Positions 1 to 64,000 of a stretch of DNA of 64,000 bases are shown piece after piece. The stretch lies in contig LDOQ01000166.1 in the NCBI GenBank assembly GCA_001887945.1, positions 1 to 64,000 on the forward strand. Reading direction: 5' to 3'. This stretch comes from Spraguea lophii (taxonomy: Eukaryota > Microsporidia > Spragueidae). The position numbers were made by a program, and so were the translations under genes. Every line of letters begins with the position of its first letter. Positions within the stretch are counted from its first letter, which is position 1. Under the pieces are notes generated by a model. The model did not search any database. It saw only the letters and a program-made list of their open reading frames with translations, and was not told the DNA's origin.

Positions 1-350
1 TAAAATGGGATATAAAATATTAAGTATATTTTATCATTTATATTTATATATAAGATAAAAGATTTATAAATGTTAAGTATATTTTATAGTTATATTTAGA
101 TTTAAATTGGATTTATATGTTTAATTTGGATTTAGATGTTTAGTTTATAATCAGGTTAATAGCGATTCACTAACATTTTTTAAAAATGGAGTTTAGTGGT
201 ATTTTTTTATGAAAATATTTATTATATTAAGTAAACCTTATTTATATATCCGTATAAAGATTATAGGATAGGAATTATGTGTTTAAACGATTTTAAACGA
301 TTGGAAGTTCAAAAATATAAAAAATACAACTTATTATTATATATAAAATA

Positions 351-491
351 AAATTTATTCGCAAAGCAAATATAGAGATAATACCATTTATACCAGCCTG
401 TGATGGTGGTAAGTGAATTTATAGTAAATTTAGAAAAAGATTAAGTATAGGAGAGGAAATAATTATATATGGTTCAATCCATTATAATTAA
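351..491 (+). pseudogene. Possible relic of an ISXO2/Merlin-like transposase N-terminal part
   Basis: One frame stays open for about 46 codons apart from a single TGA. Its end reads SKFRKRLSIGEEIIIYGSIHY. This resembles the part of ISXO2/IS1016-type (Merlin) transposases just before the DDE domain, where a pattern like S-F-x-x-S-[KR]-L-S-I-x-E-I-I-x-x-I-Y-x-W is usual. There is no start, no catalytic domain and no terminal repeats that I can see. The match is short and made by eye, so chance similarity is possible. A better relic of the same kind of enzyme lies near 27.5 kb. Confidence 0.28.
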
Positions 492-567
492 AAAAACAAT
501 GTAACTTTCAAACTTTAAGAGAAGAAATATTATAGAAATGAAATCCTCTTGTATCATTTTTTTTACT

Positions 568-745
568 AATAAAATTTTTATTTATTAAAGCTTTCTGGCC
601 GGTTGTGACCTACTATGGTTTGTGACCTTCAGTTCCTCGAGCGAATCCAAGCTTGTACTAACTGGTTTCGCTACAGATATGCATTAATCTCATCTTACCT
701 TATGCTCCAGAGTGTTAAGGTTTTGCGTCCGGTGTACGTCATCCT
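568..745 (-). mobile_element. SINE copy A, 5'-truncated
   Basis: This fragment carries the 3' part of the tRNA-derived SINE family on the minus strand. Recognisable landmarks are the tail region (revcomp of TTTTTATTTATTAAAGCTT), the CCGGCC block, the GGTTTGTGACC block, the GCATTAATCTCATCTTACC block and the GTGTACGTCATCC block. The tRNA head with the A and B boxes is missing. Truncation at the 5' end is typical of reverse-transcribed insertions. Confidence 0.8.
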
Positions 746-1169
746 CTTGTACCACGAATGAAAAATATTGTTTAAAAAGAAACACGGTGTCTTTATAATT
801 AAATCGTTTTCTTATTTATTAGCTAATTAAAAATTGGAAGACATCATTCTGTTACGAGGAAAAAGATCAAAATATATGGATGGGTTCGTTTTATGAAGTT
901 TAATATATTTTTAAAAATTTTAATTATTATATTAATATATTATTCTAAAACCTTAAATAAGAATAAATAAAAGTTTATTTGATAAATTAATGTTTAAAAA
1001 TAACATTTTTGAACAAACTATTATTAACCTTGCCGAAACATTAAAATTAAATATTATTGATGATTAAATATTTTGAACAAATCTACCTGATTTTTTTTAA
1101 AAACAAGAAAATAAACCATATTAAAAAATCTGTTTAAAAATAAAATTTACTGCTTACCTGAATATTTTT

Positions 1170-1511
1170 TTAGTCGGAATTAATATACTTTGAACGCTCT
1201 TGCATCGCGATTGCTGTTTTTTTATTTATCTCAGCCAGTTCTTCTTTTTTTGATTTTTTTAAAGGCTCAAGATCTATATTAAGGCCAATCTCTTTGCACA
1301 TCATTTCGACTTTTTTTATTATATGTAAATCCGAACGTATCTTGTCCCCGTTGAATCTCGAAGAAAAAATATATTCCCTCCATTCATCTGATGTTGTATA
1401 TTTCATTATTTCATTATCTTTATCGTTATCTTCATTCGCACAAAAACATAATTTTGCTAAAATATTAAATACTAGGAAAACGTTTAGAAATATCATTAGC
1501 AGGATTGACAT
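1170..1511 (-). CDS. Small predicted secreted protein, function unknown
   Basis: The 113-residue product starts with a hydrophobic stretch of about 24 residues (MSILLMIFLNVFLVFNILAK...) ending at Cys/Ala, which fits a signal peptide. It is followed by a charged, Lys/Glu/Asp-rich mature part of about 88 residues. I do not recognise a domain. Only the weak sequence CAAACC precedes the ATG instead of a clear CCC. It sits between transposon remnants, as lineage-specific secreted genes of microsporidia often do. It could be a host-directed secreted protein, but that is inference. Confidence 0.5.
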   Translation of the reverse strand: MSILLMIFLNVFLVFNILAKLCFCANEDNDKDNEIMKYTTSDEWREYIFSSRFNGDKIRSDLHIIKKVEMMCKEIGLNIDLEPLKKSKKEELAEINKKTAIAMQERSKYINSD

Positions 1512-1846
1512 GGTTTGATTATAAGTTTTTTAGATCAATTTTATTGAATTTTTATGAAGTACTGATTTTTTTAAAAAATTGTGTTCGACTTGTTTTATAC
1601 AGTGGGTTAATTGTATATGAAAAATATTACAAAAGCATACTTTTAATTTGGATTTTTTTAATATAGAAATTTGTCTGAGACAATGTATCATAACGGTTTT
1701 CATAAATGTAGAGACGAAATTTATAAATACAAAGAATCATTTTTCTTTATATTTATAATTAAAAATAATTACTTATAAAAAATTATAGAAAATAACATAT
1801 AATTATTTTAATTTCAAATTTATTATAAGAATTTATTGTGGTAATA
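1512..1846. other. Intergenic, nothing recognised
   Basis: AT-rich sequence between the small secreted gene and SINE copy B. I see no open frame, tRNA or repeat here. Confidence 0.5.
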
Positions 1847-2313
1847 GTCTGCTTGGCCTGGCGGTTGTGGAGTGGTAACCAAAGTCCAAACTTAACAGGT
1901 TTGGATTCTTCACCCCAGGAGAAATTTCAAAAAAATAATAGTAAAAGATAGAAAAGAAAAGAAAAGTTGTTGAGTGGGTGGGGGTTCGATATTGCAACAT
2001 TATTTGTGTCTTGTATGATGGTTCCATCATTAGATTAAGGTAGTGTTTAATTGGTGTAATTGCAATCCCTGTATTTGTTTGTGACCGGCCAGTATTATGT
2101 CAAGAAAGAAGTTGACAATTTCTAAAAAACTGAAAAAAGGATGACGACGTGCACCATACGCAAAACACCAACGCCCGGGGCATAAGGTAAGATGGGATTA
2201 ATGCATATCTGCGGTGAAACTAGTTAGTACAAATTTGACTACGTTTTAAGAACAAAAGATCATGACCATTGTAAGTCACCACCACCAGGAAACTTATATA
2301 AATAAAAGTTTTA
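1847..2313 (+). mobile_element. SINE copy B, full-length, part of an inverted pair
   Basis: The copy has the tRNA-like head (GCTTGGCCTGGCGGTTGTGG, a mutated A box), a degraded B box (GGTTTGGATTC), the purine-rich linker, the conserved body and the 3' end TATATAAATAAAAGTTTTAT. It lies head-to-tail against copy C, so the two form an inverted pair with a 166-bp spacer. Bases 2089-2232 are a perfect inverted match to 2566-2709 in copy C, although the rest of the two copies has diverged. Confidence 0.9.
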
Positions 2314-2479
2314 TAAAAAAATCGTTCAATTTTTAAAAATAAAACAAAAATATTTATAAAGTTTAAGAAATAATGTTAATTGTAGTAAAACCAGTTGTTA
2401 AAATTGTTGTTAACTATAATATAAGTATGATAGTTTCCTTTAACCCACGTAATATATTTATACTAACCTTATTTTTTTT

Positions 2480-2964
2480 ATGAAACTTTTATTTATAGAA
2501 GTTTTCTAACTGGTTATGACCTACAACAATGATCTATGATCATTTGTTCTTAAAACGTAGTCAACTTGTACTAACTAGTTTCACCGCAGATATGCATTAA
2601 TCCCATCTTACCTTATGCCCCGGGCGTTGGTGTTTTGCGTATGGTGCACGTCGTCATCCTTTTTTCAGTTTTTTAGAAATTGTCAACTTCTTTCTTGACA
2701 TAATACTGGTCGAATCACAAATTAATACAGTGATTGTAACTATCCCGGTTAAACACTACTTAAATTTAATAGTGGAACCGTCGGACAAGGCATAACTGAT
2801 GTTACATTATCGAACCCACTCGCTCACTCAACAACTTTTCTTTTCTATCTTTTATTTTTTTTATTATTTTTTTTTATTTTGAAATTTTTTCTGGATGAGG
2901 GATTCGAACCCGCCAGGCTTGAGGTTTGGTTACCACCACCCCACGATCACTGGGCCAGGCGGGA
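2480..2964 (-). mobile_element. SINE copy C, full-length, part of an inverted pair
   Basis: Read on the minus strand, the head starts TCCCGCCTGGCCCAGTGATC, with a good A box (TGGCCCAGTGA), and the B box GGTTCGAATCC is perfect. The body and 3' tail follow in the usual order. The head is better preserved than that of copy B, yet 144 bp of the body are identical between the two. That pattern points to conversion between the arms. Confidence 0.92.
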
Positions 2965-3374
2965 CTTTTAAAATCCTCAGTCATTAAAATTTATTTTTTT
3001 AAATTGCTACGTATTAAAATTATGTTTGTTACATTTAAGTGATATTGTATACACTTAGTTTATCTATCGTATAGTTCCTATTAAGAATACAATAAAATTG
3101 TAATATCAAAATTTACACCATTTGAAAAAAGAGATTAAAGTGTAATAAGATAAATTATAATAAAATATTCGATATTCTATAAATAATTAAAATAACCTAT
3201 ATCAATGCAAAAAACATAAAACATTTAATATGTTAGATGATCGATTAATAGAAAATAAAAAGAATAAAGATGTTATTAAGTATATGCATGCACTTATTAT
3301 AACAAATCAATAAGAGAATAAAATTATTTATTAAAATATTTTATCTTTAAAGATTTTTATTTCTCTAAATTTGC
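2965..3374. other. Intergenic, nothing recognised
   Basis: AT-rich spacer between SINE copy C and the stop codon of RPN8. No gene or repeat is visible. Confidence 0.5.
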
Positions 3375-4133
3375 TTATATAATCTCTTTTACTTTTTTTC
3401 TATTTCTTTCCAGATCCTGTAAATTCACCATACTTTTTGTCACTGAAGAAACAAAAACCTTTCCTTCGTATTCTTTACCTGATACATTTATACTTTGTAT
3501 TTCTTCTACACAATCTTGTAATGCCAATACTAATTCTTCACTCTTATGTGTTTTACCATCTATCATATTTTGTATTTCTTCTTCTATCTCCATCAATTTC
3601 TGCTCGTATATTTTCATACTATTTTTTATTTCATTCATTCTATTTTCTCCTTTACCTTTAATATTCTTTAATAAATGTATTACACCTACTTCTTCAACCT
3701 CTTCACCACCTATTATAGTTTCCATAGGCACCATTTTATTATTCATTGTGTAAAATACTCTTGCAGGTACATCATCGTTATCTGCGATATTTACATTCAC
3801 TATTAACAATAATGGATCATCTAAATAAAATTTGAAAGATTCAGTGATGGCTGGATCTCTGTCAGATATATTAGGGCCTGAATGATACCATCCTAAAATA
3901 TATTTTGTTGGATGTACTTTTTTAAATAAAGAATAGAATTGGTTTTGATATGATGTATCAAAGTACCATCCTTCTTCACTCTCATCAAATGGTATAGCAT
4001 AACAAAGATCTATATGCAACATACCATCTCTTTCTTCTCCACAAATAATACCAAATACTCTTTTGTTATCTACTCTTCTGTAGTGATCTAATACTGAAAG
4101 AAGCACAACAGGGTGAACTACCACTTTATCCAT
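3375..4133 (-). CDS. RPN8: 26S proteasome regulatory subunit Rpn8 (MPN domain, non-catalytic)
   Basis: Rpn8 (PSMD7) is a lid subunit of the 19S proteasome particle and pairs with the deubiquitinase Rpn11. The N-terminus VVVHPVVLLSVLDHY is the family signature, and an MPN domain covers about residues 5-130. At residues 81-86, GWYHSG is followed by PNISDRD. The HxH of the JAMM metal site is absent, as expected for Rpn8 and unlike Rpn11. A helical C-terminal part (about 155-252) fits the lid helical bundle. At 252 aa it is shorter than yeast Rpn8 (338 aa), mainly at the C-terminus. The start is supported by CACCCTA directly before ATG. Confidence 0.92.
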   Translation of the reverse strand: MDKVVVHPVVLLSVLDHYRRVDNKRVFGIICGEERDGMLHIDLCYAIPFDESEEGWYFDTSYQNQFYSLFKKVHPTKYILGWYHSGPNISDRDPAITESFKFYLDDPLLLIVNVNIADNDDVPARVFYTMNNKMVPMETIIGGEEVEEVGVIHLLKNIKGKGENRMNEIKNSMKIYEQKLMEIEEEIQNMIDGKTHKSEELVLALQDCVEEIQSINVSGKEYEGKVFVSSVTKSMVNLQDLERNRKKVKEII

Positions 4134-4318
4134 TAGGGTGTATATTTTCTTAATTTATTTATTTTTTTAATAAACCATCAAACAAAAATTAAATATTTTT
4201 ATCTTTTAAAATTAAAGGTTCTGAATCTAAGGCATAATACAAAATCATTATCAAATAAAAATAACAGAAATAAGAAATAATAGAAATATTTTTATGTTTA
4301 TATTTTTATTTTATGCAA

Positions 4319-4321
4319 GGG
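4319..4321 (+). promoter_or_regulatory. Start-proximal GGG motif deciding the start at 4330
   Basis: A GGG lies nine bases before the ATG at 4330. The upstream in-frame ATG at 4294 would add 12 residues (MFIFLFYARVLS) that contain this motif, so the downstream start is preferred. Confidence 0.45.
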
Positions 4322-4329
4322 TATTATCG

Positions 4330-4845
4330 ATGTCAACACAATTTTTTTCTGAAATATTCAATGAATTAGACACACCATCAAATTACGACAACATTATTCT
4401 CAACCATCAAATATCCAAAGAAGAAAGAATAAGAAAAATAAATTTAGAATTAAATTCTCTCAAAGATGATATGTCTATCATACGAAGAAAAAATGATCAG
4501 ATAACAAATGAAACAAATAATTATATACATCAAAGAGAACTTAATAATGATACATTAATAAATTTATCAACAGAAAAACTTACTCTGGCTAAGAAAATGT
4601 TATCTGATGATAATGAGATGGAATCTTTAGAATTAAAAACCTATCCTATAAATTTAGAGAAATTAGAAGATAAATTGGTTATTAGTAATCAACCAACAGT
4701 GGATGAATTTTATTTGGAAATAATGAAAGGATTTAATGTTAAAATAAATGAAGAGGAGGTTATAGTTACTAATCTGGAGAAGAATGATATTTATACGTAT
4801 AAATTAAATGAATGTAACAAAGATAGTATATGGACGAATTTGTAA
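4330..4845 (+). CDS. Spc24-like kinetochore (Ndc80 complex) protein
   Basis: The 171-residue product has a central coiled-coil-type region (about residues 30-100, rich in Glu/Lys/Asn with Leu/Ile spacing). A compact C-terminal segment follows (EFYLEIMKGFNVKIN, then a beta-like stretch) and the end reads DSIWTNL. Spc24 orthologues have this layout: a coiled coil, then a small globular domain ending in a W-x-x-L motif. That would make it a spindle-kinetochore linker partner of Spc25. The assignment rests on architecture and the C-terminal pattern seen by eye. Another small coiled-coil kinetochore or SNARE-like protein is possible. The gene is divergent from RPN8, with about 200 bp shared between the two starts. 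Confidence 0.45.
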   Translation: MSTQFFSEIFNELDTPSNYDNIILNHQISKEERIRKINLELNSLKDDMSIIRRKNDQITNETNNYIHQRELNNDTLINLSTEKLTLAKKMLSDDNEMESLELKTYPINLEKLEDKLVISNQPTVDEFYLEIMKGFNVKINEEEVIVTNLEKNDIYTYKLNECNKDSIWTNL

Positions 4846-5370
4846 GGTTGATATTAAAAAGAATATGTAACATTGATGTATTTGAGAATAAATGAAATTA
4901 TATATTATTTTTTTTGTTGTTATGATTATTTAAATAAAAATATTTTTTAGTAATAACGTTCTAATTATAATTAAAAATATTCCGAGGTTTGCAATTTACT
5001 ATCGTTTGGAAAAATACGAGATTATACAATGATTATATTATATACATATATTTGGTTTAATATAAAATAAAAATAAAACATGTTTCTTATTATAAAAATT
5101 GTGTGTATTAATTATTGGCTCTAACTATCTTATGAATTGAGAATCTAAAAGAAGATAAAAATGTAATGAAGATATACATCATATGCAAAAATTTATTAAT
5201 TGTAATGTTAAAGTTAAATTATTTTAATATTTGACATATGTAAATAAAGAAACTTAAGAATTAATGATATCAAATACTGCAGAACATAGATCATGAAAAT
5301 TTTATAAATAAATTTATTCAAATAAAAAATATATATTTTATTTTTCATTTTAAAAAAACATTCATACCCT
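4846..5370. other. Intergenic with a decayed SINE
   Basis: The only content I can name is the decayed SINE at about 5100-5322, listed separately. The rest is AT-rich without features. Confidence 0.5.
5100..5322 (+). mobile_element. SINE copy L, strongly decayed 3' part
   Basis: Blocks appear in family order: GTATTAATT, a TTGGCTCTAACTAT block matching the GGCCAATACTAT region, ATCATATGCAAAA matching CCATACGCAAAA, GAACATAGATCATG matching the GAACCGAAGATCA region, and the end TTTATAAATAAATTTATT. Each block carries several substitutions, so this is an old copy. Confidence 0.5.
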
Positions 5371-6054
5371 ATGAGAGCAAATAAAAAGAAGCAAGCTAAT
5401 AAATTACTTACTAAACTTAAATTAAAATGTGATTTTACACCACCATTTAAATTATTATTATACAGTGATTTTATTTTAAAAATAGAAAAACAGAAGAAAA
5501 GTCTGTATACTTTTAAAAGTTTGTTTAAAGGAGATATAAGATTGATAATGACTAAATGTTGTTATAATAAATTTATTAAAGATCAGAGTAAGGGAAATAA
5601 GAAAGATAAAATAGAAGTAGAGAATAATAATAAAATAATTTCTAATGAAGATGAAGAAATTAAGAATTCAAATGATAATGAAGATGAAGCAAATAAAACT
5701 TTAAATGATATTGAAGATGAAAGTAAGAATTTAGATGATAAAGATGAAGAATTTTCTGATGAAAATGAGAATAATGATAATAATGAGGAAGTAAATTTGA
5801 ACGAAAAAGCAGAGAAAATAATAAAAAAAATTAATATTTTTAAGCACGTAGAAATAAAAAAGTGTAAGCACGATGGTATTAGTGAATTAGATTGTATGAA
5901 AAGTATGGTAAGTAGAAATAATAAGAATAAATTTATAGTGGGTGTATGCAATGTAAAAATTGAAAGAGAATTAGAAAAAATGAATAATGTTCCTTTGTTA
6001 CGCTTGGTATCAAGTAATTTAATTTTACATTTAAGAATCAAAAATAAATTTTAA
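5371..6054 (+). CDS. UTP23: rRNA-processing protein Utp23-like (degenerate PIN domain)
   Basis: Utp23 is a nucleolar PIN-fold protein of the small-subunit processome that binds the snR30 region of pre-rRNA. The N-terminus (MRANKKKQANKLLTKLK) and the following FTPPFKLLLYSDFIL match the family start. The C-terminal half has CKHDGISELDCMKSMV and a NKFIVGVCN segment ending in VPLLRLVSSNLILH, the usual PIN order. A Glu/Asp/Asn-rich insert of about 75 residues separates the halves. Acidic metal ligands are lost (VGVCN where active PIN domains have a D), as in yeast Utp23. Length is 227 aa. CCCT precedes the ATG. Its stop overlaps the convergent aldo-keto reductase stop by three bases. Confidence 0.75.
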   Translation: MRANKKKQANKLLTKLKLKCDFTPPFKLLLYSDFILKIEKQKKSLYTFKSLFKGDIRLIMTKCCYNKFIKDQSKGNKKDKIEVENNNKIISNEDEEIKNSNDNEDEANKTLNDIEDESKNLDDKDEEFSDENENNDNNEEVNLNEKAEKIIKKINIFKHVEIKKCKHDGISELDCMKSMVSRNNKNKFIVGVCNVKIERELEKMNNVPLLRLVSSNLILHLRIKNKF

Positions 6055-6953
6055 TCAAATCTTTTATCTCCTAGGTATTGGTTGTTTACAATTTTAATTT
6101 CTGCTTTTATTTCATCGATTTTTATTATTTCTTCTTTTCTTAAATCAATGGTTTTTAAATTTTCTTTCATATGTTTTTTCTGTAAACTTTTAGGTATAAT
6201 ACCTATTCCTTTTTGTCTTAGATAGCTTAGAATGATTTTTTGTTGTGTGGTATTGTGTTTATGTGCTAATTCTTCTATTGTATTATCCTCTATATTTTCC
6301 ATTACTGGTTTTAAGCATGAGTATGATACTATAAAAATCTTATTCTTGTTACAATATTCATATAATTCTTTTTGTTGGTAATATGGATGTATTTCTATCT
6401 GTTGGACGGCGGGTTTTATTTCAGAGTTTATAATTTTTTCAAGATTTTTTATTCCAAAATTAGAAACTCCTATGGATTTTACCTTTCCCGATTTTTTAAA
6501 TTCTATCATCCTGTTCCAAACTTTTTTTGCTTCAAATTCTAATACTATAGGATTATTGTTATCATCATATTTAACATTTCCTTCTTCATCTGCCGAAAGT
6601 CTTACAGGATAATGTATAAGATATAAATCTATATAATCCAATTTTAGATCCTTTAGACTTTGTTCTAAACATTTCTCAGGACAATCCATATGTGAACACC
6701 ATAATTTAGAAGTAATAAAAAGCTCTTCTCTTTTAACCACTCCTTTTTCAAATAACTCTTCTAAAAGTTCTCCTATAATTTTTTCATTTCCATATCTAAA
6801 AGCAGTATCTATGTGTCTATACCCAAGATCAATAGCATCAGTAAGAACACGTCTTAATTCTTCTCTGTCAGTCATCTTCCATGTTCCAGTACCCACTGCA
6901 GGCATTACATTACCATCATTTAAAATTATAGTATCAGATCTTAAAATAGACAT
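6051..6953 (-). CDS. Aldo-keto reductase (aldose reductase family)
   Basis: This is a 300-residue NADPH-dependent aldo-keto reductase with a TIM barrel. The catalytic tetrad is complete: Asp49 and Tyr54 in IDTAFRYGNE, Lys83 in ITSKLW and His114 in LYLIHYPV. GVSNFG and the cofactor-site IPKS segment near the C-terminus are also present. The family reduces aldehydes and sugars to alcohols in the cytosol, but the substrate cannot be told from sequence. CCC lies directly before the ATG (ACCCATG). The 3' end overlaps the convergent UTP23 stop, and a SINE sits only 35 bp upstream of the start, within the likely promoter space. Confidence 0.93.
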   Translation of the reverse strand: MSILRSDTIILNDGNVMPAVGTGTWKMTDREELRRVLTDAIDLGYRHIDTAFRYGNEKIIGELLEELFEKGVVKREELFITSKLWCSHMDCPEKCLEQSLKDLKLDYIDLYLIHYPVRLSADEEGNVKYDDNNNPIVLEFEAKKVWNRMIEFKKSGKVKSIGVSNFGIKNLEKIINSEIKPAVQQIEIHPYYQQKELYEYCNKNKIFIVSYSCLKPVMENIEDNTIEELAHKHNTTQQKIILSYLRQKGIGIIPKSLQKKHMKENLKTIDLRKEEIIKIDEIKAEIKIVNNQYLGDKRFD

Positions 6954-6988
6954 GGGTATGACAGCAAGTAAAAATAAATAAAAAAATC

Positions 6989-7454
6989 AGCCCGCTTGGT
7001 CAATTGGCCGTGGGGTTGTAACCAACTCAAAGCTCGGGGGTTCGAATCCCACCCCCAGAAGAATTTTCAAAAAAAAATAATAAAAAGCAAGAAGAGAAAA
7101 GAAAGGACGTTAAGTGTGTGAGAGTTTGATAACGAAGCATTAGCTGTGCCTTGTATGGCCACCCGTTACTAGATTAAAATAGTGTTTAGCTGGTGTAGTT
7201 GTAATCCCCGTATTAATTTGTGACTCGGCCAATATTATACCAAGAAAGAGATTGGGAATCTCTAAAAAGTTAGGAGCCGAGCGGCGTGCATCATACGTAA
7301 AACCATAACGCTCTGGAGCATAAGGTATATGGGATTAATGCATATCTGTAACGAAGCCAGTTAGTACAAACTTGGATATGCTTTGGGAACCGAAGATCAC
7401 AGACCATGGGAGGCCACAACCGGCTAGGGAATTTTAATAAATAAAAGTTCCATT
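6989..7454 (+). mobile_element. SINE copy D, full-length, well preserved
   Basis: The tRNA-like head starts GCCCGCTTGGTCAATTGGCC, with B box GGTTCGAATCC in the stem context GGGGG/CCCAC. Linker, body and the 3' end GGAATTTTAATAAATAAAAGTTCCATT follow. The right flank is A-rich (GTTAAAAAAAC). I could not define an unambiguous target-site duplication. It lies between the 5' end of the aldo-keto reductase and the 3' end of the next gene. Confidence 0.93.
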
Positions 7455-7567
7455 AGTTAAAAAAACCCAAAGTTTTTATATTTATATAACTCCCTACAAT
7501 TTTAAGAATATAATTAATATTTTTATAAACATAAAATACTTATACTTTGGTACTATTTAATTATTAC

Positions 7568-9025
7568 TTAATGGCTGCCATCGATCATAAACATATTATT
7601 TCTTATTAAGTAACAATGTAAAACATTTGATAATCGTGATATATCCTCATGGTACATTTTATTGTTACTAGAATTTAAATATGATGCTAAAACAGTGATT
7701 AAAAAATTAATATAATAATTCTTCGGTAACTCATTAATATTTTTAAAAGAGTGCAGTGCTCTAAATAGAAATTTTACAGTATGTATATTTTCGAAAATAG
7801 TTTGTAAATTTTCATGATTCTCTTCTAAGAAAAGCAAATATTTTTTTGAAAAATTATAAGAATTATGATATATTTTTTCATATAGGTCAGTGACAAGGTT
7901 ATTAAATGATGAAAGGCTATCTAAGCACTTATTCAAACAATTCATGTGACATGATTTGTTGAAAATATCGTATAAACTGATTGCATTTTTAAATTTTGAT
8001 AAAAGATTTTCAAATGGAATACAGATATAAAATAAATTGTCATTCAATTTAACTTCTGATATTAAAAAAAATTCGAGCAAAGCTTCTGACGAATCAATAT
8101 TTTTTTTCAATCGATCTAATAGTATATTGGGGGTATTTTTTTGTTGACACTGCGCTTTATTAAATCGAACTAAAACAAATATTGACTCCAATGAAAGTAA
8201 AAAATGTTTATAGCATCGTAGGGATGAATAAAAAATTGAAGCATTATCATTCCTTACAATAAATTTTCTTTCAAGAAAATTTTTGCAAACAGTAGGATAT
8301 TGTATATGTTTTTGTGATAATAGAAATTTATCTTTGTCAAATAATATTGCATTGGCACTCCCTTTAAAAGTTTTCCATGTAAGTAAAAACTGTTTAAGTA
8401 AAACGCTGTCTTTTAATAGGCGGTGTGAAAATATTTCATCAAGTTCCAAAACACACAATTCTATAGAATGATGCAATTTTCCAAGGGTATTCATAAAATT
8501 ATACAGCCCATTTACGTTTCTATGGTGATTTCTTTTTTCGTATAAAGTTTTAATCGTCAAAGCTATTGTTCCCAAATTGTTTATATCAGATATTGATTGT
8601 AAATAGTCCGCAAGACTATTGAGTTTATTTTTTTGCTTTAAATTTATTATATTTTCATGTTTATATAATTTATCGAGAACTTCTACTTTTTGTAACAATG
8701 GTAATAATCCTGCAGTTCTGAGAGTTCGTTTACATTGTTTTACTTTATGCTCATATACATTTTCATATTCAAAAAAAGATTCCAGCTCATCAAACTCCAT
8801 ACTCTCACTTCCAATTCGCGATTTTGAATCTGATAGAATTTCGGACATTTCAAGAGCTATTTCTTCAGATCTTTTGACATAATTAATGTCTTCATTGCCG
8901 AGTAAAAGATTGCGTAAATATGCATGTTTATTATGTATATTTTTACTGAGTTCTAACTTATTCACTTCTGTTTTAACAACTACTGTAGATGCATTCATGT
9001 AACAACAAAAAAGGTAAGTAAACAT
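7568..9025 (-). CDS. Predicted secreted helical protein, tandem paralogue 1
   Basis: The 485-residue product starts with a hydrophobic segment (MFTYLFCCYMNASTVVV) that fits a short signal peptide. The rest is predicted to be mostly helical, with scattered Cys and no membrane segment. I recognise no domain. The C-terminus aligns without gaps to that of the next gene upstream: FLITVLASYL...N-K-M-Y...I-S-R-L...C-Y here, against LLKTIIGRHL...N-Q-K-Y...I-K-R-L...S-Y there. The two are therefore probably diverged tandem duplicates of a lineage-specific secreted family. A host-directed role is inference only. Confidence 0.7.
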   Translation of the reverse strand: MFTYLFCCYMNASTVVVKTEVNKLELSKNIHNKHAYLRNLLLGNEDINYVKRSEEIALEMSEILSDSKSRIGSESMEFDELESFFEYENVYEHKVKQCKRTLRTAGLLPLLQKVEVLDKLYKHENIINLKQKNKLNSLADYLQSISDINNLGTIALTIKTLYEKRNHHRNVNGLYNFMNTLGKLHHSIELCVLELDEIFSHRLLKDSVLLKQFLLTWKTFKGSANAILFDKDKFLLSQKHIQYPTVCKNFLERKFIVRNDNASIFYSSLRCYKHFLLSLESIFVLVRFNKAQCQQKNTPNILLDRLKKNIDSSEALLEFFLISEVKLNDNLFYICIPFENLLSKFKNAISLYDIFNKSCHMNCLNKCLDSLSSFNNLVTDLYEKIYHNSYNFSKKYLLFLEENHENLQTIFENIHTVKFLFRALHSFKNINELPKNYYINFLITVLASYLNSSNNKMYHEDISRLSNVLHCYLIRNNMFMIDGSH

Positions 9026-9551
9026 AGTTAGGTCCTATTTTGAAAAATTATAAATCTTCAAATTAGTACATAATGTTCACATATTTTAAAAAAGATTGTT
9101 CAACATTATAGGAGATAAATAACCATGTGCAATGAATTCTAATGCTCAAAAGTTATAATTATTTTTTATAAAAACGAACAATAAATTTTGAAATGAATAT
9201 TTTTCTCTTTTCTAAAGTTTCTTGGAATATTTATTACAAGATGTAGATAACTATTTATTTATTACCTTTTTAGAATTTTTGTAATCCTTCTTCTTAACAA
9301 AGAATAATTCCCCTTTTATCCATATGTGATATATAAAGTTAAGAATTTATAAGTATTATACGCTACATAATATATAAATGTATATCACTAAAATTGTTTT
9401 CAAATAAAAAATAGTCGTTACGTTCTAAGTCATTTAATACATATATTTTTTTAAAGGCAAGAAAATTGAAATGAATAAAATGTAAATAACAATCAAATTC
9501 GCCAATATTTTAAATCTCTATTTTTTGTAAAAAGTATTATAACTAACTATT
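9026..9551. other. Intergenic, nothing recognised
   Basis: AT-rich spacer between the two secreted paralogues. No SINE block, tRNA or clear frame was found. Confidence 0.5.
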
Positions 9552-10943
9552 TTAATCGCAAGAATAATAAGATTTTATGATTTTCCCAAGTCTTTTAATT
9601 TCGCATAAATATTTCTGATTTCTCGGTATATCAAGATGTCTTCCAATAATTGTTTTAAGTAGCATAACTTTCGTTGACGAAGTTATTTCTTCAGAATACG
9701 CTAGTAATTCGGGGAAATTTGATATCATCTGACAATCCTCATACATTAAATTTATAAAAGCCGAATAAGTACTATTATAAGAAAGTATACCTTTTATATT
9801 CATTTCTTGCTTTTTACTACAACAATCATAAAAATTTTTGATCCTGGTACTAAAAGATGTAATGTTCTGCAAGAAAGCATTAAATATATGCATATCATTT
9901 TCACGGTCAATAGTTTTTTTGAGTTCATTGTAATATTTTAAAAACATTTCATCAAAGGAATATATTGAATATATTTTATCTTCACCACAACATATTGGAT
10001 TGGCAATGAAATCAACTATTAAACTTTTTGCTGTATTTAAGAAATCTTCAAATTCTTTTAGACTTTCAAAATCAAATATTTTAATATCTACTTCATTTTC
10101 GTTTATCATATCAAAATCTAATCCTAACATATCTTGCGTATCTTGTATAAGTAATTTCAAATCATTTAATAACCGAAAAAGTTTAAGAGACAAATCATTT
10201 TCAACATTATATCTTCTCCACATCAACATATTTCCGTTGTTTAGTTGTGATGTATTAGATGATGAAATAAAATAAACACATGATCTCACTTTTGAAATAA
10301 TTTCTGTATATTTTATGATATCATTATAACTACGTCTTAAAGACTTACCCAAATCTCTATATTCATTGGCATTGTGTAAATAACTTTTAGTGTGGAAAGT
10401 TTTTATCTCACACATAATTTTTTTAAGCGCATATTTCAGATTCTTGGCCATAATCAAAAAACCATCTACGTGTTTTATTTCCTCCCACAAAGAATATATA
10501 TTTTCAATTTGAGCAGAAAAAAGAAGGAAAAATTCCACATTACATAATTTTTTTCGAACATCTTCAATTATTATACGTTTATATTTCTTTCTAGACACCT
10601 CTTTAAACTCTATTTTATAATCGCCGTAAATATTTTCCAGATCTTCTTGAAGACATTTCATATCATTATTTTTTGCAAGTTTTTTACACTCTAAAAACAT
10701 AAAATCTATATCGGACTCATGGATGCTTGATTCTTCATCTTCGGATACTTCAGAAGATGTACAATAGGACGTATCTTCAGGTAAAGATTCATTACTATTT
10801 GAATTATTTCCTGACTCGATATAATTTGGTGCTTCAATATCTTCTGATATTGCAACTTCACTGTTTCCATCTGCGCTATTATTTTCTTTATCGTTTACTT
10901 TATAACACAAAGTATATATAAAAAAAATAGAAAAAATATTCAT
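9552..10943 (-). CDS. Predicted secreted helical protein, tandem paralogue 2
   Basis: The 463-residue product starts with a hydrophobic leader (MNIFSIFFIYTLCY), fitting a signal peptide. An acidic Ser/Glu/Asn-rich segment of about 60 residues follows (about 20-80), then a long, mainly helical region with several Cys. The last 35 residues match the C-terminal pattern of the neighbouring secreted gene at 7568-9025, in the same strand and order, indicating a tandem duplication. No known domain is recognised. No clear CCC precedes this ATG. Confidence 0.68.
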   Translation of the reverse strand: MNIFSIFFIYTLCYKVNDKENNSADGNSEVAISEDIEAPNYIESGNNSNSNESLPEDTSYCTSSEVSEDEESSIHESDIDFMFLECKKLAKNNDMKCLQEDLENIYGDYKIEFKEVSRKKYKRIIIEDVRKKLCNVEFFLLFSAQIENIYSLWEEIKHVDGFLIMAKNLKYALKKIMCEIKTFHTKSYLHNANEYRDLGKSLRRSYNDIIKYTEIISKVRSCVYFISSSNTSQLNNGNMLMWRRYNVENDLSLKLFRLLNDLKLLIQDTQDMLGLDFDMINENEVDIKIFDFESLKEFEDFLNTAKSLIVDFIANPICCGEDKIYSIYSFDEMFLKYYNELKKTIDRENDMHIFNAFLQNITSFSTRIKNFYDCCSKKQEMNIKGILSYNSTYSAFINLMYEDCQMISNFPELLAYSEEITSSTKVMLLKTIIGRHLDIPRNQKYLCEIKRLGKIIKSYYSCD

Positions 10944-11200
10944 ATAAAATAAATTATAATTTAATAAATATACAACGTATTCCTATTTTTGGATGTTATT
11001 ACCCCAAAAAGAAAAAAAAGTATATTTTACCACAGTTAAAAATGTTTGTTATATATTTTATTATATTTGAATAACATCTAAAATAAATATAAGCTTAAAT
11101 TATTCTTATAATTATAAACTATAAAAAGTAAATTAAAAACAAACATCCACGTTTTTTTACTAAAAGATTTTTAATTTTTTATAAATATAAAAAATAATAT

Positions 11201-12178
11201 TTATTGTAGCATATTAATAACTCTGAGATCTTTTCCTCCATAAGCACAATAATTTTCTACATATGGGCAAAATTTTACAGAGAACATTGGCTCTCCGGTT
11301 TGGATCTTCTTTTGTAATTCTAAAGTTTCATAATTCCATAGTTTAAGACTTTCATCTGTGGAGGCTGTAATAAGACATTGATTTGCAACATCAAATGCAG
11401 TAATACATTTTCTATGTAATCCTTTCTTTATTAAAGGAGAATCAAACATTCTCAAATCATAAACATAAAAGAATCCATCTTCATCTGATGCTAGAAGTTT
11501 ATCGTTGTAAAATTTAAGCTTTTGTGGCTCAGATTCAAATTTTGTTTTAAGAGTATCATTTCCATTTCTTAAAAATATTTCGTTGTTACCCAAAATGCCA
11601 CCAAGAATATTTTCATTACTTTCTAAATAATTTACCTCTACCCCCATTTCATATTTTTCTTTGGGTTTTTTCTTTTCTAAGTCCCATTGTATAATCGTTT
11701 TATCGTTAGATCCTGTCATAATATCTGTTCCATCATATGTAATCGTATTAACTTCATCTTCATGACCTAATAGTTTTATTTGTGGAACTAAAGGATTAAA
11801 TAATAAAGCATCATAAATTTCTACATCTGGAGATGATGTTGCCACGCCAATATATTGTTTTTCTTTTTTTAAATATACACTATCGTATATTAAATCACTT
11901 AATTGTATTTCATGGTGTATAAAATATTCTGTACTTTCTCTATTTCCTGCAATTATATCAATATAAGAAGCTTCTTCGAGATTTACTATTGTAGAAAATA
12001 AAATATCCTCTTTGTATATTCTTTCATTTTCATCATCTTCACTATCTTCCATAGGCTCTTCATCAAGATTTTTAAATGTATATCCAGGAAATAATTTTTT
12101 ATCCTCTTCAGTCAAAATATATTTTTCTAACTTTTTGCATTCAATTCCTTCTTCTAAAAATTCTATATTTGTAATCAT
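11201..12178 (-). CDS. PWP1: WD40 protein Pwp1-like (ribosome biogenesis)
   Basis: The 325-residue product starts MITNIEFLEEGIE, close to the Pwp1 start pattern. An acidic stretch (about residues 38-55) comes next, then WD40 repeats forming a beta-propeller. Diagnostic are YIGVATSSPDVEIYDA and LLGHEDEVNTITYDGTDIMTGSNDKTIIQWDL; later repeats include SDEDGFFYVYDLRM and TASTDESLKLWNYE. Pwp1 is a nucleolar protein needed for 25S rRNA maturation. It is much shorter than yeast Pwp1 (576 aa), with the C-terminal extension lost. The start was placed at the second in-frame ATG because TACCCAA lies directly before it. The longer frame from 12259 would add 27 residues across this motif. Confidence 0.78.
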   Translation of the reverse strand: MITNIEFLEEGIECKKLEKYILTEEDKKLFPGYTFKNLDEEPMEDSEDDENERIYKEDILFSTIVNLEEASYIDIIAGNRESTEYFIHHEIQLSDLIYDSVYLKKEKQYIGVATSSPDVEIYDALLFNPLVPQIKLLGHEDEVNTITYDGTDIMTGSNDKTIIQWDLEKKKPKEKYEMGVEVNYLESNENILGGILGNNEIFLRNGNDTLKTKFESEPQKLKFYNDKLLASDEDGFFYVYDLRMFDSPLIKKGLHRKCITAFDVANQCLITASTDESLKLWNYETLELQKKIQTGEPMFSVKFCPYVENYCAYGGKDLRVINMLQ

Positions 12179-12180
12179 TT

Positions 12181-12183
12181 GGG
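12181..12183 (-). promoter_or_regulatory. CCC motif deciding the PWP1 start
   Basis: On the minus strand CCC lies two bases before ATG (TACCCAAATG). This is the usual start-proximal signal of the genes here and argues against the upstream ATG at 12259. Confidence 0.6.
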
Positions 12184-12842
12184 TATTTTTAAAGAAAAAA
12201 TATTTAATTCCCAAAAATATAAATTTATTATTTATTTTCGAATATTTTATAGAAAACAAAAATCAAAATAAACGTAGTATAAATTTTAATAAATAATATT
12301 GATAATTCAAATATATTATTTTAGATATTAAAATTTAGAACATTCCAAAAAAAACAAAATTTATTTATATTTTATGAGGATAAAAAGATAGAAATAAGTT
12401 ATCGAATACTATGGTACAAAGAGATTGTCTTCGTAATTTTTAACACACTATAGTATATGGTAAGATAAGGTTACTGATATGAATATTCAATAAAACTGGT
12501 ACAAATAAGTATTTATTTGAAAGAGTTAATAATCTTATACTTTGATGCCATAACTTATCAAAGTGTATTGGTTATAATTAAAACATTATTACTAAATTGT
12601 ATAATAATTTATAATACTATTTTAAATGTTCATACAGTTTTTATTTTGTTAAAGAAATAAAATATTAAATTATCATAATTTTTCAAAACTTATGCTATAA
12701 ACAAAGAAGAGAATATATTTATAATAATCAAATAAATATTATAATATTTAAAATAATATATATAATGTAATATAATCATAATATAGTGTAATTTTAAAAT
12801 AAAATATTTTGTTGATATGTTAAAATATAAGAATGTTCAAAT
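12184..12842. other. Divergent intergenic with a possible SINE trace
   Basis: This is the divergent spacer between PWP1 and GPI1. Around 12455-12515, ATGGTAAGATAAGGTTACTGA followed by AAACTGGTACAAATA recalls the family block in which GGTAAGATGAGATTAATGC is followed by AAACCAGTTAGTACAA, so a very old SINE remnant is possible. The rest is AT-rich without features. Confidence 0.3.
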
Positions 12843-12846
12843 CCCC
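12843..12846 (+). promoter_or_regulatory. CCCC motif deciding the GPI1 start
   Basis: CCCC directly abuts the ATG at 12847. The in-frame ATG at 12817 would add ten residues (MLKYKNVQIP) spanning this motif, so the later start is preferred. Confidence 0.55.
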
Positions 12847-13437
12847 ATGCAAGTAATAGAAAACGGAATTATAGAATTTTATTCTGCTATTATAACTAAA
12901 TCTGGGATAATTTTAGCTTTTCTTATGAATAATCCATTTGGCATAAAACAAGATACTTTAGTTAATAGAACTCTTGGACAGATATTTATGGCGATACATA
13001 TTGTACACAAGGATCTTATAAATTTATCTCTACAATTGGATTTTATATCTATACGCTTATCATTTTATATTATTAGAACATTTTATAGGCTGATAGTAGT
13101 ACTGCTTGTTGATCTCATAGATATTTTCAGGAATAGAAATTATAATATTTTAAAAAATAGATATGATAGTGTAGAATATGATTTAGATACTGTAATTTTA
13201 GCTTCTATAGTATTTTCTGTTGCATGTTTTGTATATTACAATATATTTTTATATTATTTCTATTTCTTAGGAATAATATTTATTTTAAAAATTATAGAAA
13301 ATAGTTTTTATATTTTAGTTACATTTATTTTATCTTGTGTTACAAAAAATAATAGAAATAAAAAAATAAATTTTAGAAATATAATATCTAGTATATGTAA
13401 TTCGTTATTAGATGGAGTAATAGGCAAATATAAATAA
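12847..13437 (+). CDS. GPI1: GPI1/PIG-Q subunit of GPI-GlcNAc transferase
   Basis: Gpi1 (PIG-Q) stabilises the ER complex that adds GlcNAc to phosphatidylinositol, the first step of GPI-anchor synthesis. The 196-residue product has the family signature FLMNNPFGIKQDTLVNRTLG (compare P-x-G-x-K-L-N...LG), then FIRLSFY-like membrane segments. YDLDTVILASIVFSVACF and a YYNIFLYYFYF membrane helix correspond to the conserved D-T-x-x-x-x-x-I-x-F block. Several membrane helices are evident. It is far shorter than yeast Gpi1 (609 aa) and keeps mostly the conserved core. GPI2, another subunit of the same enzyme, lies 2.1 kb downstream on the opposite strand. Confidence 0.72.
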   Translation: MQVIENGIIEFYSAIITKSGIILAFLMNNPFGIKQDTLVNRTLGQIFMAIHIVHKDLINLSLQLDFISIRLSFYIIRTFYRLIVVLLVDLIDIFRNRNYNILKNRYDSVEYDLDTVILASIVFSVACFVYYNIFLYYFYFLGIIFILKIIENSFYILVTFILSCVTKNNRNKKINFRNIISSICNSLLDGVIGKYK

Positions 13438-13523
13438 ATAGTAAAATTAATATATTCTGTTTTTTATAGTCAGAAAATATACTGATGTTTTATAATTTTT
13501 TTTAGAAATCATTCTTTCTCCCC

Positions 13524-14012
13524 ATGGAAATAATAAATAAAATTTTTGAAATGAATTGTATAATGGATAATAATTTTAATTTGATATTAAAACTATTACG
13601 ACCAAAAAATAACAATTACATAGAAGACATTTCTTTAATACTTACATTACCAAGAAAAATTTCGGATGATAAATATAAAATTTTAATTGAAAAGTATTTA
13701 TCAATGGATTATTTATATTTAGTAGAAGTTTATAAATTCTTGAGAGAGTATGGTGATGATATTTTATTAGAAAAATATATGAGCAAATTTAATAATACAG
13801 ATGAGAATGAAATAGTTAAAAAAACAGAAACGGATGATAGGAGAAAAATGAAAAAGCGAAAAAAAGATAAAATAAGAGCTGAAAAAAGAAAATGGAAAAA
13901 AATTAATATGAAAGAAAATACAGAAAAGGTTAATAAAATAAGAGAAGAAAAAATAGAATATGAAAATAAAATGAGAAAAATATATAGAGAACTTAACTGG
14001 AAATATAAATAA
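13524..14012 (+). CDS. Unknown basic protein with C-terminal coiled coil
   Basis: The product is 162 aa. The first 95 residues are predicted helical and mildly acidic (MEIINKIFEMNCIMDNNF...). The last 65 are very basic and helical (RRKMKKRKKDKIRAEKRKWKK, then NKIREEKIEYENKMRKIYREL), typical of a nuclear or nucleolar coiled-coil tail. CCCC directly precedes ATG, and the gene follows GPI1 on the same strand after 86 bp. I do not recognise the family. Confidence 0.62.
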   Translation: MEIINKIFEMNCIMDNNFNLILKLLRPKNNNYIEDISLILTLPRKISDDKYKILIEKYLSMDYLYLVEVYKFLREYGDDILLEKYMSKFNNTDENEIVKKTETDDRRKMKKRKKDKIRAEKRKWKKINMKENTEKVNKIREEKIEYENKMRKIYRELNWKYK

Positions 14013-14076
14013 ATTATAATTTTATATTTTGTTTATTATTATATGTTTTTGTATTCACTATTCCTTTGGAGTTGTA

Positions 14077-14149
14077 GTCACTGTAGTGTAGTGGTTATCA
14101 CGTATCCTTTACACGGATAAGGTCTCCGGTTCGATCCCGGACAGTGACA
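14077..14149 (+). tRNA. tRNA-Val (anticodon UAC)
   Basis: This 73-nt cloverleaf has acceptor stem GTCACTG/CAGTGAC with discriminator A. The D arm lies in an A box TGTAGTGTAGTGG. The anticodon stem is TATCC/GGATA with loop TTTACAC, giving anticodon TAC. The T arm is CTCCGGTTCGATCCCGGA with a perfect B box. No intron is present and CCA is not encoded, as expected in a eukaryote. Confidence 0.96.
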
Positions 14150-14826
14150 TTTTTTTATTTTTTGGTAAATATTTCTATGAATTAAATTTCAAAACTGTTC
14201 TAATTCATTTAATGATATTTCATTATAAAAAGACATAATATGTTTTTTGTAAGTACTGTTTTTTTATTCTTGGCTCAAAAGAATTTCGTTTCTTCTTTTA
14301 AAATCACAAAGTTCCATTATTTTTTTAATCACAATGTATTGAATGTATGCAATTACTTCGTCTTTTATACCTGATTTTAGTATTAAATTTAGGTTTCAAT
14401 ATTAAATTTAAGTACTACGCCATTCCGGATTAACACGAAAGGTAATATTTCTATATTTGTTTTGTAGTAGATTTCAGTTCATATATATTAATAAGTTTTA
14501 ATTTCTATACTTTTTAGTTTCCATTCGCTTAAAATTGTTTAAACATGTAATCCCAATCTAACCAATCTTTATATTATACACCTCTTTATTATAAATGAAA
14601 TTAACTGGTCTGTTATATGCAATAAGTAAAATGGTTTTTATTGTGATATCAAGTTTCATTCAAACTTTATTGTTTGTTGATACCGGTTTTACATAATAGC
14701 CACTTAACTTCTTGCTCATTTTTACCTGATATTTATCAGACGATATTGTATCAATAAAAACCAGTTAAAGTAAATAATGAAAAATTTTTAAGATCATATT
14801 TCTTATATCTCAAAACATGACCCTCA
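14150..14826. other. Intergenic with a weak reverse-strand coding trace
   Basis: On the minus strand a frame of about 43 codons runs from roughly 14400 to 14268. It ends MELCDFKRRNEILLSQE and then a stop. A similar stretch (MKFYDFKRKN, minus strand) occurs near 36345. The two are also alike at base level around TGATTTTAAAAGAA, suggesting remnants of one dispersed sequence. Nothing else is visible. Confidence 0.3.
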
Positions 14827-15492
14827 ATGGTTTTTCGTATAACAATAGATGGGACTGCAGGTAGTGGTAAAAGTACAACTGCAGATGTACTTGCATCAAA
14901 ATTAAATTATACAAGAGTCAACAGTGGGTATATTTATAGATGTATTACAGCATATGTATTAAACATATATTCTGAAAATTACGATCTCTCTTCCAATGAA
15001 TTTTTTGAAAAAATACAAAATTTAAAGATATCTTTGAAAAATAATAGATATTATGTTATGGATCAAGATTTTACAGACAAATTAAGAACACCATTGATCG
15101 ATAAACATGTTCCAAATATATCAAAAGAACCTTTTATTCGAAAAAAAGTTAGACAATTGCAATTAGATATTATCAATTCATCAGAGACAGGAGTCGTAAT
15201 TGATGGTAGAGATACAGGTACTGTCGTTGTGCCAGATGCTGAAATAAAATTTTTTATGACTGCTTCTCCAATTGTAAGAGCTAAAAGAATGAAAAAAAAC
15301 GAAAATGAAGATATTTTACCATTGGATGAAATAGAAAAGGCTATCATAAAAAGAGATGAGTTAGATAAAAATAGAAAAGAAGGTAAACTTATTTGTCCGA
15401 AAGATGCAATAATTATAAAGAACGATAATTATACCTTTCAAGAACAGGTAGATATCATGCTTGAAAAAATCTTTGAAATAATGAAACAGTAA
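14827..15492 (+). CDS. cmk: Bacterial-type (d)CMP kinase
   Basis: This enzyme phosphorylates CMP/dCMP with ATP (EC 2.7.4.25). The 221-residue sequence has a P-loop at residues 9-17 (GTAGSGKST) and the substrate-site VNSGYIYR near 31-38. At 126-143 comes the strongly diagnostic DGRDTGTVVVPDAEIKFF, then TASPIVRAKRMK in the LID region. Eukaryotic UMP/CMP kinases belong to the adenylate-kinase-like family and lack these motifs, so this is the bacterial Cmk type, as is its length of about 220 aa. Horizontal acquisition is likely. The gene carries the local CCCTCA-ATG start signal, so it is a resident nuclear gene and not contamination. Base usage looks like that of its neighbours. Confidence 0.9.
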   Translation: MVFRITIDGTAGSGKSTTADVLASKLNYTRVNSGYIYRCITAYVLNIYSENYDLSSNEFFEKIQNLKISLKNNRYYVMDQDFTDKLRTPLIDKHVPNISKEPFIRKKVRQLQLDIINSSETGVVIDGRDTGTVVVPDAEIKFFMTASPIVRAKRMKKNENEDILPLDEIEKAIIKRDELDKNRKEGKLICPKDAIIIKNDNYTFQEQVDIMLEKIFEIMKQ

Positions 15493-15571
15493 AGAATTAA
15501 AATTTGTTGAACAATAATTTCTTTGGAATTATTTGATGATAACTTAATGATATAAAAATTATATAGCAAAA

Positions 15572-16354
15572 TTATTTATTTTTACAAGTATATTTTTTAA
15601 TTTCATACTCTGTAAAAAATTTTACAAAAAAATAGGAAAAAATAACCAACACTACAGTAATTATGATAGTAGCTCTATACAACAGTTTATCTATTATATA
15701 TGAAAATATACATGTTATTACAAAAAACGTAATTATCAAATTTTTCAAGCTTAGTTCCAATATGTTCAAAAGAAAATACGGTAATGAAATCATAATAAAT
15801 AAACACAACACCATAATCATCAGAGAATGACTAATATTATCTGTTCTGGATAATAACAATATAGAAGCCATTATAGTACATATATTACCACCCATACCTT
15901 TATTTAGCACATAATCGCTATTTTTACTTTTTTCGTGATATAATAAATAAGAAGACACAGAATCTACAGAATAATAAAAATTCAAAATAAAATAATGTAA
16001 ATATATTGTATCACTGGATATCTCATTAGTAAGACTGGCTATATGAGAAATACATGAATACATTATTATTATAGATATAGCACCAGATTGACAAAATACA
16101 TATGAGTCTCTTGTATGTAATATTATTACAATACTAAAAAACATACAAAATATGAGTTCTAAATCTATTACAGCCACTCTGTTATTTTTTAACATCAAAA
16201 ACAATGAAAAGTGTATTATTACCAAATACATATAAAATAATAAGAATAAGACATCCCAAAATAATATATTGTATTTTTTATATATTTCATCTGTATTTTT
16301 TGTGAGAGGTTTTATTTCAGATATTTTATTTTCATATAATTTTATCCTCTTCAT
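15572..16354 (-). CDS. GPI2: GPI2/PIG-C subunit of GPI-GlcNAc transferase
   Basis: Gpi2 (PIG-C) is a multi-spanning ER subunit of the enzyme that makes GlcNAc-PI. The 260-residue product has about eight hydrophobic helices. It carries the family core LTNEISSDTIYLHYFIL, later LLYHEKS, and MGGNICTIMASILLLSRTDN, which match the PIG-C pattern L-T-x-x-I-S-x-D-T-I-Y...N-A-x-x-x-x-S-x-x-L-A-S-R. The start was set at the internal ATG because ACCCAG directly precedes it; the longer frame from 16423 would add 23 residues. Together with GPI1 nearby, it shows that the GPI-anchor pathway is kept. Confidence 0.85.
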   Translation of the reverse strand: MKRIKLYENKISEIKPLTKNTDEIYKKYNILFWDVLFLLFYMYLVIIHFSLFLMLKNNRVAVIDLELIFCMFFSIVIILHTRDSYVFCQSGAISIIIMYSCISHIASLTNEISSDTIYLHYFILNFYYSVDSVSSYLLYHEKSKNSDYVLNKGMGGNICTIMASILLLSRTDNISHSLMIMVLCLFIMISLPYFLLNILELSLKNLIITFFVITCIFSYIIDKLLYRATIIITVVLVIFSYFFVKFFTEYEIKKYTCKNK

Positions 16355-16356
16355 CT

Positions 16357-16359
16357 GGG
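16357..16359 (-). promoter_or_regulatory. CCC motif deciding the GPI2 start
   Basis: CCACCCAG precedes ATG on the minus strand. It lies inside the extension that the upstream ATG at 16423 would create, so the start at 16354 is preferred. Confidence 0.6.
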
Positions 16360-16564
16360 TGGTTAAAAAAAGGAAAAATATTTTTTTTCTATCGGATAAT
16401 ATTTTGAAAGAAGGAAAAAGCATAGTTTATAGATGTTGAAATATAATATTTATTTATGTGTGAAATATAATCTTTATTGAAAATATATAAAAATACTCTA
16501 AAAAAATATATTATTGAAGAATTTTAAAATGTAATGAATTTTTCTTGTTTTGCAAAACAATTAA

Positions 16565-17058
16565 GTCCCGCCTGGCCCAGTGGTCGTGGGGTGGTAACCA
16601 AACCCCAAGCCTGGCGGGTTCGAATCCCTCATCCAGAAAAAAATTTTCAAAACAAAAAAAAATAATAATAAACGGAGAAGAGAAGAAAAAGGTTGTTGAG
16701 TGGGTGAGGTTTCGATAGCGCAGCATAGCTGTGCCTTGTATGACGGCCCCGCTACTAGATTAAAGTAGTGTTCAGCTGATGTAGTTGCAATCCCTGTATT
16801 GATTTGTGACTCGGCCAATACTATGCAACGAAAGAGGCTGGGAATTCCTTAAGAGCTGGAAGTGGGGGCGGCGACGCGCACCATACGCAAAATCCTAACA
16901 CTCTGGAGCATAAGGTAAGATGAGATTAATGCATATCTGTAGTGAAACCAGTTAGTACAAGTTTAATGTCGCTCGAGGAACCGAAGGTCACAGACCATGG
17001 TAGGCCGCAACCGGCCAGGAAGCTTTGATAAATAAAAGTTTCATTCGTAAAAAAAAAA
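16565..17058 (+). mobile_element. SINE copy E, full-length with perfect target-site duplication
   Basis: This is the best copy of the family. The A box TGGCCCAGTGG is at 16573-16583 and the B box GGTTCGAATCC at 16617-16627, with normal tRNA spacing. An A/G-rich linker follows, then the conserved body and the end GATAAATAAAAGTTTCATT plus a short A-run. The 13-bp sequence GCAAAACAATTAA flanks it on both sides (16552-16564 and 17059-17071). A 13-bp perfect duplication with a 3' A-rich tail is the hallmark of LINE-mediated insertion. The insertion lies between GPI2 and UBA4. Short frames inside it are not genes. Confidence 0.96.
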
Positions 17059-17071
17059 GCAAAACAATTAA

Positions 17072-17718
17072 TAAATTTCTTTGTAATTTTATCTTTTTTG
17101 GATTTTATGATTTAGATCTTTTAATTAAAACATCTCAACATTATATTTGGTTTATATTTTTATAAGGCACCTTGATTATAAGATTCTTTCAATAAATAAA
17201 GTTTTTGCCTTTTTTTAAAAAACAATTGTTTATACAAATTATTATTATGTCATGTTTTTATATATTCCAATTTCGTTATTATTATTTTTTTTTATTTATG
17301 GTTATTTATTAAAAAGATTACCATAATGAATTTTAAATATATAAGATATATTTATCACAGATATAATTATAAGTTTAAAAAAGCATATAATTTATTATTA
17401 AAGTTAAAGTATATGTTTTAATAATTAGCCAGTAAAATATTTTATTATTTTATCTTATTTATTAGAAACATACTGTTATGAACAGTCATAACACTAACGC
17501 TCTATAATTATTTATATGTTATCAAAAATGGTAAACAAACTGAGTATTCATTCCAATTGACATTCTTTCCTATTTGACATTATTTTCTTTTTAAAAATAA
17601 GGATAATATACCATAAAACATAAATATTGATATCTTAGGTTGTTTTACTTTATAAAAATCAATATTAATCGATTATTGCTACCAAAACAAATAAAAAATT
17701 ATTCAAAAACCTTTTATT
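17072..17718. other. Intergenic, nothing recognised
   Basis: AT-rich spacer downstream of SINE copy E, up to the UBA4 stop. No frame, tRNA or family repeat is visible. Confidence 0.5.
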
Positions 17719-18825
17719 TTATATAGGAAAACTACCATCTATTGTCTTCTTAAAGGATTTTAATCCACCCTCTAATACATAACAATCCTTTCCTTCATTG
17801 ATTATCTCCTGTGCATATTTCTGAGCTCTTACACCTCTTGGACATAAAAATACAGGTTTTCTTTTAGATTTTATTACTTCATCTTTTCTAGTTTTAAAAT
17901 CTTTTGCCGGAAGATTTATAGAATCTTTTATCCTAGAAACATCAAATAAAGTTTGGTCTCTGAGATCATATAATTTATATTCTTTTTTGTTTTTAATGTA
18001 TTGTTCCCATGTTATTTTGTATTTCCCATCTACCACAACTCTTTGAGGAGGCACAGTTGATGTTTTGGTGTGTTTTATAAGTTTTTTATTCATACAGATT
18101 TCGCACTCTCCCCTTTTTCTTAAATTAATCTTCTTATAATTATTATCATATCCATTATATGTTATCATGTATGTATCTCTATTCCCTAAAATTAATTTTA
18201 TAACCTCTGTTGCTAAAAATGTTCCAATTGTTCCACATATTGGACCTATTACTCCTAATTCATCACAAGTGGAATTTGATACCTTTTCTTCGGGAAAAAT
18301 ACATCTAAAACAAGATCCCCCTATAGGTAACTTATAAACCTGTCCTTCCCATCGAATTGAAGATCCTAATATTGTATCTTTTTTATAAATCCTAGAATAA
18401 TCACTAATAAGATATCTGGTTTTTATATTATCACAACAATCAATTATTATATCGTAATCTTTCATTAATATAGTTTCTGTTTCTCCAAAAATCGTTCCAT
18501 GTTCTACGATTTTTACCAAGCTATTTAATTTTTGTAATTTTTCTTTAACCACTGTAGATTTTAATCTTCCTACAGATTCTTCATCAAAAAGAATTTGTCT
18601 GTGTAAATTACTAAGTTCTATTTCATCATAATCTACAATTCCTATAGTACCAATACCACATGCCGCTAAATACATAACTAATGGACAACCAAGACCTCCC
18701 AAACCAACTACAAGAACTTTTGATTTCATTAATTTTTCTTGTCCTTCTACACGTAATTCTGGAACAATCATTTGTCGTATATAATGCTTTACCTCTTTTT
18801 TTGTGAATTTAGATTCATACAACAT
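17719..18825 (-). CDS. UBA4: E1-like activating enzyme Uba4/MOCS3 with rhodanese domain
   Basis: Uba4 adenylates the ubiquitin-like protein Urm1 and transfers sulfur to it, for 2-thiolation of tRNA wobble uridine. The 368-residue protein has the ThiF/E1 nucleotide-binding GLGGLG at 41-46 and a Zn site with C172xxC175 and C241xxC244. The adenylation-domain Cys187 precedes DELGVIGP. A rhodanese domain covers about 262-368, with the persulfide Cys328 in FLCPRGVRAQ. Both domains look intact, so activity is expected. Start support is ACCCTTTAT-ATG. A Urm1 partner is not in this window. Confidence 0.92.
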   Translation of the reverse strand: MLYESKFTKKEVKHYIRQMIVPELRVEGQEKLMKSKVLVVGLGGLGCPLVMYLAACGIGTIGIVDYDEIELSNLHRQILFDEESVGRLKSTVVKEKLQKLNSLVKIVEHGTIFGETETILMKDYDIIIDCCDNIKTRYLISDYSRIYKKDTILGSSIRWEGQVYKLPIGGSCFRCIFPEEKVSNSTCDELGVIGPICGTIGTFLATEVIKLILGNRDTYMITYNGYDNNYKKINLRKRGECEICMNKKLIKHTKTSTVPPQRVVVDGKYKITWEQYIKNKKEYKLYDLRDQTLFDVSRIKDSINLPAKDFKTRKDEVIKSKRKPVFLCPRGVRAQKYAQEIINEGKDCYVLEGGLKSFKKTIDGSFPI

Positions 18826-19575
18826 ATAAAGGGTATTTTTATAAAAATTTTATTTCATAAAGGAAATTTAACTTTTATAGAATTTAAATAAAAACAAATT
18901 AATGAATGAAATTTCTTAAAATTTATTTTTTTACATAATTTTAAATATACCCAGTTAAAAATATTACATTATTTATAATGCTGTCTTTCATATTTACATT
19001 AATTATTTTAGAAATAATTGTTGATAAACTTTTACCTTTTAAAGATATATTTTTAAAACGAATTAAACATTCTCTATATACTTATATTAAGGGGAATAGA
19101 TCATAACAATTTAAAGCCTATCCCTCTTATAAAAATACAACATTATTTATATCATACGAAATTTCTACTGTTTGGAACGTAGAATAATTAATACTTAATA
19201 CTTAATTGAAAATAAAATATTCTAATAAATTTAAAATAATTTTTGTATTGAACATATTGTTGATCAATTTATATTCTATACCATATAAGCTAGTAATAAT
19301 AAAATTAGAAAGTTTTTACATTTATAAAATAATATCTATTATAAATAAAAGTTTTATTAGGAATGGTTTGGATTTATAGATTCCTTCTAATATTTATATT
19401 TTTTCATATTTTTTATTTATTTTGTACATCAAATCATTAGATTTTATTTTTTATAAAAATTCAAAGACTTTAAAGAAACATTTGTTAAATAAATAGTAAT
19501 AGGAAACACGACATGAATAATTTTTATCTGTAAAAATACTCAATATTATTTTTTTGTTATCATACCAACCCTCTT
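18826..19575. other. Divergent intergenic, nothing firm
   Basis: About 750 bp lie between the divergent UBA4 and zinc-finger genes. The stretch ATAAATAAAAGTTTTATT near 19340 resembles the SINE 3' end, but the sequence before it does not match the SINE body convincingly. Confidence 0.4.
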
Positions 19576-21576
19576 ATGGTTATGAAATCAAACAACATAA
19601 AACAACCCACTTATTCTGACAAAGATTTATTCTACAAATGTTTTTACAAAGATTGCCATCTAATGTATTCTACAATCTACGCTCTTAGAAAACATGTTGT
19701 AACATATAAACATTCTAATTATTTTGATAATGAGGTTTTTTCATTAAAATGTCCATATAGAGAATGTTGTGAAGTTTATATTCATAATAATTTTTTTCCT
19801 AATTTTGAAATAAAAAATTTGGTTTTTCCACATTTGAAGAGAAAACATTCAATGGTAAAAGAAGATATATATAATATATTAGAAGCTGTGTATGAATGTG
19901 TAATAGAATATAAAAATAATGGAAATAAATTAAAGGTAAAAAGCAGGAACAAAGAAGTTGTACACAAAAAAGAAGATGTCATAATTAATATGGAAGATAT
20001 GCAAAATGATAATGGGGTTTTAAAAAACATATTTTCTACCATATTTTTCAATTCTGTAATTTATATTGGGGATATTAGAAATAAGAATCTATTCTATTGC
20101 AGATTGAATGGTTGTGGAAAATCTTTTAATAGTTTAACTGCATATAAATATCATTGTTTTAATTTCTACCATTCCTTAAAACATATTTTTTTAAAATATG
20201 ATTTTACTATTGAATTACAATTGTCGGATATTATAGATTTACTAAGAGAAAAATATAAAATAAAAGATAAATTTCTTATAGAGGGCATTCACCATCATTC
20301 AATGTATTTAATAGATCATAGCTATCCTATAAAATTTAGTTTAGATCCAGAAGCTGTGTCAAAAAAAAGAAAGGAAAAAACAAAAATAAAGGAAAGTAAA
20401 ATAGATTGCACCAAAATATTGGAAGGATTAGAGCAAAATAATAATGAGAATATGGACGAAGAAAAAGAAGATATTTTTAACAGTATAATTTTGAAAGGGA
20501 AAAAATATAAATTAGAAGGTAAAATAGAAGATGGTTTGCATACAATAGAATGTATTAACCAAGAAATAACTGCTTCTTGTAAAATTAAAAATCTTCTTTG
20601 GGTTGCAACAACAGAAATGGAAATACACGAAAAAAGGATGTTTGAGTTTAAAGAGGGTAAATCTCAAATTATAGTTTTTAAGGAAAAAGAAAAAATTAAA
20701 GAATATCATTTTGAACATGGATATATACGAAAGATTGAATATGTAGATAAATATTTATATTTGTTATTCAATGATGGAATATTAAGAGTTTATACTTTGA
20801 ATATTGCGGATACCAAGGAAAACCATTTTGATGAAGAGATTTTTAAAAGAAATTTTTTATATCAGAATATAAATTTAACCCGGAAATCTCCTACAGAGTT
20901 ATATTTAGAATATCATAAAGACATAGAAATAAAAAATATAATGGATTTTTGTGTTTCCAGAAATAAAATATTTTTATGTGATGGATTAAAATTCTATAAA
21001 ATTATAGATAATAAGATTGTAAAATCTACAGACAATTTAGATTATATTATAATATCAATAGCCTGTAATATGGAAGAAAACCCGAATATCTTTTTTATTG
21101 ATGTATGTGGTAAATTATTCTGTTTTGATGAAAATTTTGAAAATGAAAGAGTTATTACATCAGTTGCTGGATACACACTTCTAAAATTTATACCAGAATA
21201 TAATTATATATTTATTTCTGATACATTCAATGGTATAGCCAAAATATTTAAACATCCATATAAAAAATCTATTATTCTAAAACAGAAAATGATTTCTGCT
21301 ATCGATATAAATCAAAATTGCTATCTCACTGGATTATATAATGGCTCGGTATATTTTTCATACCATGGAAAAAAGACAGTTTATTTTGAAAAAGTGTTAA
21401 AATGTATAAAAAGAAAAAATTATTATGTTTTGTGTACGACTGAGCAAGAATTTAATTTTTTAAAAGAAAAGGATAAAGGGTATAATAAAGTTGTAAGCGT
21501 GGTAGATACGTATTTCTACCCTAGTTATGTTGTTATATTATACACAAATGGTATCGTATGTTATATTGATCAATAA
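19576..21576 (+). CDS. C2H2 zinc-finger protein with probable beta-propeller
   Basis: The 666-residue product has three C2H2-like fingers: C22/C27/H40/H46, C59/C64/H86/H91 and C175/C180/H193/H199. All have the C-x4-C spacing. A basic linker follows (about 264-280). From about residue 320 to the end there are repeated beta-rich stretches of WD/PQQ character (VDKYLYLLFNDGILRVY, NIFFIDVCGKLFCFDE, LTGLYNGSVYFSYHG). Zinc fingers joined to a propeller suggest a chromatin or Pol III factor; a TFIIIC tau60/tau91-like subunit is one option, but this is weakly supported. ACCCTCTT precedes the ATG, and a second in-frame ATG lies two codons on. Confidence 0.6.
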   Translation: MVMKSNNIKQPTYSDKDLFYKCFYKDCHLMYSTIYALRKHVVTYKHSNYFDNEVFSLKCPYRECCEVYIHNNFFPNFEIKNLVFPHLKRKHSMVKEDIYNILEAVYECVIEYKNNGNKLKVKSRNKEVVHKKEDVIINMEDMQNDNGVLKNIFSTIFFNSVIYIGDIRNKNLFYCRLNGCGKSFNSLTAYKYHCFNFYHSLKHIFLKYDFTIELQLSDIIDLLREKYKIKDKFLIEGIHHHSMYLIDHSYPIKFSLDPEAVSKKRKEKTKIKESKIDCTKILEGLEQNNNENMDEEKEDIFNSIILKGKKYKLEGKIEDGLHTIECINQEITASCKIKNLLWVATTEMEIHEKRMFEFKEGKSQIIVFKEKEKIKEYHFEHGYIRKIEYVDKYLYLLFNDGILRVYTLNIADTKENHFDEEIFKRNFLYQNINLTRKSPTELYLEYHKDIEIKNIMDFCVSRNKIFLCDGLKFYKIIDNKIVKSTDNLDYIIISIACNMEENPNIFFIDVCGKLFCFDENFENERVITSVAGYTLLKFIPEYNYIFISDTFNGIAKIFKHPYKKSIILKQKMISAIDINQNCYLTGLYNGSVYFSYHGKKTVYFEKVLKCIKRKNYYVLCTTEQEFNFLKEKDKGYNKVVSVVDTYFYPSYVVILYTNGIVCYIDQ

Positions 21577-22106
21577 TCACTTTTATTAATTAAATATAAT
21601 TATATTTATTCCCTATTTTCTTTGTAAAAAATCTGATTTATATGTAAAATTTCACTGCACAATTTTTTTTATTTTTTATGATAGATTGTTATAAAATAAT
21701 TTTTTCAGTAATAAATGGGTGAAAGGTTTTCTCTTCCTCTGATTGAGAACAAGAAAAATCATAAAATTATTGGATAATAATATTATCAACGAGCCCAGAA
21801 CATCAAATAAGTAAGAAAGAATATAATAAAATACCATTTGTAGAAAGATAACAGATCTTTTTTTTAAAAGTAAAAGGTGTTGCGATTATATAAGATTAAT
21901 AAACATTAAACATTTCTAATATTTTTCTTTTTAAGAAATTTATGAAATTTCCTAAAATAACTATTATATTATATTTCATAACAAACAGTATATTTCAATA
22001 TTAATCAAATATAATAATATTTATTCAATTGGTTATAGTATCAATTATCTTTTAGATATAATAATAAATTTTTGTTTCATATTGGTTATCTGTATATTAA
22101 CTAATA
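21577..22106. other. Intergenic, nothing recognised
   Basis: Convergent spacer between the zinc-finger gene and TRM5. It is AT-rich, without repeat or frame of note. Confidence 0.5.
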
Positions 22107-23282
22107 TTATATATTATCTTTATTACGTCTCTTTAAATAATCCTTAAGTTTTATAGTTAATTTATACATTTTCTTTTTAGGAGATACGGTTCTTATTTCT
22201 TTGATATACTCATCTTCTATATATGCTTGTATTTCTGTCTTTAAAAAATCTCGCACACTGATTTCTTTTCTACAAAAAAAATATGCATGTATTATTCCCT
22301 CATCATTCAGATGCTCTAAAAATTTTATAAATTTAAGTGATACTTCTGGAAGATTAAATACAAAATGGTTGACTTTTATTTTTGTATCAAACTCCTCTAA
22401 AAATATCTTTGCATCCAGATTATAGACAAAAGATCGATTGGATATTTTATTAATTTTAATATTTTCTTTTAAACATTCTATGGCAAATGGATTTATATCA
22501 TTACAATACACAATACATCCTTTTTTCATTGCTGGTATTGATATAGGACCTACACCACAGGTGGTATCTAAAACAATATCATTCTTTTTAAAATTTTCTA
22601 TTAAATCCATTCTTTCATTTTGTAGTTTAGAACACCAGTATACATGTTCCAAGTTTATGAAAAATTTATTGTTCATTTCTTTATGTATTGTTTTTAGATT
22701 ATTTTCTCCTGCCAATATTTTATAATTGTAACATCTATGTACATTTTCTATTATACCTATTTTAGTAATAACCGTAGTTATATTTTTTATTTCATTTAAA
22801 AGTATTTCACCTATAATATTTCCATAGGATAATTGTTCGTCTTTCAAATTTAAATGTAAAATAGATCCTACTTGTTCAAATGAAGAAACATTTATATTTT
22901 TATCTATTTTATATAATATTTCTTTATAATTATTTTTTATACATATATTTATTTTTTTATCACTCAGATTATTATCCTTTAAAAGAATTATAAGTGAATT
23001 TGGAGGAAATTGTAAATTATCAATATTCTTATCACCATCATTATTTTTGTTATTATAAAAATTTTTAACTTCTTTAAAAATGACATCTATATCTTTATTA
23101 ACATTTTTTTCTTTTTGAGAATTTTCTGAAATATAAAAATTACTATATTTTTTATTTGGGTCTATGATATTCGGTAGGCCTTTATGATTGAGAAAATATT
23201 TTTTTAAAGATTTAATTTTATCTGTTTCTGTTTTTTCTATGGTAATATAATATGCTTCTATTTCTGAAAATATAAAATCCAT
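22107..23282 (-). CDS. TRM5: tRNA (guanine37-N1)-methyltransferase Trm5
   Basis: Trm5 makes m1G37 next to the anticodon using S-adenosylmethionine, which protects the reading frame. The 391-residue sequence has the linking segment NLEHVYWCSKLQNERMDLIE. The class-I methyltransferase motif VLDTTCGVGPISIPA and the acidic loop CNDINPFAIECLKENIKIN follow, then the family NLPE motif (FVFNLPEVSLKF). The N-terminal D1 region is divergent and Asn/Lys-rich. Length is typical (about 400-500). ACCCT lies directly before ATG. Confidence 0.88.
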   Translation of the reverse strand: MDFIFSEIEAYYITIEKTETDKIKSLKKYFLNHKGLPNIIDPNKKYSNFYISENSQKEKNVNKDIDVIFKEVKNFYNNKNNDGDKNIDNLQFPPNSLIILLKDNNLSDKKINICIKNNYKEILYKIDKNINVSSFEQVGSILHLNLKDEQLSYGNIIGEILLNEIKNITTVITKIGIIENVHRCYNYKILAGENNLKTIHKEMNNKFFINLEHVYWCSKLQNERMDLIENFKKNDIVLDTTCGVGPISIPAMKKGCIVYCNDINPFAIECLKENIKINKISNRSFVYNLDAKIFLEEFDTKIKVNHFVFNLPEVSLKFIKFLEHLNDEGIIHAYFFCRKEISVRDFLKTEIQAYIEDEYIKEIRTVSPKKKMYKLTIKLKDYLKRRNKDNI

Positions 23283-23614
23283 AGGGTTTAAATTTAGTAA
23301 TATGTTTAAAAAAGAAAATATATTTTTAATAATATAATTCTTTAAATTGTATTCAACCGAGAAACTTTTATTGATAATAATTTTAAAGATGTCTTTTATA
23401 ATAGTTTATTTCTTTATTATTTATTATATCTTGGATTAAGGTGATTATTCCGGTTAAATAATATAATTTTAAATATTAGAATACATTCACATGACTTAAA
23501 AGGAGTTCATAAAAATATTAATAGATTTGTAAATAAAAGAGAGTATATACATCAAATAAAAAATAATAAAATATATAATCTATAAAAAGATATTTAATGA
23601 CTTTAAAATATATT
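23283..23614. other. Intergenic, nothing recognised
   Basis: AT-rich spacer between TRM5 and the RPC82-like gene on the same strand. Confidence 0.5.
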
Positions 23615-24808
23615 TTATTCGTTTAATTCTAAATTCATTATAAAATGTATTTTTACTACATTCAAAAAATCTGATATGGCTAAACAATAATTACTGGCAC
23701 ACTCCTCTTTAAAATATTGTTTTCTTAATTTTATTTTTTCTATAATAATATCTTCTAATCTACGTTTAATATTCAAAGAAGATTCTTTCGCAAAATAAAA
23801 TCGTATATCCTGTTTTTTATTTGAGAGGCTTACCAAATTAATTATTCCTAACTTTGCAAATTCTAATATAATCCATTTTATTTTTTCTTTTTCTATTAAA
23901 GAAGTAAATGTAATATCTTTATCTTCTATTATTTTATTATCGAATATTGCATTGTAGGCTCTTTTAAATTCTTTTAAAGATATATTTTCTTCGTATTTTT
24001 TATTTTTTGATAATAAATCAGCTATAAACTGATTTCGAATATTTTCTAACAACTTTTTGTATCTTATTTCAATTTTTCCACTTTTTAATCTTTTTGTTTC
24101 ACTACTTTCAATTGTATCGATAAAATTTATTATTTTTTCGTTTAAAATATATTTTATAAGATCTCTATCCAACAAGCTTCTCTTTTCAACTGCTTTATAA
24201 TAATTAAGAATATTAATATTGTACCTATTACTTATATAGTCATAACTTATTTCTTGAAATAATATAAATTTTAGCGTATTATAATCAACAATATGATATT
24301 TTGTTTTATTATCATTTATATTTTTACTTTCTTTTGCTTCTGCTTCTTTTTTTATCTTTATTTTTTTCGTTTCTGCTTTTGTAGGTTTTTTTATTTTTGT
24401 ATTCAATTTAAATGTAATTATATGTTCTTTATCTGCTTTCTTTATAACATTATTGCATTCCAACACTGTAATCTCGTTCTCTTCCATTAAATAAATACCA
24501 GAAAATAATATTTCTTTAAATAAATTTAATTCATTTGGAAAACGTTTAGAAATCACATCTATGTAATATGTAAAATATAAACGTTCTTTGATTTCATTTT
24601 CATAAATTTTATAATATGTAATATTATCTATTACAGAATATTTTACAATTCTTTGATGTATAAGAATAGATAATCCTAAAAACGTATCTTCAATCGAAAT
24701 TTTTAAACCATTGGATATATTTTGTGCTGTATTTATATTGTATTTTAAAAGATATTTACAAACAATATAAGGAAGATAATCGAAATCTGATATTATTAAG
24801 TCAAGCAT
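23615..24808 (-). CDS. RPC82: RNA polymerase III subunit RPC82/RPC3-like
   Basis: RPC82 forms the C82-C34-C31 initiation subcomplex of Pol III. The N-terminal 110 residues match its first winged-helix unit: an IISDFDYLPYIVCKYLLK helix, then a segment ending in LSILIHQRIVKYSV with the family L-x-x-L-I-Q-H-x-x-V pattern, then YYIDVISKRFPNELNL. A Lys/Glu-rich linker (about 140-165) is followed by helical and winged-helix-like regions to the end. At 397 aa it is well below yeast Rpc82 (654 aa), consistent with reduction. TATCCCT precedes ATG. Confidence is limited by divergence after residue 120. Confidence 0.7.
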   Translation of the reverse strand: MLDLIISDFDYLPYIVCKYLLKYNINTAQNISNGLKISIEDTFLGLSILIHQRIVKYSVIDNITYYKIYENEIKERLYFTYYIDVISKRFPNELNLFKEILFSGIYLMEENEITVLECNNVIKKADKEHIITFKLNTKIKKPTKAETKKIKIKKEAEAKESKNINDNKTKYHIVDYNTLKFILFQEISYDYISNRYNINILNYYKAVEKRSLLDRDLIKYILNEKIINFIDTIESSETKRLKSGKIEIRYKKLLENIRNQFIADLLSKNKKYEENISLKEFKRAYNAIFDNKIIEDKDITFTSLIEKEKIKWIILEFAKLGIINLVSLSNKKQDIRFYFAKESSLNIKRRLEDIIIEKIKLRKQYFKEECASNYCLAISDFLNVVKIHFIMNLELNE

Positions 24809-24981
24809 AGGGATATATTATTTATTGAAAAGAAAAAAATAGATTTTAAACTTTCTTATAAAAGATTATTTACAAATAGAATTATTTTGTAATTGAATAA
24901 ATAAAATCATTATTATTGATATTTTAAGAAATACACAATGTTATTTTTTACATTTTTTCGAAAAAATATTTTCCCCAAAAA

Positions 24982-25506
24982 ATGAAAATTGGCAGAAAAA
25001 AATTCGCAAAAATAAAAAAAGTAATAAACAGATTTAAAAAGGAACCCAAACCCAAAGAAGAGATAGTTAACATTGATCCCAACTTCAATGATTACTTTGC
25101 CATCAATGAATCATTAAAACCACCATATAATGTAATTTTAGATACAAATTTCATATGTCATAGTATATCTCGTAGAATGGACATAGAAACAGAATTAATG
25201 AGATGTTTATATGGAAATGTTAAAATATGGATTACTGAATGTGTATTTGGAGAATTAGAAAAACTTGGTATTAAATACAAAGCAGCAGTTGCAGCAGTAA
25301 GAAATATTAAACATCATGTACTAATATGTGATCATAAAGGTATATATGCAGATGATTGTATCGTCAATAGAATATCTGTACATAAATGTTATATTATAGC
25401 CACTTGTGATACAGAATTGAAAAATAGAATAAGAAAAGTACCAGGAATACCTATTTTATATGTTAAAGGAAGAAAATATGATATTGAAAGATTACCAGTA
25501 TTGTAA
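24982..25506 (+). CDS. FCF1: rRNA-processing endonuclease Fcf1/Utp24 (PIN domain)
   Basis: Fcf1 is the PIN nuclease implicated in cleavage at sites A1 and A2 of pre-18S rRNA in the SSU processome. The 174-residue protein has a basic N-terminus and the PIN core with all acidic residues in place: ILDTNFICHS, TECVFGELEKLG, YADDCIVN and IATCDTELKNR. It ends VPGIPILYVKGRKYDIERLP. Length and pattern are close to other eukaryotes (about 190 aa). CCCCAAAAA precedes ATG. Its relative UTP23 lies 19 kb away with a degenerate site. Confidence 0.95.
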   Translation: MKIGRKKFAKIKKVINRFKKEPKPKEEIVNIDPNFNDYFAINESLKPPYNVILDTNFICHSISRRMDIETELMRCLYGNVKIWITECVFGELEKLGIKYKAAVAAVRNIKHHVLICDHKGIYADDCIVNRISVHKCYIIATCDTELKNRIRKVPGIPILYVKGRKYDIERLPVL

Positions 25507-25964
25507 AAATAAAATTTTATTATTTATAGAACATACTAAATATTCCTGTTATCTTTTTTTAGTATTTTTCTTATAATTTTATATTGTTTATAAAATATAA
25601 AATTATACTTCATAAAGATTAATAATAAAATAATCTATTAATTAACATTTCATCTAAAAAATACCTTTGTTATAGAAAATATTTACATTATTCGTTTATT
25701 TCTTTTTTATATTTATTTTATTCGTTATAAAAGAAAGTAAACTGAAAAATACAAATTTATAAAGATTTCAAAAAATAATAATGTTAGAAAGAAGAAGATA
25801 ATTATTTTATTTAACAATTATCATATCATATGTTTAATCTCCGTATCAAAAGTAATATTATATATTTTTATATAATAATCTTTATATCTGAATATTGTAA
25901 TCCAAATATAAAAAAGATAACAAAGTAATTATTCTTAATATTTTCAAACTAAGATATTTTATTT
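25507..25964. other. Intergenic, nothing recognised
   Basis: Convergent AT-rich spacer between FCF1 and the p24 gene, without features. Confidence 0.5.
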
Positions 25965-26513
25965 TTAAACTTTCTGTCTTCTTTCAAATATTCTTATAAC
26001 ATCATCATGAAGATAATAAACTACACCCAGACAGAAGATAATTTCCAATATCAGTATAAATTTAATAAATCTTGAATTTTTCCTTGCCATTTCTAAATGT
26101 TGTTTCTGATTATTAAGATGGTTTCTTTGATGTTTAATGCTATCTCTTAGTGTATCTTCAAGATCTGCAATAACATCTATTTCTTCTATATGTCCTAAGG
26201 CACCGACTATTTCTTTATTAACATCTGGGCATCTGAAAAAGAATTGAATTTTTTTATCATGAGGATTTTCTACAGTGTAATGTAAGGTAGTGGGTTTTTT
26301 AATATTCATGTGAGAAGAGATGTAATTATTGTTGAAGGTATCGTAAACCCTTCCTAATGAATCTTTTACTGTTACTTTTATTTTTTCATTACCATGTTCA
26401 AAAAATTCAAATTTGTAAAGTTGTGCTTTAGAAATATGATCTTCGAAGGTAAAAGTTTCATGGGGATAAATATCAACTACTAAAGCAGAGAATAAATTGA
26501 AGAATAAAAACAT
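25965..26513 (-). CDS. p24/EMP24 family cargo receptor (GOLD domain)
   Basis: p24 proteins cycle between ER and Golgi in COPII/COPI vesicles and load cargo, including GPI-anchored proteins. The 182-residue product has a signal peptide (about 1-13) and a beta-rich GOLD domain (about 14-105, with FFFRCPDVNKEIVGALGHIE near its end). A coiled-coil stretch (about 110-145) and one membrane helix (about 149-168) follow. The short basic cytosolic tail ends IFERRQKV. The typical topology is complete. CTACCC directly abuts ATG. Its presence fits the nearby GPI-anchor genes. Confidence 0.85.
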   Translation of the reverse strand: MFLFFNLFSALVVDIYPHETFTFEDHISKAQLYKFEFFEHGNEKIKVTVKDSLGRVYDTFNNNYISSHMNIKKPTTLHYTVENPHDKKIQFFFRCPDVNKEIVGALGHIEEIDVIADLEDTLRDSIKHQRNHLNNQKQHLEMARKNSRFIKFILILEIIFCLGVVYYLHDDVIRIFERRQKV

Positions 26514-26667
26514 GGGTAGATATAAATAAAAATATTTAATTTAGAATAAACATTAATAAAGAAATAATAAATATATCACCTAGATTATAATGTATATACT
26601 TTTAAGCAACAACGTGAAAAACGTTTTTATATTGTTAATTAAAAATAACATTTTTATTTGTTTTGTT

Positions 26668-27107
26668 AAATTTTTATTTATAGAAGTTTCCTAACCGATT
26701 ACAGCCTACCATGGTCTATATCTTCTGGTTCCTATTTAAACTTGCATTAACTGGTTTTACGGAATATATACATTGGCTCATTCTATCTTATGCATTAGGG
26801 AGTTATGATTTTGTGTATGATACACGACGACATCATCCTCCTGGGTTTTTAAAGATTCTTAACCTCTTTCTTGCTACAATGTTGACTGTATCACAAATTA
26901 ATACAAGAATTGCAATTACAACAGGTAAATATTACTTTAATCTACTAATAAGACCGTCATGCAAGACACGGCTAAACTATATTATCCAACCACACATACT
27001 CAACAGTCATTCTCTTCTATTTTTATTTCATTGAAAAATATTCTGGGTAGGATTCAAACTTGCTAGGCTTGGGATTTGGTTATCAAGATTATTCAACTAA
27101 GTGGGTT
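26668..27107 (-). mobile_element. SINE copy F, near full-length, diverged
   Basis: Read on the minus strand, a degraded head (CCCACTTAGTTGAATAATC) and a B box with changes (AGTTTGAATCC) lead into the linker and body, ending in CTATAAATAAAAATTT. Conserved landmarks include GCATAAGATAGAATGAGCC and TAGGCTGTAATCGG. The level of change suggests an older insertion than copies D or E. Confidence 0.88.
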
Positions 27108-28144
27108 ATAATGAATATGATAATAAAAAATATATAATATATTTAGAAAAGAAAATAAATTGCAAGCAAATTAATTCTTTTTTGCTGAATTTAGGACTTA
27201 TTAAACAAAATCATAGTTATCCTTTATGTAGAAGCATATGAAAACGATAAACAGTAAGTGTAATGATGGTTTTATTTCAAGATGTCATGGTAAAAATACA
27301 ACAAAAATATAATTTCTATAATAAGAGTTAATATGGTAATATTAAATTATATTTGATTGTTATAATTTGAGAAATATACAAATGTATTCAGAAAAGAGAA
27401 TTTAAACATATAACGAGGAAAGTATAAATATAATTTGATAATGTGAAATCAGTAATATCAAATTTCGAGTATTATATAATAAAAATTCCGTATAAAAAGA
27501 TATGTAATAAAGATAGGCGGACTGAAATAAATTAGTCAGTCATTAAAAAAAGAATGTGTGATGTTATAAGAGTTAATAAACAAAATATGGGTTATTAGAG
27601 ATGTTAATTACGATAATTAATGAAATATTTTTTGATATATGGATTACAAGAAATGTAAACTCCTTGAGATACATTATTAAGAAAAATGTTAAAAAGGATT
27701 CGACAATAATAAGAAATTGTTAAAAATAACATAAAAAGCTTCAAAATCGAAATTATAAACATTATAAAATAAATAATTTAAGAAATAAACATACAAACAA
27801 TATAAGCAAACCGGCGAAGGATAAAAGATTATATAAAATAAGAAAACACAAATTTAAACATAGTGTCTTGGAAGTGATTTTACGGTGTTTTTTAAAAGAC
27901 TTTTAAAGTAATTAAAATACTTTTTTGTTTGAATTTAATATTGTTTTTCATGTGGTTAAAATTCATTATCACCTTAAGTTATAATAAGTTAGTTATTATT
28001 TATCTACATACTTTTATAAAATAAAAACAATACGGGTGAAATGATGAAAGTAGAATGATACGAGGAATCTATATTTAAATAACTAGGAAAATAAAATGTT
28101 AAAGGAAATACAAAAATTATAAAATAAAATCCAGTAACAGTTTT
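27108..28144. other. Intergenic with a decayed transposase
   Basis: Apart from the transposase relic at about 27430-27900 (listed separately), nothing is recognised in this convergent stretch. Confidence 0.5.
27430..27900 (+). pseudogene. Decayed ISXO2/Merlin-like DDE transposase
   Basis: Pieces of an ISXO2 (IS1016/Merlin-type) transposase appear in order, broken by stops and at least one frame change. RRTEIN, a stop and SVIKKRM correspond to the family's E-I-D-E-S-x-x-x-K-R, with the catalytic D changed to N and E to a stop. INEIFFDIW then ITRNVNSLRYIIKKNVKK and DSTII match the segment R-x-x-x-T-L-x-x-I-I-K-x-x-V-x-x-G-[ST]-T-I-I. NKHTNNI matches the H-T-N-T-I-E block. The spacing is shortened before HTN, suggesting a deletion. 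It cannot encode an active enzyme. I could not define terminal inverted repeats. Confidence 0.6.
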
Positions 28145-29215
28145 TTAATTGACATTATAATTGACCTTCATAAAATATTCATTGTTTTCATTTACGGTAA
28201 TAATTCCTTCATACTCATGTAATATTAAATACAAAGGTAAATATGGATGTAGATCTTTCATCATATTGCTACGCGGTAATAATTTCAGATTTGAATTAGA
28301 GTCAAAATTCAGAGGTTTGGTATTTATACCATTCTTTCTAGTATATTGGCATAATAATAATCTAATTAAATCCAGATTAGTTTCTTCTATAGGAAGACCA
28401 TATCCTATAATATCATCTGTGTTTATTTGATAATGATTGAATTTAATTTCACTATTATCTGTATCTACTTTAGAATATAGGAATCCGTCGTCAAATGAAA
28501 TCATCCAAAAGAATTGTAATTTATTTGCGACGAATAATATATAATCATTATCTCCAAATATTTTATCAATTAATGTATATATTGGATTTTCTCTGTTTAT
28601 GTAACCCGCGAATTTTTCATTAAATTCAGTTTCTATATTTATACAAAGATTTTCTGGTGTTTTGAAAAAATTAAAATACAATTTTCTAAATCCATATTCG
28701 AATTTTTTATTATTTTCGAAACATTCTTTAACTTTTGATGTATAATCTTCTGCAGTATTTGCAGTCTTTATATCATTGACGGCATTTATAAAAGATGATT
28801 TTTCATCTCGTTTTAGTCTTTCATCCGAGAATGTAGGTAATGTGCAATCAACACTACTCTCATCAACAAATCCTTCTTGTAAATACTCCTTTCTAACTTT
28901 TGGTTCAACAAATGGTTTTATATTTTTATATAATAAAAAATCAGGCCTTTCCGCTTTTTTATTCAGAACAAATATTTCGTTCTTATAATAAAAAAAGACT
29001 AATACAGAAGCACCACACAATAAACAACATCTTAAAATTGCATTGTATGTAAAAAATATTATGAAAATAAGAATAAAATAGAAATAAATATAATATTTTG
29101 AAAAAAAATATTGAAGAACTAAGAGTATTAGTATTGCCATAAGCTTTATAGCTCCAAACAACAATCCTGTATGTCTTTCGACTCGTTCTTTGATGATGTA
29201 TCCGGTTTTAACCAT
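28145..29215 (-). CDS. Unknown protein with two N-terminal membrane helices
   Basis: The 356-residue product starts MVKTGYIIKERVERHTGLLF and has two hydrophobic stretches (about 22-57 and 62-77). A soluble, acidic, mixed alpha/beta region of about 275 residues follows. No signal peptide cleavage is obvious, so an N-terminally anchored membrane protein with a large soluble domain is likely. I do not recognise the family. The start is preceded by GGGTATGGGTTA in reverse sense (TAACCCATACCC on plus), close to the usual motif position. Confidence 0.65.
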   Translation of the reverse strand: MVKTGYIIKERVERHTGLLFGAIKLMAILILLVLQYFFSKYYIYFYFILIFIIFFTYNAILRCCLLCGASVLVFFYYKNEIFVLNKKAERPDFLLYKNIKPFVEPKVRKEYLQEGFVDESSVDCTLPTFSDERLKRDEKSSFINAVNDIKTANTAEDYTSKVKECFENNKKFEYGFRKLYFNFFKTPENLCINIETEFNEKFAGYINRENPIYTLIDKIFGDNDYILFVANKLQFFWMISFDDGFLYSKVDTDNSEIKFNHYQINTDDIIGYGLPIEETNLDLIRLLLCQYTRKNGINTKPLNFDSNSNLKLLPRSNMMKDLHPYLPLYLILHEYEGIITVNENNEYFMKVNYNVN

Positions 29216-30167
29216 TAACCCATACCCAAAAAAAATAAATAAATATTCGTTAGATCATTGATTCTTTTTGACATATTTATTTCTTTATACCAAAAATTCA
29301 AACTAAAGTATGAATTGCTATTTTATCGCTACTGGTTTAATACAAAACATTTTTTAACTAAATAATATATTTCACAAAAAAACGAATAAAAAATCTACTT
29401 TTATTTTTTATGATAATCAAAAAATAAATTGTGAAATATAAAAGCAAAAAAAATGTTTAAATGTTATCTTTCTCGTTGTTAAAGCAATAAATTGTATAAA
29501 AAATTAAATGCATATTATTTAAACAATAATAATAATCTCTTTTGAAAAACAAAAACTCTTTATTAAATATTGTTTTTTATAGTTATATAAAAATTGATAA
29601 AATACGACAAGAAAAATATTTTTTGATAATTTATTGGAAACAATAAAATAATTAATATTATTTTGTTTTATAAGTTATGAACTTTAAAAATATAGATATT
29701 GTAAATAATATAAATTTTTACATACAAAATAAATAATACTGAAAATTTCTTATAAATCTTAAAAAGGAAATTAGAGATCTTTCAAATATATTATTTAAAC
29801 AAATATTCTGAAATAACAAGAAAAAAATATAAGAGAAACATAGAACTAATTTTCAAAAACAATATTTAATAAAGGGTTTTTGTTACATTATAATCCTTGT
29901 TATTCACTATATGATCACCGGTGAACAGCACATGTGTTTCACGTAATATTATTTTTAAATATTTAAAAAAACAAGATTTGATCAATAAAAAATCGAGTTT
30001 AATAAATTATTTTAAAATTCATATTTTAACTTAAAGAAATTACACATTTACAATTTAAATAACTTCATAAGCTACTCATAACAAATATATATCAGTATCG
30101 TCACATATAATCAAACACAATTGATTATTGTATCCAAGAATAGATAATAAATTTAAATTCGTTAAAA
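29216..30167. other. Intergenic, nothing recognised
   Basis: AT-rich, gene-free stretch. A short palindromic CACCGGTG at about 29918 stands out only by its GC content. Confidence 0.5.
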
Positions 30168-30385
30168 AATGAAATTTTTTATTTGTAGAATTATTCTGAT
30201 TTCCGAGATTACCATGGGTTTTCAAGCCTGTTTTTGTATTCTTTTATTTGTATTTACAGGGCGATAAAACATATGAGTCAAATTCATATATTTTATGTTC
30301 TAGAGTATTATAGTTTCATGTATGGTTTATACCCACTAAACACTCATTTCTAAAGAATTGTCAACATCAACATAGGGATGAATAT
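30168..30385 (-). mobile_element. SINE copy G, 5'-truncated and decayed
   Basis: This is the 3' part of the SINE on the minus strand. Markers are the tail AATGAAATTTTTTATTTGTAG on plus, TTACCATGGGTTTTCAAGCC, the AAACATATGAGTC region, ATTTTATGTTCTAGAGTATTA, and TTTCTAAAGAATTGTCAAC. Substitutions are frequent and the tRNA head is not visible. Confidence 0.68.
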
Positions 30386-30879
30386 GATAATAATAGACAG
30401 ATATTCTATTTACCAATCAAAAAAAAATCTATTCTAACAGTTAGCTGGTTACAAAAACGTAATGCTATACTATAACCCTTGTGTTTGTATATATGAAAAT
30501 ATAATTTATGTATTCACAATGCTTATTAAAACCCAACGAATATTTAACTGTGGTTTTTAAGTACAATGTAAAAAACCCTTGGAATTTTATTAAAAATTCA
30601 TATTTGGTATCATACAACATATTCAAATATATAATGTTCTAATATAAACATTAAAATGAGTAAGATTATTTGTAACAAAATCGGTTTAATATGAATAAAT
30701 ATGTATTTTAAAAAACTAAACATCTTGAATTAAAGCGAATAATTACTACCAATGCAATTTAACCATAATTAAACAATTTGTATTTAAAACTTTTTATGTA
30801 AAATATTATTTGCTTTTGAAAAACTATTTATAAAATAAATTTTACATCCTAAAAAAATAAGATGAAAAACAAAAAAAGA
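30386..30879. other. Intergenic, nothing recognised
   Basis: AT-rich spacer upstream (on plus) of the tRNA-Ile 3' end. No frame of note. Confidence 0.45.
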
Positions 30880-30996
30880 TGCTCCCTGTGGGATTCGAAC
30901 CCACGACCTCGGCGTATCTTAGCGATTGAAGCTATTTTTAGTTAGCTGGTTCTCAGCTTATAAGCACTGCGCTCTAACCGACTGAGCTAAGGGAGC
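30880..30996 (-). tRNA. tRNA-Ile (anticodon UAU) with a 43-nt intron
   Basis: Exon 1 is 30959-30996, the intron 30916-30958 and exon 2 30880-30915. Acceptor stem GCTCCCT/AGGGAGC with discriminator A, D arm GCTC/GAGC, and T arm GTGGG-TTCGAAT-CCCAC are all good. The anticodon loop CTTATA gives TAT, and the intron follows position 37 as in canonical introns. The anticodon stem CAGTG/CGCCG contains one A-C mismatch. Inside the intron AGCTG/CAGCT or AGCTA/TAGCT can pair. tRNA-Ile(UAU) is one of the few tRNAs known to have introns in microsporidia. Confidence 0.93.
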
Positions 30997-31065
30997 TTGT
31001 AAAGTTGTGAAAGTATAATATATAAAAAACAAATATAAGATATATAATCATAATATATTCTATCC

Positions 31066-33021
31066 ATGATTGTAAGCTTGACTAAAAAAATAAAATCTAA
31101 ATATCAAGTATACAAAGAAAAATATCCAAATATAAATATTTTATTAGAAAAATTAGAATTAATAAACTGTAATTCAAATTCAAATATGACATCTAATAAC
31201 AAAAATATTATTGAAGAATCCACATCTAATTTTGACAATATACAAGCAAATAATATATATTCTATACCAGCAAAAAACAAAACACGTACGCATACTAATG
31301 AAATGATATTATACTGTCTCAATTATTTAAATCTTCTTCAAACAAACTTTACTTATAAAAAAGAAATTTTACAAGATAACGAAAATAGGGATACAAATAA
31401 AATAACAGAAAAAGAATATCTTCTAAATTTTTTAATTTTTAAAAATCTATCTCTTATGGACCAATCCTCACTTACAAAAGACCATATTCCAATTTTCTGT
31501 AAAATTTTCAATAGCACGAATACTTCTTCTTTGATAGACAAATATATCCAAAAAATAGAAAATGCACCTTTAGATAATATAACATACACTATATTAGTTT
31601 TAGCATATTTTTATTATAAAAGGAATAATATTGTAAATAACTTGGAAACTAAGATAGTTAAAAGATTAGATCTTTTCAAACCCTTTCCTGCCGATTTCGA
31701 CTTTTTTATAACAAACAACCAATCTATAGACACCATAGTTATAAAATTATACAAATATAAAAATCTTAAAGATGAATCAAGCTTTCTGAATACATTTTAT
31801 GATAAATACATTTCAAAATTCTGTTTCAAGAAATCCAATAATCATAAAGTAAAAGATAAAATAAAAGATATCTTAGAACATTTCCATAAAAGATTTACAC
31901 TAGCCTTAAAACTTACAGATAGAAATACGATAGAAGATTTTTTAACAAATATTTTTCTAAAAAATTCTGAATGTATTATAGATATGAAACAAAAGATAAA
32001 AATAATATATTCTTTTTATATGGACCTTTATAAAATAAATATTATATATAATTTATCAGATATATTATTAAATATATTAGGATATGATAAATATCTTTAT
32101 AAATTAATAATAGAAGAAACAATATCCTCAAATAATGTTAAAGAAGAAATAAAAGGTACATTACCTTCAAATGAAATTGCTAATATTGATAATATATCTA
32201 ATGATATTACTGCTAAAATTGAAACAGTATTACCTCCAAATAAAATTACTAATAATAGAAATATAGTCAAACCTACAGTTAAGATTGAAAATACATTACC
32301 ATCAAACAAACCTACAGTTAAGAGTGAAGATACATTACCATCAAATGAAATTACCAACAATACAAATGCAGGCAATGATACTATAGAAGAAATAAAAAAT
32401 ATATTAGAAGAGATAGATTCTGTCCCAGAAACAGAAAATAATATAAAAACAGAAGATTTTAAAAAACAATATTTCATTTTAAAAAAGACACCAACAATAA
32501 CAAAATATAAAAATCTATTAAATTATGGATGTAATATGCAATATCTAATATTAGATGAACTATGTTCATTTATAAAATACATAGATATTATAGAAACAAA
32601 AAACCTTTATAAAATATTAAAAGAATTATTAGAACTATCTGAAAATATCAAAATAGATGTATTTGTACAAAGAATTTATAAAATAGTAGATGTAATACAT
32701 AAAATATTCTATAAATTTTATAAAGAAATAAGTAAATATAAAATAAAAAAGAAAAAAACAGTTAAAGAAGAAATAGATATAAAAGAAAATGAATTAATAA
32801 TATATACAGAATATAATAATGATATAGTAGATAAACTATCATCTTTTGTACTTAAAGCATTTAAATTTGAAATACAAGTAGAAAATAGAAGAAAAAAGAA
32901 AGTAAAAGATAATAGAAAAATAGAAATGATGGTTAACTGTATAAGAAAATTTCAAATTTATTTGATAGAAAGAAATTGTAATATAAAAATCTTAAAAAGA
33001 AGGCTTATTGTTATTGAATAG
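31066..33021 (+). CDS. Unknown 651-aa helical protein with imperfect internal repeats
   Basis: The N-terminal region (about 80-360) is predicted to be all-helical, with a solenoid-like look. Between about 370 and 440 there is an Asn/Thr-rich linker with three or four copies of a unit like T-L-P-S-N-x-I-x-N (TLPSNEIANI, VLPPNKITNN, TLPSNEITNN). The C-terminal 190 residues are again helical and Lys-rich. No signal peptide or membrane segment is seen. I do not recognise the family. The gene starts 70 bp beyond tRNA-Ile, on the opposite strand. Confidence 0.65.
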   Translation: MIVSLTKKIKSKYQVYKEKYPNINILLEKLELINCNSNSNMTSNNKNIIEESTSNFDNIQANNIYSIPAKNKTRTHTNEMILYCLNYLNLLQTNFTYKKEILQDNENRDTNKITEKEYLLNFLIFKNLSLMDQSSLTKDHIPIFCKIFNSTNTSSLIDKYIQKIENAPLDNITYTILVLAYFYYKRNNIVNNLETKIVKRLDLFKPFPADFDFFITNNQSIDTIVIKLYKYKNLKDESSFLNTFYDKYISKFCFKKSNNHKVKDKIKDILEHFHKRFTLALKLTDRNTIEDFLTNIFLKNSECIIDMKQKIKIIYSFYMDLYKINIIYNLSDILLNILGYDKYLYKLIIEETISSNNVKEEIKGTLPSNEIANIDNISNDITAKIETVLPPNKITNNRNIVKPTVKIENTLPSNKPTVKSEDTLPSNEITNNTNAGNDTIEEIKNILEEIDSVPETENNIKTEDFKKQYFILKKTPTITKYKNLLNYGCNMQYLILDELCSFIKYIDIIETKNLYKILKELLELSENIKIDVFVQRIYKIVDVIHKIFYKFYKEISKYKIKKKKTVKEEIDIKENELIIYTEYNNDIVDKLSSFVLKAFKFEIQVENRRKKKVKDNRKIEMMVNCIRKFQIYLIERNCNIKILKRRLIVIE

Positions 33022-33232
33022 TAATAAAGAGTGATGAAGAGTGATGAAGAATAATAAGAAGTTATAAAATACAATAGGTATTATTTATATAACCAATAGA
33101 TTATTATATATTCTATATTGTCATTTTATTTATATTGTTATTATTAATACAAGAGAATTTGATTTCTATAATATTTCATCTTTTTAAAATTACAGATTCT
33201 ATTATACTAAAATATTTTATTTATATGTTTCT

Positions 33233-34267
33233 TTACAACCATTTATTTTTTTTAAAAAAATTATACAAAACATAAATTCTTTCATCTTTCCCCTTTACCA
33301 TATATCTTACTCGCTTCCTTCCAATTTTATGTAATATAAAATATTTTTTTATTTTCATATAATTTCCATAACTTATATTTAACTGCTTACACAATTTCTT
33401 TTCCTCTTCATCTAAAATACCCATATACAATCTCTCTTTCGCAAATACACCCATTTCTTTTTTATTTTCTGTAAAACTATGCAATCTTCTTATAAGATAT
33501 TCTTCTATACACAACCCACCATAAAAAATATCAAAATCTTTTTTATTCAGATAATATATGAGTGGTTTCATTTTATTTAATATTTCCATTTCCCAATCTT
33601 CCAATTTATTTTCTATCTCTTTTAATTTCTTCACATCATAAAGTTCTCTTTCAATAATCAAATAATTTTTTATATCTCGAAAATTCAAACAATCGATATA
33701 TCCATTTAATAATCCTATATTTATTTTTTGTATTAAATCATGATTATTCATCTTACTACCATCTTCTTCATAAATATTATTATCATCACCCATTCCCATA
33801 TCTTTTAATTCATCTTCCAATCCCATAATATCTTCATATTCAAAATCTTTTCTTTTAATAGAAAATACAGTATTATATCCTTCAGGATCACTTATAGTAG
33901 GAAGATTATCAGATTCATATTTATTATTTTTACGAATATTAAATAGTTCTAAAAAATATCTTTCGACATCCAATAAATCCTTCGTTTTTAAATAATAACT
34001 AATATCTTCCCAATTACCTATTCCATTTAAAACCAAACCTTCATAAAATAAAAAATTCTCTACACAACACCAACCATCTATTTTCATACCACAAAAATCT
34101 ATTACATGATACTCGTGTAATGTATGTTCATCAGCAGATATAAAACATAATATACATAAATCCAAAGTACACCCACAACGTATTCTAACAGTAGAAATAA
34201 TATTTCTATAACAATTATCACAGAATACAATTAGTTCCTTATCATTTTCATTATAAGTCAGTGACAT
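33233..34267 (-). CDS. ADA2: SAGA/ADA complex adaptor Ada2 (ZZ finger + SANT)
   Basis: Ada2 activates the histone acetyltransferase Gcn5 within SAGA/ADA. The 344-residue product has a ZZ zinc finger (C16, C19, C31, C38, C41, H51, H54, with CDNCY and DLCILCF) followed by a SANT domain (about 64-115, with GNWEDISYYL). The middle is acidic. The C-terminus has a SWIRM-like helical unit (KKLCKQLNISYGNYMKIKKYFI). It is shorter than yeast Ada2 (434 aa). ACCCCCT precedes the ATG. Confidence 0.88.
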   Translation of the reverse strand: MSLTYNENDKELIVFCDNCYRNIISTVRIRCGCTLDLCILCFISADEHTLHEYHVIDFCGMKIDGWCCVENFLFYEGLVLNGIGNWEDISYYLKTKDLLDVERYFLELFNIRKNNKYESDNLPTISDPEGYNTVFSIKRKDFEYEDIMGLEDELKDMGMGDDNNIYEEDGSKMNNHDLIQKINIGLLNGYIDCLNFRDIKNYLIIERELYDVKKLKEIENKLEDWEMEILNKMKPLIYYLNKKDFDIFYGGLCIEEYLIRRLHSFTENKKEMGVFAKERLYMGILDEEEKKLCKQLNISYGNYMKIKKYFILHKIGRKRVRYMVKGKDERIYVLYNFFKKNKWL

Positions 34268-34328
34268 AGGGGGTATAAATAACTATTGTATTCTATATTT
34301 ATTACTGTTATAAGAAATAATATAATGA

Positions 34329-34580
34329 TATAGGTGATATAGGTGATAGAGGTGATAAGAAATGATATGCGATAGAGGTGATAAGGTGATAAGGTAATAA
34401 GGTAATAAGAAATTATAAGAAATAATATATTATAGTAATAAGGTAATAATAATGATATAAGAAATAAGAGAGTAATAATATATATTCGTTAATATTAAAT
34501 ATTAAATATATTTTTTATTATTACCTTATTATATTATTAACATATTACTATAATATATTTTTATTATCACCTATATCACT
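34329..34580. repeat. Long imperfect inverted repeat with GGTGATA-type microsatellite
   Basis: GTGATATAGGTGATA (34333-34347) is repeated inverted as TATCACCTATATCAC (34566-34580). Closer to the centre, GGTAATAATAA (34442-34452) pairs with TTATTATTACC (34515-34525). A TATATTATAGTAAT-type arm (34421-34439) pairs with ATTACTATAATATA (34544-34557). The left arm also carries a run of GGTGATA and GGTAATAA units. This lies between the divergent ADA2 and 34646 genes, so it could extrude as a cruciform or sit in both promoters. Confidence 0.6.
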
Positions 34581-34645
34581 TTTTAATTATAAAATATTAT
34601 TTCTTATTTATTTATTTTATTTTAAAATAAAATTCTTTTTTATCC

Positions 34646-35095
34646 ATGAATTTACTTTCTAAAATATTTTTAGATGATTATAAAGAAGAAGAAGATAAAA
34701 TAATTATTTCTACACCTAAAGGAATATTATCATTTATAGATGATAAAATATACTTAGGATCTAATATTTTACAATATAATTTAAATTATACAAACGATAA
34801 TAGCAATATAGATAATACTCATAACGTAGATAATATTAATAACAACAAAGATGATATTAACAATATTAATAGTAACACTGATAATAACATAGATAATAGG
34901 TATGTATCTATTTTTAAATTTATTTATAAATTCTTAGAAGAGAATGATAGAATAGAAATAAATATAGAACAGAAAGAAGAAAAGAGAGTAAGTTTAGAAG
35001 AATTTAATGCATGGAGAAAAAATAGAATAAAAGAAAAAAAGAATATTGGTATAACAGGAAAAGAATATTTTTTAAATAAAAAAGAAATAATTTAG
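34646..35095 (+). CDS. Small protein with DFRP-like C-terminal motif
   Basis: The 149-residue product has a short folded-looking N-terminus and an Asn/Asp-repeat insert (about 50-85). The C-terminus reads RVSLEEFNAWRKNRIKEKKN and then ITGKEYF. The pattern [VT]-[ST]-x-E-x-F-x-x-W-[KR]...[IL]-[ST]-G-[KR]-x-x-F occurs at the end of DRG-family regulatory proteins (Tma46/ZC3H15 and Gir2/RWDD1). A reduced partner of a DRG GTPase is therefore possible. No zinc fingers or RWD domain are visible. This function is a tentative inference. Confidence 0.5.
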   Translation: MNLLSKIFLDDYKEEEDKIIISTPKGILSFIDDKIYLGSNILQYNLNYTNDNSNIDNTHNVDNINNNKDDINNINSNTDNNIDNRYVSIFKFIYKFLEENDRIEINIEQKEEKRVSLEEFNAWRKNRIKEKKNIGITGKEYFLNKKEII

Positions 35096-35179
35096 ATAGT
35101 AAATATTATAATATGATAATAAATTATAATATGATGATAATAGTTATATGTGTAATAATAAAATATAATGGTTATATAT

Positions 35180-35240
35180 GTAATAGTAAACGCTATAAAC
35201 AATAATGATACAACCATCACTCATTACCATTTACTATTAC
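35180..35240. repeat. Stem-loop between convergent genes
   Basis: GTAATAGTAAA (35180-35190) and TTTACTATTAC (35230-35240) form a perfect 11-bp stem with a 39-base loop. It sits midway between the 3' ends of the 34646 gene and of RPS0, where it could affect 3'-end formation on both strands. Confidence 0.45.
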
Positions 35241-35294
35241 GCATTGTTTTTATAATTAAAAAATATTTTATAAGAAATAATTATGAATAAATAT

Positions 35295-35996
35295 TTATTC
35301 ATCACTTTCATCCTTAAGCACCATATCTGCTTCTTCTTCTATTTTCTGTTCTTGGTATAATTGTTCTAATTCATCTGAATCTCTGTAGGTGTAAAGTTCA
35401 ATATGGTCTCTTAGTTTATCTTCTACCTTATCTATATTTCCTTTCATATAGTTAACGAGTTTGGATAAGATGCAGAATCCTGCTCCTATTGCTGATTGGG
35501 ATCTGTTGTTCATTGGTATTACCATATCAACAAATTCTATATCATTATCAGTATTACAGAAGGCTATGCAAGGTGCATTGACGTATGATGCTTCTTTTAC
35601 TACCTGTTTATCTGCAAAACAATCACTGACCAAGACTAATCTTGGTTCTCTTACTCCTTTGATTTCATAATTGGAAAATGATCCTGGTATGAATCTTCCT
35701 GTTACTGCTGTTGCACCAATGCTTTCTGCAAATTTAATAACGGCTTTTCTTCCAAAATCTTTGGAACTAACTACGACTATATCTTTTGGATTGGGAATGG
35801 AACATATCATTCTTGCTGCTAAATTTAGCTTTTCCCACATTTTTTTAATATCGATGATATTAACCTTATCTTCTTCTCTTTTTCCAAAGATATATTCTTT
35901 TAAACTGGTAGATGATGTTACACCACCGAGGTGACAACAACATTGTACCATTGCTTTAGCTACTTTATCTGAAAGTGGAACTACTCTTACTGCCAT
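35295..35996 (-). CDS. RPS0: Small-subunit ribosomal protein uS2 (RPS0/SA)
   Basis: uS2 sits on the 40S head-body junction. The 233-residue sequence has the family core CCCHLGGVTSSTSLKEYIFG. It continues with DIKKMWEKLNLAARMICSI, VVVSSKDFGRKAVIKFAE and TGRFIPGSF, and then REPRLVLVSDCFADKQVVKEASYVNAPCIAFCNTDN (given here in outline). The acidic C-terminus is typical. No intron is evident at the 5' end, although microsporidian ribosomal genes sometimes have one. TTACCCT directly precedes ATG. Its base composition is less extreme than that of its neighbours, as expected for a highly expressed gene. Confidence 0.96.
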   Translation of the reverse strand: MAVRVVPLSDKVAKAMVQCCCHLGGVTSSTSLKEYIFGKREEDKVNIIDIKKMWEKLNLAARMICSIPNPKDIVVVSSKDFGRKAVIKFAESIGATAVTGRFIPGSFSNYEIKGVREPRLVLVSDCFADKQVVKEASYVNAPCIAFCNTDNDIEFVDMVIPMNNRSQSAIGAGFCILSKLVNYMKGNIDKVEDKLRDHIELYTYRDSDELEQLYQEQKIEEEADMVLKDESDE

Positions 35997-36893
35997 AGGG
36001 TAAAAAAATATTTTTTAAAAAATAAAAAAATTTATAGAAAAGAATAAAAGATATTTATTTGGAATAAAAGATTTATAGGATAGTAGATACAATTAAAAGA
36101 TAATGGATGATATATATGTTAATTTACAGATGATGTAAAATTTAGATAAGGAAGATAAATAATCATACGTAAGTTTTAAATATATTCTAATGGGTTTTAA
36201 TTGTAAATGTTATAGAATGTTTTTCTTTATGTAATATATTTAAATAATATTTTATCTTAGGGACTAAAGATCGTAGGCTGTTAGGAAATTTCTATGAATA
36301 AAAAAATAATATTTTATTTATATTCTTCATTATTTTCTTCTCGGTTCAAGATTATTTTTTCTTTTAAAATCATAGAATTTCATTTTGTTCTAATTTATTT
36401 AAATAAAGAGATATTATTATTATCACGTATAAACTACTATTATTATTATATTTATAAACTATATTACTTAACCATTGTTATATTTATAAACTTGTTTATT
36501 TAACTTATAATTCTATTGAGTTTAAGAAAATAAAATATTTCAATGCGAGAATAATTTTACATTTAAAAAATTAACATATCAATGTTTAAATAAATTTATA
36601 ATTTTACATTTAAAAAATTTCTGCGTCCTAGATGATAATTGATAAAAAATTTATATTGAAATATTTTCTTTGACCCATATTTTTAATACTTTTTACATTT
36701 ATATATTTTATTTTTTTTAATCCCCACCTCTCCATTAATGGTTAATGTTTAATTTCATTATACTCGTTCCCGGAGAGAATAACAAAATTAAGGTTAGGGT
36801 GAACTGACTGGATTATGCATTTAGTTCAAAAACTTTAATAACATTTTTATTTTAAATAAATTTTTTACTATCTACTTTTTATTTAAAATGTAT
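35997..36893. other. Intergenic with SINE and other repeat traces
   Basis: A short SINE 3'-end remnant is seen at about 36258-36308. On the minus strand, about 36320-36390, a stretch is related to 14268-14340 (shared TGATTTTAAAAGAA). The rest is AT-rich. Confidence 0.4.
36258..36308 (+). mobile_element. SINE copy N, 3'-end remnant only
   Basis: GGGACTAAAGATCGTAGGCTGTTAGGAAATTTCTATGAATAAAA (in outline) matches the last blocks of the family: GGAACYGAAGATC, then TAGGC, then GGAARYTT, then ATAAATAAAA. Two short internal deletions relative to the full copies are needed. It is old and small, hence modest confidence. Confidence 0.45.
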
Positions 36894-39164
36894 TTATATA
36901 TTAAAATATTCTGCTTTTATATCATTGTAAATATATTCTTCATTTCCTTCTTCATTATCTATTACTTTTTTGAAAATTTTCATCCAGCCAAATACTTGAT
37001 ATGGTGTAGTATAAAGTAAATTACTTTCTTTATATTTTATCATATTTCTACTAAATGTATTAGATTCTAATAATTCCATTAGATATTTTACTACTTGATC
37101 AATATCACCACTTTTCACTATATATCCTGTTTTTCCGTGTAATACTTGTTGTGGTAAACCACCATTATCATAAATTATTACCGGCACATTTTTTAAAATG
37201 CTTTCACTCACTTTTATTTCAAAACCTTCACTTAGTGATAATTGTAAACATACCTTAGCATTACTAAGTAATAGATTAAGGATTTGATCTAATGGTGGGA
37301 TAATTAAACATATTACATATTCAGCGATATTTTTGCATGCGGGTGTTTTAAGATAATCTAACAGTTTCGCATACATAGTAGAACTTTCGGGATCATCTAC
37401 ACTTCCATGTCCACAAATCAAAAGTTTAAGATTGTAAAGAGGATCATCAACTGTTTTATGTCTATCTCCTAAAAATTCTATTAATTTAGAAAATACTTCT
37501 AAAGTATCAAATATACCTTTGGATGGGTCAATTCTACAAATCTGTGTAATATAAGGACCAGAAAAATCAAATGGTTCAAATCCAGCATCTAAAGCATATT
37601 TCTTGAATATTTCTACGTAATATGATGATATTTCAGCTTTCATATTCTTATTAAGACCATCTAGCGGATCTGTACTAGGTGGTAAATAAAAGACTTTTGA
37701 TTTATCTATGTTCGAAGGAACAAATTCTGGAACGGGATGCGAAATAAAATAATCTACATTTTCTATATTACTAGAAATATAATCCCATACTTTGGTAAAT
37801 GTTTTATTCTTTCCATACAATTCTGATTTTATTTGTATATGTGATCTGTAAATGATTTTCACGTCTTTATTTACCATTCTTATATATTTTGTTAATCCTG
37901 ATGTTTGGTAATCATCTAAAATAATAATATCGAGTATTTTGAATATTTTTTTCTGCCAACATCTTTCTGCATTCATTTTACACCATTCTTCATATACGAA
38001 TTTATCTTCTTCTGTAAAATCTTCGTCTTCTGGCGCTACACCTTGTAAAACATTATGAATTTTTTGTTTCGTAATTTTATATACACTGGGAACTGGAATA
38101 GTCACATACCAAGATACACCCATACCTAATAATCTATAAAATCTCACATGAGCATGTCTCATAAGTGCCACACCACCTCCCTGTGGAGTTGAACTAAAAA
38201 ACCCAATTCTTTTATCGTTAAAATTGGATTTAAATTTTACTATATCATCTAAAACTCTGGAATATTCAGTACCCAAATATTCTTTATAATCAACTAAACT
38301 ACAAAATGATATTACGGATGAATCTACATTTACCTCATTATCCTTATCTATATCCAATCGCAACAAATTATTAAAACCTATTAATTTTACACCTTTTCTT
38401 GCCAATGAATCTGCCCTGCTTTCATAATCATCCCGGTCCGTATCTAATATACACGGATAAGCATCAAATTCCAACCAAAATTTCCTTTTCGTCATATTAA
38501 ACACTTCTGGATATTTCGCCAAAATTTCAGAAAATCCTGCCGTTACAATTTTATAATTGTTATTCTCCGAATACCTACTAACCCAAGAAAATATGACATC
38601 ACCCATTGTCCTCAATATTTTGTATATCATTTCATAACTACAATCAATAAAAGTCAAACACGTATTATACTTATCATAAATATTTCCCATACCATATATT
38701 TCCGTAGCCTTCGTTTTCCTAACAACAATATCCTTCACCCTACCACATATTACACATATTTTAAAAGACTCCACCAACTCCTTCATATCCAACATAGGCA
38801 ATTCATCAATATCTTCAATATACTTAAGTTCCTTACGCACCTCTATTACTCTACCACCATCATATTCTGCTTTCCAATCATGTTCGCATATCAAAGATTT
38901 CGGCAACTCAATTATCCCAGAAGAAGGAAATGCTACACATCCAAGATTACCTACACAAGGCTTCCTATACATTTTCTCATGATTATACATTTTAAACGTC
39001 CTACCAAGTACTATCTCATAAGATAAGACTTCAGAATCTATAGAAAAAAAACCATCGTTTACAGAAATACAAACATCTAAACCACTCCTATCCTCTTTTA
39101 TACTAAAAGAAAGACCTAAAAAAACAGGTTTAAGTTTACCAGTGACCATATATTCAACATTCAT
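36894..39164 (-). CDS. Trehalose phosphorylase/synthase (fungal GT4 type)
   Basis: This cytosolic enzyme family reversibly phosphorolyses trehalose to glucose 1-phosphate and glucose. The 756-residue product has the family-specific segment FFSSTPQGGGVALMRHA at 323-338, then RFYRLLGMGVSWYV and HNVLQGVAPEDEDFTEEDK. It also has the Rossmann GT-B C-terminal half with RIDPSKGIFDTLEVF, ICGHGS and the E646-x7-E654 motif (SEGFEIKVSE). Length matches fungal orthologues (about 710-740), so it is not reduced. It is unrelated to TPS1/TPS2 and offers a phosphate-saving route to use trehalose. Start context has CCC about 20 bases upstream. Confidence 0.9.
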   Translation of the reverse strand: MNVEYMVTGKLKPVFLGLSFSIKEDRSGLDVCISVNDGFFSIDSEVLSYEIVLGRTFKMYNHEKMYRKPCVGNLGCVAFPSSGIIELPKSLICEHDWKAEYDGGRVIEVRKELKYIEDIDELPMLDMKELVESFKICVICGRVKDIVVRKTKATEIYGMGNIYDKYNTCLTFIDCSYEMIYKILRTMGDVIFSWVSRYSENNNYKIVTAGFSEILAKYPEVFNMTKRKFWLEFDAYPCILDTDRDDYESRADSLARKGVKLIGFNNLLRLDIDKDNEVNVDSSVISFCSLVDYKEYLGTEYSRVLDDIVKFKSNFNDKRIGFFSSTPQGGGVALMRHAHVRFYRLLGMGVSWYVTIPVPSVYKITKQKIHNVLQGVAPEDEDFTEEDKFVYEEWCKMNAERCWQKKIFKILDIIILDDYQTSGLTKYIRMVNKDVKIIYRSHIQIKSELYGKNKTFTKVWDYISSNIENVDYFISHPVPEFVPSNIDKSKVFYLPPSTDPLDGLNKNMKAEISSYYVEIFKKYALDAGFEPFDFSGPYITQICRIDPSKGIFDTLEVFSKLIEFLGDRHKTVDDPLYNLKLLICGHGSVDDPESSTMYAKLLDYLKTPACKNIAEYVICLIIPPLDQILNLLLSNAKVCLQLSLSEGFEIKVSESILKNVPVIIYDNGGLPQQVLHGKTGYIVKSGDIDQVVKYLMELLESNTFSRNMIKYKESNLLYTTPYQVFGWMKIFKKVIDNEEGNEEYIYNDIKAEYFNI

Positions 39165-39506
39165 AATATATTTTAAGCTTAGGGTTTAAAACAATGTATA
39201 TGAATTAATTAATCATATGATAAAGTATGATATAAATTAATATAACCTGAAACAATGAGATAGCAAATGATTATACCATATGATAGTAATAACTATGATG
39301 TATGATAGTAAGACGTAACATAAGAATAATAAATAAGTAAGAATAACTATGATATATGATAGTAAGATGTAGCATAAGAATAAAATATGATTAAAAATGT
39401 ATTATAACAATATGATGTAATATGTAGTATAACAATAATATTACAATAGTAAAATATATTATAACAGTACTATTACATTAATAAAATATAATTTAATTAA
39501 TCATAA
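39165..39506. other. Intergenic with a short tandem repeat
   Basis: Spacer between trehalose phosphorylase and the Mad3/Bub1-like gene. It contains the two-copy repeat at 39288-39383, and other low-complexity ATA/GTA-rich sequence. Confidence 0.5.
39288..39383. repeat. Two-copy tandem repeat, period 54 bp
   Basis: AATAACTATGATGTATGATA (from 39288) and AATAACTATGATATATGATA (from 39342) start two units. Each continues with GTAAGA-GTA-CATAAGAATA-like sequence. The units differ at only a few positions. Confidence 0.65.
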
Positions 39507-41849
39507 TTAAATTATTTTAAATCTTTCAATCAACATAATTTTACTATCCAATAATTTTATTTTATCAAATTTATATTCTTTTAATTTATTATATAAAATA
39601 TTTATATTCATATTTTTATCATACAGCATAGAATCTTTTATAATTTTATAACAATAATTCTCTATAGCAGTATTATTATTTATATTCTTATGATTAGTAT
39701 GATTCATATGATTGTTAATAATATTATTACTATGACTGTTATTATCATTATTGTTAATAATATTATTATATGTATTATTATCACTTACACCATTATCATT
39801 ATTATTGCCTATCTCCCTTACACTATCACTTACACTATCACCTATATTATTATCATCTATATCATTATAATATTTTATTTTTAAATTATAATTATAATCT
39901 AAATATATATTTTCTATTCTTATTTCTACTCCATATTCTTTTATTTTAAATAATAATTCTATTATCTTCTTTATAAAATATATTTTAGTAATATTACATT
40001 TTATATTCTCTATACACTCTATTATATTACATATAAAATTATTTTTATATAAAATATATTTATTATTATTATATTCTATGATTTTATAATCATCAGGTAG
40101 ATATTCAGAAATATAATTATTATTTTTATATAAAATAGAATTATTATCAAGAATAGAAAATATATAAATATTATCTTTAAATAAAATATAATTGTTATTG
40201 TAATTATTAATTATAAAATATTTTATATTCTCAATTGTAATAGTAGTATTAATTTGATTGTTAGTAGTAGTGGTAGTGGTATTAGCAGTAGTATTAATAT
40301 TAGTATTGCTAATAGTTGTATTATCTTTGTCATTATCTTTATCTTTTATTTCTTTATCATTATTATCTTCATTCAGTTTAATTCTTTTAATGGATGTATA
40401 ATATTCATTTTCTTCTTTATCTTTATTTTCTGTTTCTATTTCTTTTAACTTATCTTCTGAATTGTTATCCTCTATTTTATTGCGCTCTTTGTTATTTTCT
40501 AAATTATCATCTCTTATCTCTTTATTTTCTATTTCTTTATCCTCTGTTTTATTATTTTCTTTTTCTATTCCTATATTTTCTATTTCTTTATTTTCTAAAT
40601 TATCTTCTTTTAAATTATTATCATCCGTTTTATTATGGTTTTTATTATCTGAATTATTTTCTTCGTCTTTTATTTTACAATGTTCTTTATTACCTTCTAA
40701 ATTATTACTATGTTCTTTACTATGTTCTTTTAAATTGTTATGCTCTATTTTATTATGTTCTTTATTTTCTATTTTACTGTGTTTTTTGTCATTTTCTAAA
40801 TTATTTTTATTATTTATTCTTATATCTAAATTATTATCTTTATCTTTTAAATTATTTTCTTTTATCTCATTATCTTTATTTTCTTTAAAATTATCATTTT
40901 TATTTTTTATTTCTTCATCCTCTATTTTGCTATGATCTTTGCTATCTAAATTATTTTCTTTGTCTTTTATTTTATAGTGTTCTTTATTATCTTCTATTTC
41001 TTTATCTTTTATCTCGTTGTTATCATCTATTGTATTTGTTTCTTCTTTAAAATTATTATCTTTTATTTTACTGTGTTCTTTTTCTGTTTCTTTATCTTTT
41101 AATTTATTATTCTCTATTTTATCTTTGTTATCTAAATTACTCTCTTTTATCTCATCATCTTTATCTTTCATCGCATCATTATTATCCTCTATTTTATCTC
41201 TATTATTATTTATCTCATTATCAAATATATTTATATTCTTTATATTTATTATATTATAATATTCTTGTATATTTTTTATTTCTATATTTTGTTCTTTTAT
41301 CCTTCTATCTACAATATCGTAATATTTCATAATATTATTTCTTCTATATGCTTTATTATTTATTCCTTCTTTTAAAATATAATAAGATATAGATATATCT
41401 TTATAAAAATAATAATTAGCTATTTCACAATATAAGAAATCATAATATTTACTAATATTCTTCATTCTCATGAATATAAGAATATTTATATCTTTTTTTA
41501 TTTTATAATAATTCTTCCATAATTCTATGTATTCTGGATGGTTGTTGAAATATGGTTCGTCAATGTATTTTAATAATTTATATTCTAATTTCTTTATATC
41601 ATAATATACATGTTGGTATGTGGATGATGTGGATATTAAAGGTTTATATATATTATTATCTGTATTATTATTAGATTTATTGTTAATTGTATTATTGGAT
41701 GATATTATATTTTTTTGTATATTATTATCTGTATTATTATTTGTAATATTATCATCTGTATTATTGGATGATATTATATTTTTTTGTATATTATCTTGAA
41801 TATTAGTAGGTGTATTAGAAGAAATATTATTTTCATTGGTATTTGTCAT
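39507..41849 (-). CDS. Mad3/Bub1-like spindle checkpoint protein with pseudokinase-like end
   Basis: The 780-residue product begins with an Asn/Thr-rich leader (1-75). A helical TPR-like unit follows at about 78-185: DEPYFNNHPEYIELWKNYY, then IFMRMKNISKYYDFLYCEIA, then the pattern ILKEGINNKAYRR. This is the Mad3/Bub1 homology region. Residues of about 210-520 are a highly repetitive Asp/Glu/Lys/Asn/His region (units like NKEHSKIEDNN). The end (about 540-780) looks like a decayed kinase C-lobe: IKEYGVEIRIENIYLDYNYNL stands where kinases have H-G-D-I-K-P-x-N. Catalytic Asp is missing. AACCCTA precedes ATG. The call rests on pattern reading. Confidence 0.55.
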   Translation of the reverse strand: MTNTNENNISSNTPTNIQDNIQKNIISSNNTDDNITNNNTDNNIQKNIISSNNTINNKSNNNTDNNIYKPLISTSSTYQHVYYDIKKLEYKLLKYIDEPYFNNHPEYIELWKNYYKIKKDINILIFMRMKNISKYYDFLYCEIANYYFYKDISISYYILKEGINNKAYRRNNIMKYYDIVDRRIKEQNIEIKNIQEYYNIINIKNINIFDNEINNNRDKIEDNNDAMKDKDDEIKESNLDNKDKIENNKLKDKETEKEHSKIKDNNFKEETNTIDDNNEIKDKEIEDNKEHYKIKDKENNLDSKDHSKIEDEEIKNKNDNFKENKDNEIKENNLKDKDNNLDIRINNKNNLENDKKHSKIENKEHNKIEHNNLKEHSKEHSNNLEGNKEHCKIKDEENNSDNKNHNKTDDNNLKEDNLENKEIENIGIEKENNKTEDKEIENKEIRDDNLENNKERNKIEDNNSEDKLKEIETENKDKEENEYYTSIKRIKLNEDNNDKEIKDKDNDKDNTTISNTNINTTANTTTTTTNNQINTTITIENIKYFIINNYNNNYILFKDNIYIFSILDNNSILYKNNNYISEYLPDDYKIIEYNNNKYILYKNNFICNIIECIENIKCNITKIYFIKKIIELLFKIKEYGVEIRIENIYLDYNYNLKIKYYNDIDDNNIGDSVSDSVREIGNNNDNGVSDNNTYNNIINNNDNNSHSNNIINNHMNHTNHKNINNNTAIENYCYKIIKDSMLYDKNMNINILYNKLKEYKFDKIKLLDSKIMLIERFKII

Positions 41850-42217
41850 TAGGGTTAAAATTATTAAGAAGGTTTTTAATGTTTATGCATTAAAAAATAT
41901 TTTAAATAATTTTATTTTATGGTATAATAAATTTATTTATAAAAATAATTAGATTATGATATTTTTATTAATTTGATATTCATTTATATATTTTTTCTTT
42001 TATCTAGTTTTTATTGTGACATTCGATTCTATTTTATTTATTTTTATTGTTATTACATTTTATTTTATTTCATAAATTCCTTATTATCCCCATTGGTATT
42101 ACATTCTATTTTACTATCTTCTTCGTTGTGCTTTTTATCTTTCTCCATATCCGTTTCATTATATATCCATTTTATTTTAATTGTTATTTGTTTTTCTCTG
42201 TCGTATTAGGTTTTTAC
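41850..42217. other. Intergenic, T-rich low complexity
   Basis: Pyrimidine-rich sequence on plus gives long open frames of Phe/Ile/Tyr/Leu only. These are composition artefacts. No other content is recognised. Confidence 0.5.
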
Positions 42218-42568
42218 CTATTTCATTGTTTCCTCTGTCTCATTAGATTTTTTACTTTCATCATGTTGCTCATTCTCTGTATCTTTTTGTTTTTCTTTCT
42301 CTTTATCCTTCTTCTCATCATTCTTTTTATCTTTCGTTTCATTATCTTTCTTTTTATTTTTCATTTCATTTTCTACTTTATTTCCTAATATTTTAAGTAT
42401 AACACTTATTTGACTTTCTAATTTCTCTACTCTTTTATCCAATGTTATTTTTGGTGCTTTTTTTGATGGACTTGGTATTTTTCTTTCAAATGTACCACCA
42501 TCCATTTTAAAAAATATCATAGAAAAAAGTGCTGCTGTTATAATTGTGATGAATATGAGTTTGTCCAT
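42218..42568 (-). CDS. Small N-terminally anchored charged coiled-coil protein
   Basis: The 116-residue product has a hydrophobic N-terminal helix (about 4-20, KLIFITIITAALFSMIFF). A heptad-like segment (LDKRVEKLESQISVILKIL) follows, then an almost pure Lys/Glu/Asp/Asn tail. It would be a type II or signal-anchored membrane protein. I recognise no family and no CCC precedes the ATG. The low-complexity tail makes the reality of the gene less certain. Confidence 0.45.
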   Translation of the reverse strand: MDKLIFITIITAALFSMIFFKMDGGTFERKIPSPSKKAPKITLDKRVEKLESQISVILKILGNKVENEMKNKKKDNETKDKKNDEKKDKEKEKQKDTENEQHDESKKSNETEETMK

Positions 42569-42951
42569 ATTTGTAAAATTTAGATCTATTATATAATGAT
42601 CATGATTTTATTGGTGTTTGAAAATATCAAATTAATTTGTAACAAGAAGACATGATAAATAAATAATATATTAAATAGGTAGTATGTAATAAAGAAAAAT
42701 GTTATATAAATAATATATTAAATAGATAATATGTAATAAAAAAATAATATGTTATATATTAAATAGATAACAATGTAATAAATAATATCTACAATTTAGA
42801 AAATAATACCTTTTTATAAATAAGAAGAATATAAATTTTATTTATTTATTGTCAAGAAAAGAAAACCTTTTATTAAGTTATTATTAAATAACAATAAAAA
42901 GATTGATAATATTTATTCTAATTTATATATTTTTGTTAGATTTATCCCTTA
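42569..42951. other. Divergent intergenic with tandem repeat
   Basis: Spacer between the small membrane protein and MTQ2. It contains the repeat at 42653-42790 and no other visible feature. Confidence 0.5.
42653..42790. repeat. Imperfect tandem repeat, about three units
   Basis: The unit contains ATAATATATTAAATAG, then GTA or ATA, then ATATGTAATAAA, and TGTTATATA. It recurs near 42660, 42710 and 42752 with decreasing length. The stretch is AT-only and could be a replication-slippage product. Confidence 0.5.
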
Positions 42952-43473
42952 ATGGATATTAATGATGTATATGAACCTGCTGAAGATACTTTCACATTAA
43001 GTGATGTTATATTATTCGATATTTCCAAAATATCTCAAAATACCATAATATTAGAACTTGGTTGCGGTAGTGGTTATATATCTGACCAGATACACAAAAA
43101 AAATAATAAATATTTTATTATTTCTACAGATATAAATAAAAAGGCATTGTATGCTACAAACAATAAAAATAAAATAAGATGTAATTTATTGGATAATATT
43201 AATCAGAAATATATTGATTGTGTTATTTTTAATCCACCGTATTTGGAAACATATGATAGTTGTGCTATTTATGATGGTAGGAAATATGGAAGAGAAATTA
43301 TTGATGAGTTTGTTGATAAGTTGGATGTAAAATTGGTTTATTTGTTGGTTATAAGGTTTAATAGACCAAGTGAGGTAATAGAGAATTTAAATAATAAAGG
43401 ATATAAAGTAGAGGTGATGAAAGAAAGAAAAATACAAGGGGAAACAATTATTATATTGAAGTGTATTAAATGA
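42952..43473 (+). CDS. MTQ2: eRF1 glutamine methyltransferase Mtq2/HemK2
   Basis: Mtq2 methylates the Gln of the GGQ motif in release factor eRF1, acting with Trm112. The 173-residue product starts with VYEPAEDTFTLSDVI, the family signature. It has the SAM-binding ELGCGSGYI (35-43), the acidic STDINKKAL, and the NPPY catalytic motif at 94-97. The length is slightly below yeast (221 aa). TATCCCTTA directly precedes ATG. A Trm112 gene is not in this window. Confidence 0.93.
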   Translation: MDINDVYEPAEDTFTLSDVILFDISKISQNTIILELGCGSGYISDQIHKKNNKYFIISTDINKKALYATNNKNKIRCNLLDNINQKYIDCVIFNPPYLETYDSCAIYDGRKYGREIIDEFVDKLDVKLVYLLVIRFNRPSEVIENLNNKGYKVEVMKERKIQGETIIILKCIK

Positions 43474-43734
43474 TTAAACGAATTATTATATGTAATTTTT
43501 TTGAATATTAAAATATATATTTGTTGGAATGGATTTTAGGTATTGAACAGGGTTGTCATCGATTTTATTGTTGTATTTTTTAACATATATTATGTATAAT
43601 ATTTAATTTAATGGAGTATGTAGTTATATATTAAACGATGATTCTATCACTTAGTTATAATTATTATTTTATCTTTTATTGCGGATTAACTTGGTGATAT
43701 ACAAAAAAAAGATATAAGAATTTTATTAAGATTA
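43474..43734. other. Intergenic, nothing recognised
   Basis: AT-rich spacer between MTQ2 and the SINE fragment at 43735. Confidence 0.45.
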
Positions 43735-43930
43735 AGACAGAATGTGTTATATGCCAAATGTGTAATTTTTTAATGGGCCGATGTACATGAATATAGAATG
43801 AGATGAGATTAATGCATATCTCTGATGAAATTAGGTGATACAAATTTAGATGTGCTTTAGGAACTGAAGGGCATGGACCATGGTAGGTCGCAATCGGACA
43901 TAAAACTTCGATAAATAAAAGTTTTATTAA
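43735..43930 (+). mobile_element. SINE copy H, 5'-truncated
   Basis: The 3' half of the family is on plus: GAATGAGATGAGATTAATGC, ATATCTCTGATGAAATTAGG, TTTAGGAACTGAAGG, GACCATGGTAGGTCGCAATC and the end CGATAAATAAAAGTTTTATT. No A or B box is present. The tail is well kept, so the truncation probably happened at insertion. Confidence 0.88.
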
Positions 43931-43949
43931 TAAAAAAATAGTATAAATA

Positions 43950-44315
43950 ATATTGATTTTAAAAAGTTCTCAAGAAAGTTACATAATACTATCATTAATA
44001 AAAGAATCATAGATCCAATACATGTTCTTGATGATTCTAGGATACACTACACAGTAATACTGTTGATTTAATTCAAAAACTTAATTTCTCATTCTATATC
44101 TTTTACCACATTCCCCATTTCTAAATGCAATAGAAAATTGTTTTAGTAAGTACAAAAGCCGAACTGGAAGGATGATAATATGCAAATGAGAAGAACTTTT
44201 TAAATATATTAACAAAAACTTTAATTATATAACATCAGATGATTTAACAGAATTTTTTAGAAAAACGATGAAATATCTATCAATATACAGAAATGATGAA
44301 AATATAGTTAAATAA
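43950..44315 (+). pseudogene. Possible broken coding relic
   Basis: A frame at about 43970-44070 reads SRKLHNTIINKRIIDPIHVL and then DDSRIHYTVILLI before a stop. A second open stretch at 44190-44315 (41 codons) includes ITSDDLTEFFRKTMKYLSIY. Both have protein-like composition but no start signal. No family is recognised, and chance frames cannot be excluded. Confidence 0.25.
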
Positions 44316-44626
44316 ATTATTTATTCTAATAGGATGATTTTTTCCATATATATTATCTTACAAATTACATTTCTTTTTAGTATAATGTATAATCTTTAGA
44401 TTGTACGAACTTGAGTGAAAAAAGTTACATTCTTTTGAAAATATTTTTATTTATTTTGATTCCATATGCAAATTTGTGTGGAAAACCCTATAATATATTA
44501 TATATTTGACTCTAACGAATAAACATTATAATATAATCTACAAAGTATACACATAGATTATAAATTTTCTTTAAGAATATAAAAATTAATTATCATTGTT
44601 TTATAAAGGATTTTATTTTATATTGA
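44316..44626. other. Intergenic, nothing recognised
   Basis: AT-rich spacer before the stop of the Sec10-like gene. Confidence 0.45.
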
Positions 44627-46516
44627 TTATATATTTTTTAAAACATCTTTTACATTTGCATAATCATTTCTACATTTAAGAGTTTTTTTTACCTCATTAT
44701 ATGGTAACTCTAAAGTTTTTATATATCCTTCTAAATTATCTTTATCTAACACTAAAATATTAAATTTATATTTTACTTCATTTGTTTTCTCATAGAATTC
44801 AAATAATTCATATTTTTTAAAGAATTTAGCTAAATATCCTAAATCATTCAATAAAACTTTAGCTTTATCTTCTGAAAAAGATAATGTAAGATAAAAATTA
44901 TTTAAATAATCTATAGCATATTCAGATACTACGGATAAAAGTATTTTACTATTTTTATCTTTTATATATTTTTCGGAATTTATAGTAAGAGTTTGTAGGT
45001 TGTCTACCAATTTTTTTATTGTAATTGTGTGTGTAGTATTATTATATTCAGCTAGTGATTGATTTCTTATTATATGTTTTATTTTTCTTTTAGATTCTGT
45101 TATAAGCATTTCTGAGATTTCTTCTATTTTTTTTGAAAATTCTTCTGTAAAATATTCAAAAAAAGAAAATATCTTTGAATTAGAAAAATATTTCTTAGTA
45201 ATTACAAATACTGTAAAATATATATCTAATGTTTCAAAGTGTGGTTTATCCTGTGTAACTTCTCTTAAATATTCTATAGTACGTTTAGAAAATCTTTGTG
45301 TTAAAATATTTATATCTTCATCTTCATAATTGAATATTTTTCCACGTGTGATGGTAAAATTGAAAGCAGAAAGTAAAATTTTAAATTTTTTTACTGAATC
45401 TAATTTAGAAGCAATATTTTTTCCTAAGATCAAATATTCATTATCAGATTTTTTATTGTAAACTAGAATTGAAAATATTTTATCGAACGCTTCACTTTCT
45501 TTTTTTACAGCAAGAGGAATATAATGTTCAAAAATATCATAACAGCTTTCATTATTAACCTGAGGGTATAAAGAAACTATATGCGAATTTAGAGATTCTA
45601 TCTGTTTAAAACAATCTTTTAAATTCAAAAGAAAAACAACAGGATCCTCGTCATCCAAAAACGTTTCTAAAGCCTTCAGAATTTTTTCATCGTAAATTTT
45701 AGAATTTATCTTTTTTAAAACTTCTGTGAAATTATCAAAAACATTTTCATATTCTATTATTTCTTTCTGATAAAATTTTTTTATAGTTTTTATCATCGCG
45801 TGGAAACTATTCTCTTCTTGTTCATAGAATTCTAAATCTATCGTAGTAATGTGCGATTTTTCCATGATAAATTCTTCTCTCATAATAGAAAGATTATTAA
45901 TAAAGTTTTTTAGTACTGCTCTCGTTCTATTAAGTTTATTCATTGGAGCATATGCATCTCGCATAGCTATGTTGTTTTCTTCCATGTATGCTTTTTTAAA
46001 TTCCATATTTAATTTATCTTCCATTCTTTTAGAATATTTTATTATTTGCTCAGTTATTTCTGTTTGTTTATTTCTCTGTTCACAGACAACGATTAATTCA
46101 GAAAAAAACATCCAATCTTCAGGATCATCACTATTATATAAATTTTCCAAGGTATCATAATTTCTTTTATCAATTTCACTTAAAATAGAAAGTATTTTAT
46201 GACAATTTTTTAATTCTTCTATCTCTTTGGTCAATACAAGGATCTTTTCTATATTTTTTAAAGGTTCTAATTTTATTTTATTAAATTTTATAAGTAATGG
46301 ATTAATAATTTCTGTTACTGACCCTTTCTTCTCTTCTTCTACACCTTTCTTCAACTTTTCCTTTTTAAAAAACAATGCTTCTTCTATATTTAGTAGTTCT
46401 TGATAAAATTTATCTAATTCTGAAGAAACATTAGAATCATGTATATCTACTCTTTCATTTATGTATATAAATGGATCTAAATGTACATTGTTGAGATTTT
46501 TTATATTTATGTTCAT
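44627..46516 (-). CDS. Sec10-like exocyst subunit
   Basis: Exocyst tethers secretory vesicles at the plasma membrane. The 629-residue protein is helical throughout, with an N-terminal coiled coil (about 30-130). It carries a segment of the pattern F-x-x-A-Y-x-x-x-x-x-x-x-M-R-x-A-x-x-x-x-x-x-x-N (FKKAYMEENNIAMRDAYAPM, NKLNRTRAVLKNFINNL), which recalls the Sec10 region F-D-x-A-Y...M...A...L-x-x-F-N-G-G. Downstream helices fit the CATCHR rod. Another CATCHR subunit (e.g. Cog, Sec6) is possible. The start was moved to the second in-frame ATG because ATCCCTT directly precedes it; the longer frame would add 16 residues. Confidence 0.42.
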   Translation of the reverse strand: MNINIKNLNNVHLDPFIYINERVDIHDSNVSSELDKFYQELLNIEEALFFKKEKLKKGVEEEKKGSVTEIINPLLIKFNKIKLEPLKNIEKILVLTKEIEELKNCHKILSILSEIDKRNYDTLENLYNSDDPEDWMFFSELIVVCEQRNKQTEITEQIIKYSKRMEDKLNMEFKKAYMEENNIAMRDAYAPMNKLNRTRAVLKNFINNLSIMREEFIMEKSHITTIDLEFYEQEENSFHAMIKTIKKFYQKEIIEYENVFDNFTEVLKKINSKIYDEKILKALETFLDDEDPVVFLLNLKDCFKQIESLNSHIVSLYPQVNNESCYDIFEHYIPLAVKKESEAFDKIFSILVYNKKSDNEYLILGKNIASKLDSVKKFKILLSAFNFTITRGKIFNYEDEDINILTQRFSKRTIEYLREVTQDKPHFETLDIYFTVFVITKKYFSNSKIFSFFEYFTEEFSKKIEEISEMLITESKRKIKHIIRNQSLAEYNNTTHTITIKKLVDNLQTLTINSEKYIKDKNSKILLSVVSEYAIDYLNNFYLTLSFSEDKAKVLLNDLGYLAKFFKKYELFEFYEKTNEVKYKFNILVLDKDNLEGYIKTLELPYNEVKKTLKCRNDYANVKDVLKNI

Positions 46517-46518
46517 AA

Positions 46519-46521
46519 GGG
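46519..46521 (-). promoter_or_regulatory. CCC motif deciding the Sec10-like start
   Basis: ATCCCTT precedes ATG on the minus strand and lies within the extension that an ATG at 46564 would create. Confidence 0.55.
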
Positions 46522-46799
46522 ATTCTTTGTTGTAAATTAATAAATCAATGTATTTTAAATACAAAACAGAATATTAAACTGTAATGAGCTATCAGTAATC
46601 TATAAGCAAATAATATGTAAATAAAACGTAAATAAAAAGAATACTTATAAATACTTTATTTATTAAAGAATATTTTTTTTATTAGGAAATAAAATAACGG
46701 TTATTTTTCTTCTGTAAATAAATCGACTCATCCAAAAATATTTAAAAATAATTTTATATTTCTAAAAATATATTTTTAAAATATTTTTATTCTTACCAT

Positions 46800-48554
46800 A
46801 TGAAGAATTTCAAAGATTATGAAGATCAAATAATAAATATAATATCGAGAAACAAAGTGACAATTATATCTGGACCTACTGGTTGTGGTAAATCTACGAT
46901 TATTCCACAAATTCTTTCAAAAAAGTTTGCACACAAAAAAATCGTTATGATAGAACCAAGACGTATTGCAGTAAGTTCTTTATTTAATTTTTTACAAAAT
47001 AAAATACAGAATATAGGATATAAAATGAGATTTAATAAAAAAATAAATAAAAATACAAAAGTAACAATTATGACGGATGGTATGTTTATCAATGAATTAT
47101 TGGATGGAAGATTGAATGAATATGATTATGTTATTTTAGATGAAATACACGAACGATCGATTCGAATAGATTGTATTATTTCGATTTTAAAAAATAGTAA
47201 TTGGAAAGGAAAATTAATTCTTATGAGTGCAACGATAGAACAAGAAAAACTTATAAAATATTTTAATGCTGAAGTGTTTGAATTTAAAGAAAAAGGATAT
47301 AAAGCAAATGTTTTTTATGAAGATGAGCCGATACAGGATTATATTAATGAATCATATTTGAAAGTAAAGAAAATATTGGAAGAAGAAGAAAAAAATAGAG
47401 ATGAGATAGATAATATTTTTGAAGATAACGAAGAGAAGAATAAAGAGAAAAAAGACATTTTAATATTTTTACCGGGTGAAGAGGATATAAATGAACTTTT
47501 TAAACTTTTGAAAAGAATACCAGCAATTAAAGCTTATAAAATACATTCTACTTTGACTGATAAAGAACAAAATAAAATATTTGAAGAAACTAAATTTAAG
47601 AAAGTCATATTATCAACCAATATCTGTGAAACATCCGTAACAATACCAGGAATAAGATATGTGATAGATTGTGGTCTTTATAAAACCAAAATTTATGATG
47701 AAATAGATTATATGGGGATAAAAGAGATTACAATAGAATCTGCTGAACAAAGAAAAGGTCGATGTAACAGATTAGGTGAAGGACATTGTTATAGATTGTA
47801 TACAGAAGAAAAATACACATCACTCAAACATAATATTCCAGAAATAATGCAAAGTGATTTATCTTATCTCTTCTTATCTTTGATAAAATTTGGAATAAAT
47901 ATTTTGAACACAGAATACGTAGATAAGCCATCATTGAAGAATGTAAATCAATCATTGAAATTTTTATTACAAATATGTGCAATAACTATGAAAAATAATA
48001 TTTTTGAAATAACAAAATATGGAGAAGAATTGGTGAAATTACCTTTAGATATAAAAATGGGAAACTTTTTTTTAACATCAAAAAAATATAATTGCGCGAA
48101 ACATTGCGCACTGCTGATTTCCGTAATAAGTCAAGAAAACTTTAATTTTTTTGAAGATTTAAAAAACAAGAAAAATAAAGATGATATCTTGTATTTAATT
48201 GATACAGTAGAAGCTTATTTGGTAGCAAATAATAAGTTGGACTTCTGTAGAGAATATAAATTAAATATGAAAGCTATGATAAGAGCAGAATTAATCTATG
48301 AAGATTTAAAAAGACGAATCAATCATAAAGATTCTGATATAAAAAATTTACAAAAAACATTTTGTGAAGCTTTTAGACATAATAAAGCCCAGTCAATGAA
48401 AGATGGGTCATATATTATGTTAGAAACACAAAAACAAATATTTATACATCCCAAATCATCATATTTTAGAAAAAGATGTAAATTTATAACATTTTTAAAT
48501 GTTTTACAGACCACAAAGCCGTACGCTAAAATTATAACAAAATTTTTACAATAA
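46800..48554 (+). CDS. DEAH-type RNA helicase (DEIH variant)
   Basis: This SF2 RNA helicase has motif I GPTGCGKST (25-33), motif II DEIH (114-117) and motif III SAT (143-145). Motif IV LIFLPGEEDI lies at about 221-230, and STNICETSVTIPG lies at about 272-284. Motif VI appears as QRKGRCNR (317-324) instead of QRxGRAGR. A winged-helix/HA2 region and an OB-like end follow. At 584 aa the N-terminal extensions and part of the C-terminus are missing, so this is close to a core enzyme. DEIH with a truncated tail resembles the DHX9/DHX36-type group more than Prp43, but the exact orthologue (splicing, ribosome assembly) is not clear. Confidence 0.88.
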   Translation: MKNFKDYEDQIINIISRNKVTIISGPTGCGKSTIIPQILSKKFAHKKIVMIEPRRIAVSSLFNFLQNKIQNIGYKMRFNKKINKNTKVTIMTDGMFINELLDGRLNEYDYVILDEIHERSIRIDCIISILKNSNWKGKLILMSATIEQEKLIKYFNAEVFEFKEKGYKANVFYEDEPIQDYINESYLKVKKILEEEEKNRDEIDNIFEDNEEKNKEKKDILIFLPGEEDINELFKLLKRIPAIKAYKIHSTLTDKEQNKIFEETKFKKVILSTNICETSVTIPGIRYVIDCGLYKTKIYDEIDYMGIKEITIESAEQRKGRCNRLGEGHCYRLYTEEKYTSLKHNIPEIMQSDLSYLFLSLIKFGINILNTEYVDKPSLKNVNQSLKFLLQICAITMKNNIFEITKYGEELVKLPLDIKMGNFFLTSKKYNCAKHCALLISVISQENFNFFEDLKNKKNKDDILYLIDTVEAYLVANNKLDFCREYKLNMKAMIRAELIYEDLKRRINHKDSDIKNLQKTFCEAFRHNKAQSMKDGSYIMLETQKQIFIHPKSSYFRKRCKFITFLNVLQTTKPYAKIITKFLQ

Positions 48555-48626
48555 ATATTTTATGTTTTATATCCGAATTACCGAATAAATTATTATTATA
48601 TTTTATATTTAGAATTACAATTTATT

Positions 48627-49553
48627 TTACACATCAAAGGAATCTTCTTCTTTATAATTTTTAGGAAAAGCTATTCCATCACCTACGGAAGTAAATGACG
48701 GTAATACCCAATCTTTTTTTGTATGTCCGAAAACTTGTATCCAATTTTCTCTTTTTCCCAAGTTATATGGATTAAGTACATATCTATCTTTACTTTCGGT
48801 ATATGATAATAATGGACCTTCTTGGAAAATATTTATAGCATGTGTATCTCCATTTAATATTTCGTCTAACGCTAAATTTTCTACTGTAGTTTCATTCATG
48901 GAAATCAATTTTGTGTGAAATGATATAAAATACGTTGATACACAGAAATCAATAAAATTAAAAACGATCGAAATAATATAATTTGTTTTATATCTTCCTC
49001 TAGAATTACTTTTAAAGATACCAAACATTAACACAACCACATTGAAGAGTGTGAATATGGAATTCAATACCAAAAAATTATAAAAAAATTTATAATTGTG
49101 GAAAGCAATACAAGTACCTAATGGAAAACAGTGGTGATCCATCTTTAAATAACATTTTCTACAAAAAGAACAATGGTGTGATCGTGGTGGCTTATAAGTA
49201 TTACACACATTACATATTTGTATAGATTTTATTTTCTTTTTCATTATTTCTTGTTCAACAAAAGGATTAACATCTTCCAATGATACCTCTATTTTATCTG
49301 ACTGAATATGGGGAAATTTATTTATAGTACTTTCATCTTCAGTAGAGAGGATACGCATGTAAAATATCATAGTATACAAAAGAATAAAATGGAAAATCAA
49401 AAATAATATAATGTCAAACACATGTTCTAACTTATGATCATCTATACAATATAATCCTACAAATACACAGTATGAATATATAGTGATTACAGGAATTATC
49501 GAGGACATTAATGCTGAAATAAAATTTTTGCGAATAATATTTCCTTCAAACAT
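48627..49553 (-). CDS. DHHC palmitoyltransferase
   Basis: Protein S-acyltransferase of internal membranes. The 308-residue protein has four hydrophobic segments (about 14-36, 46-67, 150-175, 188-210). A DHHC cysteine-rich domain lies between the second and third: CNVCNTYKPPRSHHCSFCRKCYL (in outline), then DHHC at 139-142. The residues after DHHC are FPLGTC, where the consensus has PWVNNC. The last Cys is kept, but the surrounding residues are unusual. Catalytic Cys142 is present. The convergent neighbour is the helicase, 72 bp away. Confidence 0.88.
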   Translation of the reverse strand: MFEGNIIRKNFISALMSSIIPVITIYSYCVFVGLYCIDDHKLEHVFDIILFLIFHFILLYTMIFYMRILSTEDESTINKFPHIQSDKIEVSLEDVNPFVEQEIMKKKIKSIQICNVCNTYKPPRSHHCSFCRKCYLKMDHHCFPLGTCIAFHNYKFFYNFLVLNSIFTLFNVVVLMFGIFKSNSRGRYKTNYIISIVFNFIDFCVSTYFISFHTKLISMNETTVENLALDEILNGDTHAINIFQEGPLLSYTESKDRYVLNPYNLGKRENWIQVFGHTKKDWVLPSFTSVGDGIAFPKNYKEEDSFDV

Positions 49554-50073
49554 GTTGGATTATAATTTGAAAAAATAAAAAAACAAACATTATGATTTGT
49601 TGATATATGAAATATAATATATCATTTAAAAAAATATATCGAATATTCTATTTGAAATATATATATGAAATTTTATGGATCCTTTGCAATCGATATTTTT
49701 AATAAAAAATGTTTTTCAATCATAGATATAAAATACCAAATAAAAATATTTTATATGTTAAATGTTGATAGGTAAATTTGTATATAAAATAAAATGATTT
49801 TTTTATGTGATCATTAAATTTATTTAACACGTTCACAATATATTATAATTTATAAAATATATTTAGATATTAATTTATTTTGTTTTATTTACAAACAAAA
49901 AATAAACCAAAAAAAGTAAATTTGAAATGAATGCACTTTTTTATCAAAAGTTGAAATATATAAAAAATAATGTAAATGATATATTTATATTTTTATTTTT
50001 GTAGTTCTTTTATATAAAAACTTTTACCTTTCAAAAATATCCCTTTTTCTAAAAATTTTTATCTGGAGGGATA
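49554..50073. other. Divergent intergenic, nothing recognised
   Basis: AT-rich 520-bp spacer between the DHHC and C2H2 genes. No SINE block or frame found. Confidence 0.5.
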
Positions 50074-50553
50074 ATGAAGTGTTTATGGCAAGATTGTTCA
50101 TATGAAAATGAAAACATAGATGAATTTTGCGATCATATTATAAAGCATACTGATGTATTTGAGAGTACGTGGTATTGCAAATGGAAAGATTGTCCAAAAT
50201 ATGGTTTAGCACAGATAAACAAGTATGCATTACATGCTCATTTAAAAAGACATATCGGCGATAGGCCTTTTAAATGTGAAATATGTTCAAAATCATATAG
50301 TAGATCAGAAGCATTGAAAAATCATGTAGTAAGACATAAATTAATACGGAAAGAAAACGATGAATTATTAGCTAAGGTTAGTACATTAACTCTTATATTA
50401 GATAGATATAAAATTAAAGTTAAAGAAGAAAAAGAATTAAGAAAAAATATGATAAATAACATAAATAATTTAACTGATGAAATTGTAAAAAATAAAGTGT
50501 TAAAAGAAAATGGTTCTAAACGAAGTCATTGGAATGATTATTTAGAAAAATAA
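50074..50553 (+). CDS. Three-finger C2H2 zinc-finger protein with coiled coil
   Basis: The 159-residue product has three fingers: C3/C8/H21/H25, C35/C40/H56/H60 and C68/C71/H84/H88. The linker IGDRPFKCEIC is of the TGEKPF type, and the fingers resemble Gli/Zap1-like pairs. Residues of about 95-145 form a Lys/Glu-rich coiled coil that could dimerise. It is a likely DNA-binding regulator, with unknown targets. GGAGGGATA precedes ATG, so this gene uses the GGG form of the start-proximal motif. Confidence 0.85.
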   Translation: MKCLWQDCSYENENIDEFCDHIIKHTDVFESTWYCKWKDCPKYGLAQINKYALHAHLKRHIGDRPFKCEICSKSYSRSEALKNHVVRHKLIRKENDELLAKVSTLTLILDRYKIKVKEEKELRKNMINNINNLTDEIVKNKVLKENGSKRSHWNDYLEK

Positions 50554-50680
50554 AATAATAAATAAATAATTTTCTATTATATTTTATTTGTAAAATTATC
50601 TGGGTTATAACAGATTTTTTGTGTAGTTTTAAAATATATAACCATCATGCATTATATACTATCCAATACAAACTAAACAA

Positions 50681-50753
50681 GCCTCGTTAGCTCAGTCGGT
50701 AGAGCGTTCGGCTTTTAACCGAAATGTCGGGGGTTCGAGTCCCCCACGAGGCG
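50681..50753 (+). tRNA. tRNA-Lys (anticodon UUU)
   Basis: Acceptor GCCTCGT/ACGAGGC with discriminator G, D arm GCTC/GAGC, and anticodon stem TTCGG/CCGAA with loop CTTTTAA giving TTT. The T arm is GGGGG-TTCGAGT-CCCCC. The A box TAGCTCAGTCGG and B box GGTTCGAGTCC are intact. There is no intron. Confidence 0.97.
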
Positions 50754-50882
50754 AACTTTTTTGCTAAAAATAAAATTGTTAAAAAATACTTTTAACGTAA
50801 TAGATAACTCTAATTTTTTGTGTATCAAAAAGAAAACAACAAATATCTTTTTAAAGAAATAGAAATTACTTGAAAATAACGT

Positions 50883-51800
50883 TTATTGTTTTTTGACATA
50901 AAATACCATTGAAGGTTCAATATCTTTTAAATCCGGATTTTTACGCTTAATAACACCATTCTCCACATTCATCCATATTTTATCAACCTTTATAAATAAA
51001 TCATTATTCCCATAAATAAAAGACCTCAACTCATAATCTTCTTTTTGTATTCTTAAATTTTCATCCAAATTTATTTTTCCTTTAACATTAAAAACGAATG
51101 CCAATGGAAATCTTATTATTTTATAATTATCATGAATACGCTCCAAAGTTTTTTTAAATAACGACGTAATACTTTTAGCCGAATCATCACATTTTAATTC
51201 TATTACATCCATATCCTCATTAACGATTATTTTATTATGTTCCCTATCCCTATCTTCCTTTTCCACACAACAATGAAATATTTCCACCAACGGAGAATAT
51301 TCAAATATTTTTTTATCCACCGTCTTAATATTTTCATTTACCTGCATCCATACTTTTTTTTCAAAAAACAAAAATGATGTAATTTCATCGTTCAATTCAC
51401 CTATAATTTTTTTAAAAACACTATCAAGATTACAATTTTTATCTTTCCCACAAAATTCTTCTATCGCTCTATAATTAGAATCCATATTATTCAACGCCAC
51501 AATATTATAAAAATATCTCAACAATTTATATTCATGCATCTTCTTTTTATATTTTACACACATATTTTCTATAAAATTATAAAATGGCTGAATATTAAGT
51601 ATACAATTAAGAATATTAAATCTATTGTGTAATTTGAAGTCGGTAGCAACAAATAAATTACCAGTAAATAATTTATTACCAAATGCCTTTTCGGATTTTT
51701 GTAATGTTATTTCACTCTTTCGCTCTTGTTCTTGATGTATAAGTTTATATTCGGCTTCAGGAGACATTCCTTGAATAAAAAACACAGATTGATTTTCCAT
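50883..51800 (-). CDS. Possible degenerate ubiquitin-specific-protease fold
   Basis: The 305-residue protein has NRFNILNCILNIQPFYNFIE near residue 59. This recalls the USP entry motif G-L-x-N-x-G-N-x-x-[YF]-x-N-x-x-[LI]-Q-x-L, but without the catalytic Cys context. The end (about 225-305) reads FPLAFVFNVKG, YELRSFIYG, IWMNVENGVI and then MVFYVKK. This fits the USP pattern of an R-F-like strand, Y-x-L, W and a final Y-x-L-x-Y-x-R, without the catalytic His of G-H-Y. If correct, it is a pseudoenzyme like the Usp39/Pan2 type. This is a by-eye inference. CATATAAAAGGGATA on plus gives ATCCC close to ATG. Confidence 0.5.
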   Translation of the reverse strand: MENQSVFFIQGMSPEAEYKLIHQEQERKSEITLQKSEKAFGNKLFTGNLFVATDFKLHNRFNILNCILNIQPFYNFIENMCVKYKKKMHEYKLLRYFYNIVALNNMDSNYRAIEEFCGKDKNCNLDSVFKKIIGELNDEITSFLFFEKKVWMQVNENIKTVDKKIFEYSPLVEIFHCCVEKEDRDREHNKIIVNEDMDVIELKCDDSAKSITSLFKKTLERIHDNYKIIRFPLAFVFNVKGKINLDENLRIQKEDYELRSFIYGNNDLFIKVDKIWMNVENGVIKRKNPDLKDIEPSMVFYVKKQ

Positions 51801-52534
51801 ATAAAAGGGATAATAAAATTATTTTTTTTTTATGAAACTTCTCAATAAATGTTTCATTATAAAGAAATGATAAGAAGATAACTAAAAATTTCATTATAAA
51901 AGAATGATAAGAATGATAGAAATAAAATTTATATCTTAATTAGGTAAAAAGAAACAATAGAAACAAATATCTATTATTACATTTAAATATAATCTGAACC
52001 AAGAATAAGAAAATATCAACTAAAAAAATTATTATTCGCTTCAATAATCAAATACAAGATAACTAATTAAAGTTTTTTAAAAAAATATTTTATTTTATTC
52101 ATTATGATAATTCTTTTTATTTAAAATCTGATAACTGTTTATCAAAGGATAATGTATAAATAATATTTATATGTTACTATACAATAATATATAAGTTTAA
52201 GATGAGATTAATACAACTACTCTTACTTAGGAACATAAGAAAATATATTATTTAATATTATATTGAAATTTTAGAATCTGTTTATCATAGATTAATATCT
52301 AAAATATAAATAAAGAACAGAATATTTCTTATTCTCCTAATTTTCATTGATAATGTATAATTGGATATAATTTATTAACACCTATCATATAACATATAAT
52401 ACAAAATAATAATATCCTAAATAATATAAATTATAATATTTTTATCTTCCTCTCTTATAATTATAAATCATAAAAAATATCCTAAATAATATAAATTTTG
52501 AATATTTAAAATTTTCCAAATAATTCATCCCAAA
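51801..52534. other. Divergent intergenic with short direct repeats
   Basis: TTTCATTATAAAGAAATGATA (about 51855) recurs about 38 bp later as TTTCATTATAAAAGAATGATA. AATATCCTAAATAATATAAA occurs at 52411 and again at 52476. No gene is visible. Confidence 0.5.
52411..52497. repeat. Direct repeat of 22 bp, 65 bp apart
   Basis: Positions 52411-52432 and 52476-52497 are identical (start AATATCCTAAATAATATAAA). They flank a pyrimidine-rich patch just upstream of the 52535 gene. Confidence 0.6.
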
Positions 52535-54148
52535 ATGATATTTAAAGAAAATAAAAAAATATTTTTAAAAGATAATACAATTTACATTCACAAAGGAAAT
52601 AATATTTATAAAATAGAAAATAAACATCAAACAAATTATATAGAAACTATAAATAATTGTACAAAAGTTGATCATCAACCAGAATATATAGAAATTATAA
52701 ATAATTGTACAGAAATTGATATAAATGAAAATATTATTTTTTATAATAATAAAGAATTAAAAATATTATATTTACATACAAATAAAGAAAAGCTTATAAT
52801 AGAAGATAAAGATATTATAGATTTTAAAGAATATACAAATATTATTGTTATATTAAAGAAAGATAAGCTTATAATATATAATAAAGAAGATGAAAATAAC
52901 GGTAATAGTAGTGATAATGGTAATAATAGTAAAGATAATAATGATAACAGTAACAATAAAGATAATATTATAATACATAATAAAGATAACAATAATAATA
53001 TAATATATAAAGAAATAATATTAGAAGAATATATTTATTATAAAATAAAAGAAGATGGATTTTATTTCTTCAATGGAAAAGAAATAAAAGTAAAATATTA
53101 CAACAATACAACAATAACCATTATAAAAAATAATAATATTAAATATTTTGATATTTTTAAAAATAAATTAGCTATAGCAGATAAAAGTAATAAAATACAT
53201 TTATACAACATAGAATATAATAAAGATGATAGTAATAGTAATGATGGTGATAAAGAGATTGATAGTAATAATAAAGATAATGGTGATAAAGAGATTGATA
53301 GTAATAATAATACTACTAATAATCATACTATCACTACTACTAATACTACTACCAATAACAATATTGTTATTACAACTATTATATCACCATTGCATATAAA
53401 CGATAGTAAAATTATAAATATAATTTTATCAGAATTTCTAATAGTAGTAGATAATACTAAGATTATAAAATATGAATATATTACATCTAAAAAGAAATAT
53501 ATAAAATATAATGGTAAATACAAAGATATAAAAATAAATAAATATAATATGATATTTTTATCAACAGTAGAATATATTATTTTTAATAGAAAAAGTGAGA
53601 ATATAGAAAGAGAATATATTACCACAGATTTTAAAATATATAATTATATTAAAGAATTTAAGATTAACAAGAATATTGAATATCATAATAATTGTGATAG
53701 TAATAATAAAGATGATGGTAATTGTGATAGTAACACTATTATTAACAACAATAATACTACTACTAATACTACCACTACCAATACTATTAATACTACTAAT
53801 ACTACTAACAATATAACTACTATCTACAATAAAAAGAATGATATAATATTATCAAATAATATATCTATAAAGAATATATTAAACAATAATATTGATATTC
53901 TTAATAGAACATTAATTTATACAAAAGATAAAATGTTATTCTTTTATTCTGTTGATAAAAAAATTATTTATAAAATTTATATATTTGATTATTTTATAGA
54001 AGGAATAGAATATGATGGTGATTTATTATTAAAGAAAAAAAATATATATAATAAATATAAAATAGAAGATGATTTAATATTTATAGAAAAAATAAATAAT
54101 GTGAAGGAGAAGAGTAAAGTAAAATTAAATAAAATAATAAAAATTTAA
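52535..54148 (+). CDS. Unknown Asn-rich protein, probable beta-propeller
   Basis: The 537-residue product consists of alternating short strands (for example IFLKDNTIYIHKGNNIYKIE, IIVILKKDKLIIYNK, FKNKLAIADKSNKIHLYNIE) in the style of a WD40-like propeller. Two or three Asn/Asp/Thr low-complexity inserts interrupt it (about 125-155, 235-285, 390-430). A duplicated unit GDKEIDSNN occurs in the second insert, and near the N-terminus YIE-INNCT occurs twice. I recognise no family. CATCCCAAA precedes ATG, which supports the start. Confidence 0.6.
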   Translation: MIFKENKKIFLKDNTIYIHKGNNIYKIENKHQTNYIETINNCTKVDHQPEYIEIINNCTEIDINENIIFYNNKELKILYLHTNKEKLIIEDKDIIDFKEYTNIIVILKKDKLIIYNKEDENNGNSSDNGNNSKDNNDNSNNKDNIIIHNKDNNNNIIYKEIILEEYIYYKIKEDGFYFFNGKEIKVKYYNNTTITIIKNNNIKYFDIFKNKLAIADKSNKIHLYNIEYNKDDSNSNDGDKEIDSNNKDNGDKEIDSNNNTTNNHTITTTNTTTNNNIVITTIISPLHINDSKIINIILSEFLIVVDNTKIIKYEYITSKKKYIKYNGKYKDIKINKYNMIFLSTVEYIIFNRKSENIEREYITTDFKIYNYIKEFKINKNIEYHNNCDSNNKDDGNCDSNTIINNNNTTTNTTTTNTINTTNTTNNITTIYNKKNDIILSNNISIKNILNNNIDILNRTLIYTKDKMLFFYSVDKKIIYKIYIFDYFIEGIEYDGDLLLKKKNIYNKYKIEDDLIFIEKINNVKEKSKVKLNKIIKI

Positions 54149-54424
54149 ATTTAAATGTTTTATAATTTTATAGTAGTAGTATTGATGTTTTATAGTGTTA
54201 TTATTTTATGTTTTATAACTATATCCTCTCTTATATTTCATTTTCTATCTTATAAATATATTCCCTCTTATATCCTTTCGTATACATAATCTTCAATCTT
54301 ATAATTATATCATATACATCACTAATATGTGTTTTAGACTTCTTTATCTCTTAGTTTCATTTTGTAATATATTTTATATTCTTAAATTATATAATTTATA
54401 AAATACAAAACAACTTGAAGGGCT

Positions 54425-54772
54425 ATGGTAGAAGTGAGTGATAAGAGTGAAGAAGAAAGGATAACATTTAAACGTAAAAGATTGATAAAAAGTATAAAAT
54501 CTCCATTGGGTATGAAAAGAATACGAACGGAAAGAATTCTACCAGTAAAAATATGTGAAGAGAAGAAAAAAAGTTTGGAAGAGAGGTGTTATAAGTGTAA
54601 GAAAAGATTGCTTAGTTATTTACAATTTGCATGTAGGTGTGGGAATAAATATTGTTCTATTCATAGATTTTATGATAAGCATGAGTGTACATTTGATTAT
54701 AAACAAGATAATGTTAAAAAGATGAGTAGGGAAAATGCAAAGATTACATGTGATAAAATTAGTAGAGTATAA
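54425..54772 (+). CDS. AN1-type zinc-finger protein
   Basis: The 115-residue product has a basic N-terminus and one AN1 finger: C55, C58, C70, C72, C77, H80, H86 and C88, in the context RCYKCKKRL, FACRCGNKYCSIHRF, HECTFDY. AN1 proteins (ZFAND5/6, yeast Tmc1-like) bind ubiquitin or the proteasome and respond to stress. No A20 finger precedes it here. GGGCT directly precedes ATG. Confidence 0.88.
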   Translation: MVEVSDKSEEERITFKRKRLIKSIKSPLGMKRIRTERILPVKICEEKKKSLEERCYKCKKRLLSYLQFACRCGNKYCSIHRFYDKHECTFDYKQDNVKKMSRENAKITCDKISRV

Positions 54773-55149
54773 ATAAAACATAATTTATAAAATTGGGAAA
54801 AGAAATGATTATGTGATATTAATAAAATAATTAAAATATATTTTTATCAAATTTAATTGAAATAGTAAATTATTATTAATATGATATTATAATGGTATTA
54901 TGATTATTATTATTATAATGATATTGTTATGTATAAAGATAGTTGATATTTTTTTATAAAATATATTTCCATTGGAATACCAGGATATACGGGAATCATA
55001 AAATGATAGTTAAATTGTTTTATAACAAATTTTTTTGTTTTTCGTTAAAGAAGGGAAAACCTTTCGTTTATCTATTACTAGGATTTTAGGATAATACATT
55101 TCATAGAGAATAATGGTTAAAAGTTTTTATGACAAGAATGCTGATGGAA
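54773..55149. other. Intergenic, nothing recognised
   Basis: AT-rich spacer before SINE copy I. No other structure seen. Confidence 0.45.
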
Positions 55150-55593
55150 AACTTATTTAACTGAACGTTTATGAAGTGGTAACCAAATCTCAAGCTTAAC
55201 GGATTCGAATCACTCACTCATCAAGAAGAATTTTCAAAAAACATAAAAAATAGATGGAGGAAGGAAAAAAGGATTTACGTGGGTTTGATAATGTAATATT
55301 AACCATGTCTTGTACAACGTTCTCACTATTAGGTTAAGTAGTTTTTAGCTAGTGTAATTGTAATTCCTATATTAATTTGTGATGCAGCCACTATTATAAT
55401 AATGAGAAGATCAAAATATTATTAAAGATGATCCAGTGACGATTGTACCATATACAAAGACATAACTCTCCACAACATAAAATAGGATGAGATTAATATA
55501 TATACACGTAAAATTAATTAATACAAGTTTAAGAGGAACCAAAAATCATAAGTTACAACCAACTAGAAAACTTCGATAAATAAAAATCTTATT
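55150..55593 (+). mobile_element. SINE copy I, near full-length, diverged
   Basis: The head is degraded (TGAACGTTTATGAAGTGGTA) but keeps GTGGTAACCAAATC and a B box close to consensus (GATTCGAATCA). Linker, body (AATTTGTGATGCAGCCACTAT, ATAAAATAGGATGAGATTAA) and the end CTTCGATAAATAAAAATCTT follow. It lies 64 bp beyond the 3' end of RNR2. Confidence 0.85.
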
Positions 55594-55656
55594 AAAAAAT
55601 AAAAAATGTTTGAAGAATTAAAAAGAATGGATAAAAATAGCTTATCCGATTTTTAA

Positions 55657-56634
55657 TTAAAAATCTTCGTTGATATCAAATTTCTCGCTTCCTGCTTGAC
55701 CTTTCTTTATTCCCACGTATGGTCTCTGGTATTCTGCGACTCTTTTTTCAAAGAAATTGGTTTTTCCTTGTAAAGATATATTTTCCATGAAATCAAATGG
55801 ATTTTCAGTGTTGTAATGTTTAGAGAATCCTAGATCAACTAAGAGATTGTCAGCCACAAATTCTATGTAATTACACATAGATTTACAGTTCATTCCAATT
55901 AAACTTACGGGTAGACTTTCAGAAACAAATTCTTGTTCAATTGCTACTGCTTCTTTAACTATTTCGATTACTGTTTCATATGGTGCTTTTTCTTCTAAGT
56001 GAGCATTTAAGAGACATGCAAATTCAACATGCACTCCTTCATCTCTACTGATTAATTCATTGGAGAAAGTAAGACCTGGCATTAATCCACGTTTTTTAAG
56101 CCAGAATATGGATGCAAAAGATCCAGAGAAGAAAATACCTTCTACGCACGCAAATGCAATTATTCTTGTAGCAAAACATGATTTTTTATCCGTTATCCAT
56201 TTCATAGTCCAGTCTGCTTTATTTTTAATTGTTGGTATTGTAGAAATTGCGTTAAATAAAAAATCTTTTTTCTCTTGTTCTCTAATATATGTTTCTATTA
56301 GCAATGAGTACATCTCAGAATGTATATTTTCTATCATTATTTGGAATCCATAAACACATCTAGCTTCTGGTATCTGAACTTCCGCTGCAAAATTTTCTAA
56401 AAGATTTTCATTAACAATCCCATCTGATGCTGCAAAAAATGCCAACACATAACTTATAAAATGTCTTTCATCATCATTAAGACCATTCCAATCGTCTAAA
56501 TCATTAGATAAATCTACTTCTTCAGCAGTCCAAAACGATGAAAGTGCCTGCTTATATAAATCCCATATACGATCGTATTTTATTGGAAACAAAACAAATC
56601 TATCTTCAGTTGGTGTCAATAGTGGTTCAGCCAT
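55657..56634 (-). CDS. RNR2: Ribonucleotide reductase small subunit (R2)
   Basis: R2 carries the diiron-tyrosyl radical needed to make dNTPs. The 325-residue sequence has all ligands: D71, E102, H105, E165, E199 and H202, with the radical tyrosine Y109 in ENIHSEMY. The C-terminal peptide ends FDINEDF, which should bind the large subunit. The N-terminal extension of yeast or mouse R2 is absent, so the start [18 protein letters not shown] is close to the fold. ACTCC precedes ATG. The large subunit is not in this window. Confidence 0.97.
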
Positions 56635-56975
56635 GGAGTAAAAAATTTGCGAAATATTTATAGCTAAAAACGGTCGAAAAAATCATAAAAAAATAAAAAG
56701 ACTGGAAATTATAATTGATTTTTATAAAAAATAAATGTTAATTGTTTTAAAAATGAACAAGCAGATTAATAGTGTTTATTGTATTTTATAAAGTAAATAA
56801 TATTTTTTTTGTAAATGAATTTTTTTAAGAATAATCAATAATATATTTTAAATTGTTTGTAAATATAAATGTTATATTTTCTATAATTGATATATTTTAA
56901 TTAATTTATAATTTTTCTAATACTAGAACGATAATTCTATTTTGTTTTTATTTTTATTAATTTGTTTTTAATTTT
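56635..56975. other. Intergenic, nothing recognised
   Basis: AT-rich stretch between the RNR2 start and SINE copy J. It presumably holds the RNR2 promoter, but no motif stands out. Confidence 0.45.
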
Positions 56976-57420
56976 AGTTGTTTGGTCTAATGGTCGTGGA
57001 GTGGTAACCAAACCCTGAGCGTGCTGCGTTCGAATCACTCCTATAGAAAAATTTTCACAAAAAGAAATAATAGTAAAAGAATAATAGAGTGGGTGCTCAA
57101 TAGCGTCGCATTGGTTATGCCTTGTACGATGGCCCTATTACTAGATTAAAGCAATATTTAGCTGGTGTATCACAATCCCTGTATTGATTTGTGACCCAAC
57201 CTATACTATGCCAATAAGAAGATCTAAATATCATTAAAGATGATAGAATGATTATTATACCATACGCAAAATCCCAACTCATTGTAACATAAGATAAGAT
57301 TAGTGTATATCTGTAGTTAACCCAGTTAATACGAGCTTAAATGTGTTTTAAAAATTAAAGGTCATAAATTGCGATATATTACAACAGACCAGAAAATTTC
57401 TATAAATAAAATTTCAATAA
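56976..57420 (+). mobile_element. SINE copy J, full-length, moderately diverged
   Basis: The head TTTGGTCTAATGGTCGTGGA (A-box-like) and a good B-box core (GTTCGAATCAC) precede the linker and body. Landmarks are TGATTTGTGACCCAACCTAT, CCATACGCAAAATCCCAA and AACCCAGTTAATACGAGC. The end is TCTATAAATAAAATTTCAAT. Confidence 0.9.
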
Positions 57421-57665
57421 TAAACAAAAGTTTTACTTTTTTTAGCATATAAATATTTTATAAAAATAAAATACCTGATTAAAAATGTGTTTATTTTAAT
57501 AAATAAATAACTTATTATATATAATCACATATATTGAATTAACTAACATACTTAACTGGTTAGGTTATAAATTACTTGGATATTTAGATGTTATATTATA
57601 ATCTTGAATATGTTATAGATAATAAAATATATTTTTAATGAAATTCTATAAAAAAATCTACCCTC

Positions 57666-58073
57666 ATGGAAATAAGATTAAGCTCTTTTAAAAAAAATTA
57701 TGGCCTTGAACAACTTTTATCTAAAGATGAATCTACATATTGGTATACTGATGGAAGTTTACCTCATTATATAGAAATATCATTCAGAAAAAGAACGTAT
57801 GTAGAATATGTACAAATACTTTTTAGTTTTTCAAAAGATGATTCCTACACACCTGATTATTTTGAGGTATTGGTTGGTGATACAAAAGATACTTTACAGA
57901 AATATAAATCTATAACAATGGTTGAGCCAGAAGGATATACGCTGGTAAATATCAACTTACATTGTGTATACATTTATATAAATATATTACGAAATTGTCA
58001 AGAAGGAAGAGATAGTCATGTAAGACATTTGATAGTAAATACACAACAACCAAGAGATATGCAATGTAAATAA
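57666..58073 (+). CDS. DOC1: Anaphase-promoting complex subunit Apc10/Doc1
   Basis: Apc10 is a jelly-roll subunit that helps the APC/C recognise D-box substrates. The 135-residue product is essentially the DOC domain alone: SSFKKNYGLEQLLSKDESTYW, YTDGSLPHYIEISF, DDSYTPDYFEVLVGD and ILRNCQEGRDSHVRHLIV all match the family. The C-terminal IR tail that binds Cdc27 seems to be missing (end QQPRDMQCK). CTACCCTC directly precedes ATG. Confidence 0.95.
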   Translation: MEIRLSSFKKNYGLEQLLSKDESTYWYTDGSLPHYIEISFRKRTYVEYVQILFSFSKDDSYTPDYFEVLVGDTKDTLQKYKSITMVEPEGYTLVNINLHCVYIYINILRNCQEGRDSHVRHLIVNTQQPRDMQCK

Positions 58074-59404
58074 AATGTTTTAATTATAAGATTGTTTCGT
58101 ATGTTTATATTCTATATATAGATATGTATGTTATATATTGATTTCTATTATATCTAAATTTTATACAATAGGTGTATAATATTAAAATTCATTATTATTA
58201 TAAATATTTCCTTATATTGTCAATAACACCATCTATATATTGATTATAATAAGTAATTAATTAATAATCCAATATCAAAAGTGAATATAATATTACGACT
58301 ATAAACAGTCTATTCTTTATAGACTACCACACTCTAGTCTTTCCGATCTAAAATGATTGGAAAATAGAATATTACATTTAAAACCTTTAAAAATCATAAT
58401 ATAATTATGTTTGTAAAATTTGATAAGTTAAATAGAAATGGAATATGGAAGAAATCCAATAAGATAATGCCAAGAAAAATATTTTAAATGAATATATAAA
58501 CTATTACATAAAAAAGATGGTTGTATTATTAAACTAAATACCGAACATGATGGTAAAAAAATGAATAATTCTAAAACATTAAATTTAAGAATAACTAAAA
58601 AACCATTAGAATAGATGATTGGGGGATATAAAACACAGTTTCAATTCGTAGATGAAAGTCTATAAAACAATAAAAATACATTAAAAAATGAATTATCTTC
58701 AAAATATAATGAATTAAAATATCATAAATTATTATTTACGAATTAACATACAAAACAGAATCTTAAATTATGATACAATAATTTTTTTATAGAAAATAAA
58801 AATTAGTAGTAAAACAAACAATGTCTAATGAAAATTTTATAAAAACTAATATTGGTTGGCGTATTTTTATTAAAAAATAAATTTTTAATAAACCAATAAT
58901 TGATTATTTGTATAAATAAAGAGGAATATTTTTATTAAAAATTTTCAGCTTGTCAACAAAAATATTTTTATAGAAAATGAAAATTTGGGAAGATAAAATG
59001 TATATATCATATAATTATATTTCAATCGTTATTATTATGTCGTGAGAAAGACTATAAATTCCATATGAACAAAAGGATGAAGATCATTTGTATATTAATC
59101 TAATATATATTAATTTAAATAGAGAATAAACATGACGACTCGACTTTTATATTGAAACAAGTTAATAGATTATAATTATATGATCAAAAATTTAAGCATT
59201 TTCTCTGATGGGTAAATCCAACTAAATATTTGACTCTAATTATATTTATATAACTAAAAAAAAAGACAAAATTCTTAAAACAATTTTTAATTTTTTAAAC
59301 ACCAATATTCTTATCGTCTTTTTATTATTCTAAAACATATTGTAAAAATATGTTAAAGTGTATCGTAGATCTAAAGCTTTTTATTCAATTCTTTCGTTAT
59401 TTGT
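58074..59404. other. Gene-free stretch with a possible broken relic
   Basis: About 1.3 kb holds no intact gene. A broken coding-like stretch at about 58505-58745 is listed separately. No SINE block was found. Confidence 0.45.
58505..58745 (+). pseudogene. Possible broken coding relic
   Basis: One frame reads IYKLLHKKDGCIIKLNTEHD and then GKKMNNSKTLNLRITKKPLE. After a stop it continues MIGGYKTQFQFVDESL, and after another stop NKNTLKNELSSKYNELKYHK. The frame is held across about 80 codons with only two stops, which is unusual for such AT-rich DNA. No start signal and no family is recognised. Confidence 0.35.
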
Positions 59405-62041
59405 TTATTCAGAAAGATAACCCATTGATTTTAAAACTAAATAAGCACCTTCATCTTGTATCCTAAAAATGTAATGTTCAGTAACTTCATCGTATTCAAA
59501 TAAATTATTCAAATCTAAATCTTCTCCAAATATACTGATTAAATACCCTCTTAACCGGTTATATAAAATTAAACCATATTTTTCATTTTTCAGATATTCG
59601 TTCATTTCATTTATTATTGATTGGAAAGTAAATTTACTGAAAAACTGTTCAAGAATGTATTTTTTATCGTAAAGCTGTCGTATTTTTGACATATTACCAT
59701 GTAAATTTGGTACTTTTTCGAATCCAAGTTCTGCTGATAATATATTTCTCCACATTAAGAATGTTTCTCGTTCTTCACCCTCATCTCTGCCAGTAGTGAT
59801 TGATTCAAGTACAGCAAATTTATGATTTGTTATTATTTCTATTATTTTATGTTCAGCACTACTACAGTCATCGTTTAATTTAAGTCTCATATATGCTTCT
59901 ATATATGCTTCACCTTGTCCATCTAAACAATGAATATTATCATTAGTAGTATTTATTTTAAAATTCAATGAGTGTAAAAGTCTGACGAGTGTATCATTTA
60001 CAAATTCTTGTTGTTCTGGTAACAATTCAACCATCATTATAACAACGGCTTCAAAATAATCAATAATTGAATTTGTTTTTTGATACTCCCTAGGTGCTGA
60101 TGATTCTTGAAATTGATTCTCATCATAACAATAGTATTGATCTATTCGATTTAACAAAAAGTCTAATTTTTGTTCGCGTTTATATGTTATATATTCTGAA
60201 ATATATTTTAACATATCTTCAACTTGCTTTTTTGTTTTTGTATGTTTTTCTGGTTTAAATGATTTACATAATTTTATCTTATCTAAATTCAATTTATTAC
60301 TAATATTAAGATTGTCATAAAAGTTTTTAACATTTAAATCAAGGTTGATGTATTCAAGTCTTCTTTCTCCATTATATCTGATATTTGTTAAAACGTCATT
60401 ATTTACTTCTTCAATGCCAATCAATCCCGATTCCCAATTGACATAATTCATTTGTCGTTGTAAAGGATTATTAAGTAGATCTATTTGTAAATTCATATTG
60501 CTCATATTATTAATGTTAATTGGGAGAAATACTATACGATTGGTGTATAATCTTAGTTTCTCAAGAGTATTTATATTAAATATACTACCAACTATTGTAT
60601 ATATTTGATTATATGATAAATCTATTACTTTTAATGAATTATTTGTTCCAAAAACATTTTCAAGGACAACTATTTGATTGCGGTGTGCTATAAAAGTCTC
60701 TAAGTTGGAAAACTTGAATATACTTTGAGGTATTCTGGTTAAAAAACATGTAGATAAATCCAAATACGTAATTTTAGAATCGGTTGGTACATGTTCGAAT
60801 ATATCAATATTACCATCAAACTGTTGTTTACAACTGATATTTAATTTGAATATTCTATTGTAATAGAATATGTTCTGTAATACACTTATATCTTTAAGAT
60901 ATAAATTAAGATATAATGAATCATCGTCACTATAAGGATATTGCTCGATCTCTGTAAACATGTTATTAGATATAATACAAATTCCAACTCGGTTTAATAT
61001 TTTAAAAATATTTCTGTCGAGTTTAGAAAATTTATTTTTAGACAAATTAATATGTTCCAAATTTTGTAATGAATTATCAGAAATTGATATTTCATGTATT
61101 ATATTTCCATAAAGATGTAATTTCATCAGAGTATTAAACATTCCATCCATGATAATTAATTTTTCAATATGGTTCAATGACATACATAACACTTTTAGAT
61201 TAGAAAAGGATTGTAATGTATGGGGTATTTCTTCAAATAAATTTTGTGTGAGATCGAGTTCTTCTAAATTTATAAAATTTAAAAAAATTCTAGGTAAATC
61301 CCTTAAATTATTACCACAAAGATATAAAAATTTTAAACATTTATAAGTTTCACATTGTAAATCGGCATTAGAATCTTGATTAAACTCTGCTTCATTTGGA
61401 TTAGAAGGCACATCTGAATATTCGGAATGACAAGTGAGGGTATTATTTGGAAATAATGGTTTGTTATATGACAAATCTAAATTTTTCAGATTTGTTAATC
61501 TAAACAAGTTTAGATTAATGCTAATTAGAGTCTCAAAGCAGCTAATAAAAAAATTTTCAAGTGCATTCATTTGGATTATTTCAGAAGGTATTGTTTCAAT
61601 CTTATTATCGATTAGATAAAGGACTTTCAATTTCGGTAATAAAAAAAGAACTTTGGGAAATTCTTTAAATTTATTTCCTTTTAAATATAGCTCTTCTAAT
61701 TCCTTAATTTTTTCGAATTGAATTGGTAATGTTGATATATTGAGATCATTAAGTTTTAGAATTTTAAGATTATCAATATCACAAAAAAATTTAGGAAGTA
61801 TATTATAATATGTTTCTGGATCAAAGTTATGTAAACTTTTTATCTCTATTATTTTACCAGTTGTATTGTGTTCTTGTACTATAAATTTGCATGAGAAATC
61901 AGGATTATTCTTAATGTCACTAAATAACTCGGTTTCATAAGGATGAGGTATTAATTCTTGTACAACATCATAATTCTTAGAACTTATTGTATATGTTCTA
62001 CAGTTCATCAAAGATAAAAATAATAGCAATAGAAAATTCAT
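59405..62041 (-). CDS. Large secreted leucine-rich-repeat protein
   Basis: The 878-residue product has a clear signal peptide (MNFLLLLFLSLMNCRTYT). An N-terminal cap of about 70 residues precedes roughly 17-20 LRR units between about 80 and 560, of the type L-x-x-L-x-L-x-x-N-x-[IL]-x-x-[IL]-P (for example LKVLYLIDNKIETIPSEII, LEELDLTQNLFEEIPHTL). A C-terminal non-LRR helical domain of about 300 residues follows. No membrane anchor is seen after the leader. Secreted LRR families are known in Nosema-type microsporidia and are candidate host-interaction proteins. ACCCCCTATTTTA precedes ATG. Confidence 0.85.
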   Translation of the reverse strand: MNFLLLLFLSLMNCRTYTISSKNYDVVQELIPHPYETELFSDIKNNPDFSCKFIVQEHNTTGKIIEIKSLHNFDPETYYNILPKFFCDIDNLKILKLNDLNISTLPIQFEKIKELEELYLKGNKFKEFPKVLFLLPKLKVLYLIDNKIETIPSEIIQMNALENFFISCFETLISINLNLFRLTNLKNLDLSYNKPLFPNNTLTCHSEYSDVPSNPNEAEFNQDSNADLQCETYKCLKFLYLCGNNLRDLPRIFLNFINLEELDLTQNLFEEIPHTLQSFSNLKVLCMSLNHIEKLIIMDGMFNTLMKLHLYGNIIHEISISDNSLQNLEHINLSKNKFSKLDRNIFKILNRVGICIISNNMFTEIEQYPYSDDDSLYLNLYLKDISVLQNIFYYNRIFKLNISCKQQFDGNIDIFEHVPTDSKITYLDLSTCFLTRIPQSIFKFSNLETFIAHRNQIVVLENVFGTNNSLKVIDLSYNQIYTIVGSIFNINTLEKLRLYTNRIVFLPININNMSNMNLQIDLLNNPLQRQMNYVNWESGLIGIEEVNNDVLTNIRYNGERRLEYINLDLNVKNFYDNLNISNKLNLDKIKLCKSFKPEKHTKTKKQVEDMLKYISEYITYKREQKLDFLLNRIDQYYCYDENQFQESSAPREYQKTNSIIDYFEAVVIMMVELLPEQQEFVNDTLVRLLHSLNFKINTTNDNIHCLDGQGEAYIEAYMRLKLNDDCSSAEHKIIEIITNHKFAVLESITTGRDEGEERETFLMWRNILSAELGFEKVPNLHGNMSKIRQLYDKKYILEQFFSKFTFQSIINEMNEYLKNEKYGLILYNRLRGYLISIFGEDLDLNNLFEYDEVTEHYIFRIQDEGAYLVLKSMGYLSE

Positions 62042-62387
62042 TAAAATAGGGGGTATTTTTGTGTTATATAGTTGTTTAGATCATTTTTTTATATAAATAG
62101 AAATATCTAAAACAAGATTTTTTATAATTATTTCTCAGAAAACTTCTTTGTTTTATACATGAATGTTATGCTATTGGACTTTGAAAAAAATGTAATTATT
62201 TAAATCTAAATGAAAAATAAGGAAATATATTAAGACGTTTCTAAAATTTTATTTTATTATGTATAATGTAGTTATGAATTTCCTCTAATAATTTTAATAG
62301 TTAATGAAGCCTTTTGTATAGATAAATAAAAGATATTTTTTAATTTTTCAAATATTACTTTTAAAAAAAATTGATCTTAAAATAGAA
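62042..62387. other. Divergent intergenic, nothing recognised
   Basis: AT-rich spacer between the LRR gene start and SINE copy K. Confidence 0.45.
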
Positions 62388-62845
62388 ATTTTTTTATTTA
62401 TCGAGACTTCCTGGGCAGTTACAATTTAACCAGGTCTATACCCTTTGATTCCCAAAGCACATCTAAATTTGTACTGGCTAATTTCGCTACAAATATGCAT
62501 TAATTTCATTTCATCCTATGCTCCAGCATATTGGGATTTTGCGTATGGTGCACGCTACTGTCCCCTTAGCTTTTTAAAGATTCCCAACCTTTTTCTTGAC
62601 ATAGTATTGTTGAGTCACAAATCAATACGGGATTGCAACTACATCAGCCAAACATTACTTTAATCTAGTAATGGCCCATCATACAAGATACAGCCAATGC
62701 TATGTTATCGAACCCTCACCCATTCAACAATTTTTCTCTTCTTTCTACTTTTTTATTTTTTTCTGAAAATTCTTCTAAATGAGGGATTCGAACCCGCCAT
62801 GCTTAGGTTTAATTACCACCTCATGATTACCGGGTTAAGTGGGTC
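62388..62845 (-). mobile_element. SINE copy K, full-length
   Basis: Read on the minus strand, the head GACCCACTTAACCCGGTAAT is mutated, and the B box is perfect (GGTTCGAATCC in the context GCGGGTTCGAATCCCTC). The body contains GTGCACCATACGCAAAATCC, TGGAGCATAGGATGAAAT and the CTTTGGGAATC block. It ends in GATAAATAAAAAAATTTC. Confidence 0.9.
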
Positions 62846-63191
62846 ATTATAAGTCTGTAAAGTTATTAAATTTTATATGAATTGTTATTTAAAATACAAA
62901 GTCATTAAATATGTGTACATATTATTATTGTCTACTAATAAAAAATAATTATCACGATTTTTGTTTTAAAAAAGCATATTTAAAAATTACTAAAAATGGA
63001 AATTTAATATTGTTTAAATATAAACTCAAATCTTATTTTTATAAAATAAATAAATTCATATGATTATTATTTTGTTAAAATTAATTTGCAAAATATTAAT
63101 GATTTACCTCTTTGGGATAATAATCTTTATAATATAGATATTTTAATTATTTCCACTTATTTATATAAATATAAACAATTTCAAAAGAAAT
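62846..63191. other. Intergenic, nothing recognised
   Basis: AT-rich spacer between SINE copy K and the last, partial gene. Confidence 0.45.
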
Positions 63192-64000
63192 ATGACCTTT
63201 TTTTCTGTTTTAGGAAAATTACTAACAGTAATGTTTTTTTTTGAATCTAAAGGTATGCAAAATAAGGAAAATAAAAAGGATGAAAATGTCGATAATGTAT
63301 TTGAGCTTTCTTTAAAAGAAAATATGATGATAAATAATATATCTGATGAACTTATTAAAAGAAATAATTTAGCACGTACTTTAAAAGCAAAACGAAGACG
63401 AAGTGATATCAGTTACACCACAATGCCGAATGAAACATTATATGGCCAAAATGATTCTGATGATTTAGATATCAATATCACAAAAAGACGTAGAAGAAGT
63501 TTGTATAATTTACCTACAAACTTTGGGCTTATGAATAGAACAAATGAAATCAATGAAAAACATAATAATGGGAATAAGAAGATTGAAATGAAAGATCTTA
63601 AAAGCTCTATCAATAATCATTTTAATGATAATATTTTCAATGAAAATTCTAATAAAGGTATGAATGTTGTAGGTCAAAAAATCAGTAGTTTGTTATTATC
63701 GTTTAAACATCAAGAAACAAATTACGATATGACGCCCGATGATATTTATCTTATGTCAAAATTACAAGAATCTGAAAATACTGGAAGTTTAACAAATATC
63801 GAAGAATGTATATTAGATTCTAATATTTCTTCTAATACAATAAAAGCTATTATCGATTATTTAAAAAGAATGATCAAATTCCCTATAAAATTTGGAAAAG
63901 AAGAAAATGAATTTAGATATTATAATCAAATAAATAATAGCAATGATTATAGCTCTTTGATTCAAAGTCTTAATATTTTAAATAGAACAATAGATTACCA
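63192..64000 (+). CDS. Predicted secreted protein, cut by the window end
   Basis: From ATG at 63192 a single frame stays open to the last base (269 codons, no stop), so the 3' end lies outside. The product starts with a hydrophobic leader (MTFFSVLGKLLTVMFFF), fitting a signal peptide. The region behind it is polar. Two basic clusters, KAKRRRSD (about residues 67-74) and TKRRRRSLYN (about 97-106), look like dibasic processing sites or nuclear-localisation-like motifs. Further on, the sequence is Asn/Ser-rich and helical. I recognise no domain. Its style is similar to the other secreted genes near 7.5-11 kb, but no alignment could be shown. Confidence 0.7.
   Translation, partial: MTFFSVLGKLLTVMFFFESKGMQNKENKKDENVDNVFELSLKENMMINNISDELIKRNNLARTLKAKRRRSDISYTTMPNETLYGQNDSDDLDINITKRRRRSLYNLPTNFGLMNRTNEINEKHNNGNKKIEMKDLKSSINNHFNDNIFNENSNKGMNVVGQKISSLLLSFKHQETNYDMTPDDIYLMSKLQESENTGSLTNIEECILDSNISSNTIKAIIDYLKRMIKFPIKFGKEENEFRYYNQINNSNDYSSLIQSLNILNRTIDY

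Follow-up and report, generated by a model that had tools for sequence, protein, structure and literature searches.

The genome of the microsporidian Spraguea lophii carries a family of short interspersed elements (SINEs) of about 490 bp, which very probably belongs to the stringent type, combining a head of the RNA polymerase III (Pol III) type with a tail that resembles the 3' UTR of a LINE in the same genome, and which has undergone a recent burst. The family was characterized in a stretch of 64,000 bp (contig LDOQ01000166.1, positions 1 to 64,000; hereafter the window) with a GC content of 23.2%, and by genome-wide searches of the S. lophii assembly, comprised of 73 contigs and 5.27 Mb. 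The published genome has a GC content of 23.4% and an estimated size of 6.2-7.3 Mb (PMC3749934). A 584-aa helicase encoded in the window is 100% identical to a protein of S. lophii 42_110, which points to this species or a very close strain; the next match has 48% identity over 99%, three shorter ones reach 50-51%, and those of the subsequent matches that carry a name, as many do not, are microsporidian down to about rank 86. The SINE reading, put forward in a first-pass annotation of the window, is supported by target-site duplications around most near-full-length copies, by a Pol III-type internal promoter in the head, and by a LINE whose 3' end matches that of the SINE in part.

Ten SINE copies were found in the window, both by BLAST with the copy at 16565-17058 and with an nhmmer profile (E≤1e-3), while the reversed window gave no match to the profile (Table 1). 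Together they span 3,971 bases, or 6.2% of the window, where the first-pass annotation had given about 7%. Ten of the eleven clear copies listed in that annotation are strongly recovered by the profile; the eleventh (30168-30385) is seen with the filters off only, and is therefore at best a much decayed SINE copy. The three further decayed copies that it mentioned, for which it gave no coordinates, were not confirmed, the additional matches obtained with the filters off being 12436-12477 (E 0.002) and seven others at E 0.3 to 9. Two of the ten strong copies are truncated at the 5' end and have an intact 3' end.

None of the ten strong copies overlaps any of the 37 ORFs of at least 100 aa that make up 61% of the window. 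This set consists of the 41 such ORFs listed, minus three nested in others and minus an ORF of 107 aa inside the copy at 26666-27085, the sole one within a SINE copy. Among the other features of the window are a tRNA-Ile (TAT) gene at 30880-30996 (minus strand), detected by Rfam and missed by ARAGORN, whose length of 117 bp indicates that an intron is probably present, and an 878-aa leucine-rich-repeat protein encoded at 59405-62041 (minus strand); a leucine-rich-repeat family is expanded in the published S. lophii genome (PMC3749934).

Table 1. SINE copies of the window and parts of the copy at 16565..17058, in window coordinates.
Feature	Position	Strand	Basis or remark
Youngest full-length SINE copy of the window	16565..17058	+	BLAST, profile (16567-17050 by nhmmer); 100% identical twin on contig C30
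5'-truncated SINE copy, model 292-480	564..748	-	Profile
Old SINE copy	1849..2315	+	Profile, divergence
Old SINE copy	2479..2963	-	Profile, divergence
Old SINE copy	6991..7457	+	Profile, divergence
Old SINE copy	26666..27085	-	Profile, divergence
Possible much decayed SINE piece, weak	30178..30369	-	Profile with filters off, E 3.8e-5
5'-truncated SINE copy, model 337-480	43789..43932	+	Profile
Old SINE copy	55167..55594	+	Profile, divergence
Old SINE copy	56980..57418	+	Profile, divergence
Old SINE copy	62392..62843	-	Profile, divergence
Left target-site duplication GCAAAACAATTAA	16552..16564	+	
A box TGGCCCAGTGG	16573..16583	+	SINE position 9, 16.8 bits, matrix from host tRNAs
B box GGTTCGAATCC	16617..16627	+	SINE position 53, 19.7 bits, host-tRNA matrix
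TTTT past the head, sole run of at least four T in the copy	16644..16647	+	
LINE-like tail block, two small hairpins	16966..17020	+	48/55 bases as in the LINE 3' UTR at L051
3'-terminal motif ATAAATAAAAGTTTC, like the LINE 3' terminus	17028..17042	+	Not significant by itself
3'-end A-run	17049..17058	+	
Right target-site duplication GCAAAACAATTAA	17059..17071	+	

The unit has constant ends and contains no long coding frame, and in its best copy the A box, B box, linker, body and 3' end follow each other in the order originally described, each where it had been placed. Among 41 near-full-length copies (query start ≤5, end ≥480), which are mostly best matches and thus biased to young copies, 31 are flanked by target-site duplications of at least 12 bp, versus 3 of 397 mismatched flank pairs; for duplications of at least 10 bp, the numbers are 33 of 41 copies and 11 of 397 pairs. 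The length of the duplications is variable, mostly 12-17 bp. The eight copies with a duplication below 10 bp are two old window copies, three copies from inversions (see below) and three others, one each at loci L078, L007 and L076. All 31 copies with clear duplications have an A-run at their 3' end, which is pure in 25 of them and includes one or two other bases in six; since this run makes the left border of the duplication indistinct, no endonuclease target motif was read from the 31 contexts. The flanks of different loci seldom match, the copies end at the same two boundaries with no common extension beyond the unit, and duplications are present around young copies other than the one in the window, the latter two being among the points on which the first-pass annotation had made its reading depend.

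The A and B boxes of the head reach a combined score of 36.5 with a matrix derived from host tRNAs (46 distinct out of 54 sequences given), compared with 19.7-36.3 for the 46 tRNAs that made the matrix. None of 1000 shuffles scored as high (best 19.6), and the best of 428 background windows scored 16.3. Of seven older copies in the window, three keep a score of 21-30 and four are down to 8-12. A TTTT and no longer T-run is found in 36 of 40 SINE copies, 35 of which have it at positions 74-80, the remainder being one copy with a run of five T and three with neither. A TTTT at this place could shorten Pol III transcripts, an objection that is lessened, not removed, by the host tRNA genes: in 20 of 22, the first run of four or more T contains at least five.

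A tRNA fold was not seen in the SINE head (folding z -0.4). With Rfam at a lax threshold (E≤10), the young copy gave no tRNA and four weak matches, the best of which by E-value (0.089) was to the T-loop of tmRNA, over 13 bases. No convincing parent was found among 55 aligned tRNA sequences (52 fetched and three from the window; 57 had been found, and two with the same score and length as another listed gene were dropped), the best being Lys-CTT with a score of 11. The first-pass term "tRNA-derived" therefore fits the boxes, which are tRNA-like, and finds no counterpart in a fold, in an Rfam tRNA match of the young copy or in a close host tRNA; folding the head with a tRNA model, which it had suggested as a way to the parent, named none. 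The promoter of the head is of the tRNA type, and it is the A and B boxes that point to a possible tRNA ancestry. A SINE-like head, from the A box on, was also noted about 8 bases past a tRNA-Ala gene on contig C45 (L140, C45:103444-103563). A general preference of the SINE for tRNA genes, for which the lists of positions were inspected by eye, is not claimed.

A search of the genome with the reverse transcriptase model RVT_1 identified nine places. Several of them were set aside as partner of the SINE, their frames looking, as judged by appearance, like those of Gypsy-like LTR retrotransposons. Frames of this kind are located at C73:40003-40479, C44:27834-28307 and C48:16630-17118, two of the three having no stops in the matched stretch. 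At C2:66528-67271, a reverse-transcriptase match lies within an Asn-rich open frame of 1239 aa, which might encode telomerase. A decayed reverse transcriptase on contig C5 (L048) showed no DNA match to the LINE described below.

The candidate partner is represented by a LINE frame of 479 aa right at the beginning of contig C72, which contains an endonuclease-like region and a reverse-transcriptase match (Pfam: Exo_endo_phos_2, E 0.0019; RVT_1, E 0.0018 at the contig end; both below the curated cut-offs). This copy runs off the contig, and no full-length LINE was seen in the assembly. A search against the PDB returned matches to human L1 ORF2 with E about 1e-9. The nearest homologue (P0001; 31% identity over 95%) carries an endonuclease domain, and other homologues from genomes and metagenomes show identities of up to 39% at lower coverage, with the endonuclease and reverse-transcriptase domains occurring together in three of them (P0009, P0012 and P0017). 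Relatives of this LINE are located on contigs C48, C21 and C1, and four LINE pieces gave no match to Pfam. About 0.9 kb beyond the relative on C48 lies a full-length SINE that is 96.6% identical to the window copy. On C1 a remnant of the reverse transcriptase is followed by a 3' UTR, and the same UTR is found on C21 behind another open frame.

When this 3' UTR was searched for in the genome, at least 41 matches were obtained (from the best 40 of 108 candidates), of which 16 extend beyond a SINE-like block and 25 consist of the block alone, which is the tail of the SINE. In 6 of the 16 places, the sequence upstream of the LINE 3' UTR contains an open frame bearing a C-x2-C...H...C motif. Two further observations were made on C21: a 155-aa frame (L050, 159-623), with no Pfam match, resembles the C-terminal part of another LINE, distinct from this one, and a 68-base piece (L047, 2009-2076), 98.5% identical to the LINE on C72, directly follows a LINE 3'-end A-run. 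A subtelomeric location of the LINEs was considered, as several LINE pieces lie near contig ends, and rejected, since SINEs do likewise; these positions probably reflect assembly breakage.

Between the LINE 3' UTR at L051 and SINE positions 402-456, the aligned bases give a score of 75, compared with 43 for the best of 500 shuffles. The likeness of the block to the window SINE ranges from 71 to 86% over nine aligned LINE tails, and the block is retained in every one of them as well as in the tails of both young and older SINE copies. Both elements end in a similar terminal motif and an A-run (nine LINE and five SINE tails aligned), the motif taken alone being not significant against shuffles (20-24 vs maxima of 28-29). 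The shared block is internal, ending about 135 bases before the LINE end and about 38 before the SINE end, so that the loss of about 97 bases must be assumed; the LINE stretch missing from the SINE measures 96-99 bases in nine LINE copies. The SINE tail has a folding z of -2.3, with 4 of 200 shuffles as good. Support for the two hairpins is thin: in an alignment of which one row is a whole SINE copy, two of the 12 base pairs show changes in both partners, and covariation comes out slightly unfavourable (+0.72). The search for a LINE with a SINE-like 3' end, proposed in the first-pass annotation, has led to one that matches in part, and judging from these similarities the LINE is likely to be the partner of the SINE and probably mobilises it.

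Genome-wide, at least 40 near-full-length matches at 97-100% identity, the window copy included, are spread over many contigs (from the best 40 of 455 candidates). Allowing up to three mismatches, a 24-base pattern of the body occurs at 258 places, a 32-base pattern of the head at 118 and a 32-base pattern of the tail at 138, the reversed control of each giving 0. Within the window the body pattern finds five places versus ten profile copies, which indicates that old copies escape the pattern. The family is estimated at about 800-900 copies, old ones included, by extrapolation from the ten copies of the 64-kb window and from 15 more that were met incidentally in the flanks of 29 loci. These flanks total 86 kb, overlap in some cases and may be richer in SINEs than average. 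Among these 25 copies, which were not picked by rank, divergence from the consensus was 2.5-3.5% in four, 11.9% in one and at least 15% in 20. The family is made up of one old wave and one recent burst, the latter being further indicated by the identical twin of the window copy and by the matches at 97-100%. The GC content is about 0.45 in the young SINE and 0.43 in the LINE frame versus 0.23 in the window, so that the GC content of both elements is roughly double that of the genome; the least diverged SINE copies are near 0.45 and the most diverged at 0.27-0.33, which suggests that old copies have drifted to AT. An exact 24-mer of the SINE body was found neither in viral_contigs nor in genome_contigs, an absence that means little as these are viral and prokaryote collections.

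Three other explanations were weighed against a SINE mobilised through a tail shared with its LINE. A constant unit present in many copies would also be expected of a miniature DNA transposon, a solo LTR or a segmental duplication, but such an origin can hardly be entertained for an element with duplications of varying length, an A-run, flanks that rarely match between loci, an internal Pol III-type promoter, and two window copies truncated at the 5' end with the 3' end intact. It is improbable, if less so, that the SINE was moved by a different LINE through its A-run, the shared block being a relic or the result of a transfer from SINE to LINE: the A-run of the 31 copies with clear duplications, the internal position of the block in the LINE UTR and the second LINE-like frame on C21, itself lacking a Pfam match, would agree with this, whereas the conservation of the block in every aligned LINE tail and in SINE tails of different age, together with the similar motif at the end of both elements, argues against it.

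The origin of the head is a separate matter, and here an alternative deserves more weight, though we still regard it as doubtful: the head may come from no tRNA of this organism, either because a foreign tRNA was taken up or because a promoter converged on the A and B boxes. The poor alignment with all 55 host tRNAs, the lack of an Rfam tRNA match in the young copy at E≤10, and the GC content of the young SINE and the LINE frame, so far above that of the window, are in line with this possibility. Against it stand the two boxes and their spacing, which are tRNA-like, and the fact that tRNA folding is commonly lost in SINEs.

Under the preferred reading of a stringent-type SINE, RNA polymerase III would transcribe the element from its head, as expected from the A and B box. 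The tail would descend from the LINE 3' UTR by loss of the internal stretch, its likeness to that UTR being observed and its descent deduced, and the LINE reverse transcriptase would recognise the shared block with its two small hairpins near the A-run. The LINE enzyme would nick the target, prime the first strand at the A-run and leave the duplications, which are the observed products of this putative activity. The family would have spread in an old wave followed by the recent burst, in the window between genes, and in at least two places SINE pairs would subsequently have recombined, inverting a short segment.

These two places are inverted SINE pairs with exchanged duplications: L068 (C45, about 92.4-93.7 kb), where the exchanged duplications are of 13 and 14 bp and those of other copy pairs at most 11, and L018 (C1, about 142.8-144.3 kb), where duplications of 14 and 12 bp were read by eye and the second SINE copy is 5'-truncated. 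As exchanged duplications are expected when a segment is inverted by SINE-SINE recombination, both look to have undergone short SINE-mediated inversions. Among the matches listed, contigs C15, C25, C54, C56, C60, C22, C36, C46, C47, C48 and others start within or beside a SINE, the match being at contig positions 56-87 in all of the first five, as does the end of C50. The assembly thus seems to be broken by the repeat, and the SINE may explain part of the breakage of the S. lophii assembly.

LINE families are known in Microsporidia from a study whose main text does not contain the word SINE (PMC4202319). For S. lophii, Campbell and colleagues reported four non-LTR retrotransposons among the transcripts, as well as RNAi genes and karyotypes that vary between isolates, and no word beginning with SINE occurs in the accessible part of their article (PMC3749934). 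A table row for Nosema bombycis lists "SINE" with 28,669 bp, or 0.18%; this is a class label, for which the accessible part of the source gives neither a family nor a sequence nor a structure (PMC3614468), whereas the S. lophii family makes up 6.2% of the window. The accessible part of PMC6416283 mentions Microsporidia once and no microsporidian SINE. By title and abstract, no described microsporidian SINE family was found among the open-licence papers listed, an absence to be taken as provisional. The S. lophii element is likely a new SINE family with a likely LINE partner, unexpected in this host. Microsporidia are a textbook case of genome shrinkage, and several hundred SINE copies, a recent burst and a likely LINE within a genome of 6.2-7.3 Mb provide a compact natural system in which to ask by what route a SINE comes to use a LINE, what Pol III and RNAi do to such an element, and in what way repeats reshape a reduced genome. 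As a tentative extension, which we consider rather less likely than its opposite, the burst could be under way at present, driven by a LINE that came from outside, the SINE (about 6% of the DNA) being a main agent of rearrangement and possibly underlying the variable karyotypes; no SINE/LINE partnership would have been documented in Microsporidia before this one.

Among fungal SINEs, AfuSINE2 of Aspergillus fumigatus is described with duplications measuring 4-14 bp and with different tRNAs as parents (PMC5063351). Compared by description only, the S. lophii SINE shares with elements of this type the tRNA-related head, the short duplications and the fungal genome, and differs in that its duplications are mostly of 12-17 bp and its head has no identifiable parent tRNA. 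Stringent-type tRNA SINEs share their 3' tail with a partner LINE, as in the pair UnaSINE1/UnaL2 of eel. Likened to such pairs by description and not by sequence, the S. lophii SINE is distinguished by its microsporidian host and by a tail that looks like the LINE end with about 97 bases of its interior missing; in common with them it has a Pol III-type head, an unrelated body, target-site duplications, and a hairpin-forming tail that recurs in a LINE of the same genome.
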